Source: Candidatus Electrothrix aestuarii
GTDB taxonomy: Bacteria > Desulfobacterota > Desulfobulbia > Desulfobulbales > Desulfobulbaceae
DNA length: 64,000 nucleotides
Direction of reading: 5' to 3'
Assembly (NCBI GenBank): GCA_032595685.2
Contig: CP159373.1
Span: forward strand, 1,013,001 to 1,077,000
Part shown: piece by piece, positions 1 to 64,000 of the stretch
Position numbering within the stretch: position 1 is the stretch's first letter
Layout of the letters: each line of letters starts with the position of its first letter
Made by a program: the position numbers and the translations under genes
Notes under the pieces: generated by a model
What the model saw: the letters and a program-made list of their open reading frames with translations, nothing else
Databases searched by the model: none
What the model was told of the DNA's origin: nothing

Positions 1-196
1 GGCGGTAAGCTGCTATGTAGATATCAGGAACCGGGAAGTCGCAGACCGCTCTGATGTGTTCGCCTATGTCTGTACCCCTGTCTCCATCCTTTTCTTTCCA
101 TTCCTTAAACCCTTTGTCAAAGAACAAACTGGGATTTTTCCAGTCAGATGGCTCAAGTGTATTAAAGACATCCCGTCGCATTTTAAGCTCCGTCAT
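1..196 (-). CDS. cmr6: Cmr6, type III-B RAMP subunit (3' end outside window)
   Basis: This is the last visible gene of the minus-strand Cmr operon. It starts at an ATG at 194-196 that overlaps the end of cmr5 by 14 bp, with a GGGGAG ribosome-binding site just ahead. About 65 residues are visible before the window edge. The early stretch NPSLFFDKGFKEW resembles the N-terminal region of Cmr6 proteins, and Cmr6 is the expected last RAMP gene after cmr5. Cmr6 caps the backbone of the Cmr RNA-targeting complex. The assignment rests mostly on gene order, because the Gly-rich RAMP motifs lie beyond the window. Confidence 0.75.
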   Translation of the reverse strand, partial: MTELKMRRDVFNTLEPSDWKNPSLFFDKGFKEWKEKDGDRGTDIGEHIRAVCDFPVPDIYIAAYR

Positions 197-641
197 GGTT
201 CTCCCCTCTGTCCGTTGTTTGTTCGGTGGAAGTTCCCGTGGCATCGATCTTCAATACGCTTTCAACAAAGCGCCGATACCAGATAGCCACTTCCAGACAG
301 CGACGGGTATGAAGCATGTAGCTTTGCAGGTCAGCTTTCGCTAGTTTTCCCAACACATCAACATATTTGAGATCAGCACGATATAAACTTAGCGTTTTTA
401 AAATTTGGTCAAGAAATTGTCCCTCGGCGGTGCTTCTTCCATCCTGCTCATTCTCCTTCTTTTTTGCATGTGCTTTACCCGCATAAAAGGCAAGGGTCTG
501 CTGGAGGCCATTCTGCCGGATCAGAAAAGGAAAACGATGAACAGCGGTGGCGTAACTTTTCTGAAATTCTTCTCCTTTTCCCAAAATGCTTTGCACATCT
601 CCCAAGGCCTGCAATGCATCCTTCTGTTGTCGTGTTTGCAT
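183..641 (-). CDS. cmr5: Cmr5, small subunit of the type III-B effector complex
   Basis: The 152-residue helical protein starts MQTRQQKDALQAL and contains YATAVHRFPFLIRQNGLQQT followed by LAFYAGKA, the typical Cmr5 arrangement. Cmr5 (Cas11-like) forms the minor filament along the crRNA-target duplex. It starts two bases after the cmr4 stop and overlaps cmr6, so it is translated from the shared operon mRNA. Length and position match the family. No catalytic residue is expected, since the role is structural. Confidence 0.9.
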   Translation of the reverse strand: MQTRQQKDALQALGDVQSILGKGEEFQKSYATAVHRFPFLIRQNGLQQTLAFYAGKAHAKKKENEQDGRSTAEGQFLDQILKTLSLYRADLKYVDVLGKLAKADLQSYMLHTRRCLEVAIWYRRFVESVLKIDATGTSTEQTTDRGENHDGA

Positions 642-643
642 GC

Positions 644-1597
644 CTACGCCCCCAACTGTCCGGGAACCCAGCGCACTCGGCCACGGCCAACCGTGGCATT
701 ACCGCCGATTTGCAAACCTTTTTCCGCCCCAATCTGCTCCTGAAAATGCTTCATCAGGTCTTTAGCTGTTCCTGTATGATTTTCAGAACGGGAACGATCA
801 CAACCAATCATGCCCCAGAGCAGGGTTTCAGCGGGCAAGTTTTCTTCGTACCATAAAGCGCCTTTTTCCACTGTACGGGTGCCTTCCTTCAACTTGATTC
901 GTGCTCGCACTTCGGTGGCTGTTTCAGCCAGAAAGCTGAATACGTTGTCCGGGATGATCATGAAGCGTTCTTTGAAAAATCTCTGCCATGTATCATCGTT
1001 TGGGAAAATCGCAGCGGCAATTTTATCAGCCAGAGTATTAACATTGCCGTTGTTTTTGAGAACATCAAAATCCAAATCTTCAAGAAAGACCTTTTCTTTT
1101 TCGTCAATCTTACTGTCATCCGTGACCCAAGCCTTCTCCCCATCCTCCAGACAGGGCATTCCCCAGTCAGGAGATGTACCAACTATCTGTTTTGAATCCC
1201 GTCGATACCGCTCCAGAATAAACGGACAAGTCACCCAAGCAAAGACTCCGTACACGGAGCGCACCGGCAGGCAGAGGAGTTGGGCATCCTGGATGTTCAA
1301 AGCACCGGCAAAACCCCCTTTTTCTGCATCTTGAGCGGTTGGGCCAAACAGGGCTTCCCAACATTGTTCTTTTTCTTTTGTGTTTCCATCCGAATCCTCG
1401 CAAGGCTGAAGATCATCCGCTCCAGCATTTGAGGGGTTCAATTCTTCACGCAGCACTCCTTTAATCCCGCTGCCCGGTACAATGGGCAGGCCGGTTGATT
1501 TTTCCCGGGCAATGGGCAGGTCCACCACTCCGACGCCTTGGCCTGTTCCCGCATGGAGGGCGGTTAATGCGTGGATATAATAACACATCGTTTCCAT
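644..1597 (-). CDS. cmr4: Cmr4, backbone RAMP nuclease subunit of type III-B
   Basis: The 317-residue RAMP protein opens with YYIHALTALHAGTGQGVGVVDLPIARE and then GLPIVPGSGIKGVLRE, the hallmark N-terminus of Cmr4 (Cas7 group). Cmr4 forms the repeating backbone and cuts bound target RNA at 6-nt intervals using a conserved Asp, which here is probably the one in VVDLPI. A Gly-rich loop near the C-terminus (NATVGRGRVRW) is also RAMP-like. It sits between cmr3 (23-bp gap) and cmr5 (2-bp gap). Confidence 0.95.
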   Translation of the reverse strand: METMCYYIHALTALHAGTGQGVGVVDLPIAREKSTGLPIVPGSGIKGVLREELNPSNAGADDLQPCEDSDGNTKEKEQCWEALFGPTAQDAEKGGFAGALNIQDAQLLCLPVRSVYGVFAWVTCPFILERYRRDSKQIVGTSPDWGMPCLEDGEKAWVTDDSKIDEKEKVFLEDLDFDVLKNNGNVNTLADKIAAAIFPNDDTWQRFFKERFMIIPDNVFSFLAETATEVRARIKLKEGTRTVEKGALWYEENLPAETLLWGMIGCDRSRSENHTGTAKDLMKHFQEQIGAEKGLQIGGNATVGRGRVRWVPGQLGA

Positions 1598-1620
1598 AAT
1601 ATTTTCTCCTTTGCGGTTTA

Positions 1621-2883
1621 TTATCTTTTCCAGATACCCGGCAGAACCAAGCCGTAGCCGTCATTTCGATCTTGGGGTAAATCACTGATTGGTTGCAACC
1701 AGAGTTTAGGAAGATGTTTGTGGCCTTGTTCGACCTCAAACCAGTACACAGCCCCAGCAGGCACCATCCGGCGGACAGCACGGGCCGCACCTTTTCCCTT
1801 TTTATCCTGTTTATCTTCAGTATTATCTTGAGAATTTTTCACCAAATCCCAGCCAGAAACCGGTTCCCAACGCGGAGTGATAAAGGCTTTGAGCCGTAGA
1901 CAGATAGTGTACTTATCTTCCTCAGAGAATCCCGGTGGACAACCTATCATGTCATCTTTAATCCAGCCAGGTCGCCAGCCGTAGGTGAATAAAGCCGGGG
2001 TTGCCAGAACAAGGCGAATGCCTCGGAGTTCTTTGCCCTGCTCCAGCTTACCCAGCGCAGAGGTCAGCGCTTCCGGGATTCCCGGCCAACCTTCAGCGTG
2101 CTGCTTCATATGCGCAATTCGGCCCTCGCCCCCGATACGGCGGAAAAGCTGTGCCGTCTCTTTCAGGTCATCATTTGGCAAATGGGCCAGCAGACCGTAC
2201 TGCTCCTTGCCCCAACCCTCGTGTCGGTTCTCGTCCTTGTTTAATCGTCCAGGAGCGAAAGAGAGATTATTGGTCTGAAAGAGTTGGCCAGTTGCAGCGG
2301 CAAAGGTTTTTGACTCCAGCTGCACATGAGTGCGCAGCTCCTGCTGCGGGCCGGACCATCCTAAATCTTCAGGTAACGTTTCTGCTGGAAGGCCTTTCCC
2401 CAATAACCAGTTTGTTAAATGGGTTTGGTTCCACCAGCCAGCCCCAGATACGGGTTTTCCTTCAGCGTCTTCAGGGAGATAGACCAGTTCCAAATCCTTC
2501 CCCGGCTTATCCTGGAGATCAGACCAAGTGTCTGGCGGACTTTCTCGCGGATGCAGTACCTCAGCGTTTTTCTGTCCTTGCTCTCGCATATACGCGGCAT
2601 CTGCCGGTTTGGGAAAGAGAGGTTGCGTTGCACCATCTTCAGTGATGAGAGCGGCCAGCGGGCCATGTACCGGAGTGTCCTTCAATTCCTGTATTTTTTC
2701 AGCGAAATCCCATCCTTTCACATCGCCGATTGCAGTCCGACAGGCCCCGGCAAGGGTGGAAGGCAGAGGAAAATCCAGGGAAACCGGGTCGCCTGCCTGA
2801 TCAAAGGGTCTGCCGGTGCGGAAGACCAGAGGGGATTTGGGTTCAAAAAGATAGGCGGGGCTATTGTTGCTTTTATCACTCAT
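1621..2883 (-). CDS. cmr3: Cmr3, crRNA 5'-handle-binding RAMP subunit
   Basis: The 420-residue protein opens YLFEPKSPLVFRTGRPFDQAGD, the typical Cmr3 start, and continues with LPSTLAGACRTAIGD. The C-terminus has the expected glycine-rich RAMP element (NDGYGLVLPGIW). Cmr3 (Cas5 group) pairs with Cas10 and holds the crRNA 5' handle. Its start overlaps the end of cas10 by 4 bp, which indicates translational coupling. Confidence 0.93.
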   Translation of the reverse strand: MSDKSNNSPAYLFEPKSPLVFRTGRPFDQAGDPVSLDFPLPSTLAGACRTAIGDVKGWDFAEKIQELKDTPVHGPLAALITEDGATQPLFPKPADAAYMREQGQKNAEVLHPRESPPDTWSDLQDKPGKDLELVYLPEDAEGKPVSGAGWWNQTHLTNWLLGKGLPAETLPEDLGWSGPQQELRTHVQLESKTFAAATGQLFQTNNLSFAPGRLNKDENRHEGWGKEQYGLLAHLPNDDLKETAQLFRRIGGEGRIAHMKQHAEGWPGIPEALTSALGKLEQGKELRGIRLVLATPALFTYGWRPGWIKDDMIGCPPGFSEEDKYTICLRLKAFITPRWEPVSGWDLVKNSQDNTEDKQDKKGKGAARAVRRMVPAGAVYWFEVEQGHKHLPKLWLQPISDLPQDRNDGYGLVLPGIWKR

Positions 2884-4829
2884 CCTCTTTCCTCCCCGTG
2901 TGCGCCCAGCCAGCGGGCGATCAGGTGTTCTTTATACACGGACTCGATATCAAAAATCTCATTATTGTTCTCTTGCTTCTGTTGAGCATGGGCAATGACG
3001 TCTTTTATGGTATCTCCATCTACCTTTTCCCCTCCACCGCTCTGATTTTTGCGGTTGAGGATGCGCTGCATCTCCAGTTCGGCAATCTTTTGGGCTTGCT
3101 CGTTTTCCTCCATATCGTGAACTAGCTGTTCGATCTGCCGTAGTTCATAGCCGAAGCCAGAGGGCAGTTTGTCATCCCGATACAGTTTGGCAAGTGCATT
3201 CAGCTCTTCAACCGAACTTTTCTGCTCGTTCAGTTCATCACCATCTTGTTTTTGGGCCGGGTCTCTTTCCCATTTAGCCCGAAAACTCATCTCTGCCCCG
3301 GAACGGGGATCAACGATGATTGCTAAGGCATTGCGGGGGTCGTCTGTCTCCTTGAACCCGTCCTTGGCAAGTTTTTCTGCCTTGCTGACCAGTCTGCGCA
3401 CTCGCCCTATAGGTGTCTGCATATGGGCGATGACAATGCCGACGCTGAAGGTGGGCGGTTCTTGCTTTAAGTCATCTGCAACGTCTTTCAAGGTTGTGGT
3501 AAAGGCTTTGCGTAACTCGTCGGCCAACAGGAGCACGGTATCCAGCGGGGCCATGAGCAGGACATCATCACCGCCTGCGTAGATGCAGTGAGCACGATAT
3601 GCTTCTTTTCTTGCAGTTTCCGGCACACTACGGGCAAAGTCAGACAAGCATTCCGATATTTTTTTATGATGCGTGTCGCTTTGAGCAGCTTTAATCAGGC
3701 GTCCCATGTTGTCGCCGTCAGCAAGCAGCATGGCGTAGTACGGGCAGGGTTTACCGTGATTTTTCCAGATAGAAACCAATTTATTGCGCAGTTTTTTCAG
3801 AATTTCCAGTTCGTTGGAGCTTTTTTCCTCCCTAATTTTCCGGATGGCTTCATCAAGTACACCTTGGTACAGCAAGCCCGCATCAAAGGGTACATCTTGA
3901 TATATTCCCTCCAGTTCGTCTTTCCGTTTATTGCCTTTCACATGGGTCATCAAGCCAGCACGTAACAATGCATCTGCATGAGTTTTTAGCTTAGCCCGGA
4001 TTTTTTCCAGATCATGCTGTCCATTTTCAGCCTCCTTGATCTTCCGTATCCACGGATCAATAGCGATGCGGGTGGTGGGGGTGAACTGATCCGGGTTTTC
4101 GCCAGCTAGTCGCTTAACCAGCCCCATCGCATCCAGCTGCTCTCCTTTACCCATGCGCAGCCTGCGCCGAATGCGTTTATCTTTTTCCTTGTCGTCTATT
4201 TTTTCCAGAACCGTTTCCCGCCGTCCGTCCAGGGAAGATTTGGGCAGGCCGTAAAAAGGCTTATCATTGGGTTCCTCCGCAGATTGACTGAAATTCCGGC
4301 TGTTTTTTCGTGCCGTGCTTGTTCGGTCAAGGCGTTCCTTGGCCTCCTGGTATCCTTTATCTCCCTGCTCAGTAATCCGGGCGGCAGTGCCGTAGAGATC
4401 AAGGAGGTCTTTTGGGTCAGCTTGGCTACTCCAAATGTCATCGGTATCTTTGTCACGCAGGCTCACGCCGTATTTTTTCTCGGCTCTCCCCTTTGCTGTG
4501 CTGATAAAGTCTTTCAGTTTGTCTTGGGCATCTTGTTTCCCGGTCTTGATAATATCTTTTACAATATTCTTATCCCCCCACACTTTCGCCACAATCCGGT
4601 TGGCGACGTTGACTTCAAGGGGTTTGAGTTCGTCGCTATTTTCTGCGTCAGGAAAGATCAGTTCCGTCTTTGCGCCCTGATAATTATTAATGGCAATGGC
4701 AGCGGCCTTGCTCACTTCCGAGAGCATGTGGGAGCCGAACCAAAGATCGCGGGTGCGGAGGGCAGCGGAGATGAAGTCCTGAACCGGGCCTATGGAGAGG
4801 CTGATGAGCCAGGTTTCTTGGTCGCTCAT
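2880..4829 (-). CDS. cas10: Cas10/Cmr2, large subunit with GGDD palm
   Basis: The 649-residue protein begins WLISLSIGPVQDFISAALRTRDLW, the Cmr2 signature start. It carries the first palm segment (YYAMLLADGDNMGRL) and the second palm motif YAGGDDVLLMAP with an intact GGDD. In known type III systems this palm makes cyclic oligoadenylate when target RNA is bound. There is no N-terminal HD nuclease domain, which accounts for its modest length. The ATG overlaps the cmr1 stop (TAATG) and the end overlaps cmr3. No CARF-domain effector lies in the window, so any cOA receptor is encoded elsewhere. Confidence 0.95.
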   Translation of the reverse strand: MSDQETWLISLSIGPVQDFISAALRTRDLWFGSHMLSEVSKAAAIAINNYQGAKTELIFPDAENSDELKPLEVNVANRIVAKVWGDKNIVKDIIKTGKQDAQDKLKDFISTAKGRAEKKYGVSLRDKDTDDIWSSQADPKDLLDLYGTAARITEQGDKGYQEAKERLDRTSTARKNSRNFSQSAEEPNDKPFYGLPKSSLDGRRETVLEKIDDKEKDKRIRRRLRMGKGEQLDAMGLVKRLAGENPDQFTPTTRIAIDPWIRKIKEAENGQHDLEKIRAKLKTHADALLRAGLMTHVKGNKRKDELEGIYQDVPFDAGLLYQGVLDEAIRKIREEKSSNELEILKKLRNKLVSIWKNHGKPCPYYAMLLADGDNMGRLIKAAQSDTHHKKISECLSDFARSVPETARKEAYRAHCIYAGGDDVLLMAPLDTVLLLADELRKAFTTTLKDVADDLKQEPPTFSVGIVIAHMQTPIGRVRRLVSKAEKLAKDGFKETDDPRNALAIIVDPRSGAEMSFRAKWERDPAQKQDGDELNEQKSSVEELNALAKLYRDDKLPSGFGYELRQIEQLVHDMEENEQAQKIAELEMQRILNRKNQSGGGEKVDGDTIKDVIAHAQQKQENNNEIFDIESVYKEHLIARWLGAHGEERG

Positions 4830-6097
4830 TACTTTCCTCCCCTGGCAAAAAAGTTCATGAAGGCGGTGAGGGCATCAGTACCGTTATTGTTTTTGATGGG
4901 ATCAAATGTTGCTTTGCTAGCGTCCCACCAACTTTCAATCTGGTCTTCATCAAGCCTAAGAGAGATAGTTTGCAAATGATTTCTGCTCATCAGCAATGCA
5001 GCAGGTTTGTATCTTCTAGTTTCATCAACGTGTTCTGGATAGGGGGTTAATATTAACGGACTGGCTAATCGTTCAACGTCGGTCGGAGCAAGTTCTGTTT
5101 GTAGAGGTTCTCCGCATCTTGTATCGTCCTTAAATTTAAAAATTATAGGAAGGCCGAATGCTGCTCGCGGAAATGAAATTCTAGCCTCATGCTCGGGTTC
5201 ATGATTCTTACAACCTGCTCTAGGATTTTTCCCTGAATATCTTCTGGTGATTTCCCGAATGCTGTCCGGTTCAGGCCATTTTGATCTGCCAAATCTTCCA
5301 TTACGTCCTACATTTTCTCCCTGACGGAATTTGTGAAGACAGTTAACAGCTTTTTTCCACGTAAACAAAGCATCACCTTTAAGATTACCTTGAAACTTTA
5401 GCTCACACCCTGCTGCTTCCGCCTCTGGTACGCTGATCGGATCAAGCTCTGGCTCCAAACAGTGTATACTTCCGCAGCCCCGTCGAGTACGTGCCCCTAT
5501 GCCACCGAATGTTATCCACCATCGTAGCGTGCGTTCAATCTCATCCATATATTTATCTGGAGCATTGAGCAGCAACTCGAAAACTAAGTCAATATTGGTT
5601 TTAGGGTCAGGCCAGATTAAGTCTTTTGCGGGTTGATGAGGAATGGTTTGTGTTTGTTCGCGAGCAGGAAACAGAGCGTATTTCGGTTCATCTTCAGCGT
5701 ATTGTCTTTTTTGTCCTTGAAAACGTAAAAGGGTATTTTTTTCAATCTTAACCCGAAGTCTTACCTTACTGCTGTGATCCTCTTCCCCCTCCGCCATCCC
5801 GCCCCAGATATCCCGTTCAGCCTTGAACAACTTCTCCCCAGACAAGGCCTTGCCGTCTGTTCGATTACGTTGCAAAAACCTCCACCAATACCGCAGCTGC
5901 CCTCGGATAGCCGAGGCCCGGATGGGCATCTTCGTATCCGGTTTTCCAGCCTCTACCCCACCACCAAAGATCGGGGTGATGACCTCAATCTTGTAGCTCA
6001 GCCATTTCTCCTTTTTCCGCTCTTTATCCCCGGCTTTCAGGCTGTCCAGTATGCCTTGTGCTTCGTCCGGGTTCTTGTCGGGTACACGCTTCTCAAA
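4829..6097 (-). CDS. cmr1: Cmr1, RAMP subunit at crRNA 3' end; start codon unresolved
   Basis: This is the first gene of the Cmr operon. The frame contains IEVITPIFGGGVEAG followed by PIRASAIRGQLRYWWRF, the diagnostic Cmr1 N-terminal motifs. The only in-frame ATG (5927-5929) would delete the first beta strand and the glycine loop, so it is probably not the natural start. The frame stays open back to a TAA at 6098-6100 with no in-frame ATG, GTG or TTG. Two explanations fit. One is a CTG start at 5999-6001, six bases after AAGGAG, giving MSYKIEVITP. The other is a one-base insertion in the TTT at 6095-6097, which would otherwise join an upstream GTG. Cmr1 binds near the crRNA 3' end. Confidence 0.88.
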   Translation of the reverse strand, partial: FEKRVPDKNPDEAQGILDSLKAGDKERKKEKWLSYKIEVITPIFGGGVEAGKPDTKMPIRASAIRGQLRYWWRFLQRNRTDGKALSGEKLFKAERDIWGGMAEGEEDHSSKVRLRVKIEKNTLLRFQGQKRQYAEDEPKYALFPAREQTQTIPHQPAKDLIWPDPKTNIDLVFELLLNAPDKYMDEIERTLRWWITFGGIGARTRRGCGSIHCLEPELDPISVPEAEAAGCELKFQGNLKGDALFTWKKAVNCLHKFRQGENVGRNGRFGRSKWPEPDSIREITRRYSGKNPRAGCKNHEPEHEARISFPRAAFGLPIIFKFKDDTRCGEPLQTELAPTDVERLASPLILTPYPEHVDETRRYKPAALLMSRNHLQTISLRLDEDQIESWWDASKATFDPIKNNNGTDALTAFMNFFARGGK

Positions 6098-6139
6098 TTA
6101 CCACTATAAAGAAAGATGTCAATCCCTAAAAAAGCTGCG

Positions 6140-6168
6140 TTGACAAGGGGGTGTCTGTTTGTTATGTT
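6140..6168 (+). promoter_or_regulatory. Sigma70-type promoter for cas6
   Basis: TTGACA at 6140-6145 and TATGTT at 6163-6168 are separated by exactly 17 bases, in the gap between the divergent cmr1 and cas6 genes. The -35 is consensus and the -10 matches four of six positions. Confidence 0.6.
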
Positions 6169-6247
6169 TTTTGCTATCCTGCCTGAATTCTATGGATGAA
6201 TCAGGCAGTTGTCTCTTTTCTCCTCTGCCGCAAAGAAAAAAAACGTT

Positions 6248-7186
6248 ATGCGCAATTGCACCCCGGAACTCCTCCTTGCCCAATACCGCTTCACCTTTAC
6301 GGCCCGTGCTCCCTTGACCCTGCCGCTCTTTTCTGATCCGCTCCGCCGCAGTGTGTTCGGGCTGGCCCTGCACCAGCAGAGCTGTATTGCCCCGAATGCC
6401 GACTGTAGCGACTGCATGCTTTGTCATCAATGCGATTTTGCTTTTTTTATCAAAGGGATCAGGCCGCCGGAAGCCAGGATGATGCGCAAAGTGGGCACCG
6501 TGCCGTTGCCCCATGTCTTTCATAGTGACCAATGCGGTGAGGCGAATATTTCGCCGGGTGGGCAATTCAGCCACGGCCTGGTGCTGGCCGGGGCGGCCTG
6601 CAAACGCCTGCCTGCGGTGATTCGGGCCATGGCAAAGTCAGGGCAGCTGGGCTTTGGATCCGACAGGGCAAAGGCTGAACTGGTCCAGGTCAGCCAGGTG
6701 CTGCCCAGTGGTCAACGGCTGCTTTGGGAGCAGCAAGGAGAGGTTCGGGACAGCATAATCGAACCGATCCCGGTGCCGTCTGCACCAGCTGCTGTGCGCA
6801 TGCAGTTCCTCACACCCTACCTGCCTTCGGACAAGACCTTCCGCCCGGACAGGCTGGAGATCAGTCGCCTGCTCATGGCCGTGATTCGGCGCGTCTCCCT
6901 GCTTCAGTATTTTTATATGGGCTGTCCCCTGGAGGCCGACTTCCGGACACTTAAGGAATGTGCTGCCCGATCCGAGCTTATCAGTATTGATCTGCGCCCG
7001 CATACAAGCACCTGCTGGTCAGCGCGACAGGGCAAGGTGGTCGAGTTCAGGGGATTTCTGGGAACGGTGGACTTTGCGCCTGCGGAACCGGAGCTGTTCT
7101 GGCCCTTTCTCCGGCTCGGGCAGCGGCTGCATATCGGTAAGCAGGCCAGTAAGGGGTTCGGGCGGTATCAGTTATTGGAAAGGTGA
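6248..7186 (+). CDS. cas6: Cas6-type pre-crRNA processing endoribonuclease
   Basis: The RAMP protein, about 312 residues from ATG 6248, ends with WPFLRLGQRLHIGKQASKGFGRYQL, the C-terminal signature of the Cas6 family (glycine-rich loop GKxxxxGFGxY). The N-terminus (YRFTFTARAPLTLP) is the first ferredoxin-like strand, and a CSDCMLCHQC segment adds a Cys cluster. Cas6 cuts the repeat RNA to release crRNAs, here presumably for the Cmr complex. I preferred the ATG at 6248 because family homology begins just after it. The frame also has a TTG at 6209. The gene diverges from cmr1 and points toward the array. Confidence 0.85.
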   Translation: MRNCTPELLLAQYRFTFTARAPLTLPLFSDPLRRSVFGLALHQQSCIAPNADCSDCMLCHQCDFAFFIKGIRPPEARMMRKVGTVPLPHVFHSDQCGEANISPGGQFSHGLVLAGAACKRLPAVIRAMAKSGQLGFGSDRAKAELVQVSQVLPSGQRLLWEQQGEVRDSIIEPIPVPSAPAAVRMQFLTPYLPSDKTFRPDRLEISRLLMAVIRRVSLLQYFYMGCPLEADFRTLKECAARSELISIDLRPHTSTCWSARQGKVVEFRGFLGTVDFAPAEPELFWPFLRLGQRLHIGKQASKGFGRYQLLER

Positions 7187-7552
7187 GGTAACTCCCTTGC
7201 AGGTCGCGTTGTACAGTCCCGGCCTTGAAAGACCGGGCTATTTTCGGCAGTCCCTCCGGGACGCTGTTTTCCCGCCGCCCCAGAGGGGCCGGTCGAAAAT
7301 AGCCCATCGTTTTAACGGTGGGCATCAAGGTTTTCTCTGGTTCCCAAGCTCCGGCTTGGGAACTGCTTTTTCTGAAGCTCCGCTTCATGTTCCGAAGCCC
7401 GAACTGCTGTATTCAGGATGCCCAAGCAAAGCTTGGACACCAGTAAAAATACCGTTTTCTCCGTAGTTGTCAAACGCAACTGAAATCGGTACAATATGGT
7501 ACATACCATGTACTGCCCATTCGGCGGACTGTGATTATTTCACGGGGATCCT
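7187..7552 (+). repeat. Palindrome-rich intergenic stretch (REP-like hairpins)
   Basis: I see no gene here. Several short perfect inverted repeats follow one another. A 10-bp stem with a TCCG loop lies at 7340-7363, a 6-bp stem at 7373-7387 (TGAAGC/GCTTCA), and a 6-bp stem at 7422-7436 (CCAAGC-AAA-GCTTGG). There is also a G+C-rich segment of imperfect repeats at 7218-7310. Such hairpin clusters are typical of dispersed intergenic repeats. Whether they recur in the genome cannot be seen from this window. Confidence 0.55.
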
Positions 7553-7840
7553 ATGAGAAAAAATAGTATTTTGGCGACGCTAAAAGATGAAAAAGAGCAT
7601 ATTGAGCGGTGTTTTTCAGTAAACAGCATCGGCCTATTCGGCTCGTTTGCCCGCGATGACATACACAGCAAAAGCGATATAGATATCCTGGTCACTTTTT
7701 CGGAACCGACCTTTGACCATTATATGGAACTGAAATTTTATCTGGAAGACCTCTTCGGGAGACCGGTTGATCTCGTTATGGAGCAGACCGTAAAAAAACG
7801 ACTGAAAAAGATGATTCAACAGGAAACCCTGTATGTATAG
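7553..7840 (+). CDS. mntA: MNT-type minimal nucleotidyltransferase (antitoxin)
   Basis: The 95-residue protein has the minimal nucleotidyltransferase motif GSFARDD followed by SDIDILV, with the two metal-binding Asp residues of the GSx10DxD family. In MntA-HepT pairs this enzyme inactivates the HEPN RNase partner by adding AMP groups. It overlaps the downstream HEPN frame by 8 bp, the usual arrangement. A later Asp in GRPVDLVM probably completes the catalytic triad. The gene looks intact although its partner is truncated. Confidence 0.85.
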   Translation: MRKNSILATLKDEKEHIERCFSVNSIGLFGSFARDDIHSKSDIDILVTFSEPTFDHYMELKFYLEDLFGRPVDLVMEQTVKKRLKKMIQQETLYV

Positions 7841-8030
7841 AGACTGGAAAGTCTATATTGAAGACATTATCGCTGCTGTCGAAAAAATAGAGAGGTATAC
7901 CCATCGTCAGAATCAGGAACTTTTTCTGAGTAATGAAGAAAAACAGGACGCTGTTATTCGGAATCTTGAAATAATCGGCGAAGCGGCCGGGCATCAAATT
8001 TTTTTCGGCGGATTTTTCGTGATGTCATAA
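7833..8030 (+). pseudogene. Truncated HEPN (DUF86) toxin
   Basis: The N-terminal part matches DUF86 HEPN toxins: MYRDWKVYIEDIIAAVEKIERY, then DAVIRNLEIIGEAAG. After about 54 residues the homology stops and the frame ends in IFFGGFFVMS. A full HepT is roughly twice this length and carries the catalytic Rx4-6H motif in the missing half, so this copy should be inactive. The break lies just ahead of the CRISPR leader region, which suggests a rearrangement at this junction. Confidence 0.75.
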
Positions 8031-8269
8031 TTCGTCATAATTGAAAAATTGCCTTTATCTACTTGAATCTCAAGAGGAAGGAATGTTAAAAACGGCAGAA
8101 TATTCAAATTTTAATACTGACTATGGCAAGGTAGTCACAATGTCACACAGCGCCTTGAGTTATCGCTTATAATGTCGGTTCAAAATCCACAACTTTCAAA
8201 ACCCGTTTCCATGTCAAATTTTTACTTGCATAATCTGCTGAATTCAGTATTGTTTAAAGCAAGGCCGCT
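8031..8269 (+). promoter_or_regulatory. Probable CRISPR leader
   Basis: This A+T-rich, gene-free stretch directly precedes the first repeat. It contains a perfect TATAAT at 8168-8173, about 100 bases before the array, though with no convincing -35. I place the leader here because the repeat ends in ATTAAGAC, resembling the ATTGAAAC-type 5' handle of crRNAs, and because the degenerate repeats lie at the opposite end. Confidence 0.5.
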
Positions 8270-10402
8270 GTCGGAACACCTACCCTATGAAGAGGGTATT
8301 AAGACGAGAAGGTAAGGACGGTTAGCACGGACGAGGGACGGTCGGAACACCTACCCTATGAAGAGGGTATTAAGACAGTTTCATGGAGTGCTCCTTAAAA
8401 AAATTTTATAAGTCGGAACACCTACCCTATGAAGAGGGTATTAAGACAAAAAACTTAGTTTTATATCGCAGAGCTTCCATTTCGTCGGAACACCTACCCT
8501 ATGAAGAGGGTATTAAGACCCTCTGAAGGAGCATCCTTACTGGTGATGACAGTCGGAACACCTACCCTATGAAGAGGGTATTAAGACTATATTCTTCTTT
8601 GAGATCGACGATCAGTTTGGTCGGAACACCTACCCTATGAAGAGGGTATTAAGACTAAATCTGGACTTAACATATTAACCTCAGTCGTTAGTCGGAACAC
8701 CTACCCTATGAAGAGGGTATTAAGACTGTCTGCAAACATCGTTAGAACTGATGCCAAGGTCGGAACACCTACCCTATGAAGAGGGTATTAAGACAAATGA
8801 ACCCTCATTTTGATTCCGCAGGTTTTGTCGGAACACCTACCCTATGAAGAGGGTATTAAGACAATGTCAAAAAGTCCATTTCCTAGTGTGGCTAATGTCG
8901 GAACACCTACCCTATGAAGAGGGTATTAAGACGAAGATTCCAAAAGCCACTATTCCCTCAAAAATTGTCGGAACACCTACCCTATGAAGAGGGTATTAAG
9001 ACAGAGCCAGTCCACCCTGTACGCGAGAACACTCGTCGGAACACCTACCCTATGAAGAGGGTATTAAGACTTTTATGCGAGCCGCTTTTTGAGCCGCAGT
9101 TTGTCGGAACACCTACCCTATGAAGAGGGTATTAAGACTCATAGCGTCCTCCATATGGACATAAAAATGGGTCGGAACACCTACCCTATGAAGAGGGTAT
9201 TAAGACAAGAGAATGCTGTATATTGCGAGGTAAGTTTAGTGGTCGGAACACCTACCCTATGAAGAGGGTATTAAGACAGAACAAGACTCTCTCTTTGGTT
9301 TAATTTCTGCAAGTCGGAACACCTACCCTATGAAGAGGGTATTAAGACCAACAGGTAGTCGATCGTCTCGCCCATAACTGCAGGTCGGAACACCTACCCT
9401 ATGAAGAGGGTATTAAGACTTAAAGATTCCCCCCAGTACGGTGAAAAAACTAACCGTCGGAACACCTACCCTATGAAGAGGGTATTAAGACACACACTTC
9501 CGCACCGCATAGGCAGAACCAGAACCGTCGGAACACCTACCCTATGAAGAGGGTATTAAGACTCATTTTGATCAGGATCCCTGCACCTTTACAGTATGTC
9601 GGAACACCTACCCTATGAAGAGGGTATTAAGACCGTTTAGTATTTCATACTTGAACATCGCCCAAGTCGGAACACCTACCCTATGAAGAGGGTATTAAGA
9701 CTCATGGAAAAATGGGCGATATCAGAACAATATCACCGTCGGAACACCTACCCTATGAAGAGGGTATTAAGACTCATTTCCAGCATGGGCAATGATACCG
9801 GCTTGAGAGTCGGAACACCTACCCTATGAAGAGGGTATTAAGACAGTCTGCAAGACTGCTCCAGCTCCAGGCCCTGGTCGGAACACCTACCCTATGAAGA
9901 GGGTATTAAGACCCCGCAGAAGAACTGTACCGCAACCCCATAATGTCGGAACACCTACCCTATGAAGAGGGTATTAAGACCGCCGGCAATTGTTGCATGA
10001 ACTCCTGACAACAGTCGGAACACCTACCCTATGAAGAGGGTATTAAGACTTTTTCTCGAACGTGCTTTTGAACTGCTTCAATGTCGGAACACCTACCCTA
10101 TGAAGAGGGTATTAAGACAGCCACATTGCGAACCAGATTAAGATCATGACCCACGTCGGAACACCTACCCTATGAAGAGGGTATTAAGACTTCTTTTTCA
10201 TGATTATTTTCCTCATTAGATTTTTGTCGGAACACCTACCCTATGAAGAGGGTATTAAGACTTGTACCTCCTTTGGTATTGAGAGACGGTTGTTGTCGGA
10301 ACACCTACCCTATGAAGAGGGTATTAAGACTTAGCTCTTACACTCCTCCTTAACCAGCATCCTTCCGTCGGAACACCTACCCTATGAAGAGGGTATTAAG
10401 AC
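8270..10402 (+). CRISPR. CRISPR array, 31 identical 36-nt repeats, 30 spacers
   Basis: The 36-nt repeat begins GTCGGAACACCTACCC and ends GAGGGTATTAAGAC. ACCCT and AGGGT form its short stem. I counted repeat starts at 8270, 8341, 8412, 8484, 8552, 8620, 8691, 8759, 8827, 8897, 8967, 9035, 9103, 9171, 9242, 9313, 9384, 9456, 9527, 9598, 9666, 9738, 9809, 9877, 9945, 10014, 10083, 10155, 10226, 10295 and 10367. Spacers are 32-36 nt and all different. Every repeat in this block looks identical, so the array is well maintained. The neighbouring cas6 and Cmr genes make it a type III-B substrate. Confidence 0.98.
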
Positions 10403-10482
10403 ACGTAGGGTTCATCGCCCGACCTCCCTGCACCTCACCTTGTAATCACTTAATCATCTCAACAAATCCACCTTTTCTATAG

Positions 10483-10555
10483 TTGCCGAATTTCACAAGT
10501 ATCGGTTACAATATCCTTGCCCCCTGAAAAATATGCCGCCATTTGCCGGATGGCG
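10483..10555 (+). promoter_or_regulatory. Promoter and possible operator of the UPF0175/PIN pair
   Basis: TTGCCG (10483-10488) and TACAAT (10507-10512) are 18 bases apart. Downstream, CGCCAT (10537-10542) and ATGGCG (10550-10555) form an inverted repeat of the kind bound by autoregulating antitoxins. This is inference from position and pattern. The rest of 10403-10599 shows nothing further. Confidence 0.4.
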
Positions 10556-10599
10556 ACATTTCGCAAAATCTTCTTTGTTTGGAAAAAGGTGGAAACCAG

Positions 10600-10863
10600 A
10601 TGAGTACATTGAACATACAATTTGAAGTGCCAAGAATGGCACTTGCCCAGACAGGGCTGGATTTGGAAAATATAAGCCGTGATGTTAAACAGATGTTCGC
10701 AATCTTTCTTTATGAGCACAAAAAAATTTCTTTAAGCAAAGCCTGTGAAATAGGCGGGATGACACAGTGGGAATTCTTTGAAATGAATAAAGCCGTGAAG
10801 ACATCCATTCATTACAACAAGGAAGACCTGAAGAACGATATGGAGAAACTGGCGGATGTCTAA
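10600..10863 (+). CDS. UPF0175 family antitoxin
   Basis: The 87-residue protein starts at ATG 10600 behind an AGGTGG ribosome-binding site. An earlier in-frame start at 10543 lacks such a site. The sequence reads IQFEVPRMALAQTGLDLENI, then ISLSKACEIGGMTQWEFFEM, which matches UPF0175, a small helix-turn-helix-like family that precedes PIN toxins. The ATG of the PIN gene overlaps its end by 8 bp, so the two are translationally coupled. The pair sits between two CRISPR repeat blocks. Confidence 0.8.
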   Translation: MSTLNIQFEVPRMALAQTGLDLENISRDVKQMFAIFLYEHKKISLSKACEIGGMTQWEFFEMNKAVKTSIHYNKEDLKNDMEKLADV

Positions 10864-11311
10864 AATAGTTATTGCTGACTCATCCTGCCTTATCGGACTG
10901 TGCAAAATTAATAAGCTCTTTGTTCTTGAGAAAATTTTTGAGAACATCCTGATTCCTGAAGCGGTTTATCACGAAGTGGTGATCAAAGGAAAAGGGAGGC
11001 AGGGTGCAGAGGAGGTTAAAAATTCCGACTGGATTGAACAACGAAAAATCATGAATACGCTGGCGGTTAAAGCATTAAGAATAGGTCTCGGCCCTGGTGA
11101 ATCAGAGGCCATAATTTTGGCAGATGAGTGCAAAGCGGATTTTTTGATTCTTGACGACCTGAAGGCGCGTCAGACGGCGGAAGAACTCGGATTAACTGTT
11201 GTTGGAACTGTAGCCCTACTGAAGAAGGCCTGGGAAAAAGATTTGATAGAAAGTTTTGAAGACACATTAACAGACTTGAGTAATGTCGGGTTCAGGTTTT
11301 CGGTTTCGTGA
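10856..11311 (+). CDS. PIN-domain (DUF3368) ribonuclease toxin
   Basis: The 151-residue protein opens KIVIADSSCLIGL with the first catalytic Asp of the PIN fold. It carries the acidic motif GLGPGESEAIILA and the ADFLILDDLKARQTAEELGL segment typical of DUF3368 PIN proteins. These are single-strand RNases paired with UPF0175 antitoxins. All expected acidic residues appear present, so the toxin is probably functional. It ends 6 bp before a further CRISPR repeat. Confidence 0.85.
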   Translation: MSKIVIADSSCLIGLCKINKLFVLEKIFENILIPEAVYHEVVIKGKGRQGAEEVKNSDWIEQRKIMNTLAVKALRIGLGPGESEAIILADECKADFLILDDLKARQTAEELGLTVVGTVALLKKAWEKDLIESFEDTLTDLSNVGFRFSVS

Positions 11312-11317
11312 CAACCT

Positions 11318-11525
11318 GTCGGAACACCTACCCTATGAAGAGGGTATTAAGACCGATACTTCTAACCGAACTGTTGCGGGAGCACGTCGGAACACCTACT
11401 GCTTAGTAAAGTCTAAAATTTAGGGTTAAACGTGTCGCCCCCGATTAATCTTCGGGGCTTACCTTGAGACAACAACCCTAAAACTTAGCTATGACTGAGC
11501 ACTACCCTATGAAGAGGGTATTAAG
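11318..11525 (+). CRISPR. Distal CRISPR fragment: one full repeat plus a repeat split by an insertion
   Basis: A perfect repeat lies at 11318-11353, followed by a 32-nt spacer (11354-11385). The next repeat begins at 11386, reads 14 bases up to CCTAC, and is interrupted. Its remainder resumes at 11502 with CTACCCTATG and ends at 11525, lacking the final AC. This is the degenerate, leader-distal end of the array and is separated from the main block by the toxin-antitoxin pair. Confidence 0.9.
11400..11501. mobile_element. 102-bp MITE-like element inserted in a CRISPR repeat
   Basis: The insert has 28-bp imperfect terminal inverted repeats (11400-11427 and 11474-11501, 21 of 28 positions matching by eye), both beginning TGCT and ending TTTAGGGTT toward the centre. 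It is flanked by a 4-bp duplication CTAC (11396-11399 and 11502-11505) taken from the CRISPR repeat itself. The centre holds a hairpin with CCCCGA/TCGGGG arms. It has no coding capacity. The parent transposon is not in the window. Confidence 0.75.
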
Positions 11526-11690
11526 TGTAGGGGCGACCGGTCGGTCGCCCTGACGTGTCTCTGCTCTTACTCCTACCGTCTCCAGAGAATACTCAGGGTG
11601 TTACCCTGAGCTGATACATACAGCCCCGTTGGGGCAATGCCCTGAAAGGGCAATATATATCAGGCCGAGGTAACACCCCGGCCAAATCCC
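11526..11690. repeat. Cluster of short hairpin repeats
   Basis: Successive small palindromes lie here: GGGCGACC/GGTCGCCC near 11531-11550, CTCAGGGT/ACCCTGAG at 11592-11610, GCCCC/GGGGC at 11623-11635, GCCCT/AGGGC at 11639-11651, and GGCC arms near 11663-11683. The pattern is that of dispersed intergenic repeat elements. The remaining bases to 11919 hold no gene that I can support, only the ribosome-binding site of the next gene. Confidence 0.5.
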
Positions 11691-11919
11691 CTCCCGCAAC
11701 CCTGCGACGCAGGCATTTCTCACCCAAATCGGGTATGATGAGGACGAAACTGAAATTCACCTACTCCTCAACACCACCCGGAGACTGTCCCATGCTCCAG
11801 CCGCATAAGTATCCTCGCCGTTTCCTCCTTGCCGTATTGATCAGCTGATCTTTCTCTCCTGAAAATCTCCAGGATAACGGATTATTGCCAAGTATTCACT
11901 ACAAGAGGAGGCACATCAG

Positions 11920-12651
11920 GTGACCAAAAACTTCATTCGTTCTTTTCTCTCCGCTTCTCTCAATCTTCTCTTTCCCCCGTCTTGCCCCTCCTGCATGGTA
12001 TTAACCGGGCAAGGCACCGGATATTTGTGTGAAGATTGCCTGGCCCGTTTACAGCTTATCACCCCGCCTTTTTGTACCTGTTGCGGCACCCCGCTGAATC
12101 TCGGCGATAACCGCCTCTGCCTCACCTGCCTGGACAGCCCCCTGCCTTTTCAGGCCCGATCATGCTTTCTCTATCAGGAGCCGATAAGCACGCTTACCCG
12201 CCAAGTCAAATTCACTGGCAACCTCACCGGCCTGCGCTCTCTTGCAGCCTTGGCACGAGAAACACCCGCCTTTCAGAACCTCAACAAACCGGATCTTATC
12301 CTCCCTGTTCCTCTGCACATTCAGCGCCTGCGCGAGCGGGGCTTTAACCAATCGCTGCTCCTGACAAGGGCCTGTTTTCCCGAATGGAAGCCACTCATCC
12401 GCTTTGACATCCTGAAACGCCAGCGATCCACTATTCCTCAAACCCGGCTTAGCGGCAAGGCTCGCCGTAATAATCTCCATAAGGCCTTTGCTGTAGCATC
12501 CCCCCATCTCGTACAGGGAAAACAGATTCTTTTAGTGGATGATGTTCTTACCACCGGCTCAACGCTCAAGGAATGCGCCAAAATTTTATTAGAGGCAGGA
12601 GCGGTGGAAATTACAGCCTTTACCATCGCCAGAAGCGGCGTTACGGGATAA
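11920..12651 (+). CDS. comF: ComF family phosphoribosyltransferase-like protein
   Basis: The 243-residue protein starts at GTG 11920 behind an AGGAGG site. The N-terminus has the ComF zinc-finger cysteines (CPSC, CEDC, CTCCG, CLTC). The C-terminus has the PRPP-binding loop ILLVDDVLTTGSTLKEC. ComF proteins are linked to uptake or processing of single-stranded DNA during transformation in several bacteria, although many carriers are not known to be competent. The gene stands alone, with no other competence gene visible. Confidence 0.9.
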   Translation: MTKNFIRSFLSASLNLLFPPSCPSCMVLTGQGTGYLCEDCLARLQLITPPFCTCCGTPLNLGDNRLCLTCLDSPLPFQARSCFLYQEPISTLTRQVKFTGNLTGLRSLAALARETPAFQNLNKPDLILPVPLHIQRLRERGFNQSLLLTRACFPEWKPLIRFDILKRQRSTIPQTRLSGKARRNNLHKAFAVASPHLVQGKQILLVDDVLTTGSTLKECAKILLEAGAVEITAFTIARSGVTG

Positions 12652-12820
12652 GAGAGGTTGAAAAAACACCCTGTTCCATCCATGAAATCATACCAAGGGT
12701 ACAGGGTTACTATTTACTTCTCACTCCCATTATGTTTTAAAAGCATGCAAAAAAGATGACCCCTCCAACATGGTGGGATAAAAAAAATAGTGAATTTCCT
12801 CCTTACTCCTCTGCTTCACT

Positions 12821-15163
12821 ATGAAAAAACAGTTTCATAACATATATACTCCGAATAGACTGCTTCGCTTTCTCCTTCTGGTTATTCCAGTCATGCTCCT
12901 GAGTGCCTTCATCTCTCTTCTTTTCTATCTGGATGAAAAAAGACATCAGGACGATCTGCACAAAGGGGAAGAAACCTATGTCATAGGGCACCACGAGCAA
13001 CGAATACGCGAAACATTCCTCAACATAACGAGCGACATAAACATATTAAGTAAGTTATATTCAGAAAACTCCCATAAGGAGCATCCTGAAAATGCCCTCA
13101 AAAATTTTGAACAAATACTGCGTATTTTCTCAGAACATAAGCAAGTATACGATCAAGCCCGGCTGATCAACAACGAGGGCATGGAAAAGATACGCATTAA
13201 TCTTGTTGCCGGTCAAAGTGTCCTCGTTCCCCAAGAAAAACTCCAAAATAAGGGGGGACGCTATTATTTTCAGGATTCGATCAAGCTCAAGCAGGGAGAG
13301 GTCTTTATCTCCCCCTTTGACCTGAATATGGAGCATTGCACCATCGAAATACCCCATAAGCCCATGCTCCGTTTCGGAGCTCCTGTTTTTGATCACACAG
13401 GCAAGAAGCAAGGAGTCGTCATACTCAATTATCTTGGCCAGGAAATTCTCAACCAACTGACTGAGGATACCAGCGATCGTCTTAACGGTAAGCTTATGCT
13501 TCTGAACCGGGACGGATACTGGTTACATGGAGAGCAACAGGAAGATAACTGGGCCTTTATGTGGCCGGAGAAAGCGGACCGAACCTTTGGGGCCAGATAT
13601 CCTGAGGCCTGGGAAACAATCTCAAAACAGAATAGAGGGCAGTTTCAGATTAACGAAACCCTTTTCACCTTTACAACAATCCGCCCCCTCACCACAGGAA
13701 TGATTTCCGGTATCGGAGGATGCATTTCTCCCTCTGAGCAACAGAGTCAGGAAATCAAAGCTGGAGACTATTACTGGAAACTGGTCACCAAACTCCCCCT
13801 CACCCAAATAGAACAAGAACACCTCGCTCCAGTCCGATACAGCCTCTTGCTGTTTAATATCCTCCTTTTTATTCTGCTGGGACCTCTTGGCTGGCTTCTG
13901 ATCAGTTTTTATACAGGCCGTGAGGCAACCCGCCAGGAGTTAAATCATTTCAAAAATGTTTTGGACAAGACCCATGACTGTGTCTTCATGTTTGACCCCA
14001 AGACAATGTATTTCACCTACGTCAATCAGGGGGCACAAAAACAGGTCGGTTACAGCCCCGAAGAATTTCTCAAGCTGAGACCGGTTGATATTAAACCTGA
14101 GTTTACGGAAGAAAAATTTCAAAAAATAGCAACTACGTTAATTAAGGAAGAAAGCAAGGCCCTGTTCTTCCAAACTGTACATGAGCATAAAAACGGGACC
14201 AGGATCCCCGTTGAGATCCACCTCCAGTATATCGAACCGGAACACAGTGCAGCCTGCTTTGTTGCTATCGTCCGTGATATAAGCGAGAGAAGAAAGGCGG
14301 AAGAGGCCTTGAAGGCAGCTCATCAACGGCTTCTCACCGTCCTGGACAGTATGGACGCGATGGTCTATGTCATTGATGCAGACTCATACGAGATCCTATT
14401 TCTCAACAGATACGCTGAAGAAATTTTCGGCGATCTTACAGGGACCATCTGCTGGAAGGGCTTACAAAAAGAGCGCAATAAACCTTGTGATTTCTGCCCC
14501 AACGACCTTCTGCGCAACAGCAGTGAATATGCGGACAAGAGCTATGTCTGGGAACGGCGAAATCCGTTCAATAAACGATGGTACGAACTCCACGATCGGG
14601 TCATTCGATGGTTTGATGGCCGTGATGTCAAAATCCAAATCGCCACCGATATCACGGAACGCAAAATTATGGAGCAACAGCTACATTATAATGCCTACCA
14701 TGATTGCCTGACAGGATTGGCAAACAGGCTGCTTTTCTATGAACGCCTGAAACAGGAATTGACTTCTGCGGAAAAGAACACTACAAAATTGGCCCTGGTT
14801 TTTATTGATCTAAATAAATTCAAACCGGTTAACGATCAGTACGGACATGATATCGGGGATCTTCTTCTTCAGGAGGTGGCCAGACGCCTGCTTTCCTCTG
14901 TCCAGGAGACAGATCTGGTTGCCCGAATGGGCGGAGATGAGTTTGTTCTTTTACTCCCCGACGTACAAGGAACAGACGAGGTAATGCAGGTAATCAGGAA
15001 GCTCAATACGGCTTTGGAAGATCCTTGCCAGCTGTCCCTCACCCTGGTACTGACGATCTCCGCTGCGATGGGTACAGCGATCTACCCGGACGACGGGACC
15101 TCAGAGGATGAGCTCTTGAATGCGGCTGATAGGAGGATGTACAGCAATAAGAGGGAGGGATAA
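12821..15163 (+). CDS. Membrane sensor with two PAS domains and a GGDEF domain
   Basis: The 780-residue protein has a membrane segment at about 14-36, a periplasmic sensor region at about 37-338 that resembles a double-Cache fold (RLINNEGMEKIRI), a second membrane segment at about 340-364, PAS domains at about 372-490 and 500-614, and a GGDEF domain from about 625. The motif RMGGDEFVLLLPD is intact, so cyclic-di-GMP synthesis is expected. The inhibitory-site position has QETD instead of RxxD, which suggests no product inhibition at that site. The second PAS has cysteines (CWKG, CDFCP) that might bind metal or sense redox. It ends 8 bp from the convergent exporter gene. Confidence 0.9.
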   Translation: MKKQFHNIYTPNRLLRFLLLVIPVMLLSAFISLLFYLDEKRHQDDLHKGEETYVIGHHEQRIRETFLNITSDINILSKLYSENSHKEHPENALKNFEQILRIFSEHKQVYDQARLINNEGMEKIRINLVAGQSVLVPQEKLQNKGGRYYFQDSIKLKQGEVFISPFDLNMEHCTIEIPHKPMLRFGAPVFDHTGKKQGVVILNYLGQEILNQLTEDTSDRLNGKLMLLNRDGYWLHGEQQEDNWAFMWPEKADRTFGARYPEAWETISKQNRGQFQINETLFTFTTIRPLTTGMISGIGGCISPSEQQSQEIKAGDYYWKLVTKLPLTQIEQEHLAPVRYSLLLFNILLFILLGPLGWLLISFYTGREATRQELNHFKNVLDKTHDCVFMFDPKTMYFTYVNQGAQKQVGYSPEEFLKLRPVDIKPEFTEEKFQKIATTLIKEESKALFFQTVHEHKNGTRIPVEIHLQYIEPEHSAACFVAIVRDISERRKAEEALKAAHQRLLTVLDSMDAMVYVIDADSYEILFLNRYAEEIFGDLTGTICWKGLQKERNKPCDFCPNDLLRNSSEYADKSYVWERRNPFNKRWYELHDRVIRWFDGRDVKIQIATDITERKIMEQQLHYNAYHDCLTGLANRLLFYERLKQELTSAEKNTTKLALVFIDLNKFKPVNDQYGHDIGDLLLQEVARRLLSSVQETDLVARMGGDEFVLLLPDVQGTDEVMQVIRKLNTALEDPCQLSLTLVLTISAAMGTAIYPDDGTSEDELLNAADRRMYSNKREG

Positions 15164-15171
15164 TTCTGACT

Positions 15172-17955
15172 TTAAAAATTGCGGGTAACCGGGGAAGAAC
15201 TTTTTTCCTGAAGTCTTCCTTTATCCATAACCCAATGACGCCATTGATGGTCTTCATGCAACTTCTGCTGAATATTACGTTCTGCCTGCCATAAAGCATG
15301 ATAGCGTGATTGTGGGTCTTCTACGAGATCTTTAGGGTGACCATCTTCTACAATCTTACCCTGTTCCATGACTAAAACTCTGTTAAACCCCAAAGCTTCA
15401 TCAATATCATGCGAGACAAAAAACAAAGTAGCATTCTGCCAATATTGACGACAACGCTGTAAAAATTCTCTTCGTTTTTTTCGGTCCAAGCCTCGGAATG
15501 GCTCATCCAGAATAACCAAGCGAACGTTGTTACGCAGCAAGGCCCTTCCTAAACGCACTCGTTGTCCTTGGCCACCAGAGAGCAACCCTCCATTCTCGCC
15601 AAGACGTGTCGTCAAATCGTTCGCAAGTCTATCGGTTACGTCTGCGAGATCAACCAAATGCATCAACTCACCCAGAGAACACCCCATCTCACCATAGGTA
15701 CCATACTGTAAATTTTCTTCCAGGGAACGATTCCACAGCTGAACTCCCGGATCAACCCATGCTGTTTCTTTACGGAGGCGAGACAAGCGATCTCCATGTA
15801 GCAGTTCATTGTTGACAGACACATAACCAGATGCAGGTTGATGCCAGCCAAGCAGCAGGCCGACAAAACTTGATTTTCCTGCACCAGACGGGCCAACCAC
15901 TGCAACATGATCTCCACTGTTAACCTTGAGATTAATATCTCTCAGCAATACGTGCCCACCTCCATGAACCTCAACATCATTCATCAAGAGAGATACTCCC
16001 ACTGGTGTCTCCCCAGACGATGGTACTTTTATATTTTCTGCATCATTGGTATCACAGGAAGAAGTACTGCCTTTTGTTTGCAGTTCCTCGTGATACCAAA
16101 GTTCTGCTTCCTCACTGCTGTCACGCATCTCTAAAAGACGAAGTATACGATTATGATGCATAGAATACTGCTGAAAAGTGCCTGCTAAAGCCTGTCCCAA
16201 TACAGGGAGTTTCATAACCCAATAAAGCAGCAGCAAGACTCCACCTGCTTCCCCGCCTCCTTTAAGATAGCTAAACAGTATCCAAACAGCTGAAAATGTC
16301 CCAACCAAGCTCTGCATACCAACAGCAGCAAGACTGGTCAGATGAAAACTCATACCAGCCTGTGACCATTTCACCAGCATACTCTCATGTTCAACAGATA
16401 TTGATCGTTCTCCCCTATGGGTACGGATAGGGACTAATCCAAGTAATGCATCAAGATAGAAACGGCTGAGTGCACCGACATGGCTACGAAAACGCAGATC
16501 CTGCTCTTTCAGCCAAGACTGGGTAAATAATGACACACCAATTATGAACAATGAGGCTGATACAGCTATAGCAGCCTCCGATGGATTCAACCAAATAATC
16601 CCGGCAGTGATTAAAATAATTTCAAAAATACTTTTGAATGCCGTAACGGCCAAGTCAGGTACTCCCCGTAACCCCCTAAGATCATAAACACGCTGGGCCA
16701 TATCTGAAGTCAAGCGGCTGTAAAAATAACGATCTCCAAGCCGAGGTATCTTCTGTAAGATGGACACCCGAAAGCGAATTTCGAGCCATTGGCCTATACG
16801 GAGTGCCGTCGCTGCACCTGAGAGTTCCAACATCAGCATAGCGGAAAAAAAAGCAATAAGTGCGCCCAAAAACTCTGTTCGATAATAGGTCAATTCTGAA
16901 AAGTTCGTAATTTCAAACACACCTTTAAGCAACAGAATTTCAAGAGCTGCCCCAATGGAACTCAGTACAACAGTGAGAGCAAGTACGATTGGGAAAAAAC
17001 GACTTTTCTCTAATATCGTTCCGAGAATTTCTCTCCCCGCCTTACGCTCTTTTTCCTGAAATTTTGCTGAAACTTCAGAAGAAATAAACGAGTTGCTTTG
17101 TTCGGCATCTTCACCTTCCCTCTCAGCATGGTCTGCTTCCTGCGTTGCCTTCTTTCCACAGACTGAAATCAGGACAGCGCCATATAAAAACACTCCCTCT
17201 TGGTTTTTTCGAACACACCAGTATTTTTCCGGGACAACAGTATACATATCATCCTCGGAACAGCTGGCAACACTCTCTGCAAACTCCCGCAATACCTTTC
17301 CTGCCTCTGTCCCTGCCAGAATGCCCTTTGTACGTACTAAAGTGTCAGTCAGGCGTACTGATGCATCTAATGAAGCAACATCCTGCCAGGTTTCAGACTC
17401 CAAAGCCTGAACAACTAATTCTTCAATAAGTTGAGATGGTATATCTAAAAGATTCAAACGAGCCTGCAATGCGGCGATAAAAGTATCTTCACTCACCCAG
17501 GCCCTGGCAAAGTCTTCTGTTACTGGAAATGAATGAATATACAGGCTATTCAAGAGACGTTTGCGGGTCCACCAAGTCCGACCGGTGGAAGGATCCATAA
17601 CCTGAACAAAATTCTTATGAAGCCGCCAGAGTACAACAAAATGAGTTAAGCCCCCTGGTTGCCGAATGACAACAAGGGCTGGTAATGCGCTGGCTTCAGA
17701 GAGCAACAGGTGATCTTCCGGTACCATAATCTGGACGGCATCAAGCCCCAGAGCAACGGAAATTTCTTCAAGCGTATCAATGGAAGTACCATCGACATCG
17801 GTCATACAGGCTTCACGAAGACGCCCATAATGAACAGGGATATCAAAACCAGCTAATAACGACTTTAAAGAAGCCGGACCACAATCCATAGAAGAGGTCT
17901 GGACAACTTCAGGAATCAGGAAACGTCTTTTGGGAAATGTTCCTCGAAACATCAT
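15172..17955 (-). CDS. C39-peptidase ABC exporter (leader-cleaving peptide transporter)
   Basis: The 927-residue protein fuses an N-terminal C39 cysteine peptidase, an ABC membrane domain and an ATPase. The peptidase has Gln19, Cys25 in SSMDCGPASLKSLL, His105 in GGLTHFVVL and Asp121 in VMDPSTG, so it looks active. Residues about 150-320 form an extra region with no family match that I recognise. Membrane helices start near 321. The ATPase has GPSGAGKSS, LSGGQGQRVRLG and LVILDEP. Such PCAT/bacteriocin exporters remove a leader after Gly-Gly-like sites during export. Its likely substrates are the two small peptides encoded just upstream. The start overlaps the preceding membrane protein by 4 bp. 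Confidence 0.93.
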   Translation of the reverse strand: MMFRGTFPKRRFLIPEVVQTSSMDCGPASLKSLLAGFDIPVHYGRLREACMTDVDGTSIDTLEEISVALGLDAVQIMVPEDHLLLSEASALPALVVIRQPGGLTHFVVLWRLHKNFVQVMDPSTGRTWWTRKRLLNSLYIHSFPVTEDFARAWVSEDTFIAALQARLNLLDIPSQLIEELVVQALESETWQDVASLDASVRLTDTLVRTKGILAGTEAGKVLREFAESVASCSEDDMYTVVPEKYWCVRKNQEGVFLYGAVLISVCGKKATQEADHAEREGEDAEQSNSFISSEVSAKFQEKERKAGREILGTILEKSRFFPIVLALTVVLSSIGAALEILLLKGVFEITNFSELTYYRTEFLGALIAFFSAMLMLELSGAATALRIGQWLEIRFRVSILQKIPRLGDRYFYSRLTSDMAQRVYDLRGLRGVPDLAVTAFKSIFEIILITAGIIWLNPSEAAIAVSASLFIIGVSLFTQSWLKEQDLRFRSHVGALSRFYLDALLGLVPIRTHRGERSISVEHESMLVKWSQAGMSFHLTSLAAVGMQSLVGTFSAVWILFSYLKGGGEAGGVLLLLYWVMKLPVLGQALAGTFQQYSMHHNRILRLLEMRDSSEEAELWYHEELQTKGSTSSCDTNDAENIKVPSSGETPVGVSLLMNDVEVHGGGHVLLRDINLKVNSGDHVAVVGPSGAGKSSFVGLLLGWHQPASGYVSVNNELLHGDRLSRLRKETAWVDPGVQLWNRSLEENLQYGTYGEMGCSLGELMHLVDLADVTDRLANDLTTRLGENGGLLSGGQGQRVRLGRALLRNNVRLVILDEPFRGLDRKKRREFLQRCRQYWQNATLFFVSHDIDEALGFNRVLVMEQGKIVEDGHPKDLVEDPQSRYHALWQAERNIQQKLHEDHQWRHWVMDKGRLQEKSSSPVTRNF

Positions 17956-18524
17956 GGTGTTGTTTTTTGAGAGAAAAAAGCAACAGGAAGGTTCTTCTCT
18001 TTTAGTACACCTGAGAGTCGTGCCAAAAATTTTATAGGGGGGGCCTGTCCGACAACAATACAGACCTTTCCCTCTCGTTGCTCGACAAAAGGGTCTGGTT
18101 TATTAGCAGGGGATTCTGCCAGCAAAACAACCTCCTCACTTCCAGAAGGTGTGGGCATAACATGAAAGACTTTGAGCGGAATAGCTCTGGCCTGTTTGTT
18201 ATGAGTGGCCTTTGGGAAAAAATACCCTTGCTGATGGCGTGCAATATGTGCAGCTGATTTTTCTGGAAAAACAGCAAAAATTTTTCTATGCCTCACGGAT
18301 TGCGTACGCATTTCTCCCCACCCTGTGCCGGGAAAGGTTTTTCTGACTACCTCGTTTTCCGAAACACGAAATTGATCGGCTGTTTCGTACACAGGAATCG
18401 AAGCTGTACAGAACCAGTACCCCCATAACACAGAAAAAGGCACCGCAATCAGCATTCCAATCATGAATAATCGAATAATATCATAGCGACGGGATTCAAG
18501 AGTTTGTGAAAAAGCGATAGGCAT
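17952..18524 (-). CDS. Small single-pass membrane protein, possible exporter accessory
   Basis: The 190-residue protein has one N-terminal membrane segment (RLFMIGMLIAVPFSVLWGYWF, about residues 18-38) and a beta-rich periplasmic part containing RKIFAVFPEKSAAHIARHQQ. The layout recalls a shortened HlyD-type membrane fusion protein, but no clear lipoyl or coiled-coil motif is visible, so I do not assign the family. It overlaps the start of the C39 exporter gene by 4 bp and follows the peptide genes, which supports a role in the same export system. Confidence 0.7.
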   Translation of the reverse strand: MPIAFSQTLESRRYDIIRLFMIGMLIAVPFSVLWGYWFCTASIPVYETADQFRVSENEVVRKTFPGTGWGEMRTQSVRHRKIFAVFPEKSAAHIARHQQGYFFPKATHNKQARAIPLKVFHVMPTPSGSEEVVLLAESPANKPDPFVEQREGKVCIVVGQAPPIKFLARLSGVLKEKNLPVAFFSQKTTP

Positions 18525-18594
18525 AGCAGTATCTTACAAGAGCAACAAGAGAGAAGAAAAGAAAAGTCGCTTTTCAAAAAGGGGAGGATATGAA

Positions 18595-18771
18595 TTATAA
18601 TAAACCATGAGGGATGGTAATCTTAACCACATAAGGCTCTACAGGTTTCTTTGCCTCTGTTTCTGCCTCTGCACCGGCTTTTACATTCGTCCGAACCGCT
18701 ACCCTTCCACAACAATCACTTTTCCCATTATTTTTATTACAAAGAGAAAATACTTTTTTCTGTGTTTCCAT
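18595..18771 (-). CDS. Candidate exported precursor peptide B (TNVKAG motif)
   Basis: The 58-residue peptide begins METQKKVFSLCN, with GGAG nine bases ahead of the ATG. A TTG five codons earlier is less likely because it overlaps that site. Residues 19-33 contain SDCCGRVAVRTNVKAG. The same RVA-TNVKAG core occurs in the neighbouring peptide A, while the C-termini are unrelated. The shared part ends in Ala-Gly, as expected for a leader cut by a C39 peptidase, which would leave a 25-residue product ending ITIPHGLL. The gene precedes the membrane protein and C39 exporter. Function of the product is unknown. Confidence 0.7.
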   Translation of the reverse strand: METQKKVFSLCNKNNGKSDCCGRVAVRTNVKAGAEAETEAKKPVEPYVVKITIPHGLL

Positions 18772-18845
18772 GAGATTTATCTCCAATATATGATTTAAGT
18801 TGAATTAACTTTGTTATCTCTCACCAGAAGAGCTGAAAGTTTTAA

Positions 18846-18881
18846 GCGAAACAATCTTCTTCAATAATCAGATTGTTTCGC
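18846..18881 (-). terminator. Stem-loop between the two peptide genes
   Basis: A perfect 12-bp inverted repeat (GCGAAACAATCT at 18846-18857, AGATTGTTTCGC at 18870-18881) with a 12-base loop lies just after the stop of peptide A. Only a short T-containing run follows on the minus strand, so it may act as a partial terminator or mRNA-stabilising hairpin that sets different levels for peptide A and the downstream export genes. Confidence 0.55.
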
Positions 18882-18894
18882 CTTGACAACTTTA

Positions 18895-19050
18895 TTACAC
18901 GTTTTTCAGCTTATTCAGATTCTCGTTCACCTTGTCTTTAAGGTCATCAAGCCATTTCCATCCCGCTTTTACATTGGTCGCTACTCTGCATTTTTTATCA
19001 GAGGAAGCAAAAGCGGTACCCTGAGTTTTTTTTCTTGCATGCTGCTCCAT
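18895..19050 (-). CDS. Candidate exported precursor peptide A (TNVKAG motif)
   Basis: This 51-residue peptide is encoded from ATG 19048-19050 with AGGAG six bases ahead. It begins MEQHARKKTQGTAF and reads SSDKKCRVATNVKAG at residues 16-30. The remaining 21 residues start WKWLDDLKDK and can form an amphipathic helix. The RVA-TNVKAG stretch is shared with peptide B. I read it as a leader or recognition segment with cleavage after Ala-Gly by the C39 exporter encoded downstream. It has its own promoter-like sequence. No known bacteriocin family is recognised. Confidence 0.72.
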   Translation of the reverse strand: MEQHARKKTQGTAFASSDKKCRVATNVKAGWKWLDDLKDKVNENLNKLKNV

Positions 19051-19107
19051 TTTCTTCTCCTAGTCAGTTGAATGAAATGATTACGCAACCATATATCCAT
19101 ATGATTA

Positions 19108-19136
19108 CATCTAATTAATACATCTAAACAAGTCAA
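19108..19136 (-). promoter_or_regulatory. Putative promoter for the peptide/export genes
   Basis: On the minus strand TTGACT (19131-19136) and TAGATG (19108-19113) are 17 bases apart, placed after the dnaJ-like stop and about 57 bases before the start of peptide A. The -35 is strong and the -10 weak. Confidence 0.4.
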
Positions 19137-19146
19137 GAAATTCGTT

Positions 19147-19878
19147 TTAGCCTGGATAAAATCCTTGTAATTCTTCCAGTTGTTTTCTTGCCATCTCTCC
19201 TATTTCGCCAAATGGGACAGCATCAAGTACTTTTCTGAAACAATGGACAGCTTTTTTCCGCTCTCCTCTCTGGCGGTAGAGAAGGCCAAGATTTATACGG
19301 GCTGGTATGAAATATTCACTTCTCTTCAGTATTGCTTTATAATATTCCTCTGCTGAAAGAATATTTCCCTTATTATGACAGCTCAACGCTTCTTCAAATA
19401 ATGCCATCAAACGATTATTCACTTCGACAGTAAACAGGGCCCCTGTTCCCAAATGCAACAACAAAAATGCAACAGGGGCCTTGATAAGGCCAATCACAGC
19501 AAACGCAACAGCCATAGGGTACGACAAGGTTAATAATCTTTTTTCTTTATACCTGACAGTGAGGTAGGTAAAATGCCCGTATCGTATAATTTCCTGTATA
19601 AATTTTTTCAGATGCTTTCCTTCAACCGTATAACGATCCTTACGGTATTCAGAAAAACTGCCTGTTTGAGAACGAAAATTCTTTAGAGTTTTATCATAAT
19701 CATTCCGGGCAGCTGTATTGGAGAGAATTTTATATGCATGGGTGAGTTCCCGAAATTGTTTATCATCGCCTCCAGCTATATCCGGATGATATTGTTTTGC
19801 TAACAAGCGAAACCTTTTTTTTATCTCCTCAGAGTGAGCATCCTCAGCAACCCCAAGAAGATCATAAAGATTAACCAT
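19147..19878 (-). CDS. DnaJ-domain membrane protein with TPR-like C-terminus
   Basis: The 243-residue protein has an N-terminal J domain (about 3-65) with the HPD tripeptide in LLAKQYHPDIAGG. A hydrophobic segment follows at about 120-150 (SYPMAVAFAVIGLIKAPVAF), then helices resembling tetratricopeptide repeats (SAEEYYKAILKRSEYFIPAR and YRQRGERKKAVHCFRKVLDA). J proteins stimulate Hsp70 ATPase activity. This one is probably membrane-bound and may guide a client at the membrane. It lies between the sulfotransferase gene and the peptide genes on the same strand. The client is unknown. Confidence 0.8.
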   Translation of the reverse strand: MVNLYDLLGVAEDAHSEEIKKRFRLLAKQYHPDIAGGDDKQFRELTHAYKILSNTAARNDYDKTLKNFRSQTGSFSEYRKDRYTVEGKHLKKFIQEIIRYGHFTYLTVRYKEKRLLTLSYPMAVAFAVIGLIKAPVAFLLLHLGTGALFTVEVNNRLMALFEEALSCHNKGNILSAEEYYKAILKRSEYFIPARINLGLLYRQRGERKKAVHCFRKVLDAVPFGEIGEMARKQLEELQGFYPG

Positions 19879-19923
19879 CGTATTTATTCAATAAATAATA
19901 TGGATAGATGAGAAAAAATTCTT

Positions 19924-21003
19924 TCACGAAACAGCCAAGATACTGCTTTCAAATGGTTCATCTTGTGTTTCCATCGCTGGTGGAGCCTCCAACCGCTGTT
20001 GTATCATTGCCAAATAATCCGTTCTAAAACGTCGCAATGTATAATCAATATGATTCTTTTGGGCTAACGTCACCCAGGCGCGTTGCGTCTTCAAAGAGTT
20101 TTCTTGCCTTGCCTGCTCATACAACTTCGGTGTCATGTGAACTGTTCCGGTCGTCATGCGTTCATAACCATAATAATCCATGAGCTCTTCAGTTAACGTC
20201 TCAATGAGGATAATTTCATGAGAACTCAAGCTTCTGGTGAACTTGTTGATATTAGAGGCAATAGGGTCAAATCCGTTATTTTTCCATAAATTTGATAATC
20301 GAGAAATTTCAGTTGCTTCTTTTGACTGGCTAATTTTAATCATATCCGGGATAAAGCTGATACCGATGAAGTCACAAATTCGACGCAGTACTTCTTCCTG
20401 ATGAACAACAAAATCTTCAAAACGAATAGTAAGAGTTCGTTCGGGATACTTCTGCTCAATTTCTCTTGCCTTCCTATAGGCTTTCACCCATCGCTGCGTA
20501 TTTAAAAGCGTATTAAAGTCATAAATAATAGCTTTATTCATGCTACTTATTTGTGCCCGTGGATCACGAACAACATTTAAAAACAGCATATCAGGATTAA
20601 CCTGGATTAGCTCTTCAGCATAGAAAACGCTGTCTAAAGATTTATCCATCACAACTTGGGCCTGCCGCTGCTCAGCAGCGGTATACAACATTTCCCACAG
20701 CACAGTATGGATATTAGGTACTCGGTCCCGCACTCTTTCAAACAGCAAAACAGGATCAAGTACAACGTTTTTCCATTTGACCATACTCGCATTTTGCAAC
20801 CCGACAAGATCAACAATGAGCTGAAAATATTGCGACGGTTCATCCAGCCCCCCATACAAAGGGAGAAAATTTATAAAATCAACAATATGTAATGGGTACG
20901 GCGCGTAAAATTCAGGACTAAGATTAAGACGAAGGCGCAGGGCGTGACTACCGCAACGACGCAGAGGAACCATGAGAACAGGACGTATATTATTATTGGT
21001 CAT
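19924..21003 (-). CDS. Sulfotransferase-family protein
   Basis: The 359-residue protein has a PAPS-binding-loop-like start (MVPLRRCGSHALRLRL) and the 3'-phosphate-binding element LNVVRDPRAQISSM, followed by RFEDFVVHQEEVLRRICDFI, typical of Sulfotransfer family proteins. The loop reads RRCGSHA where many enzymes have RSGST, so substrate and activity are uncertain. Its ATG overlaps the end of the preceding P-type ATPase gene by 4 bp, indicating coupling with the ATPases. It could modify a product of the NRPS cluster, which is inference from position. Confidence 0.75.
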   Translation of the reverse strand: MTNNNIRPVLMVPLRRCGSHALRLRLNLSPEFYAPYPLHIVDFINFLPLYGGLDEPSQYFQLIVDLVGLQNASMVKWKNVVLDPVLLFERVRDRVPNIHTVLWEMLYTAAEQRQAQVVMDKSLDSVFYAEELIQVNPDMLFLNVVRDPRAQISSMNKAIIYDFNTLLNTQRWVKAYRKAREIEQKYPERTLTIRFEDFVVHQEEVLRRICDFIGISFIPDMIKISQSKEATEISRLSNLWKNNGFDPIASNINKFTRSLSSHEIILIETLTEELMDYYGYERMTTGTVHMTPKLYEQARQENSLKTQRAWVTLAQKNHIDYTLRRFRTDYLAMIQQRLEAPPAMETQDEPFESSILAVS

Positions 21004-23141
21004 ACTTTTACTTCAGTAAGAGAAGGTTGGAATAATTCCGAAGAATCAGATTTTTTCATCAAAGGACGCGCTGTGTTCAACAGACTGACTGTAAGCCCTA
21101 CCTGCTTTAACAGCAATGTATCAACCACATTAAAATGAAAAAGCAGTACACCGGCGGCAGCGGCTATACTCGGACTCAGCAGAGTCACAGTGTTCGTACG
21201 CATTTTGTTTTCATATTCTCCGATCACAGTAAACAGATAGGACAATTGCGCCAGTTCTTCATTCATTAGAATAATGTCTGCCGTATCAACAGCAATACTG
21301 GAGGCTCCTCGCAATGAGACAGAGACATCTGCCTGCTTGAGTGCTATGGAATCATTAATCCCGTCACCTACAAAACAAACTGTTCTGCCCTCGGCTTGAA
21401 GTTTTTTGATAACTTCAGCTTTGTCCTGCGGCAGGACATCAGAAAAATACTTTTTAATACCAAGCTTACGAGCCAAGCTTTTTGTCGGCATTTCATGATC
21501 TCCAGAGAGAATACATATATTTTTATTCTGTTGAATCTGTAGATTTCGAATAACCTGACGTGTCTGAGGACGCAATGTTGGAGCAAACTCCAAGGCTCCG
21601 GCAACAGAATCCCCTACTGCGAGCATGACCAGAGAGTGCCCCTGTTCATAGGCAGTATCTTCAGCCTCAACAAGTTCACTCTCTATTCGAATCTGTTCCT
21701 TCTCCATAAAACGACGACTTCCGAGAAGAATCATTTCTCCCCCTATTTTCACCTGAATACCATAGCCTATTTGGTAAGCTTCATCGCTGTTTTCATCTAA
21801 AGGAGGAAGTTCCAACTTTTGTTTTTCTGCAGCAGCGACAATAGCTTGGGCAATGGGATGAGTATTTTTCCCTTCAGCTGCTGCTGCATATGCCAACACC
21901 TGATCATCATTATAACCTCCAACACTATGTATCGTACAAACGTGCGGAACTGAAGAAGTCAATGTACCGGTTTTATCAAAGACCACAGTATCTACTTTGT
22001 GGAGCTGGTCCAATGCCTGCCCGTTCTTTATCAACACACCTTGCCGAGCAATAAGATGCATATAGGTCAATACACTAATTGAGGAGACAATGGAAAGGCG
22101 GTATCCGAAATGACTGTTCACCAAAGCAACAGCTGCCATAGGCCCACCAAAAGGCAACATCAGAGCCCCGGCAGCTAAGGTAGGCATAACTGTTTTTTGG
22201 GTAAAATCTTCTGCACGAATCTGCCATTCTGTTTTAGTTTTCGTCACCTCTTCGAGAATTTTACCTATCTGTGCCGCACTGGTCTCCTGCCCTGCTTTTT
22301 CCACATTTATATAGAGTTTCCCTGTTAGCACAACAGTTGCGGCAAAAACCTTATCTCCCTTTTCTTTTTCTACAGGTTGTGATTCACCGGTAAGAATGTG
22401 CTGATCCACGCTTGCTGTTCCCTCGACAACTGTTCCGTCAGCCGGGACGGGATTACCAGCATGAATAACGACAGTGTCTCCACAACGCAGGGAGTCAAAT
22501 GGACGACGCTCTTCAAGGCCGTCACCAACTGATATGTAAACATAACGGGGCTGTTGGTTAAAAACATCAATCAGACTATGTTTAGAATCATCTGTAATTT
22601 TGATAAGTAACTTTTTGCTTAAAACATAAAAAAAAGCTGCCATTGTACCAGAAATATAATATCCTCCAAAAAAACATCCGGCAGCAGTCACAGTGTAGAT
22701 AGTGCTTATATCGACTTCTTTTCGACGTATTTTATCATATGCCTGAATAAATGCCGGCATGGATACGTATGCCCAACCCGGCAAACTGAGCAGAAGCATA
22801 GGTGGGGCCACCAACCTTCCAACAATAGCCGTTCCCATTGCAGCAGTGGAAATAACCATGTCACGGTTCACATCCTTTTCTGCAAGAGAATGTGAATTAG
22901 ATTTTTCTTCAATATCTTCGGCAGTCCCTTTGGCTTGTCTTTGCGAAGAAGATTTTTTTTCCTCGCTATATTCTGGTGACAGTAAAGAATCAATCAGAGG
23001 ATCAGCATCAAATTGACTGAGCTTATTTTTGACTTTGCCATAAATGGAGTCTTTGACAATTTCGACACCATCTTTTCTATGCCGTGATGCTGTTTTTACG
23101 ACATATGCTACGCTGCTAAGGATACTAAGTTCAAATAGCAT
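21000..23141 (-). CDS. P1B-like P-type ATPase lacking the CPx motif (SSI)
   Basis: The 713-residue ATPase has the actuator motif TGESQPVEKEKGDKVFAAT (from about residue 251), phosphorylation site DKTGTLT (Asp389), an HP dipeptide in THPIAQAIV and hinge GDGINDS, giving the order of heavy-metal (P1B) pumps. The membrane helix just before the phosphorylation domain should carry CPC or SPC. Here it reads SIVSSISVL (about 350-358), with no Cys or Pro. There is no N-terminal GMTCxxC metal-binding domain. Cargo is therefore unclear. The gene is 19 bp downstream of a paralogous ATPase and overlaps the sulfotransferase gene. Confidence 0.88.
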   Translation of the reverse strand: MLFELSILSSVAYVVKTASRHRKDGVEIVKDSIYGKVKNKLSQFDADPLIDSLLSPEYSEEKKSSSQRQAKGTAEDIEEKSNSHSLAEKDVNRDMVISTAAMGTAIVGRLVAPPMLLLSLPGWAYVSMPAFIQAYDKIRRKEVDISTIYTVTAAGCFFGGYYISGTMAAFFYVLSKKLLIKITDDSKHSLIDVFNQQPRYVYISVGDGLEERRPFDSLRCGDTVVIHAGNPVPADGTVVEGTASVDQHILTGESQPVEKEKGDKVFAATVVLTGKLYINVEKAGQETSAAQIGKILEEVTKTKTEWQIRAEDFTQKTVMPTLAAGALMLPFGGPMAAVALVNSHFGYRLSIVSSISVLTYMHLIARQGVLIKNGQALDQLHKVDTVVFDKTGTLTSSVPHVCTIHSVGGYNDDQVLAYAAAAEGKNTHPIAQAIVAAAEKQKLELPPLDENSDEAYQIGYGIQVKIGGEMILLGSRRFMEKEQIRIESELVEAEDTAYEQGHSLVMLAVGDSVAGALEFAPTLRPQTRQVIRNLQIQQNKNICILSGDHEMPTKSLARKLGIKKYFSDVLPQDKAEVIKKLQAEGRTVCFVGDGINDSIALKQADVSVSLRGASSIAVDTADIILMNEELAQLSYLFTVIGEYENKMRTNTVTLLSPSIAAAAGVLLFHFNVVDTLLLKQVGLTVSLLNTARPLMKKSDSSELFQPSLTEVKV

Positions 23142-23160
23142 AAAATGTTTTTTTTAGCTG

Positions 23161-25278
23161 TTAATCTTGAAAGTTATCAACGTGTTCAGCAGAATTGACA
23201 GGATCGGCAACCTTCTCTTGATATTTTATCAACGGTAGAAACGTATTAGTCAATCCAACAGCGGCCCCGGTATAAAATAGCCCCATACCGGCAGCTACTC
23301 CTATATGAAGGAAATAGACGCTTCCGATACAGAAAAATCCGGGGATAATGGAAGATAATAAATTATTTTCTATCGTTTTTTCAAACTCATCAACAAGTTG
23401 AAAAAGTCGCATTAAATGTTTCAGTGTACCGTCCATAAAAATGATCTGGGCCGTGTCTGTCGCCGCTGTGGATGCTCCTTGAAGAGAAACAGAAACCTGA
23501 GCCGACTTCAACGCGATGGAATCATTAATGCCGTCGCCGATAAAACAAACAAATCTTCCCTGTTCAGTAAGTATTTTTACATGTTCGGCCTTGTTTTCCG
23601 GTAGAACTTCTGCAAAATAATTATCAATACCCAATTGCTCGGCCATTCTTCGGGTAGGGTGCTCATGATCTCCGGAAATAATATAAAGTCGCACTCCCCG
23701 TTTTTTTAAATACTGAATAACTTCAAAAGCTTCAGGTCGAATACAGGGATGCATTTCCAGAATACCGCCAAGCTGCCCGTTGATTCCCACATAGATCAGA
23801 GAAAAACCTTCATCTTCAGCTTCTCGCCGAATATCCTGGGCGGCGTTGGGCAGGGTAACTCCTTCCCGTTCCATAAAACGGGCACTGCCCACTTGAATCA
23901 CCCTGCCATTCACTGTGACTTTGATACCGTATCCTATTTCATACCGGGCATCTTCCAAATCAGGGGGCTGAATATCCAGTTCAGCAGCTTTTTCCAGAAT
24001 AGCTTTAGCAATTGGATGCACCTGACGATGCTCTGCGGCTGCGGCATTGAACAGGATCGCCTTTTCATCCCATTCACCAAAACAATGAATTTTACCAACC
24101 TCTGGCTGCTCCAACGTCAGTGTACCGGTTTTATCAAAGATCACGGTATCAACCTTATGCAGAGATTCTAATACCCTACCGTCCTTAATAAGAATGCCGT
24201 GACGGGAAATAATTTGTAGATAATTCAATACGGAAATCGGACTAAGTATCATCATGGTTGCACCTAAACCGGACCAGAGTATGGTCAATGCCGGTCCTAG
24301 GCCCAACAGTAGCAGGGTGGTCACAGAGATACCCATCTCGACATGAAGGCAAGTATCTGCTATCTCTTGACCGCGGGCTATCAATTTATTTTTATATTCT
24401 TGAGTACTATTAAGAATATCACCAATTTTTGCAGCAACAGTATCCTGTCCCGCTGTTTCCACCATAATACAAATTCGACCCGTGAGCATAAGCGTTGCCG
24501 CAAACACCTTATCACCTTTCTCTTTTTCAACGGGTTGACTTTCACCGGTAAGAATATGCTGGTCAACTGTCGCAATTCCTTCCTGAATCTTTCCGTCCAC
24601 CGGAATAACTTCTCCAGCACTGATAACAACTATATCACCGACCTCAATACTGGTAAAATCGACTTGGACTTCTACGCCGTCTTTTTTCAACCATACTTTG
24701 GAAGGAGGCGTTCCGAACACATTGACCAATTGTTTTTTCGCATTATTTTCAGCACGTTCAATAATTTTAATCAGAAAATCTCCAAGCAAGGCCGCAAGTG
24801 CTGACAGTATCACATGGCCACTGATGAGCATGCCTATGAGAAGTATTGCTCCTACGACAAATGAGCTAAAATAGCGACGAGCTTTTATGTCTCGTAGAGC
24901 AAAGCGAAAAGAACTTTTTGATAAATACAATACTCCGGCTGCCGCAAGCAGAGTAAATAAGGGGGAAAAACTGCCCAGTAATGCCATTGCGACTGTCCCG
25001 GCAGAAACAGCCATATTGCCTTTAAACTCTTCCTCTTCCTCCTTTACCTGCTGGTCTGCTTCAGAAGCAGAGTAGAGATGCTGCTGACGTTCACTATCCC
25101 CCAATGCACTTCTGATATCCTTAAAGAGTTTTTTGGGATTGAATTTTTGAACGCTGTGTTTAGGCCGTTCTTTTGGCGATGCACATCTAGCACCCTTTGA
25201 TTTCTGTAGCTCAGTATTACACTTTCGATTCTCCCACCAAACGGCAGCTGCGCCAATCAGGGCTGTTTCGAGTATCAT
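23161..25278 (-). CDS. P1B-like P-type ATPase with altered ion motif (SPI)
   Basis: The 705-residue ATPase is a paralogue of the next gene. It has TGESQPVEKEKGDKVFAAT (from about residue 244), the phosphorylated Asp382 in DKTGTLT, HP in VHPIAKAI, and GDGINDS. The ion-pathway helix reads MMILSPISVLNYL: SPI (346-348) stands where CPC or SPC is expected, so the Pro is kept but both Cys are lost. The N-terminal about 90 residues are charged and lack a heavy-metal-associated domain. The pair may transport an unusual ion or regulate each other, perhaps as a heterodimer-like unit. The cargo cannot be deduced from the sequence. Confidence 0.88.
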   Translation of the reverse strand: MILETALIGAAAVWWENRKCNTELQKSKGARCASPKERPKHSVQKFNPKKLFKDIRSALGDSERQQHLYSASEADQQVKEEEEEFKGNMAVSAGTVAMALLGSFSPLFTLLAAAGVLYLSKSSFRFALRDIKARRYFSSFVVGAILLIGMLISGHVILSALAALLGDFLIKIIERAENNAKKQLVNVFGTPPSKVWLKKDGVEVQVDFTSIEVGDIVVISAGEVIPVDGKIQEGIATVDQHILTGESQPVEKEKGDKVFAATLMLTGRICIMVETAGQDTVAAKIGDILNSTQEYKNKLIARGQEIADTCLHVEMGISVTTLLLLGLGPALTILWSGLGATMMILSPISVLNYLQIISRHGILIKDGRVLESLHKVDTVIFDKTGTLTLEQPEVGKIHCFGEWDEKAILFNAAAAEHRQVHPIAKAILEKAAELDIQPPDLEDARYEIGYGIKVTVNGRVIQVGSARFMEREGVTLPNAAQDIRREAEDEGFSLIYVGINGQLGGILEMHPCIRPEAFEVIQYLKKRGVRLYIISGDHEHPTRRMAEQLGIDNYFAEVLPENKAEHVKILTEQGRFVCFIGDGINDSIALKSAQVSVSLQGASTAATDTAQIIFMDGTLKHLMRLFQLVDEFEKTIENNLLSSIIPGFFCIGSVYFLHIGVAAGMGLFYTGAAVGLTNTFLPLIKYQEKVADPVNSAEHVDNFQD

Positions 25279-25338
25279 AGTTTTATTTTTTTACTCTGTT
25301 CAGATGAAGTTAAATGTTTCGCCAATTGTCTTCTTCTA

Positions 25339-25367
25339 AGTAACATGATATGCATGTCACTGTTACT
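25339..25367 (-). other. Intercistronic stem-loop
   Basis: AGTAACA (25339-25345) pairs with TGTTACT (25361-25367), and TGA/TCA extends the stem around a loop centred on ATGCAT. It lies in the gap between the SUMF1-type gene and the first ATPase gene. No T-tract follows, so mRNA processing or a protein-binding site is as likely as termination. Confidence 0.4.
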
Positions 25368-25436
25368 TCTAAGTTTGATCTCGAACGCAGGTCGAAGGAG
25401 TGATCTTAAGTGAAACCGAAAAACGGGTTCAAAGAA

Positions 25437-26297
25437 TTATGATCTCACGAGACGAAAGCCTATGTAATCGAAGCAATCATTAGGATCATGTGTAAGGCGA
25501 ACTGCCGAGCGGCAATGTATAGCATCAGCACCCCAACACCCTCCTCTTAAGATTTGCGAAGAACCCTTAGCACATAAAGGATTTTTTACCCCATCAAGGT
25601 ATGTTGTATTATTAATAATTAAACTTTTTTCAGTATCCCATTCAGCTTTATCCTGACACCATTCATATACATTGCCATGCATATCATACAATCCCCAAGG
25701 ATTAGGCTCCAAGCTACCAGCTGGAAGCATTTTCTTTCGATTTTTTTCGTTCGGGCACCCTGGCAACTGACTGTATGTTCCATTATAATTAGCGTGATCT
25801 GTAGACAAACAAGAACCACAGGAAAAAGGGGTTGTTGTTCCGGCCCTACAGGCATATTCCCATTCAGCCTCGGTAGGAAGACGATATTCTCCTTCGTGTT
25901 TCTGATTCAACCACTGAATAAATTTCTGAATATCGTTCCAGGTAATACAGGTTACAGAATAAGCATCAGTTTGTTCAAACCCCGGATTATCCCAATAAAT
26001 ACTAGAATTCCTCTCTCTTTTTTTATCCACCCAGATGTATGCTCCTCCTTCTTTCTCCGCCTGCGTGAGAAAATCGGTCGCATCGACAAATTTTCGCCAT
26101 TGGCCTACAGTCACCGGTGTGATCTGCATGTAAAAGCCGTTTGTCAGAGTAACGTTGTGGAGCATTTCATCATCATATTTTCCAGGTTCTCCTTCCAGAC
26201 TACCCATCATAAAAGTTCCTGGATCAATAGAGATAAAGGTCATCCCTAAAGTATTCCTAAATTCACGCTGAACCTTACTTTCCATGCTTTGTCTCAT
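25437..26297 (-). CDS. SUMF1/formylglycine-generating-enzyme-fold protein
   Basis: The roughly 286-residue protein has the family marks FISIDPGTFMMGSLEGE, YRLPTEAEWEYACRAGTTT, NPWGLYDMHGNVYEWCQD and the end ILRGGCWGADAIHCRSAVRL...YIGFRLVRS. The fold is shared by sulfatase-activating enzymes, EgtB and PvdO. PvdO acts on pyoverdine, a nonribosomal peptide, so a tailoring role here is plausible. The start at 26297 lies inside the end of the NRPS gene. A second ATG at 26283-26285 is better placed behind AGGA. The overlap indicates co-translation with the NRPS that carries the thioesterase. Confidence 0.85.
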   Translation of the reverse strand: MRQSMESKVQREFRNTLGMTFISIDPGTFMMGSLEGEPGKYDDEMLHNVTLTNGFYMQITPVTVGQWRKFVDATDFLTQAEKEGGAYIWVDKKRERNSSIYWDNPGFEQTDAYSVTCITWNDIQKFIQWLNQKHEGEYRLPTEAEWEYACRAGTTTPFSCGSCLSTDHANYNGTYSQLPGCPNEKNRKKMLPAGSLEPNPWGLYDMHGNVYEWCQDKAEWDTEKSLIINNTTYLDGVKNPLCAKGSSQILRGGCWGADAIHCRSAVRLTHDPNDCFDYIGFRLVRS

Positions 26298-29200
26298 CCT
26301 TCAAGTAATGGTTATGTTGTTCCTGCACCAGAGTTGCAGAAAGTGTTTTTGCCAATTGCTCAACATTCGGTCGAAATACCATGCTCATATGATTGCCCTG
26401 TACCCAGTGCTCCACGACCTCAGCACTCGTACATTCCGGCCAGCCCTTTGTGACCAACTCCTTATCATCAAGACCTCCGATACCGTCGGTAGGTTCGCTG
26501 GCGCAAAAAAGATGAATCGGGCAATGCAACTTACCCGGCATCCGGTACAACTTATCAGATTGACAGGAAACGCGATAAATTTCAACCATGGACTGTAATT
26601 CATCAGTTGATGTACCGGAAACAAACAGGTCGTGTTGCTGAAGTACCTTCATTGTCTGTTCATAACAGACTTCTATATCACCAAAAGACTCCAATACCTC
26701 AATAGAAAGTTGCAATTCTGTTTGTCCGGCTGTCTCTAATGCATAGACAACGTCATGCAACCAGTCGTACGCAGTATAATCATCCATCGGATCATCCTGG
26801 GGAGGCGAGTTCGGGGCAAAGGTGTCCAGAATACCTAGGAGTTCCACCCGTTCTCCTTCTTGTTCCAGTTGCCAGGCAATCTCGTAAGCCACTCTGCCGC
26901 CGGACGAATGTCCTGCGAGCCTGTACGGCCCGACCGGCTGTTGACGACGGATACTTTGGAGATGGAAACAAGCCAGCTCCTTAACGTTGCTAATCGGAGA
27001 GGAGCTGGCCAAACCGGGGGTCTGTAGAGCAAAGACAGATATTTTCTTATCAAGACAGGACGCCAAAGGATAAAAGTACATGACCGAGCCGACCGCCTCG
27101 GGCAGCAAGAAAACCGTGATATCCTCGTCTGTGGTGCGCATGGGAACCAATCCGCTTGCTGTGTCAAACTGTTGCGTACGCAGTTTTTCAGCTAGCCCTG
27201 CAACTGTCGGGCTTTCAAACAGGGCACTGACCGGAATACGGATACCAAACTCCTGCTGAATCCGGCTCATCAGCTGCATGGCTAACAACGAATGTCCACC
27301 TATATCAAAAAAGTTATCCCGGATACTTATATGATGCTGGTTGAGTATCTTTTCCCAGAGAGAAAGCAGCTGCATTTCAACCACATCACGGGCAGGAATT
27401 TTATCTGCCTGAATATTGAACTCCACCTTGAGAGCGGATAATTTCTTCCGGTCAATCTTTCCGCTCGGCGCGATCGGCATGCTATCCACGATCTGAAAGA
27501 CGCTCGGAACCATATAATCAGGCAACTGCTGCTTCAGCCATGAACGGATTTCATGAGGCTCCAAAGGCTGTCTGAGCGTAAGATAGGCAACAAGTTGCTC
27601 ATTTTCATTCGGTTCACGTCGTAGCAGGACAACTGCTTCATGAACTGCCTGATGTCGATTGAGTACAGCTTCAATTTCACTGAGTTCAATACGAAATCCG
27701 CGCAGTTTTATCTGATTATCGATACGTCCGATATACTCAATATTACCGTCAGGCAGCCATCTGACCATATCGCCGGTTTTGTATATCCGTTGCTTCTGTC
27801 CTGATAATTCAATCTCAAAAAATCGCTCCTCGGTCAGTTCTGGCCGGTTCAGATATCCCCGGGCCAGACTTTCCCCGGCAATACAGAGTTCACCCGCAAT
27901 GCCAACCGGCTGGATCATATTATCCTCATTGAGAATATACAACCTTGTATCAGCGGTCGGCCTGCCAATGGGCACAGATGAATAGTGTTCCGGTAACGGA
28001 CAGGGAAGCGTATACAGCGACGAGGCAATAACTGCCTCAGTTGGACCGTATTCATTAATACAGGTGACCTTGGGAAACAGCTCCTGTGTCTGTTCAGCCA
28101 TAGACAATGGAAAAACATCTCCGCCCAAGATGAGCAGACGCATTTTCTCAAGTTTTGTCGTCACATCCTCAACAGTACACATCTGCTGCCAATACAGAGC
28201 AGGAATATCAACAACAGTCGCCTTTGTTTCCTGCAAGTAATCAATGAGAGCAATCGGATCAATAAGATTATCTTTTAATAAGATGACACTCGCTCCTCCC
28301 AGCCAAGGACAGAAAATCTGCTGAACTGAAGGATCAAAATTGATAGACAGAAATTGGAGCATTTTGTCATTTTTATCAATCTGATAATAGTCCTGCATGT
28401 ATAAGCACTGAGAAGCAATAGGACCGTGTTCCACGCATACCCCTTTAGGTTTCCCTGTGGAACCTGAGGTGTAGATCACATAGGCTAAGTCGTCAGGTTT
28501 ATTATGACGTTCAGGACTGTCAAGAGACGGGCAGGGCTGTGCAGCTCGCTGATTCAGGTCAATAACGGTAATATGTTCCGGTAACGAATCATGTATGCCA
28601 AGATGCCCTTGTGTCAAGACAATACAGGCTTTGCTGTCTTCCAGCATAAAATTCAGACGTTCCGCTGGATAATCCGGATTAAGCGGCAGATAAGCCCCGC
28701 CTGTTTTTAGCACGGCCAGTATCGCAATCAACATGTCCGGTGAACGATCCACCCAGATGCCCACTAAGGTATTCCGCTGTACTCCATGACGGATAAGATC
28801 ATGGGCAACCTCATTGGCCTGGTTGTTAAGCTGCCTGTAGGTGAGCTGCTGATCTTCAAAAAAGACAGCAATCTTATCGGGAATTCGTTCAGCCTGTTCT
28901 TCAAAGAGATCAGCAAGGCTGGCAGTTGCCGGACCAGTGGTCACGCTGTTATTCCATTGCGCAATACTTTGTTCTTCCTCCTGAGTTATGAGTGGCAAGC
29001 TGCGAATATCGGCCTGCGGGTCTGCTGTAATACCCCGTAGCAGCACTTCAAAATGTTTGGCTATGCCGACCACAGTCTCTTTATCGAAAATATCTGTCGC
29101 ATATTCCCACCAACATGATAATTGATTGTTTTCACCCACCGCGACTGTCAAGGTTAGATCAAATTTTGCAATAGGATATTCAGCATCCATCACATTGACT

Positions 29201-32200
29201 TCCAACTCTGGAAGCTCTAAAGAAGAAACTTCATCATGTTCCACTGCGAACATAACCTGAAATAACGGGCTGTGACTCAGGCTTCGTGCTGGATCAAGTT
29301 GTTCTACCAAAATATCAAAAGGAATATCCTGATGAGAATATGCAGATAAACAGGTGATTCTGGTTGCCTGCAATACATCAATAAAGCTAACTTTTTGCTG
29401 TCTTTCTTGTATTTCAGATAAATTGGTACGTAACACCAGAGTATTGGCGAAAAAACCGATCAAATTCTCTATTTGTTTCTGCGTACGGTTGGAAATGGGC
29501 GTTCCGACACATACATCATCCTGACCGCTATATCGAGCAAGCAACAGATTAAAAGCTGCTAATAAGGTCATGAAGACTGTGGCCTCATGCTCTCGGCTTA
29601 ATGTGAGTATTTTCTGACTCAAAGTATCAGGAAGAGGATAAGTATAAAGATCACCATGATACGTTCGGCCACTTGAGCGTGGGCGGTCTGTCGGCAGTTC
29701 AATGAGCTCAGGGGCACCTGCTAATTGTTGTTTCCAATAATCAGTCTGTTGCCGCAATACCTCGCCCTGCAACCAATCTTTTTGCCAAGCTGAATAATCA
29801 CTGTATTCAATTTCGATTGATGGAAGAGCCGGATTTTCTGCTTGAGCAAAAGCAGTATAAGCCTTTTGCCACTCATTGATAAAGATCACCATTGACCAAC
29901 CATCGCTGATAATGTGATGCATATTCAGCAACAGAACTGCTTCATTTTTATCAATGATCAGACAATCCGCCCGAAATAAGGCATCTTTCGTCAGATCAAA
30001 GGGAATAACAGTATGCGCATTGACACGTCTGCTGACTTCGTTTCTTTGTTTTTCACCGGCAAGATGGCTCAAGTCGTGAAATTGCAAAGAGCGCATTTGC
30101 GAAGCCGGTGCAATATGAATTTTTGCTTCACCGTCATGAACCGTTAAGCGGGTGCGCAGACCGGCGTGACGTTCTACCATAAAAGACACACTTTGTTCCA
30201 ATGCCGCAGTATTTAAACGACCTGACAGACGCAGGGCTAACGGAATGTTATACGTAGCATTATTACTGCCTTCCAGTTGATCCAGAAACCATAAACGTCG
30301 CTGTGCAAAAGAAAGCGGATATTCCGCGTTTTCTGCCTGTTTAGTAATCGGCGGCAATATGATTGTATTTTTATTATTTTCAATCTGTTCCGCCAAACGA
30401 GAGAGTTGCGGATGTTCAAATATTGTTCGAACAGGTAATTCTACCTGAAACGTTTCACGAATACGGGAGATGAGCTGCATAGCAAGCAGCGAATTACCGC
30501 CTGATGCAAAGAAATGCGATTCCCGACCGATATCGCTGCATTGAAGTAGATTCGCCCAAACAGTTGCCAAGACATCTTCATTTGCAGTTAAAGGGTGCGA
30601 ACTATCCGTACTGGTAATATCAGGTTTAGGCAAAGCTGTACGATCAATCTTACCGTTTGCTGTTAGCGGAAATCCGTCCAACGGAATAATATGCTGAGGC
30701 AGCATATATTCAGGTAAACGTTCCCGTAGCCAATCATGCAGTTCATTACCATCAAAAGAAATACCAGAATGTTCTTCCCGTGTGGTCAGATACGCGACCA
30801 GAAACTTATTATCACCCTGACCATGTACGGTTACCAGGGTATCTTCTGCAACAGGATGCTGGCGGAGTGCAGATTCAATGTCACCGAGTTCAATACGGAA
30901 GCCGTTCAACTTGATCTGGAAATCATCACGACCTAAGAACTCAATATTGCCGTCTGCAAGATAACGGCCCAAATCACCGGTTTTATATAACCGTTCTCCG
31001 GTCTGGGGATGATGAATAAAAGCAGCCTGGGTTTTTTCCTCATCGCGCCAATATCCCAGGGCCAGGCCAATCCCTCCAATATAAAGACTGCCGGGTACCA
31101 AAACCGGACAGGGTTCAAGCGATTCATTGAGTACATGAAACTGTTGATTGCGAAGCGGCTTGCCGTAAGGAATGCTCTTCCAACTCGAATCAACTGTATC
31201 AATAGGAAAGTGAATCGACCAGATGGATGCCTCTGTAGCTCCGCCAAGACTGATCACTTGAGCTTCTGGGCAAAGCTCGTTGATTTTACCAGGCAGGCTT
31301 GTGGGAATCCAGTCACCGCTCATCATGACCAAGCGTAACGAGTCAGGAACAAGCTCTGGTTGACCGGCAATATAATCAACATAAATCTGCATCAATGCTG
31401 GTACAGTATCCCAAAGTGTGATCTGATGGCGCATCACCATGTCAGCCCAGTAAGCAGGCTCTTTTGCAGACTCAGGATGCGGCACAATAACAGTTCCACC
31501 CACACTGAGCAGACCGAAAATATCGTAAACAGAAAGGTCGAAGCTCAATGAAGACAGCGCAAGAATGCTGTCCTGCTCAGTAACAGCAAAGCGTTCATTT
31601 ATATCGTCAACAGTATTCATTGCCGAGCGATGACTGATGACAACACCTTTGGGTTTTCCTGTTGATCCTGAGGTAAAAATGACATAGGCAATTTCGTCAG
31701 GATCAATATCTCTTGCCAGATTTTTCCCTGAATAATCAGATAAGGATACTTCATCCGAATAGACAACTCTGCAATGTTCTTCCAACTCTAACTGCTCGCC
31801 CAAGGCGCGATGGGTGAGAAGAAAATTTGCCTCACTATGCAATAAGGTCTGCTGAATTCGCTCCTTCGGATAGGTCGGATCAATAGGCACATAGGCCATG
31901 CCTGCTTTCAGCACCGCCAGCACATTGATAATCATTTCAGGGGAACGATGCTGGCTCACTGCAATTAAGGAATTTTTCTCCCGATCAAGTCCCAAGGAAA
32001 GCAGATGATGCGCCAACTGATTAGCCTGTTGATTAAGCTGCTGATAACTGAGCGACTGATCTTCAAATATAACAGCAATGTTATCAGGAGTTTTTTCTGC
32101 CTGCTGTTCAAATTGTGTGATCAGAGTGTGTTCGGGAATATTGCCTTCTGTATAATTCCACCTCTGTTGCTGCTGATATTCCTGTTCAGTCAACATTTTG

Positions 32201-34026
32201 AGTTGAGCAACTGCTTTATCGGGATAATCAGCAATATCCCGCAATAAAGTTGTGAGATGTTCACTCATGCGAATAATTGTGTCTTTGCTGAACAAATCTG
32301 TTGCATATTCCCAACTGCAACGAATCTCTCCTTCTTTTTCTTCGGCAAAGAGGGTGAGGTCAAATTTAGAAATCGGATAATCAATATCATATAACTCGGC
32401 TTCTATCTCAGATAATTCCAAATCCGGTAGCGGTGTCTGAAAAGCGAACATAACCTGAAACAATGGGCTATGACTCATATTCCGATTAGGCCGCAATTGT
32501 TCAACCAACATTTCAAAAGGAATATCTTGATGAGCATAAGCAGAGAGGCAAGTTCGGCGTGTTGTGTCCAGCAGTTCGTTAAAACTTTGCTCAAAATTAA
32601 TCTGACTGCGTAACACCAAGGTGTTGACAAACAGCCCGACGATATTTTCTGTTTGGCTGTGAGTCCGATTAGCGATGGGGCTCCCGATGCAAATATCATT
32701 CTGCCGACTGTAACGTGCTAACAGTATGCTGAAGGCTGTCAACATTGTCATAAATGTAGTCACGCCTTGTTGTCGACCGAGTGTAATTATTTCCCGGCTC
32801 AACAGGGACGGCAGACTGTGATTATAGCTTCCTCCCTGATAATCAGGATGTGCCGGACGTGTTTTATCTGTCGGTAATTCCAGTAATTCGGGAATATCTT
32901 TCAGCTGCTGACACCAGTAATTCAGTTGTTGCTGTAAAATATCACCTTGCAGCCATTGACGTTGCCATATTGCAAAATCACTGTATTCAATATCAAGATC
33001 AGAAAGATCAGGCTGTTTATCCTCCATAAAAGCATTATACGCTGATCGTAAATCACGAAGCAGAATATCAACTGACCATCCATCACTGGCAATATGATGC
33101 ATATTAACCATGAAAACAGCCTGATCGGAACCAAGATGTAATAATTTAAAACTGACAGGTAAGCCCTTATGTAAATCAAAAGCCATCATGCTATGTTGAT
33201 CAACCTGTCTTTTGATTTCATGCTGTAAAGCATCGCCCTGTAATTGACTTAAATCTTTCTGTTCAATAAGGCCCATATTGGTGGGTATATCATGAACTTC
33301 TACAAAGGGCTCGCCGTTGATGGAAAAGAATGAACTGCGCAATACACTGTGCCGTTCCAGTAACCAATGGGCACTTTTTTCCAAGGCTTCAATATTCAAT
33401 TTCCCTGATAACATCCACGCACCGGGCATGTTATAGGTGGCTGTTTCCTGTTCGTCAAATTGATCTAAAAACCATAAACGTTGTTGAGCAAAAGAAAGTT
33501 GTTTGTGAGTCTGGTTTGATAATTTTTCAATTGGAGGTAAACTGGTCGTCTTATTTTCCTCATCAAGTAATGATGCTAGACTTGATAATTCAGGGTGGGA
33601 AAATATGCTACGTATAGACAATTCAATTTGAAATACATCCCGAATACGTGCAACGAGCTGTACTGCTAATAAAGAGTGTCCTCCCATTTCAAAAAAATTA
33701 TCATTCCTGGTGATATGTTCGGATTTTAATAAACTGCTCCATATCCCGGATAATAATTCTTCTGTAGGCGTAACCGGTTGGCGACCACCGACGGATTCTT
33801 TAGTTTCTGGAAGAGGTAAAGACTTGCGATCAATTTTTCCGTTTGCCGTTAATGGTATTGACTCCAAAGAAATAAACAACGAAGGAATCATATAATGAGG
33901 TAGGCTTTCCTCAGCAAGAACAGTCAGTTCAGAAATTATTTTTTCAGCTTGCAACGTTTTCCCTTTATAAGGGGTGTTAGCATAGCGTGACCAAGTTGTT
34001 TTACAAGTTGTTTTACAAGTGTTCAT
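26275..34026 (-). CDS. NRPS: adenylation C-tail, two full modules and thioesterase
   Basis: This 2583-residue NRPS starts inside an adenylation domain. Residues about 11-68 carry TWSRYANTPY and the A10 motif ANGKIDRK (Lys64). A carrier domain (Ser about 117), C (HHIASDGWS, about 310), A (SGSTGKPKG, about 789), carrier (about 1179), C (about 1370), A (about 1855), carrier (about 2247) and a thioesterase (GHSSGG, about 2372; His in GNHMSMV) follow. The first full A domain has a Cys-like pocket code, read by eye as DLYDMSLIW. The second reads DPQDIGEIA, which I cannot assign. The thioesterase makes this the last assembly-line protein. The missing N-terminal adenylation core is encoded at the end of the upstream NRPS. 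Confidence 0.93.
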   Translation of the reverse strand: MNTCKTTCKTTWSRYANTPYKGKTLQAEKIISELTVLAEESLPHYMIPSLFISLESIPLTANGKIDRKSLPLPETKESVGGRQPVTPTEELLSGIWSSLLKSEHITRNDNFFEMGGHSLLAVQLVARIRDVFQIELSIRSIFSHPELSSLASLLDEENKTTSLPPIEKLSNQTHKQLSFAQQRLWFLDQFDEQETATYNMPGAWMLSGKLNIEALEKSAHWLLERHSVLRSSFFSINGEPFVEVHDIPTNMGLIEQKDLSQLQGDALQHEIKRQVDQHSMMAFDLHKGLPVSFKLLHLGSDQAVFMVNMHHIASDGWSVDILLRDLRSAYNAFMEDKQPDLSDLDIEYSDFAIWQRQWLQGDILQQQLNYWCQQLKDIPELLELPTDKTRPAHPDYQGGSYNHSLPSLLSREIITLGRQQGVTTFMTMLTAFSILLARYSRQNDICIGSPIANRTHSQTENIVGLFVNTLVLRSQINFEQSFNELLDTTRRTCLSAYAHQDIPFEMLVEQLRPNRNMSHSPLFQVMFAFQTPLPDLELSEIEAELYDIDYPISKFDLTLFAEEKEGEIRCSWEYATDLFSKDTIIRMSEHLTTLLRDIADYPDKAVAQLKMLTEQEYQQQQRWNYTEGNIPEHTLITQFEQQAEKTPDNIAVIFEDQSLSYQQLNQQANQLAHHLLSLGLDREKNSLIAVSQHRSPEMIINVLAVLKAGMAYVPIDPTYPKERIQQTLLHSEANFLLTHRALGEQLELEEHCRVVYSDEVSLSDYSGKNLARDIDPDEIAYVIFTSGSTGKPKGVVISHRSAMNTVDDINERFAVTEQDSILALSSLSFDLSVYDIFGLLSVGGTVIVPHPESAKEPAYWADMVMRHQITLWDTVPALMQIYVDYIAGQPELVPDSLRLVMMSGDWIPTSLPGKINELCPEAQVISLGGATEASIWSIHFPIDTVDSSWKSIPYGKPLRNQQFHVLNESLEPCPVLVPGSLYIGGIGLALGYWRDEEKTQAAFIHHPQTGERLYKTGDLGRYLADGNIEFLGRDDFQIKLNGFRIELGDIESALRQHPVAEDTLVTVHGQGDNKFLVAYLTTREEHSGISFDGNELHDWLRERLPEYMLPQHIIPLDGFPLTANGKIDRTALPKPDITSTDSSHPLTANEDVLATVWANLLQCSDIGRESHFFASGGNSLLAMQLISRIRETFQVELPVRTIFEHPQLSRLAEQIENNKNTIILPPITKQAENAEYPLSFAQRRLWFLDQLEGSNNATYNIPLALRLSGRLNTAALEQSVSFMVERHAGLRTRLTVHDGEAKIHIAPASQMRSLQFHDLSHLAGEKQRNEVSRRVNAHTVIPFDLTKDALFRADCLIIDKNEAVLLLNMHHIISDGWSMVIFINEWQKAYTAFAQAENPALPSIEIEYSDYSAWQKDWLQGEVLRQQTDYWKQQLAGAPELIELPTDRPRSSGRTYHGDLYTYPLPDTLSQKILTLSREHEATVFMTLLAAFNLLLARYSGQDDVCVGTPISNRTQKQIENLIGFFANTLVLRTNLSEIQERQQKVSFIDVLQATRITCLSAYSHQDIPFDILVEQLDPARSLSHSPLFQVMFAVEHDEVSSLELPELEVNVMDAEYPIAKFDLTLTVAVGENNQLSCWWEYATDIFDKETVVGIAKHFEVLLRGITADPQADIRSLPLITQEEEQSIAQWNNSVTTGPATASLADLFEEQAERIPDKIAVFFEDQQLTYRQLNNQANEVAHDLIRHGVQRNTLVGIWVDRSPDMLIAILAVLKTGGAYLPLNPDYPAERLNFMLEDSKACIVLTQGHLGIHDSLPEHITVIDLNQRAAQPCPSLDSPERHNKPDDLAYVIYTSGSTGKPKGVCVEHGPIASQCLYMQDYYQIDKNDKMLQFLSINFDPSVQQIFCPWLGGASVILLKDNLIDPIALIDYLQETKATVVDIPALYWQQMCTVEDVTTKLEKMRLLILGGDVFPLSMAEQTQELFPKVTCINEYGPTEAVIASSLYTLPCPLPEHYSSVPIGRPTADTRLYILNEDNMIQPVGIAGELCIAGESLARGYLNRPELTEERFFEIELSGQKQRIYKTGDMVRWLPDGNIEYIGRIDNQIKLRGFRIELSEIEAVLNRHQAVHEAVVLLRREPNENEQLVAYLTLRQPLEPHEIRSWLKQQLPDYMVPSVFQIVDSMPIAPSGKIDRKKLSALKVEFNIQADKIPARDVVEMQLLSLWEKILNQHHISIRDNFFDIGGHSLLAMQLMSRIQQEFGIRIPVSALFESPTVAGLAEKLRTQQFDTASGLVPMRTTDEDITVFLLPEAVGSVMYFYPLASCLDKKISVFALQTPGLASSSPISNVKELACFHLQSIRRQQPVGPYRLAGHSSGGRVAYEIAWQLEQEGERVELLGILDTFAPNSPPQDDPMDDYTAYDWLHDVVYALETAGQTELQLSIEVLESFGDIEVCYEQTMKVLQQHDLFVSGTSTDELQSMVEIYRVSCQSDKLYRMPGKLHCPIHLFCASEPTDGIGGLDDKELVTKGWPECTSAEVVEHWVQGNHMSMVFRPNVEQLAKTLSATLVQEQHNHYLKDETKHGK

Positions 34027-34050
34027 TTGATGTTTTTTATATGAAGTGTC

Positions 34051-34079
34051 GTAGGGTCAACGGCGCGCCGTGACCCTAC
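34051..34079. repeat. Near-perfect palindrome between radical SAM and NRPS genes
   Basis: GTAGGGTCA (34051-34059) and TGACCCTAC (34071-34079) flank the self-complementary CGGCGCGCCG, with one extra A. It is much more G+C-rich than its surroundings and resembles the other short palindromic elements in this window. No T-tract follows. Confidence 0.5.
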
Positions 34080-34122
34080 AGTGCAGCACCTAAAATGGGA
34101 AGTTTATTTATTTTTGATTTCC

Positions 34123-35181
34123 TTACGCCGCAAGCAACGATTTGTCGGTTTCAGCGTTTATCAATAACTTCTGAAAAGTGGCTGTTATGTGGGACAGGAA
34201 ATCTGCTGGTCTCGTTTCAGCGTGGAGATTCTGCTGCCACTCTTCTCTACATCCACATGTTATCCCCTGAAAGTCCTTTACAGTCTGGCTCCGATTAAAA
34301 CTATGGACAGCTTCTTTCATCTGCTGATTACAAGCAGGACAATTTTCAGTATACGCAAGTGCTTCAACACTGTAATGAGGTGGACTGATATACATCTGTG
34401 TTGTTAACCCCAAAGTTTCGCGACGATGTAACACTTCATGAAGACTCCATAATCGTGGCGGAGTGTATAGGCCAAGCTTCCAAAGTCCATGCATCAAGGT
34501 GTATTCCTCAATAGTTGCTAACTCAAAGTCAATCCGGGGCAAATTGAATGATTCAAGATAAACCAAACTGTCAACTGCATCCTCAATCGCCATTTTTTCT
34601 GTCAGAAACGGCGGTTTGAGCATAATCAGGGGGATGAGTCGAACCTTATGGCGTTGCAATAAATCAGCCTTTTCTTCAAAAAGTTCACGAGAAAAATTTT
34701 TATTCACACAGATATCGCGTATTATATCATTTGATGACTCAAAGCCGACAGCGATCTCCAATTCAATATCACCTAACACCTCGGTCAGGGCGATTACTTT
34801 TTCTTCGTCTATATCAATAACTTTTGTTTCTATAACAATTCGTTGTATAGAAGGCTGTTGAGCAAGCATCATAAAGGCTCGCAAAACAACATCAAAGTCG
34901 ATTTCACGTTCTTCAAACAGACTTCCGTCGTTATACAGACTGATAATATGGTAATTCTCCACCCCAACCTGAGGGTCTGATAATACTTGTGACACCTGAT
35001 GAAGGTAGTCCTGATTAGAAACTTTTTCTCCAAAATTCGTTGCATTCCAAAAACCGCAGAAGGTACATCCTCCGTTATCTTTGGCCCAGGTACAGCCTGT
35101 TCCGCGAAGAAATAATACTAAGCGATCAACGTATTCTCCCCATTCGCTCATTTCAAAACGCAGTTCGGAGAATTTCACCAA
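34123..35181 (-). CDS. Radical SAM protein of the RaSEA/TIGR01210-like group
   Basis: The 352-residue protein has an iron-sulfur cluster loop FLRGTGCTWAKDNGGCTFCGFW with three cysteines, preceded by a RG element as in archaeosine-synthase RaSEA-like enzymes, then ISLYNDGSLFEE and IVIETKVIDIDEEKV, which fit the radical SAM barrel. A C-terminal CPACNQQ with a later CGC may bind zinc or a second cluster. It lies between the two halves of the NRPS. It might modify the peptide, or it may be unrelated cargo brought in with the insertion. The substrate is unknown. Confidence 0.8.
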   Translation of the reverse strand: MVKFSELRFEMSEWGEYVDRLVLFLRGTGCTWAKDNGGCTFCGFWNATNFGEKVSNQDYLHQVSQVLSDPQVGVENYHIISLYNDGSLFEEREIDFDVVLRAFMMLAQQPSIQRIVIETKVIDIDEEKVIALTEVLGDIELEIAVGFESSNDIIRDICVNKNFSRELFEEKADLLQRHKVRLIPLIMLKPPFLTEKMAIEDAVDSLVYLESFNLPRIDFELATIEEYTLMHGLWKLGLYTPPRLWSLHEVLHRRETLGLTTQMYISPPHYSVEALAYTENCPACNQQMKEAVHSFNRSQTVKDFQGITCGCREEWQQNLHAETRPADFLSHITATFQKLLINAETDKSLLAA

Positions 35182-35492
35182 ATCTGACTAAAAAATCCTA
35201 ATTTCGATGTCGGAGACGGTGAAATTCGTTTATGTGGCAATAAATTTTTCGCCCGTCAACATGTGGAGCAAAAAAACTATCTGGAATTGATTTTGCGCAA
35301 AAAAATAAACCACGCAAGTACAGAAAGTTAAAATTCAACAAACTACAAAAAAATAAGCGAATGGGGAGATAAAAGAGGTCTTCAATTTCCTGTTTTTGAT
35401 TCACCTTTTAGGTGAAAATTAATTTTGCGTAAAGAAAGCTATCTCCCTGAAGATACACGTTATATACTGAAAAACTAAAATTCCAATTGCAG

Positions 35493-35663
35493 GATTTAGG
35501 CTAGGCTGTCTAAAAACACAAAAAAACTTTGCGCACTTTTTGGACCCGAAATATTTCTCGAAAGCTCCCTGTTTATCGGGCCAAAAGACTATTTCTAGGA
35601 GGTCAAAAAAGTGAGCAAAAAAATAGCTCAAAAAGGCCGTTTTGGGACAGCCTAGATTTAGGC
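35493..35663. mobile_element. 153-bp MITE-like insertion with 9-bp target duplication
   Basis: A non-coding element at 35502-35654 has inverted ends TAGGCTGTC (35502-35510 and, complementary, 35646-35654), extending with mismatches through AAAAC. It is flanked by perfect 9-bp direct repeats GATTTAGGC (35493-35501 and 35655-35663), a target duplication that suggests a fairly recent insertion. The transposase is not in the window. The rest of the gap between the radical SAM gene and the next gene (35182-35492) shows no gene that I can support. Confidence 0.75.
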
Positions 35664-35664
35664 C

Positions 35665-36138
35665 CTATTCAATTATCAGAGGATCAATAATTTTAACCTC
35701 GCAAGGTATAGACGGTGGATCGGTATAAGACAAAGCATTACATAAAGCTGAAGCTCCCAGTACCAACTTTCCATCAGGAGAATAATCTCGGTCAACCTTG
35801 AAAGTAACATTTCCCAAGAAATGAATATGATTCAAATCGTTTTGAAACATATTTGCTTGTTCTATTTTAGCTTTGAGCCTTTTGAGAAAATCATTGAATG
35901 ACTGGTCGCTATTTTCTGCTTCGCAAGAGCATTGCGGTTTCTTTTCGCCTTTGGTATTAAAACATGTCGCACTTTCACCTAGTTTGCAGGCAGCAATACA
36001 CGTGTCGCCTTTCTCATTATACCCACCACACACACGGGGAATAGGCTCACTTGCAAAAACGTCATCCCCATAATTTACTGAAAGAAAAAAAGAAAAAAGC
36101 AAGACTGCTGTAAAAAAAAATTTCATAGTTATTTTCAT
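35665..36138 (-). CDS. Secreted Cys-rich small protein, unknown
   Basis: The 157-residue protein has a signal peptide (MKITMKFFFTAVLLFSFFLS, cleavage likely after VFA). The mature part begins with a Cys-rich segment (VCGGYNEKGDTCIAACKLGE, then ATCF and CSCEAE) that should form disulfides or bind a metal, followed by a region with a charged helix and DYSPDGKLVLGASALCNAL. I do not recognise a family. It lies with another exported protein between the two NRPS genes, which suggests a role outside the cytoplasm. Confidence 0.65.
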   Translation of the reverse strand: MKITMKFFFTAVLLFSFFLSVNYGDDVFASEPIPRVCGGYNEKGDTCIAACKLGESATCFNTKGEKKPQCSCEAENSDQSFNDFLKRLKAKIEQANMFQNDLNHIHFLGNVTFKVDRDYSPDGKLVLGASALCNALSYTDPPSIPCEVKIIDPLIIE

Positions 36139-36207
36139 TATTTATTGTATTCAAGCTAAAAATATTGTTATCCATACCAATATGGGCACATAAAAACAAC
36201 AATCCTG

Positions 36208-36771
36208 TCACTTATTAGAGGGTAAAGGCACCTCTTTTGTTTTCATCCGATCCATCAGAAACGCACCAGCGTGGTACTCTGCTATGGTTCTTTCCCTTTG
36301 CCTATGCATGAATACATCCTGCAAATAGCGTGTAGCAGGGAAGGTCTCCGCCATTTTGGTTCTCATTTCATTTTGCATGGGAGCCTGAGCATGTATCTGA
36401 TTCATGAAAACTTGCTGTATTTCGACAATTTGCTCATACAATTTATTCAGGGCATCCTGCTGTTTATCTGGGCTAGTTTTATTAGAAAATATTCCCATCA
36501 TAACCGGCTGAACAGCATTCTGCATAGGGGTCTGCAAGGCTCCCTCCGCCATCATTTTGTTCTTCATCTCTGGCTTGAACAGCATAGTAGGATATCTTTT
36601 TTGAATTTCACCTTTCTGCTTCTTGAGCAAAGTCTGATCAATAACATCCAAAAGAGGGTCATCAAGTGTACGATGAGTCTTATGAGAAGCCTCTTCTGCG
36701 ATCGCTGAACCAGCAGTTGCTAAAAAACATATTGCTGCAGCAGCTAAAATTTTCAAAACAGCTTTCTTCAT
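36208..36771 (-). CDS. Exported helical protein, unknown
   Basis: The 187-residue protein has a signal peptide (MKKAVLKILAAAAICFLATA, then GSAIAEEA) and a Met- and Gln-rich helical mature region (MQNAVQPVMMGIF, EIQQVFMNQIHAQAPMQNEM). No known domain is evident. It is the first gene after the four-module NRPS, about 77 bp downstream of it on the same strand... transcriptionally the NRPS ends at 36849 and this gene begins at 36771. A methionine-rich periplasmic protein could bind copper, but that is only a suggestion from composition. Confidence 0.65.
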   Translation of the reverse strand: MKKAVLKILAAAAICFLATAGSAIAEEASHKTHRTLDDPLLDVIDQTLLKKQKGEIQKRYPTMLFKPEMKNKMMAEGALQTPMQNAVQPVMMGIFSNKTSPDKQQDALNKLYEQIVEIQQVFMNQIHAQAPMQNEMRTKMAETFPATRYLQDVFMHRQRERTIAEYHAGAFLMDRMKTKEVPLPSNK

Positions 36772-36848
36772 CTGGCTACTCCTTTCCTTGTACTTTAGTT
36801 GTTAGAACAATATGTTATTTTGTTTAAACAAAATGACAGTTCGATGTA

Positions 36849-39800
36849 TTAAGCCTCTTTTGGCTTTCTCATGTGTTCATTACCGCTTGTCTCTTTTTGC
36901 CGAAACACAACAGCATATTGATAAGTTCCATCATAGCTGATCGTACAGGTAAAGTTGGTCCCTTCAGCTAACTGATGAAATTGATCAGGCTCAATTCCTT
37001 GATCCGTCAACTCGAAAGATGCTCGTAATTTTTCAACTTTTCCCTCAGTCCGGCCTGTTTGTAATTGATCAATGATGTGCTTTTCCATAGACAAACGAGC
37101 ATTCTGTATGTTTTTTATGGCAATAATTGATGATTGATTTTCATGCAACAGCTGCTCAATCTGTGATAAACTCACCCCCTGCTCCTGCCAATCCATCCAA
37201 ACAGTTACCGGTTGGGATTCTTCCTCATCAAGGTTCAAAATGACATCATAACGAAAACAGTTCATCTCGTTACGCGTCTCTCCGGCTTTTAACAAAATTT
37301 GAGCCTGTTTTATACGTGGAATACTCTGTTGTATTGCCTGAAAAAATTCAGGAGCAACGAGCAACTCTTCCTCTTGTCGAACAGCTTGTTGAATGCGTTG
37401 GTGTAATGTGGTTACGGGCAATGAACTTTCTGCCCGGTAGAGTTGAACAGAAGTGTGAAATGACTCCAGGAGATTGAAATTACGTACATCACCGATAAAT
37501 ATACTCCCGCCGTGAGCCACAGCAGCCGTTGCTTTCTCCAAAACATTCACTAAATAATCTATTGCAGGAAAATATTGAACAACAGAGTTAATAATAACGG
37601 TATCTACGGAACCATCTTCAATGCCCTTAAAGTTATCTGCTTCGCCCTGCTGTAATGTTACTTTGGCTGCCCATTCACGCTGGTTAATTTGCTGCTGAAT
37701 CATGTCTATTGCTTGTTGAGACAAGTCAAGACCCGTGTATTGCTGACAGCGGGGAGCGACACGAAACAGAATCATGCCTGTTCCGCAACCGATTTCAAGC
37801 ACTCGTTTCGGAGCTAATAAACAAATTTTTTCAACAGTATCATCCAGCCACACCCTCATCTCGTCACTTGCAATAGGCAAAGCAGTATACGAGCTGTTCC
37901 AGCCGACAATGTTAAATTCACCTGTATCACTTTCATCATCAACAGAACCGTAGATATCATTAAATGTTTGCTGCCACATATCTATCTGAAGGTCATCGGC
38001 AGCACCATCTGTCTCCTCCTCCGATTGAGGTACAAAGTAGGCGATCAAACGTTTGTCGTCCTCCTCATTGTGAGCAATAACCGTAGCTTCTTTCACCTGA
38101 GGATGACGGCGGACAGCCGCTTCAATATCCCCCAGTTCTATACGAAAACCGTGAATTTTGACTTGGAAATCGTCGCGACCGAGAAACTCAATGTTGCCGT
38201 CATTCAGGTAACGCCCCAGATCCCCGGTCCGGTAGAGCCGTTCCCCGGTACGCGGATGAGTGATGAAACTGGCCTGCGTCTTTTCTTCATCCCGCCAATA
38301 TCCCTGTGCAAGCCCAATACCGCCGATATAAAGATGTCCCGGTACTTGTACCGGACAAGGCGATAATGTTTCATCCAGCACATAAAAGGATTGGTTGCGG
38401 AGCGGTCTGCCGTAAGGAATACTGCCCCATTTCGGGTTGATTGATTCAATTGGATACAATATCGACCAGATTGATGCCTCTGTAGCACCTCCAAGACTCA
38501 TGATATCTGCCTTTGGTATCATTGTTCTGATACGATCCGGCAAATTCAGAGGAATCCAATCGCCGCTCATCAGCACAAGGCGTAAATTTTCAGGACTGTA
38601 TTCAGGCAAACTTTCAATATAATCAGTATACATCTGCATCAGTGCTGGCACACTGTTCCAAATCGTCACTTGATGCTGACGTATCGCTTTTGCCCAAAAG
38701 TCAGGCTCTCCTGTTGATTGTGACGGCGGAATTACAAGAGCACCACCCGCAATAAACAGTCCGAATATATCATACACTGAAAGATCAAAATTGAGTGACG
38801 ATAAGGCCAAGATACGATCCTGCTCAGTTACTTCGAAGCGTTCATTAATATCTTCAAGAGTATTTATCACGGAACGATTTGTAATTGCTACACCTTTTGG
38901 CGTTCCTGTCGATCCCGATGTGAAAATAATATAGGCTGTATCGTCAGAATGTAAGTCCAGCCCAATATTTTGTGTTGAATAGGTACAGTGTTCCAGAGCA
39001 TGAGGATCAATCACTGTTATATTTTCATTGTGCGATAATTTATCCTCGATATGTTGATGAGTTATCAAGCACTCTGCACCACTGGCTTCTAATGTGCGTT
39101 GAATGCGCTCTGCCGGATAATCAGAGGCGATCGGTATATAAGTGCCACCGGCTTTGAGCACAGCAAGTACACTAATAATCATCTGAGGAGAACGCTCAAG
39201 CACCACAGCAACTAACGGTTTTTTCGATAAATTACAAGCTAAAAGGTAATTCGCCAATTGATTAGCTGACTGATTAACTTGTTGATAAGTAAAGACTTCC
39301 TCTTCATAAATGAGAGCTACATTGTCAGGTGCATATTGTACCTGCTGTTCAACGAGCTCAATCAACGTGGATTCAGTAATTGGTGCGGATGTGCTATTAT
39401 TCCAGGCTTCCAATTGACGCAGTTCTGCCTGCGTTAGCATTGTTAACCGACCAATCATTTGATCAGGATGGCCTGCAAGTGCATTGATCAGCTTTTTAAA
39501 ATGTCCCCATAAACGACTGATCTGGTCTTGATTGACCCGAGTACTGTCATAAATTATTCGGAAACCAAGCGTTTTCCCAGGGATAATAATTATCGTGACA
39601 GGATAATTAGTATATTCAAAAGCTCCTATATCTTCAACGTGATAAGCGTCATCAATCTGCTCAAAAGCATCACCTAACGGATAATTTTCAAATGCTAACA
39701 GTGTATCAAACAGAGATATGCCATTTTGGACCTCACTGCAGTTTTGAATATCAAACAGTGCTATATGAGCATGATGGTTGTCATTCTGGTGTTGGTTTTG

Positions 39801-42800
39801 TACTTTCTGCAAGTAATCTTTTACCAACATTTCAGGATTAATATGAATGCGCAACGGAAGGGTATTAATAAATACCCCTGTCATTTGTTCAATATCTGAT
39901 AAGGGGACATTACGACCGGAAACACTCACTCCGAAACAAATATCTGATTCTTGATTATAACGACTCAGCAGTATGCCCCAAGCTGCCTGGACAAAGGTAT
40001 TGAGAGTCACCCGCTGTCTTCGTCCGACGTGTTGTATCTGCTTTGTATCTGCACTATCTATCTCATAGATCACTTCCTGATAGTCAGGTTGTTCTATTTC
40101 GTGCTCAAGTATAGGTAATGATGTTGGTGATTGAAAGTCAGCCAAACGATGTTGCCAATAATCCCATACAGCTGTATTCTCTTGCTGTTGTAACCAAGCG
40201 ATATAATCCCGATAAGGACGCAGTCGGGGGAGCTGAGGAACTTGTCCTCGTTTGAAGGCAAGGTAACTATCACGAACTTCACTAAAGGTAATCGGCGTAC
40301 TCCAGCCATCAGTGATGATATGATGAGAATGTTGTATAAAGACATATCGCAGTTCATTCAATCGGATTAAATCAAATCTTATCAGCGGGGCTTGTGCTAA
40401 ATCAAAGCCTTTTGCCCTTTCAGATTGTAATAACTGATCAAGTTTTTTCTGTTGCTCTTCTTCGGAGTATTCCCGCCAATCATGCATTTTCCAATCCATC
40501 AATGCATGGCTCAACACAACCTGTAACGTTTGATCCTGTTCAGTTACAAAAACACTACGGAAAATGGCATGGCGTTCCAATTGAAGTTGCCAGGCTGCCT
40601 TAAATTCGTCAGGGGCAAGGTTCGTGAGAGTCAACTGCAATTGTTCGAAATAAACACCTGTTTCCGATTCATAGAGGGCATGATACAATAGTCCCTGCTG
40701 CATCGGGGAAAGAGGATAGATGTCTTCTATTTTATATTTACAATACAGCCTATCAAGAGTGGGTTGAGCCAAAGAAACCAACGGGAAGTCAGAAGCCGTG
40801 ACACCTTGCTTACCTTTTTGACAATGTGTAATTATTTTCTGTAAATATATTGTATAATTCTGTACTAATGCTTGGATTGTTCCTTCTTTATAACACTCAC
40901 TGCTGTAACTAAAGGTCAAACGCAATTGGTTGAGAATCACTGCGCCATTGATATCAATCAGGTGGTCCCGCTGTCCCTTAAGACTCATATCGTTGCCGCA
41001 TTTTTCACTTGCGGGTTGAAACAAATCAGCGTCAATGCCTTGGTCAAACTGACCAAGATAATTAAACAGGATATCACCTTTAGGTAAGGTCTCATTTTTT
41101 AAATCGGCTAACAAACTGTAACCGATACCTTCGTGGGGCGTGACCCGTAACTGTTCTTTTATTGCTTTGATGATCGCACCAAGATCATCACTTGCTTTTG
41201 CTTCAGCAGGTAACCTCAATTCGACAGAACAGATATTAGTAAACCAGCCTACAGTACGTGACAAGTCAAGATTTTCAAACAAATGAGGTCGGCCATGGCC
41301 TTCTAAATCAATGAGGCTCTGTGTTGTTCCTGTCCAATCGTGCAAGGCTAAAATCAAAGCCGTGAGCAAGATATCGTTAATACGCGTATTGTAAGCAACA
41401 GGAACTTCACGTAACAATGCATCTGTTTGTTCTGCACTTAGCTTTACATGTACATCCTTCTGATATTCTAAGGAATTATCTCCAGATGGGTCGTCAATAG
41501 GAAGGGATATAAATGATAAATTTTGCCAATAAGACAGTTCTTTATTTAAAGCTGCACTGCTAAGATATTGCTGCAACTCTTCTGACCATTTCTTAAAACT
41601 ACTCGTTTTTAAAGGAAGTTCAGGATCAGGCTGATTATTTAATACTTGTATATAAGCAGAATGTAAATCTTCCTGCAAAATTCTCCATGAAACGCCATCT
41701 ACGACTAAATGGTGAACACACCAAAATAACCGTTTACAATCAGCATAGTTGAACAAAACAAGATACGTGACAGGACCTTCTGTAATATCAAGATGTTTTT
41801 GATAATATTGTGTGCGTTCATATATCTCTTCTTCAAAGTTAAGGCTCTCACTTACCTCTTCAATAACAAAAGGAGCATTTGTTGTATAGGAAGAAAAATA
41901 CTGTTGCCATTGCAAGTGGTTATCCTCTTTGACAAATCGCAAACGCAGCGCGTCATGATGTAAAAGTACGGCCTTAAATGCTTGGTGCAATGCATCTGGA
42001 TTGAGATCCATTGGCACTTCCAAGAGAACAGATTGATTAAAATGTGAGTATTCCGGAAAATCTTGAGAAAAAAACCATTGCTGTATAGGAGTTAATGCAA
42101 CAGTACCCTGCACCAGCCCTTGTTCAGTATCCTTTTTTGCTCCAATCGTAACGATATTTGCTAATCCTGCGATAGTTTGATATTCAAACAAATCACGAGC
42201 TGTCAGTTGCAAGCCTTTTTGATGGGCGCGTGCAACGACCTGGATACTAAGAATAGAATCTCCTCCTAATTCAAAAAAATTATCATGAATACCAATATTA
42301 TCCCTAACCAATAAAGAAGACCATATATCAATCAGTTGCTGTTCAATAATATTGCGAGGAGATTCATAGAGTTCGTTATTCGCCTGTAACTCTGGCGCAG
42401 GTAAAGCGTCACGATCAATTTTACCATTAGAAGTGAGAGGCAGCTTGTCCAGTATGGTGAAAGTAACCGGAACCATATAATCAGGCAGTTGCGTTTTTAG
42501 CCATGCACTTAACATTGGGTATTTTTCTGCCTGATCCAGAGTGAGATAAGCTGCAAGCAGCTTCTTTTCTTTCTGTTCATACAATACAACCACAGCTTCT
42601 TTGACTGATTCATGCTGCGTTATTATCGTTTCTATTTCTCCTAATTCTATTCTAAAACCACGAAGTTGAACTTGCTGATCTATCCGTCCAAGATATTCCA
42701 GATTGCCATCAGGAAGCCATCTTGCAAGATCACCTGTTTTGTAAACACGTTGATTTTTGCCAAATAATTCAATTTCATAAAATTGTTTTTCAGTCAACTC

Positions 42801-45800
42801 AGGACGATTTAAGTAGCCTAATGCCAGTCTCTCTCCTGCAATACAGAGTTCTCCTGCAACACCTATTGGTTGAATCTGATCAGCGGCATCTAATATATAA
42901 ATTTCTCTGCCGTTTGTGGGGACACCAATGGGAACAGATAAACAATTTTTCGCCAATACCTGCTCAGGTAATGAATAAACCGTTGCGGTAATAACAGCTT
43001 CAGTAGGACCATACGCATTAATACAAGTCAATTCTGAAAATTGTCGCCGGGTTTGTTGTGCAAGAGAAACGGATAATGCTTCACCACCCAGGATTAACAG
43101 ACGTAATGTGTTCAATTCTATGTCGTTAAGATGAATAATCTGTTGCCAATAAGCAGGTGGTATATCGGCCACACTCACCTGATTTTTTTCAAGATATTCT
43201 ACCAAGATGCTCGGATTAACCAGATTATCTTTGAGAACAATTAAACTTGCTCCGGCCAGCAAAGTAGAAAAAATCTGTTCAATGGAAACATCGAAATTGA
43301 CGGATGAAAATTGAAGAACGTTATCCTTGTTATCAAATTGAAAATATTGCTGCATAGAGAAACAATGCTGTGCAACAGCAAAATGATCGACACAGACACC
43401 TTTCGGTTTACCTGTTGATCCTGATGTATAAATCACATATGCTAAATCACCTGCTTTATTACATCGTACAGGATTATCAGCAGAAAATTGAGATAACGCG
43501 CCTTGATCCCAATCTCCCTTGCTCTCCAAATCAATCATTGTTTTTGCTGATAGTGTTGTCTGCAGATGACGTTGAGTCAGTACTATTTCTGCCCCACTGT
43601 CTTCCAGCATAAAGCGTAGCCGTTCCACCGGATAATCCGGGGAAAGAGGCAAATATGCTCCGCCTGCTTTAAAAACAGCCAGTATTGCAACAAGCATCTC
43701 AGGTGAGCGTTCAGCGCAGATCCCTACTAAGGTATTCGTTGAGACGCCCTGTTCAATCAAATGAAGAGCAAGACGATTAGCTTCTGCATTAATCTTCTGA
43801 TATGTAAATATATTTCCATCATAAACAACAGCTGTATTCTTTGGATTCTGTTGTACCTGAATCTCAAAAAGATCAACTAATGTTTTATCCTGTGGATAAT
43901 TGGGATAATTGCTTGAGGTATCATTCCATGCCGTAATCTTTATACGATCAACTTCCGTAAGCAAAGATAAACGATTAATGGCATGATTTGGTTTTTCAAT
44001 AATAGCATTAAGCAGTCCCGTAAAATGCTCGCTCATGCGAATAATGCTCTCTTCTGTAAATATATCAGTAGCATATTCCCATTCGCAATGCAGTTGCCCC
44101 TGCTTTTGCTCAACAGATAGGGTTAAATCAAATTTTGCCACAGGATAATCAAAGGGGCAGGGCGCAAACTCCATGCCGGGAAGCTCCAGAGGCGGGACTT
44201 CCTCTTGTACAGCCAGCATTACCTGAAACAGCGGGCTGTGACTCAGGCTTCTGGTCGGTTGTAATTCTTCAACCAACATCTCAAAAGGAATATCCTGATG
44301 GGCATAGGCTGCAAGACAGGTTTGCCGGACAGTGCGAAGCAGTTCAGTAAAGGACTGTTCCGGTTCAAGTTGGGTACGCAACACGAGCGTGTTGACAAAA
44401 AATCCAACCAGATCTTCGGTCCGCCGGTGCGTCCGGTTGGCAATGGGACTGCCAACACAAATATCGTTCTGACGGCTGTAACGGGAAAGCAGAATACTGA
44501 AGGCTGCCAGCAGGGTTATAAAGACCGTTGTACCTTCGTGTTTACTCAGATCAGCAATTCCTTGACTGGTTTCTGGTGACAGAAGGTGGCTATAATGGGT
44601 GCCGCGATAGGACTGACGCGCAGGTCGCACCTTATCGGTTGGCAGGTCCAGCAGTTCCGGAATACCTTCGAGCTGCTGTCGCCAATACTTGACCTGCCGC
44701 TGGAGCACTTCACCCTGAAGCCAGTTACGCAGCCAGACAGCATAATCGGCATATTCAAGAGACAGCGGCGACAAGCTTGGTTCCTCAGCATTGATAAAGG
44801 CCGCATAGGCATGTTGCAGATCGTGAATAAGGATACCTAGGGACCAGCCATCACTGATAATATGGTGCATGTTCAGCAGCAAAATGGTCCGTTCCGGGCT
44901 AGCCTGGAGTAGTTCCACTCTGAAGAGCGGCCCATGAGTTAAATCAAACGGAGTAATAGTATTCCGATGAATCCGTGCAATAATTTCCTGCTCTAGTTTT
45001 TCTCCATCAAGATGACCTAGCTCAATACGTTGTATAAAGGATACATCATTTTGACATACCTGAGCCTGTGGCTGGCCATCTTCAGTAATGAAAATAGTGC
45101 GCAATGAGGCGTGACGCTGCCGCAACCAATACAGGCTTTTTTCTAAGACAGCCACGTCCAGATTACCGGTCAGTTCAAAGGCAAAGGGCATGTTATAGGC
45201 TGCTGTTCCGTTTTCCTCAAACTGCTCCAGAAACCAAAGCCGTTGCTGGGCAAAGGAAAGTGTTTTTCGTGCCTCTTCCGGCTGGACAGTGATCAGCGGC
45301 AGCTGTTCAACAGCTCCCGAGGCAGCATGAAGAGCCTCGGTCAATGTTTTCAGCTGGGGATACTCAAAAATGGTACGCACCGGCAGCTCAATCTGAAAAC
45401 TTTCCCGTATCCGGGAAACCAGTTGCATGGCGAGCAATGAATTACCGCCCAGCTCAAAAAAACTGTCTTCCCTACTTACCTTGCCGCAATTGAGCAAACC
45501 ATCCCACAGGGCTGCAAGCAGTTCTTCCTCTGGCCCGACAGGTCCGGTACCTGTCCCGACAGCAGATATTTCCGGTTCCGGCAGGGCCTTGCGATTGATC
45601 TTTCCGTTCGAACTCAAAGGGAGTTCATCAAGGAGACAAAAATGGCTCGGCACCATATAGTCGGGAAGGGCTGCCCTGACAGCAGCTGCAAGCTCTGCTG
45701 TCAGCTGTTCCGAAGCAAAATCGGAGTCAACCGTCACGTAGGCAGCCAAGAATTGACTGTCGCCGCTGCCACAGACCGTTACCACAGCTTCTCTGGCAGA

Positions 45801-48800
45801 CGGATGACGGGCCAGTACCGCCTCAATTTCTCCCAGTTCAATACGGAATCCCCGTATCTTAACCTGAAAATCAGCACGTCCGAGGAACTCAATATTGCCG
45901 TCCGGTAGCCAGCGACCAAGATCACCAGTTCTGTACAGCCGTTCTCCGGTCTCAGGATGGGTTATAAAAGCAGCAGTGGTTTTCTCTTCATCCCGCCAGT
46001 ATTCCTGAGCCAGACCGATACCGCCAATATACAGCTCGCCCGGCACCGGGACCGGACAAGGTGCAAGTCCTGAGTCAAGCACATGAAAGGTCTGATTATC
46101 CAGGGGCCTGCCATAGGGAATACTCCTCCATGTCGGCTCCACCTGTTCAATTGGATACCAGATCGACCAGATAGAGGCCTCTGTGGCACCACCCAGACTG
46201 ATAACCTCGGCCTTGGAACAAAAATTTCGGATTCGTTCAGGCAGGGTCAGCGGAATCCAATCGCCACTCATCATCACCAAACGCAGGGCATGAGGCGCAG
46301 CATCAGGGCGAAAGGAGAGATAATCCGTCAACAGGCCCATCAGAGCAGGAACACTGTTCCAGAGCGTAATATTATGGCGACGCATCAGAGCAGCCCAATA
46401 CGCCGGGTCTCTGTCATGCTCTGGTTCAGGAACAACTATGGTTCCACCGCTGGTCAGCATCCCGAAAATATCATACACAGAGAGATCAAAGCTTAAGGAG
46501 GAGAGGGCCAGGATACGATCCTGAGCGGTCACCTTGAACCGGCGATTAATATCCAGAATGGTATTGACTGCACCGCGATGGCTTATGGCCACTCCCTTGG
46601 GCAGACCAGTAGAACCAGAGGTGAAAATAATATAGGCCAGATCATCCGGCAGGGTGGCAATAACGGGTTTGTCAGCTGAAAATCCTGCCAAATCAAACTG
46701 CTCCGCTGTCAGCGTGCGCAGTTTTTCCGGCAAATCCAAACTGTCCAGCACCTGCTGATGGGTAATCAGACAACCGGCATTGCTGCCCTCCATAATACGC
46801 TGAATACGCTCTGCCGGATAATTCGGGTCAATGGGCACATAGGCTGCTCCGGCTTTGAGCACAGCCAACACTGTGATAACCATCAAGGAAGATCGCTCCA
46901 GAGCAACCGCAACAAGTTGCCCTTCACTGCTCTCCGGATCCATTGCCAGCAGACATTGCGCCAGCTGGTTGGCCTGCGCATCAAGTTGCTGATAGGTAAG
47001 CTGCTCCTCCTGATGGATCAGAGCAATACTGTCTGGACCAGCTGCCACCTGTCGTTCAAACAGGTCAAGCAAGGTACTGTCAGGAAGTTCTGCACTGGTC
47101 TCGTTCCATTGGATGAGCTGAAGTCTTTCTGCTTCAGTGATCATGGATAAGGAGCGGAGCGGTTGCCTGGGATTCTCAACAATCCCTTCAAGCAGCATCT
47201 CAAAATGCTCAGCCGCCCTGACTATTGTTTCCCTATCAAAAATATCAGCAGCATACTCCCAACGGCACAGGAGCTGATCTTCTTTACCCTCCACACTGAG
47301 ATTCAGATCAAACTTTGCCGCAGAATTGCCCGTCTCCAGGAAATCTATCTCCACCCCTGGAAGAACCAGATCAGGGACCTCGTTGTTCTGGAGCACAAAC
47401 ATAACCTGAAACAGGGGGCTATGACTCATGCTTCTGGCTGGCTGCAGCTGCTCCACCAGCATCTCAAAGGGAACATCCTGATGGGCATATGCTGACAAAC
47501 AGGTTCGACGGACTGCATGGAGCAGATCGGTAAAGTCAGGTTCTTCTCCTTCTTTGCCAAGTTGGGAAAATTGAGTGCGCAGGACCAGGGTATTGACAAA
47601 GAAACCTATCAGGTCCTCTGTCTGGCTATGTGTTCGGCCTGCAATAGGACTGCCGACACAGATATCATCCTGACCGCTATACCGGGAGAGAAGGATATTA
47701 AAGGCGGACATCAGGGTCATAAACAGGGTGACGCCCTGTTCTCTGCTGAGTTCTGCAAGGCTCAGGCTCAGACCGGCAGGAAAGGGTCGGATATACTGGC
47801 CGCCCTTATAATTTCTTCTGGAGGGTCGAGGACGGTCTGTCGGCAGATCAATCAGTTCAGGGGCTCCGGAAAGCTGCTCCTTCCAATATGCCGCCTGCTG
47901 TTCCAGGATTTCCCCCTGCAACCAATCCCGCTGCCAGATTGCATAATCCGTATAGGCGATATTCAGTTCCGGCAGGGCGGATGTTTCATTCCGACAGAGT
48001 GCGGTATAGGTTTCCTGCCAATCACGGAGAAACAAGGCCATAGACCAACCATCGCTGACAATATGATGCATATTCAGCAGCAGGACAGAACGCTGTTCAG
48101 CCAGCAACAGGCAGGATGTCGTAAATACCGGCCCGTTTTCCAGATCAAAGGGTGCAGCAGCATGGGCATCTGCCATCCTGACAACTTCCTCTTCCTGATC
48201 CTGGCCGCTCTTGTCCCGAAGGTCATGCATATCCAGGGTATACATTTGCTCAACAGGCTTGACCACCGTGCAGGGGATGCCGTCATGGACAAGAAAACAA
48301 GTCCGAAGCCCGGCATGGCGCTCGACCATCAGCTTCAGGCTTTGTTCCAGCAGCGATACATCCAGTTCTCCTTGTATTGACAAGGCAATAGGGATGTTAT
48401 AGGCAGGATTGTCTTTTCCTTCCAGCTGATCAAGAAACCACAACCTTTGCTGGGCAAAGGAAAGCGGATTTTCCTTACTTTCAGGCTGAACGCTTATCGG
48501 GGGAAGACAGACAGCTCCGGCAGCGGTTTCTACAGCAGCAGCCAGATCTTTCAGGCAGGGATGATTAAAAATCATGCGCATGGCCAATTCCACCTGGAAG
48601 CTTTCACGAATACGTGAAACCAGCTGCATGGCGAGCAAGGAATTACCTCCCTGCTCGAAAAAATTATCATCTCGGCTGACAAATTCGCACTTCAGGAGTC
48701 CGGCCCATAACTCCGCCAGGAGTTCCTCTTCCGGGGTGCGGGGACGTTCCCCCTCTCTTGCGCCAGCTTGAGGTTCCGGTAATGCTTTACGGTCTATTTT

Positions 48801-51653
48801 ACCGTTCGCAGTCAACGGCATAGATTCCATGCCAATGAAATGAGACGGTATCATATAGTCGGGAAGCGTCTTTCGAGCAAAATTCCGTAACTCAGAAGCA
48901 AATGACCTGCCCGCAGTTTCATCCAGGTATGGAATATTCGCATAAACAGACCAAGTCTGCGGTAATGGCACTTCAGAAGCAGCAGCAGGAAAACTGGCCC
49001 CATGCCGCTGAAATACTACCGTATAGGTATACCTATCATTATAGAGGAGATGGCAGGTATATGCTGAACCCTGCGCCGCCTTACGCAGATCTTCCGGCTC
49101 TACCCCGCTGTCGGCAAGAGAAACATCTGTTCGACGCCGAAGCTCTGCCACAGTTCCTTCAGGATGAGCAAGACTGTGATGGACAATGCGCTCCAGGGAA
49201 AGACGGGCATTGGGGATATTGGTCAGGGCAAGACTATCTTCCTCCGTCTGCAACAGAAGCTGATGTATTTTTTCCAGAGAAAATTCTTCAGCCTGCCAAT
49301 CTCTCCAGCCATCTGTCGCTGCTGCCTCGGTGCTTTCTTCGTCAAGATGGAGGGTCACATCATAACGGAACCGATTCATTTCATTTTGAATATCCCCATC
49401 TTTCAAGTATATTGACACACTCGTTATCCGGGGGAAGGCATGCTGTAACGCAGGAAAAAAATCAGGATCAATCAACAGCTCTTTTTCTCGCTGCATTGCC
49501 TGCGCTATACGCTGTTTCAATTCGATCTGAGAAAGCTCTCCCTCGGAACAAGCAAACTGTATTGAGGTATGGAACAACTCGAAAAGCTGAAAATTCCTGA
49601 TATCACCTATAAAAATCGTGCCGCCAGGAGCAGCGACAGACATCGCTTTCTCCAGGACTGTCATCAGATAATTAATAGAAGGGAAATATTGAATGACCGA
49701 GTTGATAATAATGGTATCAGCATGAACGGGTTCAATATTTTTTTCAAACCTATCAGCCGCGCTTTGAATCAGCGTGACTTTTGCGGCTGCTTCTGGATCT
49801 CTGACCTGTTGCTCGATATAACGCAAAGCTTCTTCAGAGAGGTCAACGCCTGTATAATGTTCACAGTGCGGCAGGACACGAAAAAGCAACATACCGGTTC
49901 CACAACCGATTTCCAACACCCGACGAGGCGATAAGGATAAAATTCTGCTGATAGTACCATCCAGCCACTCCTTCATTTCAGCAGCTGAAATAGGCTCGCC
50001 GGTATATGAGCTGTTCCAGCCGATGGTATTGAACTTCGTATCGGTCAAAGGACTGACAGCATGATGACTGTAGGTCTCATCAAAAACCTGCTGCCATTGC
50101 TCAACCAAGACCGTACTCTCTTGCTCCTTGCTCTCTCCAGTATTTTCAGGAGCCTGTTCTGTATAGTAGGCTGCCAGTGTTTTATTGTCTCCGGTACCAA
50201 AGATCTTCACCACAGCTTCACCCACCAAAGGGTGACGGGAAAGCGCAGATTCTATTTCGCCCAGTTCCACCCGGAATCCGCGTATTTTCACCTGCGAATC
50301 TTCACGACCAAGAAATTCAATATTGCCATCAGGAAGATAGGCCCCCAGATCACCGGTATTATACAATCGCTCTCCAGTTGCTGGATGGGTTATAAAGGCG
50401 GCAGCAGTCCGTTCTTCATCCTTCCAGTACCCCAGCGCCAGGCCGATACCACCTATATACAGCTGCCCGGGAACCGCTGGAGGACACTCTTCCATGTGCT
50501 CATCAAGAACAAGGACTGCCTGATGACGAAGTGCTCTCCCGTAAGGAATACTTTTCCAGGATGGACCAATGTGTTCCACAGGATACCAGATAGACCAGAT
50601 AGAGGCCTCTGTTGCTCCACCCAAGCTGATTATCCTGGTGTTAGGCCATAGCGCACTTATTCGTGCTGGAAGATTCAGGGGAATCCAATCTCCGCTCATC
50701 ATGACCAGACGCAATGATGCAGGAATAGCAGCAGTATCCGACTGCCGCTCAATATAATCAGTAAGCAGACCCATTAAAGCCGGAACAGTATTCCACAGCG
50801 TGATCTGATGCTGGCGAATCATCTCTGCCCAGTAGGCCGGGTCCTTATCATATTCAGGCTCAGGAATCACCACAGCCCCGCCCTTACCCAGAATACCGAA
50901 AATATCATAGACTGAGAGGTCAAAACTCAATGAGGAAAGGGCGAATACCCTGTCCTGAGCTGTTACCGAGAAACGGTGATTAATATCTTCAATCGTGTTG
51001 ACCGCTCCCCGGTGACTGATCATAACTCCTTTGGGTCTACCGGTGGAGCCAGAGGTAAAAATGATATAGGCCAGCTCATCAGCATCACGATACTTAAAAA
51101 TACGCTCAGAAGAAAAAGTTGATAACGAAAGACTATCAACACAAAATATTCTCCGATTTTCCTGGGTATTTTCTGCTACAAATCGATCACGAAGAAGGCT
51201 ATGGGTAAAGACAGCATCAGCTTCTGTACTTTCCAGTATGTGTTGAATTCGTTCATCTGGATAGCCAGGATCTATGGGTACATATGCCCGGCCTGCTTTC
51301 AGCACGGCAAGAACAGCTATAATCATTTCTGGAGAACGCTCCAAAATCACGGCAACAGGAGGGCAGGTACCAGCAATAGCACCTGATATTTCTTCAGAGA
51401 GAGCATGCGCCAGCTGGTTAGCCTTTGCATCAACATCCTGATAGGTCAGCTGTTGATCTGCAAAAATCAACGCGATATTGTCGGGTGTTTCATCCACCTG
51501 CTGTTCAAACAGGCTGATCAGGGTATGGGAAGGGAATAAAGTGGTTTGCATCTCGACTGTATCAGGTCGGGAAAAAGGGGGTAGCTGTTGCATTCCCGCC
51601 TGACCGTCACTCTGATCTGCTCTATTTTCCTTAAAATAATTATTTACACCCAT
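36849..51653 (-). CDS. Four-module NRPS with two embedded methyltransferases and an epimerase
   Basis: The 4934-residue NRPS starts without a condensation domain, as an initiating protein would. By eye the order is A1 (about 203) with embedded methyltransferase (LEIGCGTG, about 581), carrier (about 1004); C2 (HHIVSDGWS, 1199), A2 (1683), carrier (2074); C3 (2266), A3 (2746), carrier (GGDS, 3133), epimerase (HHLVVDGVSW, 3316; EGHGR; RTVGWFT); C4 (3776), A4 (4249) with a second methyltransferase (4623). A1 and A2 read DLYNMSLIW and A4 DLYNLSLIW, close to the known Cys code. A3 reads DVEDIGAIT, with acidic residues that may suit a basic side chain. C domains keep HHxxxDG, so thiazoline formation is not expected. 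The protein ends right after the second methyltransferase, before A10 and its carrier. Confidence 0.95.
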   Translation of the reverse strand: MGVNNYFKENRADQSDGQAGMQQLPPFSRPDTVEMQTTLFPSHTLISLFEQQVDETPDNIALIFADQQLTYQDVDAKANQLAHALSEEISGAIAGTCPPVAVILERSPEMIIAVLAVLKAGRAYVPIDPGYPDERIQHILESTEADAVFTHSLLRDRFVAENTQENRRIFCVDSLSLSTFSSERIFKYRDADELAYIIFTSGSTGRPKGVMISHRGAVNTIEDINHRFSVTAQDRVFALSSLSFDLSVYDIFGILGKGGAVVIPEPEYDKDPAYWAEMIRQHQITLWNTVPALMGLLTDYIERQSDTAAIPASLRLVMMSGDWIPLNLPARISALWPNTRIISLGGATEASIWSIWYPVEHIGPSWKSIPYGRALRHQAVLVLDEHMEECPPAVPGQLYIGGIGLALGYWKDEERTAAAFITHPATGERLYNTGDLGAYLPDGNIEFLGREDSQVKIRGFRVELGEIESALSRHPLVGEAVVKIFGTGDNKTLAAYYTEQAPENTGESKEQESTVLVEQWQQVFDETYSHHAVSPLTDTKFNTIGWNSSYTGEPISAAEMKEWLDGTISRILSLSPRRVLEIGCGTGMLLFRVLPHCEHYTGVDLSEEALRYIEQQVRDPEAAAKVTLIQSAADRFEKNIEPVHADTIIINSVIQYFPSINYLMTVLEKAMSVAAPGGTIFIGDIRNFQLFELFHTSIQFACSEGELSQIELKQRIAQAMQREKELLIDPDFFPALQHAFPRITSVSIYLKDGDIQNEMNRFRYDVTLHLDEESTEAAATDGWRDWQAEEFSLEKIHQLLLQTEEDSLALTNIPNARLSLERIVHHSLAHPEGTVAELRRRTDVSLADSGVEPEDLRKAAQGSAYTCHLLYNDRYTYTVVFQRHGASFPAAASEVPLPQTWSVYANIPYLDETAGRSFASELRNFARKTLPDYMIPSHFIGMESMPLTANGKIDRKALPEPQAGAREGERPRTPEEELLAELWAGLLKCEFVSRDDNFFEQGGNSLLAMQLVSRIRESFQVELAMRMIFNHPCLKDLAAAVETAAGAVCLPPISVQPESKENPLSFAQQRLWFLDQLEGKDNPAYNIPIALSIQGELDVSLLEQSLKLMVERHAGLRTCFLVHDGIPCTVVKPVEQMYTLDMHDLRDKSGQDQEEEVVRMADAHAAAPFDLENGPVFTTSCLLLAEQRSVLLLNMHHIVSDGWSMALFLRDWQETYTALCRNETSALPELNIAYTDYAIWQRDWLQGEILEQQAAYWKEQLSGAPELIDLPTDRPRPSRRNYKGGQYIRPFPAGLSLSLAELSREQGVTLFMTLMSAFNILLSRYSGQDDICVGSPIAGRTHSQTEDLIGFFVNTLVLRTQFSQLGKEGEEPDFTDLLHAVRRTCLSAYAHQDVPFEMLVEQLQPARSMSHSPLFQVMFVLQNNEVPDLVLPGVEIDFLETGNSAAKFDLNLSVEGKEDQLLCRWEYAADIFDRETIVRAAEHFEMLLEGIVENPRQPLRSLSMITEAERLQLIQWNETSAELPDSTLLDLFERQVAAGPDSIALIHQEEQLTYQQLDAQANQLAQCLLAMDPESSEGQLVAVALERSSLMVITVLAVLKAGAAYVPIDPNYPAERIQRIMEGSNAGCLITHQQVLDSLDLPEKLRTLTAEQFDLAGFSADKPVIATLPDDLAYIIFTSGSTGLPKGVAISHRGAVNTILDINRRFKVTAQDRILALSSLSFDLSVYDIFGMLTSGGTIVVPEPEHDRDPAYWAALMRRHNITLWNSVPALMGLLTDYLSFRPDAAPHALRLVMMSGDWIPLTLPERIRNFCSKAEVISLGGATEASIWSIWYPIEQVEPTWRSIPYGRPLDNQTFHVLDSGLAPCPVPVPGELYIGGIGLAQEYWRDEEKTTAAFITHPETGERLYRTGDLGRWLPDGNIEFLGRADFQVKIRGFRIELGEIEAVLARHPSAREAVVTVCGSGDSQFLAAYVTVDSDFASEQLTAELAAAVRAALPDYMVPSHFCLLDELPLSSNGKINRKALPEPEISAVGTGTGPVGPEEELLAALWDGLLNCGKVSREDSFFELGGNSLLAMQLVSRIRESFQIELPVRTIFEYPQLKTLTEALHAASGAVEQLPLITVQPEEARKTLSFAQQRLWFLEQFEENGTAAYNMPFAFELTGNLDVAVLEKSLYWLRQRHASLRTIFITEDGQPQAQVCQNDVSFIQRIELGHLDGEKLEQEIIARIHRNTITPFDLTHGPLFRVELLQASPERTILLLNMHHIISDGWSLGILIHDLQHAYAAFINAEEPSLSPLSLEYADYAVWLRNWLQGEVLQRQVKYWRQQLEGIPELLDLPTDKVRPARQSYRGTHYSHLLSPETSQGIADLSKHEGTTVFITLLAAFSILLSRYSRQNDICVGSPIANRTHRRTEDLVGFFVNTLVLRTQLEPEQSFTELLRTVRQTCLAAYAHQDIPFEMLVEELQPTRSLSHSPLFQVMLAVQEEVPPLELPGMEFAPCPFDYPVAKFDLTLSVEQKQGQLHCEWEYATDIFTEESIIRMSEHFTGLLNAIIEKPNHAINRLSLLTEVDRIKITAWNDTSSNYPNYPQDKTLVDLFEIQVQQNPKNTAVVYDGNIFTYQKINAEANRLALHLIEQGVSTNTLVGICAERSPEMLVAILAVFKAGGAYLPLSPDYPVERLRFMLEDSGAEIVLTQRHLQTTLSAKTMIDLESKGDWDQGALSQFSADNPVRCNKAGDLAYVIYTSGSTGKPKGVCVDHFAVAQHCFSMQQYFQFDNKDNVLQFSSVNFDVSIEQIFSTLLAGASLIVLKDNLVNPSILVEYLEKNQVSVADIPPAYWQQIIHLNDIELNTLRLLILGGEALSVSLAQQTRRQFSELTCINAYGPTEAVITATVYSLPEQVLAKNCLSVPIGVPTNGREIYILDAADQIQPIGVAGELCIAGERLALGYLNRPELTEKQFYEIELFGKNQRVYKTGDLARWLPDGNLEYLGRIDQQVQLRGFRIELGEIETIITQHESVKEAVVVLYEQKEKKLLAAYLTLDQAEKYPMLSAWLKTQLPDYMVPVTFTILDKLPLTSNGKIDRDALPAPELQANNELYESPRNIIEQQLIDIWSSLLVRDNIGIHDNFFELGGDSILSIQVVARAHQKGLQLTARDLFEYQTIAGLANIVTIGAKKDTEQGLVQGTVALTPIQQWFFSQDFPEYSHFNQSVLLEVPMDLNPDALHQAFKAVLLHHDALRLRFVKEDNHLQWQQYFSSYTTNAPFVIEEVSESLNFEEEIYERTQYYQKHLDITEGPVTYLVLFNYADCKRLFWCVHHLVVDGVSWRILQEDLHSAYIQVLNNQPDPELPLKTSSFKKWSEELQQYLSSAALNKELSYWQNLSFISLPIDDPSGDNSLEYQKDVHVKLSAEQTDALLREVPVAYNTRINDILLTALILALHDWTGTTQSLIDLEGHGRPHLFENLDLSRTVGWFTNICSVELRLPAEAKASDDLGAIIKAIKEQLRVTPHEGIGYSLLADLKNETLPKGDILFNYLGQFDQGIDADLFQPASEKCGNDMSLKGQRDHLIDINGAVILNQLRLTFSYSSECYKEGTIQALVQNYTIYLQKIITHCQKGKQGVTASDFPLVSLAQPTLDRLYCKYKIEDIYPLSPMQQGLLYHALYESETGVYFEQLQLTLTNLAPDEFKAAWQLQLERHAIFRSVFVTEQDQTLQVVLSHALMDWKMHDWREYSEEEQQKKLDQLLQSERAKGFDLAQAPLIRFDLIRLNELRYVFIQHSHHIITDGWSTPITFSEVRDSYLAFKRGQVPQLPRLRPYRDYIAWLQQQENTAVWDYWQHRLADFQSPTSLPILEHEIEQPDYQEVIYEIDSADTKQIQHVGRRQRVTLNTFVQAAWGILLSRYNQESDICFGVSVSGRNVPLSDIEQMTGVFINTLPLRIHINPEMLVKDYLQKVQNQHQNDNHHAHIALFDIQNCSEVQNGISLFDTLLAFENYPLGDAFEQIDDAYHVEDIGAFEYTNYPVTIIIIPGKTLGFRIIYDSTRVNQDQISRLWGHFKKLINALAGHPDQMIGRLTMLTQAELRQLEAWNNSTSAPITESTLIELVEQQVQYAPDNVALIYEEEVFTYQQVNQSANQLANYLLACNLSKKPLVAVVLERSPQMIISVLAVLKAGGTYIPIASDYPAERIQRTLEASGAECLITHQHIEDKLSHNENITVIDPHALEHCTYSTQNIGLDLHSDDTAYIIFTSGSTGTPKGVAITNRSVINTLEDINERFEVTEQDRILALSSLNFDLSVYDIFGLFIAGGALVIPPSQSTGEPDFWAKAIRQHQVTIWNSVPALMQMYTDYIESLPEYSPENLRLVLMSGDWIPLNLPDRIRTMIPKADIMSLGGATEASIWSILYPIESINPKWGSIPYGRPLRNQSFYVLDETLSPCPVQVPGHLYIGGIGLAQGYWRDEEKTQASFITHPRTGERLYRTGDLGRYLNDGNIEFLGRDDFQVKIHGFRIELGDIEAAVRRHPQVKEATVIAHNEEDDKRLIAYFVPQSEEETDGAADDLQIDMWQQTFNDIYGSVDDESDTGEFNIVGWNSSYTALPIASDEMRVWLDDTVEKICLLAPKRVLEIGCGTGMILFRVAPRCQQYTGLDLSQQAIDMIQQQINQREWAAKVTLQQGEADNFKGIEDGSVDTVIINSVVQYFPAIDYLVNVLEKATAAVAHGGSIFIGDVRNFNLLESFHTSVQLYRAESSLPVTTLHQRIQQAVRQEEELLVAPEFFQAIQQSIPRIKQAQILLKAGETRNEMNCFRYDVILNLDEEESQPVTVWMDWQEQGVSLSQIEQLLHENQSSIIAIKNIQNARLSMEKHIIDQLQTGRTEGKVEKLRASFELTDQGIEPDQFHQLAEGTNFTCTISYDGTYQYAVVFRQKETSGNEHMRKPKEA

Positions 51654-51689
51654 GGCTTTATTACTCTTCTTTGTTCTTGTGAAAAAGGT

Positions 51690-51731
51690 AAAAAAAATCC
51701 CTGCGATGTGTTACCACAAATAAAACAGGGA
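51690..51731 (-). terminator. Terminator-like hairpin ahead of the NRPS
   Basis: On the minus strand TCCCTG (51726-51731) pairs with CAGGGA (51698-51703), enclosing an inner TGTG-GTAA-CACA hairpin, and is followed by a run of eight T. It sits between the EcsC-DUF697 stop and the NRPS start, only about 36 bp from the latter. It could end the upstream operon or act as a regulated attenuator for the NRPS. Confidence 0.65.
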
Positions 51732-51787
51732 CAGATGTTTCCTCTTATGTTTAACAAGCTGTTAGCAAGTGCTCTGCTTACGACATA

Positions 51788-53059
51788 TCAAACCTTATGC
51801 GGTAGCGGCCCAGACCGAATATCCCGGTATTTTTCCAAAAATTTTTCCTCATAAAATGCTCTGGCTTTTTCAGGATCAAACGTTAAAAAAGTCCCGCCCT
51901 CCGTAAAATGACGATGAAAAACTTTACCAACAGCATAGGTAGATGCCCCTGCTGTTGCAGAGGTGGTAGCGGCAACGAGCGTGTGACCGAGTCCGGGAGT
52001 CAATTTTGCAAAACTGCGGGCAATCCGTCCTCCTGCTCCAACAGAAAATGCCCCCCCAAGTAATGCGCCAATCAAATTTTTGATCTTATACTCAGAAAAT
52101 GTAATATGATGCTTTTTTGCCAGCTGCATCAACATATTCACCTGAATGCCGGTCACAGTAAAAAAATCCAGTAAGGGAAAGGGAAGTAACCCGCCCCCCA
52201 TAGCAGCATACATATGCCTTCTGATAATTTTGCTGATGCTCTCATCAGAGGGCAAGGAGTACACTGTCTCTTGCTGCCCCTTCCGTTCAGCCTCATATTG
52301 CGCCCGAACGACCTCTGCACCATATTTTCTTTCCAGGCGACGGATAATAAAATGGCCTCGTGCTTTTTCATGCACATAATTAATGTACACAACATTCACA
52401 GCAGAGCCCATGCATGCTCCGGCAAGGGGAATTACCCCAGCTGCTGCTTTTGCCGACAACCATGTCTGATATTTGGCACTGACCTTGGCAACCAGCTGGA
52501 CAGCAAAAGGGGCACCTATGCCAACAGCTCCTTTCTTGGCAATATAACGCGTAGATTCCCCCAGTGGCTTTTCAAGAAGAGTCCGTGATGCATAATAGCC
52601 TGTTACCCCAGTATGTTGTTCAATAGTCTCGCCGCCCAGGGCAAAGGCCTGAAGGCAAGCCACTTTGGTATCAAAACAACGAAAGTCTTCCCCCTCACTC
52701 TTGGCAACATCAGCTACTGCCCGCATCATAATGATCGTTGTCACGGGGAGTTCAGCAAATAAGGTCACTATGCCAGCACCACCTAAGGCACCTGACCACA
52801 CTGCGTACCAACGATGCTGCTGCTCACTCTCCGGTGCATCCCCAGGCGCTCCCATAGTAGTTATGGATAATTCCCAGGCCTTTTCCAAACCAACAACGCA
52901 GGAATCTTCAATAGATTGCTGAGTACGACGTGGACAACAGCGAACAATCTTTTCCGCAACATCACCAAGCAGAGTGGCCGCTCTTATAGCAATCCCTTCT
53001 TTCTCAAGAAGATACCGGGCTCTTTTCAGTTCGAGTGAATCCCTGCGGCTGATCTTCAT
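51788..53059 (-). CDS. EcsC-like/DUF697 fusion membrane protein
   Basis: The 423-residue protein has an EcsC-like N-terminal half (YAVWSGALGGAGIVTLFAEL, MMRAVADVAKSEGEDF, LQAFALGG) and a DUF697-type C-terminal half (MYAAMGGGLLPFPLLDFFTV, TGIQVNMLMQLAKKH). It ends with STYAVGKVFHRHFTEGGTF, the signature shared by all four DUF697 proteins in this window. Gly/Ala-rich hydrophobic helices suggest membrane association. It starts at the stop of the neighbouring DUF697 gene. Function is unknown; DUF697 is otherwise found in YcjF and fused to small GTPases. Confidence 0.8.
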   Translation of the reverse strand: MKISRRDSLELKRARYLLEKEGIAIRAATLLGDVAEKIVRCCPRRTQQSIEDSCVVGLEKAWELSITTMGAPGDAPESEQQHRWYAVWSGALGGAGIVTLFAELPVTTIIMMRAVADVAKSEGEDFRCFDTKVACLQAFALGGETIEQHTGVTGYYASRTLLEKPLGESTRYIAKKGAVGIGAPFAVQLVAKVSAKYQTWLSAKAAAGVIPLAGACMGSAVNVVYINYVHEKARGHFIIRRLERKYGAEVVRAQYEAERKGQQETVYSLPSDESISKIIRRHMYAAMGGGLLPFPLLDFFTVTGIQVNMLMQLAKKHHITFSEYKIKNLIGALLGGAFSVGAGGRIARSFAKLTPGLGHTLVAATTSATAGASTYAVGKVFHRHFTEGGTFLTFDPEKARAFYEEKFLEKYRDIRSGPLPHKV

Positions 53060-53598
53060 CAGACTGTATCGGCTTCGTTATTCTTTTTTTTCTTGATATC
53101 AGTGACTACTTTCTTGCCTTCTCTAAACATTGCTTCGTAAAACTCCCGTGCATTATCTGGATCAAAGCTCAGAAAAGTACCACCTTCAGCAAAATGACGA
53201 TTGAAAACTTTGCCTACTGCATAGGTAGATGCCCCGGAAACAGAGGCTCCACCGACTGCTCCAAGCGACTGCCCAATACCAGGTATTGTTTTCGCAAAGC
53301 TTGCTGCAACACGTGGGCTCAGAGATGCCGGAAAAGCACCACCGATCAGTACCCCTATAATATTTTTCACCATATCTCTGGAAAAAGGGGTATCATATAT
53401 TTTGGCGAGTTTTTTCAAAAGCGTGAGCTGAATTCCAGTAACACCGACAAAATCAATAAACGGTATCGGCACCAGTCCAACTCCAAGCGACATATACACA
53501 TGGTACCTGATTACTTTTTCAGCAAGCTGCTCAGGTGAAATTTCACTTTCTTCAAGTGATTCCTGGGCAGCGTTCTGTTCTGTTATGTGTTCAGACAT
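53059..53598 (-). CDS. DUF697 protein
   Basis: The 179-residue protein has the DUF697 core SLGVGLVPIPFIDFVGVTGI, QLTLLKKLAKIYDTPF, then a hydrophobic Gly/Ala-rich hairpin and STYAVGKVFNRHFAEGGTFL. It overlaps the EcsC-DUF697 gene by one base and follows another DUF697 gene, so the three form a tight run. The predicted pair of hydrophobic helices suggests an inner-membrane protein. Tandem paralogues may form a hetero-oligomer. No enzymatic motif is seen. Confidence 0.8.
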   Translation of the reverse strand: MSEHITEQNAAQESLEESEISPEQLAEKVIRYHVYMSLGVGLVPIPFIDFVGVTGIQLTLLKKLAKIYDTPFSRDMVKNIIGVLIGGAFPASLSPRVAASFAKTIPGIGQSLGAVGGASVSGASTYAVGKVFNRHFAEGGTFLSFDPDNAREFYEAMFREGKKVVTDIKKKKNNEADTV

Positions 53599-53622
53599 GG
53601 CTCCTCTTACTCTTTGCTTAGA

Positions 53623-54117
53623 TTACTTTGTCTCAGATGCGGTATCCTCTGACGCCCCTTTCATAGAAGCTGCCACCCCTTTCCCCTCTTCAAACATCTT
53701 TTGATAATAAGCCTTTACTTTCTGCGGGTCCAAAGTAAGAAGGGTCCCCCCAGATTCGAAATGTTGAATAAAAACTTTACCCGCTGCATAGGTGGACGCC
53801 CCACAAACAACAGGCATTGTAACAGCACCAACAGCTTGTCCGACAATGGGAATGCACTTCACTACGCTTATCCATAGCGGCATAGTATTACTTAAAAGAA
53901 TACCGCCAGCCAAAGTAGACAACATTTTCTGAACAGCTTCCTTTAAGAAGGGAACCTTATATAAGGCGGCAATTTGCCTGATCATGCTATGCTGAATCGC
54001 GATAAGACCAACAAGATCAAGGCCAGGAGCAGGAATCAGACCAACCCCGAAAGAACTGACAGTATGCGCGCTGATGATTTTATCAAGCTGGTCAGGTGAT
54101 ACTTTTGGGATATTCAT
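53623..54117 (-). CDS. DUF697 protein
   Basis: The 164-residue protein has the DUF697 core SSFGVGLIPAPGLDLVGLIA, IQHSMIRQIAALYKVPF, and the family ending STYAAGKVFIQHFESGGTLL. It differs from its paralogues in the middle hydrophobic part (MLSTLAGGILLSNTMPLWIS). It starts 45 bp after the fused solute-binding lipoprotein and precedes two related genes, all on the minus strand. Confidence 0.8.
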   Translation of the reverse strand: MNIPKVSPDQLDKIISAHTVSSFGVGLIPAPGLDLVGLIAIQHSMIRQIAALYKVPFLKEAVQKMLSTLAGGILLSNTMPLWISVVKCIPIVGQAVGAVTMPVVCGASTYAAGKVFIQHFESGGTLLTLDPQKVKAYYQKMFEEGKGVAASMKGASEDTASETK

Positions 54118-54161
54118 CTTTTCGCTTCACGTCATTCCTTTTTGCCAGCGACTCTAATCAC

Positions 54162-56990
54162 TTAATCATTTTTCAAAAAATATTTCTGCAGCTGTTGCCC
54201 CCCAAAAGGGGCATATTTCCATCCTTTGACCCTCGGTTTAACAAGAAAAAATGGCCTGTCGTGATAAAGCGGCATAATAACGGCTTCTTCATGTGTGAGA
54301 ACACGGTCTGCCTCCTGATATTTTTTTTCCCTCGTCAAAGGGTCACTGGATGCATCAGCTTCACGAATAAGATCTACAGGATTCTTATTCTCTGAGGTCA
54401 GGGACGAAAATGAAAAATCAGCAACAAAACTCTTCGCAAAACTATTCATAATGGCAGCAGGATCAGGATAAGCAGCACAAACTTCAGTCATCACCATATG
54501 AGCCTGTTCAGCCCCTCCAGAAGCAATCTGGTTTTGGTAATGCAATCGACTGCCATCTATCTGTTCTATTTGCAAGTCAACCTCTAAGTAATGCTGAAGA
54601 AATTGTTTTACTCCCTCGGCTACTTTTCTATCAAATACGGATTCACCGATAAGTAGCTTCACTGGAGGAACTTCTTTATTTTCTTGGTAACCAGCCTCAC
54701 TCAGCCATTGTTTGGCCTGTGCAGGAGAAAAAAGCGACTCTGTTGCTTCCCGTTCTTCAAGGGGAAGAGCTTTGAATAATGTTTTGGGTATACAGGTCGT
54801 TGCAGGGGTCCCAAGAGAGCCGTGTGCCGCATCAATCAGGAGCTGACGATTTATTACTGCAGAAAATGCTTTACGTACGAGCGTATTATCAACAGGTGGC
54901 AGTTCACTGTTAAAGACATAGGCATAGGTACAGAACAAGGGAGCATCTGTTTTTTCCAGATGATACTCTTCCTTTAAAGGGCCTTTTTTAATTTCTGCAA
55001 TTTCCTCAAGCGGGATCTGAAGATACCTTCCCCCCATAACATCAAGCTCATCATTTCTATAAAGAGCCATACCCATTGAAGGCTGCTCTATATGAAAGTA
55101 CCGAAGCTCTCTAATTTTGACATCAGCAGCACGATAATAGCCCTCATTTTGTTTCAATGCGACGCCTTCGTCTTCATAAAAAGTCACTTGATAAGGCCCA
55201 TTTGTCACAATGTCTTTTGTTATCCCAAAATCCCCTTTCTGCTCATAAGCAAATTTCGGTAAGGGGCGATATGCAGGAAGACTAACTAAAGCAGGAAAAG
55301 AAGGTGTCGGTCGCTCAAGTTTAAAAACAAGTGTATTCTTGTCATACACATACACCCCAAGTTCATTCTCTCCTCTCAGTTTACCTTCATGAAATAACTT
55401 CGCATTTTTAATGACAAATAAATCTTTAGCATGAGGCGCTCCTGTAAGTGGGTCCAAATTGCGTTGTATTGTCTTGAACACGTCATATGCTGTGACAGGC
55501 TCGCCGTTTGTCCATTGCACCTCATCACGTATTGTAAAGGTATAAAGAGTATGGTTCGCGTTGCTAACAGGAACAACTTCTGCAAGTTCCGGAACAACTT
55601 CATTGGTTTCCGGGTCAAAACCAGTGAGACCTAAAAATAATTGCTCACAAAGTTCGATATCACTGGAAGATTGTACAAAACCTGGATCAAATGTTGTTAT
55701 TGGCTCACGAAGAGGAAGGCGTAGCGACCTTCCAGGAAGGTAGTTAAAAAGATCTTCATTATAATCCGTGGGATGATCTTGAAAGACAAAATGTCCATTC
55801 ATCATCTTTTTGAAATAAATCTCTTTTCCTTTAATGTCTCCCTGAGGCATTTTTTCCTGAGCATGATCTTTTTGAGGAAAAAAACTATACGACCCTGTTA
55901 CTCCTTTCCATTTTGTCAAATAACGCAAAGAAATTGCTATCTGCTCAGAATTTATCTCAGAACTCTCTTTCATAGCATGAGCCAGCAAATGTACAGCATC
56001 ATACCCTTGAGCCGCCCAGGTATCTGGAGGCAACTCGTTTTTTTCCCGAAATTCTTTCACGAATTTTTGGGTAATCTTATCAGGATAATCTGCCCGAAAT
56101 ACCGTTGGGATCAAAACTCCATCACTTGCTTTTCCGGCAACAACATACAACTCTGGAGAATCCAGACCGTCCCCTCCAATAATTGAAATAGTTTTTCCAA
56201 ACATTTTTTGGGACATTTCCTGCAATTGCTTAACAAGCAGTGCAGCATCAGAAACGTTTCCGCAGATCACTGCTGAATCATAGGCACCTTCTTGATCATC
56301 GGATTGGTATTCCTTTAATTGGGCGATAATATCTTCAAAGTTTTTTTGACCGGAAAAATACGATCTGGTCGCGACAATTTTAAGCCCTTCTTCAACAGCC
56401 TTTTTTTTAAAAATATCAGCAAGACGCTTCTGTTCATCGCTCCTTTCGTGAAAAACAACAATACGATTTATATCTTCTTCCTTGCTCGCACGCTTAGCCA
56501 TAGCAATGCCAAATTCATCCTGTGCTGGAATATTTCTAAAGATATAATTGGTCTTACGCATCGTCAGGTCAGGTGCTTTAGCACCATGCGAAAGAAATAA
56601 AAGACCTGCATTTTCATAGATTATTGCTGCTGCTGCCGCAGTTTCGTTTTTCCTATGCCCTATAACGGCAACAATATCCTTATTATCGGCGAGTTCTTCC
56701 GCAATAATTTTAGCCTCATCAGGATCGCCCTGATCATAACGAAGCACCGTCTGTATCTTTCTCCCCAATATTCCTCCTTTCTGATTAATCTCTTCAACAG
56801 CAGCTTCAACTCCCTGAAGAAAAAAAACAGAATTTACTGACTCTGCCACAATACCTATCAGAATATCATCCTGTCTCTCTTCAGAATGAAGATTCTTCTG
56901 CTCCTCAATAGCTCCATCACTGCATGAAGATAAAAAATAAGGAGCGAGCAGCAGGGCGATCCAAAAAATACATCTTGTACAATGAGACAT
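54162..56990 (-). CDS. Lipoprotein fusing two solute-binding domains
   Basis: The 942-residue protein has a lipoprotein signal ending in LSSC. The first half (about 40-410) is a type 1 periplasmic-binding domain of the Leu/Ile/Val class (ILIGIVAESVNSVFFLQGVEA, VAVIGHRKNETAAAAAIIYE, WAAQGYDAVHLL). The second half (about 430-940) is a family 5 peptide/nickel-type binding domain (PLREPITTFDPGFVQSSSDI, RDEVQWTNGEPVTAYDVFKT, NRQLLIDAAHGSLGTPATTC). These domains belong to different transporter classes and are rarely joined. No ABC permease genes are adjacent, so a sensory or scavenging role is possible. Confidence 0.88.
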   Translation of the reverse strand: MSHCTRCIFWIALLLAPYFLSSCSDGAIEEQKNLHSEERQDDILIGIVAESVNSVFFLQGVEAAVEEINQKGGILGRKIQTVLRYDQGDPDEAKIIAEELADNKDIVAVIGHRKNETAAAAAIIYENAGLLFLSHGAKAPDLTMRKTNYIFRNIPAQDEFGIAMAKRASKEEDINRIVVFHERSDEQKRLADIFKKKAVEEGLKIVATRSYFSGQKNFEDIIAQLKEYQSDDQEGAYDSAVICGNVSDAALLVKQLQEMSQKMFGKTISIIGGDGLDSPELYVVAGKASDGVLIPTVFRADYPDKITQKFVKEFREKNELPPDTWAAQGYDAVHLLAHAMKESSEINSEQIAISLRYLTKWKGVTGSYSFFPQKDHAQEKMPQGDIKGKEIYFKKMMNGHFVFQDHPTDYNEDLFNYLPGRSLRLPLREPITTFDPGFVQSSSDIELCEQLFLGLTGFDPETNEVVPELAEVVPVSNANHTLYTFTIRDEVQWTNGEPVTAYDVFKTIQRNLDPLTGAPHAKDLFVIKNAKLFHEGKLRGENELGVYVYDKNTLVFKLERPTPSFPALVSLPAYRPLPKFAYEQKGDFGITKDIVTNGPYQVTFYEDEGVALKQNEGYYRAADVKIRELRYFHIEQPSMGMALYRNDELDVMGGRYLQIPLEEIAEIKKGPLKEEYHLEKTDAPLFCTYAYVFNSELPPVDNTLVRKAFSAVINRQLLIDAAHGSLGTPATTCIPKTLFKALPLEEREATESLFSPAQAKQWLSEAGYQENKEVPPVKLLIGESVFDRKVAEGVKQFLQHYLEVDLQIEQIDGSRLHYQNQIASGGAEQAHMVMTEVCAAYPDPAAIMNSFAKSFVADFSFSSLTSENKNPVDLIREADASSDPLTREKKYQEADRVLTHEEAVIMPLYHDRPFFLVKPRVKGWKYAPFGGQQLQKYFLKND

Positions 56991-57011
56991 GAGGGCAAGG
57001 GAGAACAGGAA

Positions 57012-57986
57012 TTATTCAGATACTTTTTCAAGGCGAGAAGAATCACTGCCCTTTTTCGACTTTTCAAGAAGAGCTTTTGCTTCTTCTTGTTTTATTGGAG
57101 CATCCAATTTTAATTTTTCCTGCTTTGTTGGAGCATCCAATATTCCTGGAGTGAGAGGCATATTACCTATAATAGGTAAGCCTCCCTCTCCGCCGCCAAC
57201 AATAACAACTTTACTATTATTTGATTGAGAAAGTTGCAGTGTTGCTTCTATCCCCATATATTGGAGAATTTCAGGCGTAAGAGCAGAATGAAAACGCTCC
57301 AATCCTTCGGCTTCTATTCGTTTTCTCTTTTTCTCTTCCTCTTCTCGCTCCAGTCGGTATACATAGGCAGCAGCAATATGTTTCTGCCTCATTTTTTCAC
57401 GAACCGACTCAGCAACGCTTTCAGGAAGTTGCATCCTTTTAATAATCACGTTATCTACATTAACGTAACGTTGAGCAATCTGCTCAATGGCTTCACTGAT
57501 GGCTTTTTCAATTAAAGAACGTTTTGTTGTATATACTTCCTCTGCATTCAGTCGCCCGATAAGAACACGTAAAACATTTTCAATTTCCGGGATAACAACA
57601 ATATTAACGTAATCTTCTCCCACATCTTTATGCAGCTTGGCGACAAGAGTATACTCAGGGCGATAACGGATGGACAAATCCAGATGAATTTTCAATCCGT
57701 TTACCGTCAACACATTAAATTCGTGAGCATACTCCTGCACCCGGCAGTTATAGATAAACATTTTATCCCAGGGCCAAATAAGCCGAAGCCCCTCAGGATA
57801 AACCGTTTCAATATCAGTACCTCCGGCAAGTGTTTTATACAACACACCAGCTTCACCTGGACCAATCAAAACAAGTACACGATTCAGAAGTAACAAAAAA
57901 ACTATAAGAAAAATAACCATAGTGATAATAATCCCGTAAAGGTACTCTCTGGCATGTTTCTTTATTTTTCGGTATGTGCTGTTCAT
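57012..57986 (-). CDS. SPFH/prohibitin-domain membrane protein
   Basis: The 324-residue protein has one N-terminal membrane segment (YGIIITMVIFLIVFLLLLNRV), an SPFH domain (GPGEAGVLYKTLAGGTD, LRLIWPWDKMFIYNCRVQEY, LTVNGLKIHLDLSIRYRPEY, IEKAISEAIEQIAQRYVNVD) and a charged coiled-coil (RLEREEEEKKRKRIEAEG). SPFH proteins build large membrane rings or scaffolds. A C-terminal repeat, ILDAPTKQEK/KLDAPIKQEE, is unusual. It lies 21 bp upstream of the double-binding-domain lipoprotein, suggesting a shared membrane complex. Confidence 0.88.
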   Translation of the reverse strand: MNSTYRKIKKHAREYLYGIIITMVIFLIVFLLLLNRVLVLIGPGEAGVLYKTLAGGTDIETVYPEGLRLIWPWDKMFIYNCRVQEYAHEFNVLTVNGLKIHLDLSIRYRPEYTLVAKLHKDVGEDYVNIVVIPEIENVLRVLIGRLNAEEVYTTKRSLIEKAISEAIEQIAQRYVNVDNVIIKRMQLPESVAESVREKMRQKHIAAAYVYRLEREEEEKKRKRIEAEGLERFHSALTPEILQYMGIEATLQLSQSNNSKVVIVGGGEGGLPIIGNMPLTPGILDAPTKQEKLKLDAPIKQEEAKALLEKSKKGSDSSRLEKVSE

Positions 57987-58043
57987 GTACAGTCAATGTG
58001 CTCTTTTTGCTGGCCGCCCCAAAGGATGGCGTATGCTCTTTTA

Positions 58044-58226
58044 TCAATCAGTTGTTACTTCAGGTTTCCTGGGGTCCGAGGCAAGGACCATCAATAAGCC
58101 CCAGACGGGACTAAGGACTATTGAACCAAAAAAATATCCCCAAAAACCAAATTTACGGTTTAAACCGAACAACCCTACGAGCAGACAGAGAAGTAAATAA
58201 ACGTAGCCGGTAATAGCCGCATGCAT
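58044..58226 (-). CDS. Small two-helix membrane protein
   Basis: The 60-residue protein has two hydrophobic segments (TGYVYLLLCLLVGLFGL and FWGYFFGSIVLSPVWGLLMV) separated by a short basic turn. No family is assigned. It lies between a DUF697 gene and the SPFH gene on the same strand and may be an accessory subunit of that membrane system. Confidence 0.5.
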   Translation of the reverse strand: MHAAITGYVYLLLCLLVGLFGLNRKFGFWGYFFGSIVLSPVWGLLMVLASDPRKPEVTTD

Positions 58227-58280
58227 AATCGCCTCTAAATAATTATATTTCCCTGATTTTTCTTTTATGACAGGACAAAA

Positions 58281-58316
58281 GAAAAGCCGCCTGCTTCCGA
58301 ATACCGGAGAGCAGGC
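58281..58316 (-). terminator. Rho-independent terminator after the Cys-rich DUF697 gene
   Basis: GCCTGCT (58289-58295) pairs with AGCAGGC (58310-58316), and TCCG/CGGA extends the stem. On the minus strand a T-rich CTTTTCTTTTG follows. It lies 40 bp after the stop of the DUF697 gene. Confidence 0.7.
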
Positions 58317-58355
58317 AGAATTGTTCTACGCTCGACTCCGAGAACAGATTTGAGC

Positions 58356-58931
58356 CTAATTTTTCATCCCAGCTGCAACATTCTTTCCCTTCTCAAACAT
58401 GCTGGCGTAATATTCTCTTACCTTGACCGGGTCAAAAGTAAGAAAGGTTCCACCTGAAGCAAAATGCTGGTTAAAAACTTTGCCGACAGCAAATGTGCTC
58501 GCACCAGCAGTGATAGGCATAGTCACCATCCCGACGGCCTGTCCTGCAACAGGGATCATTTTTGTAAGGCTCAGCAGGGTACCGGCTATGGGTACGGTCA
58601 TGCTTCCTCCCACCAATGAACTCAATACACTTTTTACCTTATGTTCGTTAAAAGGGACTTCATACAGTTTTGCTAGCCTTCTGAGCATATTGAGCTGAAT
58701 ACCTGTTATTGTCACGACATCAAGCATAGGAATAGGAATCAGCCCTGCTCCCATAGAACAGAGAATATGTTTTTTTATAATACTACATGGAGTGGTGCCA
58801 CTTCCGTCGCTCGGACCAGCGCAGCATCCACTGTCCATATCGCATTGACCGTTATCGCACTCTTGTTTTGCTTCATCGGCTCCCGGTGCTTTCCCTGCTC
58901 CCGCAGCAGATGTTTTTTTTGTCTCGACCAT
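58356..58931 (-). CDS. DUF697 protein with Cys-rich N-terminus
   Basis: The protein is about 191 residues from ATG 58929-58931, with AAGGAG nine bases ahead; a GTG two codons earlier is possible. The N-terminal extension carries six cysteines in CDNGQCDMDSGCCAGPSDG and the following TTPCS, which could bind metal. The rest is DUF697 (SMGAGLIPIPMLDVVTITGI, QLNMLRRLAKLYEVPF) ending with STFAVGKVFNQHFASGGTFL. It is separated from the other three DUF697 genes by the SPFH and lipoprotein genes, and a terminator follows it. Confidence 0.82.
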   Translation of the reverse strand: MVETKKTSAAGAGKAPGADEAKQECDNGQCDMDSGCCAGPSDGSGTTPCSIIKKHILCSMGAGLIPIPMLDVVTITGIQLNMLRRLAKLYEVPFNEHKVKSVLSSLVGGSMTVPIAGTLLSLTKMIPVAGQAVGMVTMPITAGASTFAVGKVFNQHFASGGTFLTFDPVKVREYYASMFEKGKNVAAGMKN

Positions 58932-58949
58932 TTTCACTCACTCCTTAAT

Positions 58950-58963
58950 ATATCATATGATAT
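58950..58963. promoter_or_regulatory. 14-bp perfect palindrome upstream of the DUF697 gene
   Basis: ATATCATATGATAT lies just upstream of the ribosome-binding site of the Cys-rich DUF697 gene. Position and symmetry suit a repressor operator or a -10 region, but A+T-rich palindromes also arise by chance. Confidence 0.35.
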
Positions 58964-59017
58964 TAACACGTAAAAAACCATCCATCACGTATATTTCATC
59001 TTTTATATCAGCAACCT

Positions 59018-59233
59018 TTATCCCTCTGAAGAAGAAAATTGACGCGCATCTCTTTTCCCCTTCCACCACTGGAAAACTATAATGCTACTGATAGCAACAA
59101 CGCCAAACATTGGTGTTACTACTGCGGCCTTAGTGGCTGCCAGGATTTTCCCACTGGTCAAAGCAGATCCTCCTGCTTTAGCCGCAGGTGCTGCCATCAT
59201 TTTAGTTCCTGCCTTAGCTATTTTTGCGTCCAT
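59018..59233 (-). CDS. Small Ala-rich single-pass membrane protein
   Basis: The 71-residue protein starts at an ATG six bases after a strong AGGAGG. It reads MDAKIAKAGTKMMAAPAAKA, then a membrane segment (VVTPMFGVVAISSIIVFQWW) and a basic tail KGKRDARQF. The good ribosome-binding site supports a real gene. No family is recognised. It lies between the DUF481 protein and the Cys-rich DUF697 gene on the same strand. Confidence 0.65.
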   Translation of the reverse strand: MDAKIAKAGTKMMAAPAAKAGGSALTSGKILAATKAAVVTPMFGVVAISSIIVFQWWKGKRDARQFSSSEG

Positions 59234-59291
59234 AATTTTCCTCCTGAATTGTAATTCAACCCTACTCCTTCATTCGCAACTTTACATTATA

Positions 59292-60137
59292 TCATAACGT
59301 AAAGACTAGGGAAGTCGAAAGAGAAAGGTCGTTTTTATCCACACCTTCTGCTGGTTCTACATCATACTCATCCTTTACTGAGAACTTCAAGCTGATATTT
59401 TCCCAGATATCAGTTTCAATACTGGCAGTCGCTTTTAGGCGATAATCACCCATATCATCTATTCTTGGCAAAATCTCAAAGTGTTCAGAAATTCTGGAGT
59501 TCTCTGACAAGGACAATTTATGGGTAAGTGCAAAGAAAAACACGCCATAATCATCTGTTTCATCGGTTGTCATATCTTTACGGACAAACGCCGTGCCAGC
59601 AACCGCAGAAAGTTCTGTCTGATCATTTTCAATAAAATAATATCCGCCACCAACTCCGGTCATCAAACGCATTTCTATCTGCGTAATCTCGTTATGAGAC
59701 AGCTGTATAAAGGGATAGACTATATACCTACCCATTCTTTTTTCATACATCGCGAACGCCAATGCCTGTTGATCAGTAACAGCATCTATCGTGTTCATTG
59801 TCCCATCGTCGCTTGTTTCAGACACCTCTGTTTCTCCGTACGAACCTTCCAGTATCAACTTGATACTATCCCTCCCAATTTTTTTAGTTCCTTGTAATTG
59901 GGCATTTGTGTTAATGCTATTGGTATTTCCAGAGTTCATGTCAAAGCCAAATGACAAGGAAGCTGACCATGCATTAGAAGAACCTACAACATCGCCGCTA
60001 TGTTCAGAACGAGATAAATTTTCAGAAATTATTTCTTCTTCCTGCTGTTCACCTTCCAACGCAGTATTTTCAGCATAAGCTGGTCCTGTCAACAACATTG
60101 CAGCAGAGAGCATAACAGCTGTTCTTCTATGATTCAT
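59292..60137 (-). CDS. DUF481 (YdiY-like) outer-membrane protein
   Basis: The 281-residue protein has a Sec signal (MNHRRTAVMLSAAMLLTGPAYA) and then WSASLSFGFDMNSGNTNSIN, the hallmark start of DUF481 proteins, followed by alternating beta strands and a terminal Phe-Thr-Leu (SLVFTL) typical of outer-membrane barrels. The function of DUF481 proteins is poorly known; E. coli YdiY is salt-induced. An AGGGGGA ribosome-binding site precedes the start. An IS4-family element lies 100 bp upstream and may influence its promoter. Confidence 0.85.
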   Translation of the reverse strand: MNHRRTAVMLSAAMLLTGPAYAENTALEGEQQEEEIISENLSRSEHSGDVVGSSNAWSASLSFGFDMNSGNTNSINTNAQLQGTKKIGRDSIKLILEGSYGETEVSETSDDGTMNTIDAVTDQQALAFAMYEKRMGRYIVYPFIQLSHNEITQIEMRLMTGVGGGYYFIENDQTELSAVAGTAFVRKDMTTDETDDYGVFFFALTHKLSLSENSRISEHFEILPRIDDMGDYRLKATASIETDIWENISLKFSVKDEYDVEPAEGVDKNDLSLSTSLVFTL

Positions 60138-60237
60138 TAATCGTATCCCCCTGTATTATCGTATTCGCCTTAAAGTACTACTCTGTATCTTTATGCATTT
60201 CCCTGATACCCGGAGCAATATATTGACATTACATATA

Positions 60238-61603
60238 CAATGGTTCGGTAATTTTTTTTCAGCAGCGAGGCAAATGATACTTAGAGCCTCTTAGGGCTAA
60301 AAAAGCTTGAATAAAAACAACCTTATCTTTATCTTGTCTCTCTGTTGTCCAGAGACTTTCTTGAAATTATTACTGGACATACAGAGTGTTGAAACAAAAA
60401 ATAAGAAGTATTTTAAGCGAAATAGAGGGAATCAAAGCTGTCAGAAAAAATGCCCTGATCCATATTTTTATTCTCTTCATCGCTCTGCCGGGCCGTATCA
60501 ATTTTCTTGCGATGGCCCGACATGGTCGCTTCTCCGAGAAAACATACCGGAGTCATTTTGAGAAAGAATTTGATTTTTTCAATTTTAACAAGCAACTTGT
60601 GGAGAGGTTCTGTTCTCCTCACAGAATTCTTGCCGGAGACTGCTCCTTCATCCCGAAGGCAGGAATAAAAACTCCACATGTTGCCAAGTTCTGGAGTGGA
60701 TGCGCTTCCAAGTCGTTGCCTGGACTTGAAATAAGCTCTCTTGCGGTTATCGACCTTAAAGCGAATACAGCCTTTCATCTTGAATGTGAGCAAACTCCGG
60801 GAACTCTCCCAGATAATGAAAGCCGAATTGATTTTTATGTTAATCAAGTGATCAACCGTGCCCCAGAACTTGATAAAATCGCTGACTATTTTGTTTACGA
60901 CGGTGCTGCGGCAAAGAAAAAGTTTGTCGATGGCATAACTGAAAATACCGGGTTGCATCTTGTCAGTAAATTTCCCAAAAATGCGAATATGCGCTATTTG
61001 TATACAGGGCCAAGAATGCCGGGACCGGGGCGACCGAGGCAATATGACGGAAAAATCCGATGGAAAAAACTCGAGACGTACCGTTTCGACACCTGTTATG
61101 AAGATGATGAAATCATTATATATACTGCTGTCGTCAATAGCGTGCTGCTGAAGTGCAATGTTCGTATCGCCTATATCTACAAGAAATGCTCCGACAGTTA
61201 TGCTATTCTTTTCTCTACCGATTTGAATCTGGACGGATTCTTGATTTACAAGTATTACAAGGCTCGATTTCAGATAGAGTTTCTCTTTCGGGATGCGAAA
61301 CAATATACCGGCCTCACGCATTGTCAGGCAAGAAGTGAAAACAAACTGTATTTTCACTTCAACTCTTCACTAACCGCCGTTTCAATCGCTAAAGCCAATT
61401 TTTATGACAGTGTTGAAAACCAGGGAACTCCTTTCTCAATGAGAGATATAACTGACTATTATTCCGCAAAATTATTTCTTGACCGAATTTTATCCAAACT
61501 GGATATTGAGCTGGTTTCAGATAAATTCGACTTCGATTATGAAGATCTGTTGAATACAGCGGCAGCACTTGCATAATCTGAAGCAAAATTTACCGAACCA
61601 TTG
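60238..61603 (+). mobile_element. IS4-family insertion sequence, apparently complete
   Basis: The 1366-bp element has terminal inverted repeats beginning CAATGGTTCGGTAA at both ends (60238-60251 and, complementary, 61590-61603). It encodes one intact transposase. Flanking bases ATATA (60233-60237 and 61604-61608) may be a 5-bp target duplication, or seven bases with one mismatch, but low-complexity A+T sequence makes this uncertain. It sits between the DUF481 gene and the binding-protein/channel fusion gene. Confidence 0.85.
60386..61576 (+). CDS. IS4-family transposase
   Basis: The 396-residue protein starts at GTG 60386. It has DDE-type motifs: the first Asp in LAGDCSFIPKAG, the second in DYFVYDGAAAKKKF, and the YREK-type block YKARFQIEFLFRDAKQYTGL typical of the IS4 family, containing the catalytic Glu. 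The frame is uninterrupted and lies between well-matched inverted repeats, so the element may still be mobile. Confidence 0.9.
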   Translation: MLKQKIRSILSEIEGIKAVRKNALIHIFILFIALPGRINFLAMARHGRFSEKTYRSHFEKEFDFFNFNKQLVERFCSPHRILAGDCSFIPKAGIKTPHVAKFWSGCASKSLPGLEISSLAVIDLKANTAFHLECEQTPGTLPDNESRIDFYVNQVINRAPELDKIADYFVYDGAAAKKKFVDGITENTGLHLVSKFPKNANMRYLYTGPRMPGPGRPRQYDGKIRWKKLETYRFDTCYEDDEIIIYTAVVNSVLLKCNVRIAYIYKKCSDSYAILFSTDLNLDGFLIYKYYKARFQIEFLFRDAKQYTGLTHCQARSENKLYFHFNSSLTAVSIAKANFYDSVENQGTPFSMRDITDYYSAKLFLDRILSKLDIELVSDKFDFDYEDLLNTAAALA

Positions 61604-61761
61604 ATATATAAATCAAGTATATTTTACATCCTTGTCTTAATAAGTTCTGCAAACATTACATTATCATCATGACAAAATCTCTTTTTTTAAAAAAACACAT
61701 TAAAAGCAGCATGTTATATATAAACCCCTGTCAACCCAAGACATCCTAGGCAATCCGTAGA

Positions 61762-64000
61762 ATGAAAATTACGCTGCACAAAAAAACACTTATCCTGTTG
61801 ACCATTATATTTATCTGTTGTGGAGGGGCATCGTCGCTTTTTTATTTTACAAATAAGAAAGATATCCAACAGACAACATATATTGCAATACCAGGCCCTT
61901 TAAAAAGTGCCAACGGCCGAGATATGTTCAGAGGCATTACCTTGGCTTTTCAATCTATGCACGAACAGGGGAAGCTCAAAAATATTAAAATAGAATTAAT
62001 CCCTTATAATGAAAAAAACAACAAAGATGCCCTGGAAAATGCTTCAAGAATAGCTGATGAAAACAAGGCACTTGCAGTTATAGGCCATTATACAAACGCC
62101 GGTACTCTTGCAGCCGGGGCAATTTATCGCGACAATGGAATACCGGCTCTCACAGCTTCAGCAGCCGATGAAAAAGTGACACAGGGCAATGAGTGGTATT
62201 TTAAAATTATGCCGGACAGAAGGAGTACTCGGGTTTTACTTGCCTATACTGTAAAAAATTTACTCCTGCGAAATACGGTGAGTATTATCTTTGACAAAAA
62301 CAATTATGGATCGAATCTTGTGCAAAGCTTTGAAAAACAAGCAGAAAAAGCAGGAATCCAGATTAAAAATAAATGGTTTTTTGACAGCGGGGATGAGGAC
62401 AGCGAACACCAGATAAGAGGCATTGTCGGGCGTCTCAGAGCTACCCAAAATCCAGGAACTATATTCTGCGCGCTTTATGCGAATGATGCGGATAATATTT
62501 TTACAGAGTTGCGGTACCCTGGGACCGATTTTCAAATTATCGGACCCAATTCATTCTCTACCCCGTCATTCATTTCTCAATTTAATGAATATCCAAAAGA
62601 AAATGAGACCCCAGGCTACTACACGGATGGGACGTATGCGGTTTCTCCTTTTATTTCATATCTGGCTGATTCTCCTTTGGCCTCTGATTTCAGAAAGAAA
62701 AACATTGACCGTTACGGAACAGAACCATCCTGGGTGACAGCAAATTATTATGATGCAGCCCTGCTTATTGCAAACGCCATAGAACGTGCTGAAATAAAAG
62801 GAAAAGATATAATGGAAGATAGACGAAAACTTAAAAAAGCTTTAAAGAGCTTCAATGAACCAGATAATGCCGTACAAGGCATCACAGGTAAACTGTATTT
62901 TGACCAGGAACGAACTGTCCCCCGGTCATTACAACTCGGCGTTTGGAAACAACATCAATTCCTTCCTGCATATTTTCAATACCAGGAAACAGCAACAGAA
63001 AATGATTCCAAGGTAGTGACCGGCAAACAAGAAATAACCCAACAAAATGTCTCCAAGGATAAAGAGAACACTGGCAACCAACTGGAATTTAACGGCCAGC
63101 AACTGGATAGATATCGTGTTGTATACACGGGAATAGACATCAACCACATATCAAATATTGATATAAAGCAAGGCCAGTTTACTGCGGATTTTTATATATG
63201 GTTCCGTTATATGGGAGATTTTGATGATACGGATATTATATTCCCTGATGCCCTTACCCCTATAGTACTGGGAAAACCTTTCAGCAGCAAAAAAACACAT
63301 GATGGTGCTCACCTTCGTATCTATAAGAAACAAGCTGATTTTATTACCAGTTTAAACCTACAGCCCTATCCACTGGACCACCATAAACTCCGCATACGCT
63401 TTCACCATAGCAAAGAAACGCGAAATCAGCTGATATATGTTCCAGATGTAGAAGGCCTTCCTTTTCTCAGCCGAAAGAATGACCAAGGGCAGTCAATGGT
63501 ACGTACCATACCAGGCTGGAAGGTAAAAGATATCTCCTACTCGCAACTCCTCAAGGCGTCTCCTGGCAACAGCAAGGTACCCTACTCAGTTTTTTCTACA
63601 GACGTGGAAATACAACGACATGACCGTCTTTGTCTTTTAGCCAAAAACTTCTCTCCGGTATTCTTCATTATACTTGCCTGGTATTTTGTTTTTTTTCACC
63701 CCAAAAGCAGAGGTATCTTCCGTTTCCATGCATTATTACTTGCAGTTCTTCTTACTCTCTGGATCCATGTGGTGTATGCTCCCTCTTTACCGGGACAAAG
63801 TATTATTAAAAATATATCATTTGTTCTGTATCTTGCGATAGGAGCGGGGGGACTGACATCGGGAACAATGTATCTTTTCCGCCTCTCCCAAAAAAACAGC
63901 GACCAGACAGACCGATACCTGCTTTGCGCGGGTCAGGTAATGTATTGTGTAGTTACTCTTGGGGGCATATTCTTTGTATTGTACCATGTTCAATCTCTGC
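61762..64000 (+). CDS. Periplasmic-binding domain fused to a pentameric ligand-gated ion channel (3' end outside window)
   Basis: The open frame from ATG 61762 runs off the window after 746 residues. A signal/anchor (LILLTIIFICCGGASSLFYF) is followed by a type 1 binding protein (about 38-430: YIAIPGPLKSANGRDMFRGI, LAVIGHYTNAGTLAAGAIYR, TANYYDAALLIANAI). From about 449 comes a channel-type ligand-binding domain: YRVVYTGIDINHI, FTADFYIWFRYMGDFDDTDI and the Pro-loop LQPYPLDHHKLRIRF (about 533-547). Four hydrophobic segments follow near 632, 655, 683 and 722, the first starting at a Pro (NFSPVFFIILAWYF). This order matches prokaryotic Cys-loop-type channels. The binding protein would act as an added ligand sensor in the periplasm. 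Confidence 0.78.
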   Translation, partial: MKITLHKKTLILLTIIFICCGGASSLFYFTNKKDIQQTTYIAIPGPLKSANGRDMFRGITLAFQSMHEQGKLKNIKIELIPYNEKNNKDALENASRIADENKALAVIGHYTNAGTLAAGAIYRDNGIPALTASAADEKVTQGNEWYFKIMPDRRSTRVLLAYTVKNLLLRNTVSIIFDKNNYGSNLVQSFEKQAEKAGIQIKNKWFFDSGDEDSEHQIRGIVGRLRATQNPGTIFCALYANDADNIFTELRYPGTDFQIIGPNSFSTPSFISQFNEYPKENETPGYYTDGTYAVSPFISYLADSPLASDFRKKNIDRYGTEPSWVTANYYDAALLIANAIERAEIKGKDIMEDRRKLKKALKSFNEPDNAVQGITGKLYFDQERTVPRSLQLGVWKQHQFLPAYFQYQETATENDSKVVTGKQEITQQNVSKDKENTGNQLEFNGQQLDRYRVVYTGIDINHISNIDIKQGQFTADFYIWFRYMGDFDDTDIIFPDALTPIVLGKPFSSKKTHDGAHLRIYKKQADFITSLNLQPYPLDHHKLRIRFHHSKETRNQLIYVPDVEGLPFLSRKNDQGQSMVRTIPGWKVKDISYSQLLKASPGNSKVPYSVFSTDVEIQRHDRLCLLAKNFSPVFFIILAWYFVFFHPKSRGIFRFHALLLAVLLTLWIHVVYAPSLPGQSIIKNISFVLYLAIGAGGLTSGTMYLFRLSQKNSDQTDRYLLCAGQVMYCVVTLGGIFFVLYHVQSL

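Follow-up and report, generated by a model that had tools for sequence, protein, structure and literature searches.

The cable bacterium Candidatus Electrothrix aestuarii encodes a protein, here called A, in which a type I periplasmic-binding protein (PBP-I) domain and a pentameric ligand-gated ion channel (pLGIC) are fused in one chain. The fusion is confirmed, and our analysis supports both halves and their order as given in the original prediction. Based on sequence and predicted fold, A very probably belongs to the pLGIC (Pro-loop) superfamily as a receptor-channel subunit in the membrane, with an extra Venus-flytrap lobe, the PBP-I domain, on its periplasmic side, and computation shows its descent from a family that has retained the PBP-I/pLGIC architecture across several phyla. 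The architecture of gene A is known, though little studied; what varies here is the arrangement, with paired subunits of which one is without M4. The surprising part is a sister clade in which an MscS channel follows the same PBP-I and extracellular (ECD) domains, and this clade matters more than gene A itself. On balance, we favor the view that PBP-I and the pLGIC ECD form a transplantable ligand-sensing module that has been coupled to two unrelated pores, one four-helix and one YnaI-like MscS.

Gene A and its binding lobe

Gene A starts with an ATG at position 61762 of the window, the whole 64,000-nucleotide stretch of DNA analyzed, and according to open reading frame analysis continues without a stop to the window end, coding for 746 aa. 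This is the single open frame described from the sequence before, and its end lies outside the window as was then claimed: the frame runs 3 residues further and then stops, for a full length of 749 aa (L001:4762-7011, L001 being 20 kb of a single-contig genome of 5.11 Mb). The features of the gene are as follows.

61762..64000, + strand: PBP-I/pLGIC fusion gene A; open frame, stop codon ending 11 bases past the window
61762..61857, + strand: N-terminal hydrophobic segment, residues 1-32; hydropathy peak at residues 8-30
61894..62922, + strand: PBP-I domain (Leu/Ile/Val-binding-protein type), residues 45-387; Pfam and sequence match to solved amino-acid-binding proteins
63079..63618, + strand: pLGIC extracellular beta-sandwich, residues 440-619; AlphaFold2 model, Foldseek/VIA, profile A2 against the PDB
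63367..63378, + strand: Pro-loop YPLD, residues 536-539, without Cys-loop cysteines; Pro in 37 of 37 rows
63625..63696, + strand: M1 helix, residues 622-645; DSSP of the model, hydropathy
63712..63777, + strand: M2 helix, residues 651-672, presumed pore-lining; AlphaFold2 model, family counts
63796..63885, + strand: M3 helix, residues 679-708; DSSP of the model
63901..63996, + strand: M4 helix, residues 714-745; DSSP of the model

Residues 1-32 are predicted to be a signal peptide or membrane anchor. The Leu/Ile/Val-type binding domain expected at the N terminus is evident from PF13458 (E=1.7e-28 over residues 45-380) and PF01094 (E=2e-17 over 60-387), the former placing A in the PBP-I/Leu-Ile-Val-binding protein superfamily. 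In a sequence search of the PDB, this half of A matches 3td9, a solved branched-chain amino-acid-binding protein, at 1.8e-19. Ser79 (S79) and Thr102 (T102) of LivJ are presumably contacts to the amino acid and characterize amino-acid binders rather than the PBP-I superfamily as a whole. In the alignment of LivJ with A, the equivalents are Asn and Ala, and these two pocket residues of amino-acid binders are therefore not found in A. Among 42 relatives outside the MscS group, Ser is present at the first position in 35 and Thr at the second in 29; A departs at both from what most relatives retain.

The channel half of gene A

By itself, the channel half of A is hard to recognize. The single sequence has no match to this half in Pfam or NCBIfam, phmmer with A against the PDB returned no significant channel match, and a PF02931 search of the organism's own genome returned nothing, though in one run the control genomes were blank as well. 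Pfam did not find an MscS pore and beta domain in gene A either. The case for a pLGIC therefore rests on the relatives and the predicted fold. The profile search proposed in the original prediction thus fails with one sequence but succeeds with many: alignment A2 (37 rows: the stretch from the window plus 36 relatives whose end is of the pLGIC type) matches pLGICs in the PDB at up to 2.8e-20 (5osa), with GLIC 4ire at 1.9e-18 over profile positions 56-316, reaching the end of M4. Matches to GLIC-type structures through the M4 end have E values of 3e-20 to 4e-17. In total, 317 distinct PDB sequences were matched at E ≤1, the best 60 of the 317 being GLIC, its mutants and chimeras, or chimeric receptors of that family. 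Leaving the simple set aside, 41 loci have an ECD and a pLGIC membrane domain (TMD), and five of these (L046, L078, L094, L095, and L100) are not in A2; as A2 is also without any simple pLGIC, its match to pLGIC structures was not built in that way.

The AlphaFold2 model made from A2 (single chain, no templates, residues 440-746) has a mean pLDDT of 84.1 and a pTM of 0.74, and consists of sandwich strands followed by helices at model residues 183-206, 212-233, 240-269, and 275-306. The best Foldseek match is GLIC 6f16 (E 5.1e-15, probability 1.00, TM about 0.58, rmsd 6.3), and the best 50 are GLIC, GluCl, GABA-A, glycine, 5-HT3, and nicotinic receptors or chimeras thereof, with modest scores among the matches listed (TM 0.45 to 0.61, rmsd mostly 6 to 8). 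VIA aligned 283 residues to GluCl 3rhw (Z 19.2, rmsd 5.6) and gave a Z of at least 8 for 1000 of the 1000 chains passed on from Foldseek. A C-terminal fold unlike the channel, the outcome named beforehand as fatal to the reading, did not occur, as the single-chain model resembles pLGICs.

The Cys-loop-like ligand-binding domain with YPLD and four membrane segments that had been proposed for this region is likewise borne out, the sandwich and helices by the model and YPLD by the relatives: the pattern [YFH]P[FLV][DEG] is present in all 37 aligned rows, with the Pro invariant. The flanking Cys pair of a strict Cys-loop is absent, the ECD of A having zero Cys; six of the 37 rows have one ECD cysteine each and the remainder none.

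The wider family

The 71 loci analyzed were collected in one scan of a species-genome collection using alignment A1 (11 rows) and a single peptide pattern, and are therefore a sample, not a census. They are mainly from Thermodesulfobacteriota and Thiotrichaceae. By profile, 40 encode PBP-I, ECD, and TMD, 16 encode PBP-I, ECD, and MscS, and one (L071, whose frame starts near the contig start) encodes ECD and MscS. Twelve have ECD and TMD, namely 11 simple loci and a split gene from Ca. Electrothrix aarhusensis, and in the last two PBP-I and ECD are cut by a contig end. In the simple loci scanned with Pfam (6 of 11), PF02931 or PF02932 matches below the curated cut-offs. The same scan of L094 found PBP-I and neither PF02931 nor PF02932. 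Three of the 40 fused loci carry PBP-I, pLGIC, and a C-terminal SBP_bac_1 in one chain (L038:2630-6265, L078:1-2961, and L088:2657-6289), and here PF02932 exceeds its cut-off of 28.1 bits, at 32.4, 30.2, and 34.3, respectively; the PBP-I of L078, a protein cut by a contig end, is below the Pfam cut-off. These three have a solute-binding domain on either side of the channel core, PBP-I on one and SBP_bac_1, a PBP-II domain, on the other.

Separate ECD and TMD profiles of the four-helix members were run on a control set of 82 proteins, comprising 17 MscS-fused members, 11 simple ones, 9 PF02931-positive pLGICs of the class, A, B (the product of a second gene, described below), and 43 other members; A and 36 of these 43 also contributed to the A2 profiles, with L070 absent from that of the TMD. 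The ECD profile matches 82 of 82, the nine class pLGICs weakly (5.7e-6 to 0.03). The TMD profile matches A and B, the simple loci (11 of 11), the class pLGICs (9 of 9, L028 at no better than 0.008), and 41 of the 43 other members, but none of the 17 MscS-fused proteins. No shuffled (0/410) or reversed (0/82) sequence reached E 10 with either profile; the relatives therefore carry the channel half beyond chance. At E ≤1e-10 the A2 profile has matches in 20 of 257 genomes of the class, 7 of the 20 being PF02931-positive too, while PF02931 matches in 9 of 242 genomes of the class.

A second subunit gene beside A

On the same strand 3' of A lies a gene for a PF03601 membrane protein (1.2e-44), which we take to be UPF0324/YeiH, followed by the paralogue B and a DUF697 gene. 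B (L001:9068-11302, 744 aa, PF13458 1.1e-43) is found about 2 kb downstream of A, and the two proteins are 29% identical over residues 16-689. B is without the segment after M3 and hence has no M4; the TMD profile reaches only position 81 of 122, and only two of three helices stand out in its hydropathy. At the equivalents of LivJ S79 and T102, B has Ser and Thr. In three cable bacteria the second of these positions is Ala in every A copy and Thr in every B copy, while the first, in the window genome, Ca. Electrothrix aarhusensis, and Ca. Electrothrix gigas, is Asn, Asn, and Ser in the A copies and Ser, Asn, and Ser in the B copies.

The closest relative found for A is from the same genus group, Ca. 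Electrothrix aarhusensis (L033). Its A is split across overlapping frames (L033:2553-4001 and L033:3926-4933), either by a sequencing error or by a real break; its B, 210 bases from A, also stops after M3. In total, an ECD partner ending after M3, as judged from sequence ends, was found in 4 of 19 groups (the window, L033, L039, and L043), though the odd tail in L043 may be a sequencing error.

We consider it probable that the working channel contains the tandem subunits A and B together. Neighboring ECD genes were counted at the 40 loci where a single frame encodes PBP-I, ECD, and TMD; 26 of these loci have flanks of more than 1.5 kb on both sides. A second ECD gene is present in the available flanks of 15, on the same strand in 14 and divergent in one. 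Such adjacent same-strand pairs recur across distant lineages, with gaps mostly of -99 to 526 bases, which argues against A and B being independent channels with different ligands instead of one hetero-oligomer. Independence is the less probable of the two, but some observations favor it. Another membrane-protein gene sits between A and B in the window genome, and 25 of the 40 loci are without an adjacent ECD gene in the available flanks, some of which are incomplete. The two genes of Ca. Electrothrix gigas are divergent, and the B-like one (L018:10128-11984, + strand) has a frame that stops just before M1; a profile match there spans two stop codons, so the gene may be decayed, or the frame may code for a soluble form.

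Other genes around the cluster include three for DUF697 proteins (window:53623-54117, - strand; window:58356-58937, - strand; and L001:11280-11759, + strand), the last of which overlaps the end of B. A DUF697 gene follows B in both the window genome and L033, and another follows the channel gene in L045. Near the channel genes, window:54162-56990 (- strand) encodes a fusion of PBP-I with SBP_bac_5 (PF13458 4.3e-44, PF00496 1.9e-57), and PBP-I-matching frames are also found upstream in L036, L039, L041, L043, L046, and L101. The gene directly upstream of A (window:60386-61576, + strand) has a DDE transposase match (PF01609 1.1e-6).

Proposed working and the pore helix

Beyond fold and architecture, we infer the mechanism from the biology of pLGICs and PBP-I proteins. 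Five subunits would assemble, and a small solute would close the PBP-I lobe or bind the sandwich. The resulting movement would open or close a central pore lined by M2, such that a nutrient signal in the periplasm would be turned into ion flux. If A and B work together, labor may be divided between them, A providing the full four-helix membrane domain with an altered pocket and B an amino-acid-type pocket without M4.

Positions in M2 are customarily given in prime numbering, here counted backwards with the Pro in the M2-M3 turn set to 23', in 36 rows (L070, with a masked stretch in M2, is excluded). A has F-1', R0', H2', L6', L9', and W13', with L22'-P23' in the loop. In the family, R or K at 0' is present in 32 of 36 rows, L9' in 21, H15' in 26, and P23' in 28, and A has R0', L9', and the L22'-P23' turn among the conserved features. 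No Glu stands at -1' or -2' in A to indicate its selectivity. Judging from the sequence of its very hydrophobic M2, a homomer of A might conduct poorly, and A may not conduct alone.

These traits, W13' and H2' in particular, would also suit a non-conducting receptor, in which the pLGIC fold is an anchoring or signaling scaffold and the PBP-I lobe senses for a partner. The absence of anything after M3 in B, in its Ca. Electrothrix aarhusensis counterpart, and in the second partners in L039 and L043 (the latter with the reservation above) points the same way, as does the further solute-binding domain after M4 in L038, L078, and L088. However, family-wide loss of the pore should have let R/K0', L9', and the M2-M3 LP turn drift, and their retention in most relatives makes this explanation unlikely compared with an ion channel.

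A sister clade fused to MscS

In 17 of the 71 loci, including L089, L096, L073, L085, and L066, the PBP-I domain and pLGIC ECD are kept and a YnaI-like MscS channel replaces the pLGIC membrane domain. A cyclic-nucleotide-binding domain is present in 11 of these 17 by our own profile; bCNG channels are likewise MscS proteins with a cyclic-nucleotide-binding domain. Pfam found PF13458 and PF00924 in 8 of 8 MscS-fused members and PF00027 in 7 of them, while in another set of 8 proteins it found PF00924 in 5, of which 3 also had PF00027.

Profile A1 mixes four-helix and MscS members; its matches were weak to pLGICs (1.1e-4 at best) and to MscS (no better than 0.09) alike, and it was therefore split into A2 and A3. 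A3, made from 16 MscS-fused members (L074 was left out), matches MscS in the PDB at 6.7e-22 over positions 271-525 and YnaI over 216-525. The model predicted from A3 (pLDDT 69.9, pTM 0.37, with parts of the sandwich below 50) resembles MscK, MscS, and YnaI mainly over 196-526 and GLIC over 2-336 (Z 10.9). Together, the ranges of the profile and model matches place the pore exchange at the ECD/TMD junction. The idea that the MscS-fused proteins might keep pLGIC M1-M3 was set aside, as the TMD profile matched none of the 17 and YnaI aligns to their first helices. Given the moderate model, it is chiefly profiles that identify their sandwich as that of a pLGIC. All 17 MscS-fused members match the four-helix ECD profile; as counter-evidence, an ECD profile of the MscS set matches every one of the 11 simple loci but none of the 9 class pLGICs that are PF02931-positive.

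In ECD trees, 18 MscS-fused rows (the 17 and one from genome G059) form one clade, with an SH-aLRT of 99 in a quick tree (73 rows) and support of 100/100 in a careful tree (71 rows), where the clade is also present in 100% of 200 bootstrap trees. L102, cut by a contig end, is in neither tree, and the B of the window genome, a long branch, and L070 are in the quick tree only. Four phyla are represented among the MscS-fused proteins: Thermodesulfobacteriota, Pseudomonadota, Spirochaetota, and Chloroflexota. The G059 protein (990 aa) is encoded in a single-contig genome from the genus group of the window genome, and an assembly artefact is therefore unlikely. When the quick tree is rooted on the simple loci, the four-helix L094, L095, and L100 branch first (SH-aLRT 90 for the rest, not starred), and with this root the MscS form is derived. 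Both forms occur in Desulfococcaceae bacterium HSG8, where a four-helix gene (L075:2723-4939) and an MscS-fused one (L075:6207-8927) lie 1.3 kb apart on one strand.

A covalent PBP-I lobe accompanies the pLGIC membrane domain at 40 loci and MscS at 16, and the persistence of the PBP-I/sandwich pair despite exchange of the pore fits, without proving, a coupled sensing module. It also weighs against the lobe only concentrating or delivering ligand to an ordinary pLGIC site with no mechanical coupling to gating, an improbable alternative, albeit one close to what Tasneem et al. (2004; PMC549065) proposed for fused and operonic binding proteins. That the four helices of A are a remnant of an MscS-type fusion and not a pLGIC membrane domain, an idea raised by the MscS domains behind the same sandwich in the first distant relatives found, is very improbable, as the TMD profile separates the MscS-fused proteins from the class pLGICs (0/17 against 9/9), GLIC is the top match through M4, and the MscS-fused members are one clade.

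If the transplantable-module view is correct, the MscS-fused form would be a ligand-gated MscS channel driven by a neurotransmitter-receptor-type domain, and a single polypeptide would combine the five-fold tendency of pLGICs with the seven-fold one of MscS. Were the same sensing domains to gate an unrelated pore, both the transmission of movement from a Cys-loop-type ECD to a channel and the possible opening of an MscS pore by a ligand would become directly testable.

Comparison with known systems

We are aware of no MscS protein in which a pLGIC sandwich accompanies PBP-I, and among the matches listed in searches of open-licence PMC papers, judged by title and abstract opening, there was no report of a pLGIC-domain/MscS fusion. 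YnaI and MscS resemble the pore part of the sister clade, while gene A is without an MscS part.

Among bacterial pLGICs, GLIC shares with A the Pro-loop core, the sandwich, M1-M4, and the LP turn between M2 and M3, but it has no PBP-I lobe, and A alone shares too little sequence with it for detection without a profile. DeCLIC (6v4a) resembles A in being a bacterial pLGIC with an additional periplasmic N-terminal domain; it was not significantly matched by profile A1 (E 2.8), and another pLGIC, of 609 residues (PDB 9ftg-9ftj), has an E of 2.6 to the same profile. The N-terminal lobes of DeCLIC, unlike PBP-I, are reported to resemble regulatory regions such as calcium-binding domains (PMC12664993), and DeCLIC is called the only pLGIC with a characterized N-terminal domain (PMC9897478, PMC12664993). 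Animal ionotropic glutamate receptors also have a PBP-I lobe ahead of the channel; in them, unlike in A, it is a PBP-II domain into which the pore is inserted (PMC549065).

The PBP-I/pLGIC architecture itself is not new, having been known since 2004. Tasneem et al. described PBP-I ahead of the ligand-binding domain in Magnetospirillum magnetotacticum and Bradyrhizobium japonicum, and proposed for such PBP-I domains a role in concentrating or sensing the ligand and for the channels a role in chemotaxis (PMC549065). These ART-LGICs are like A in their order of N-terminal PBP-I, ligand-binding domain, and four-helix channel. Compared by description, those of 2004 are alphaproteobacterial (PMC549065), whereas the loci here are mainly from Thermodesulfobacteriota and Thiotrichaceae, are often in tandem, and include some partners without M4. 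With gene A, a cable bacterium carries an intact example of the receptor type predicted in 2004.
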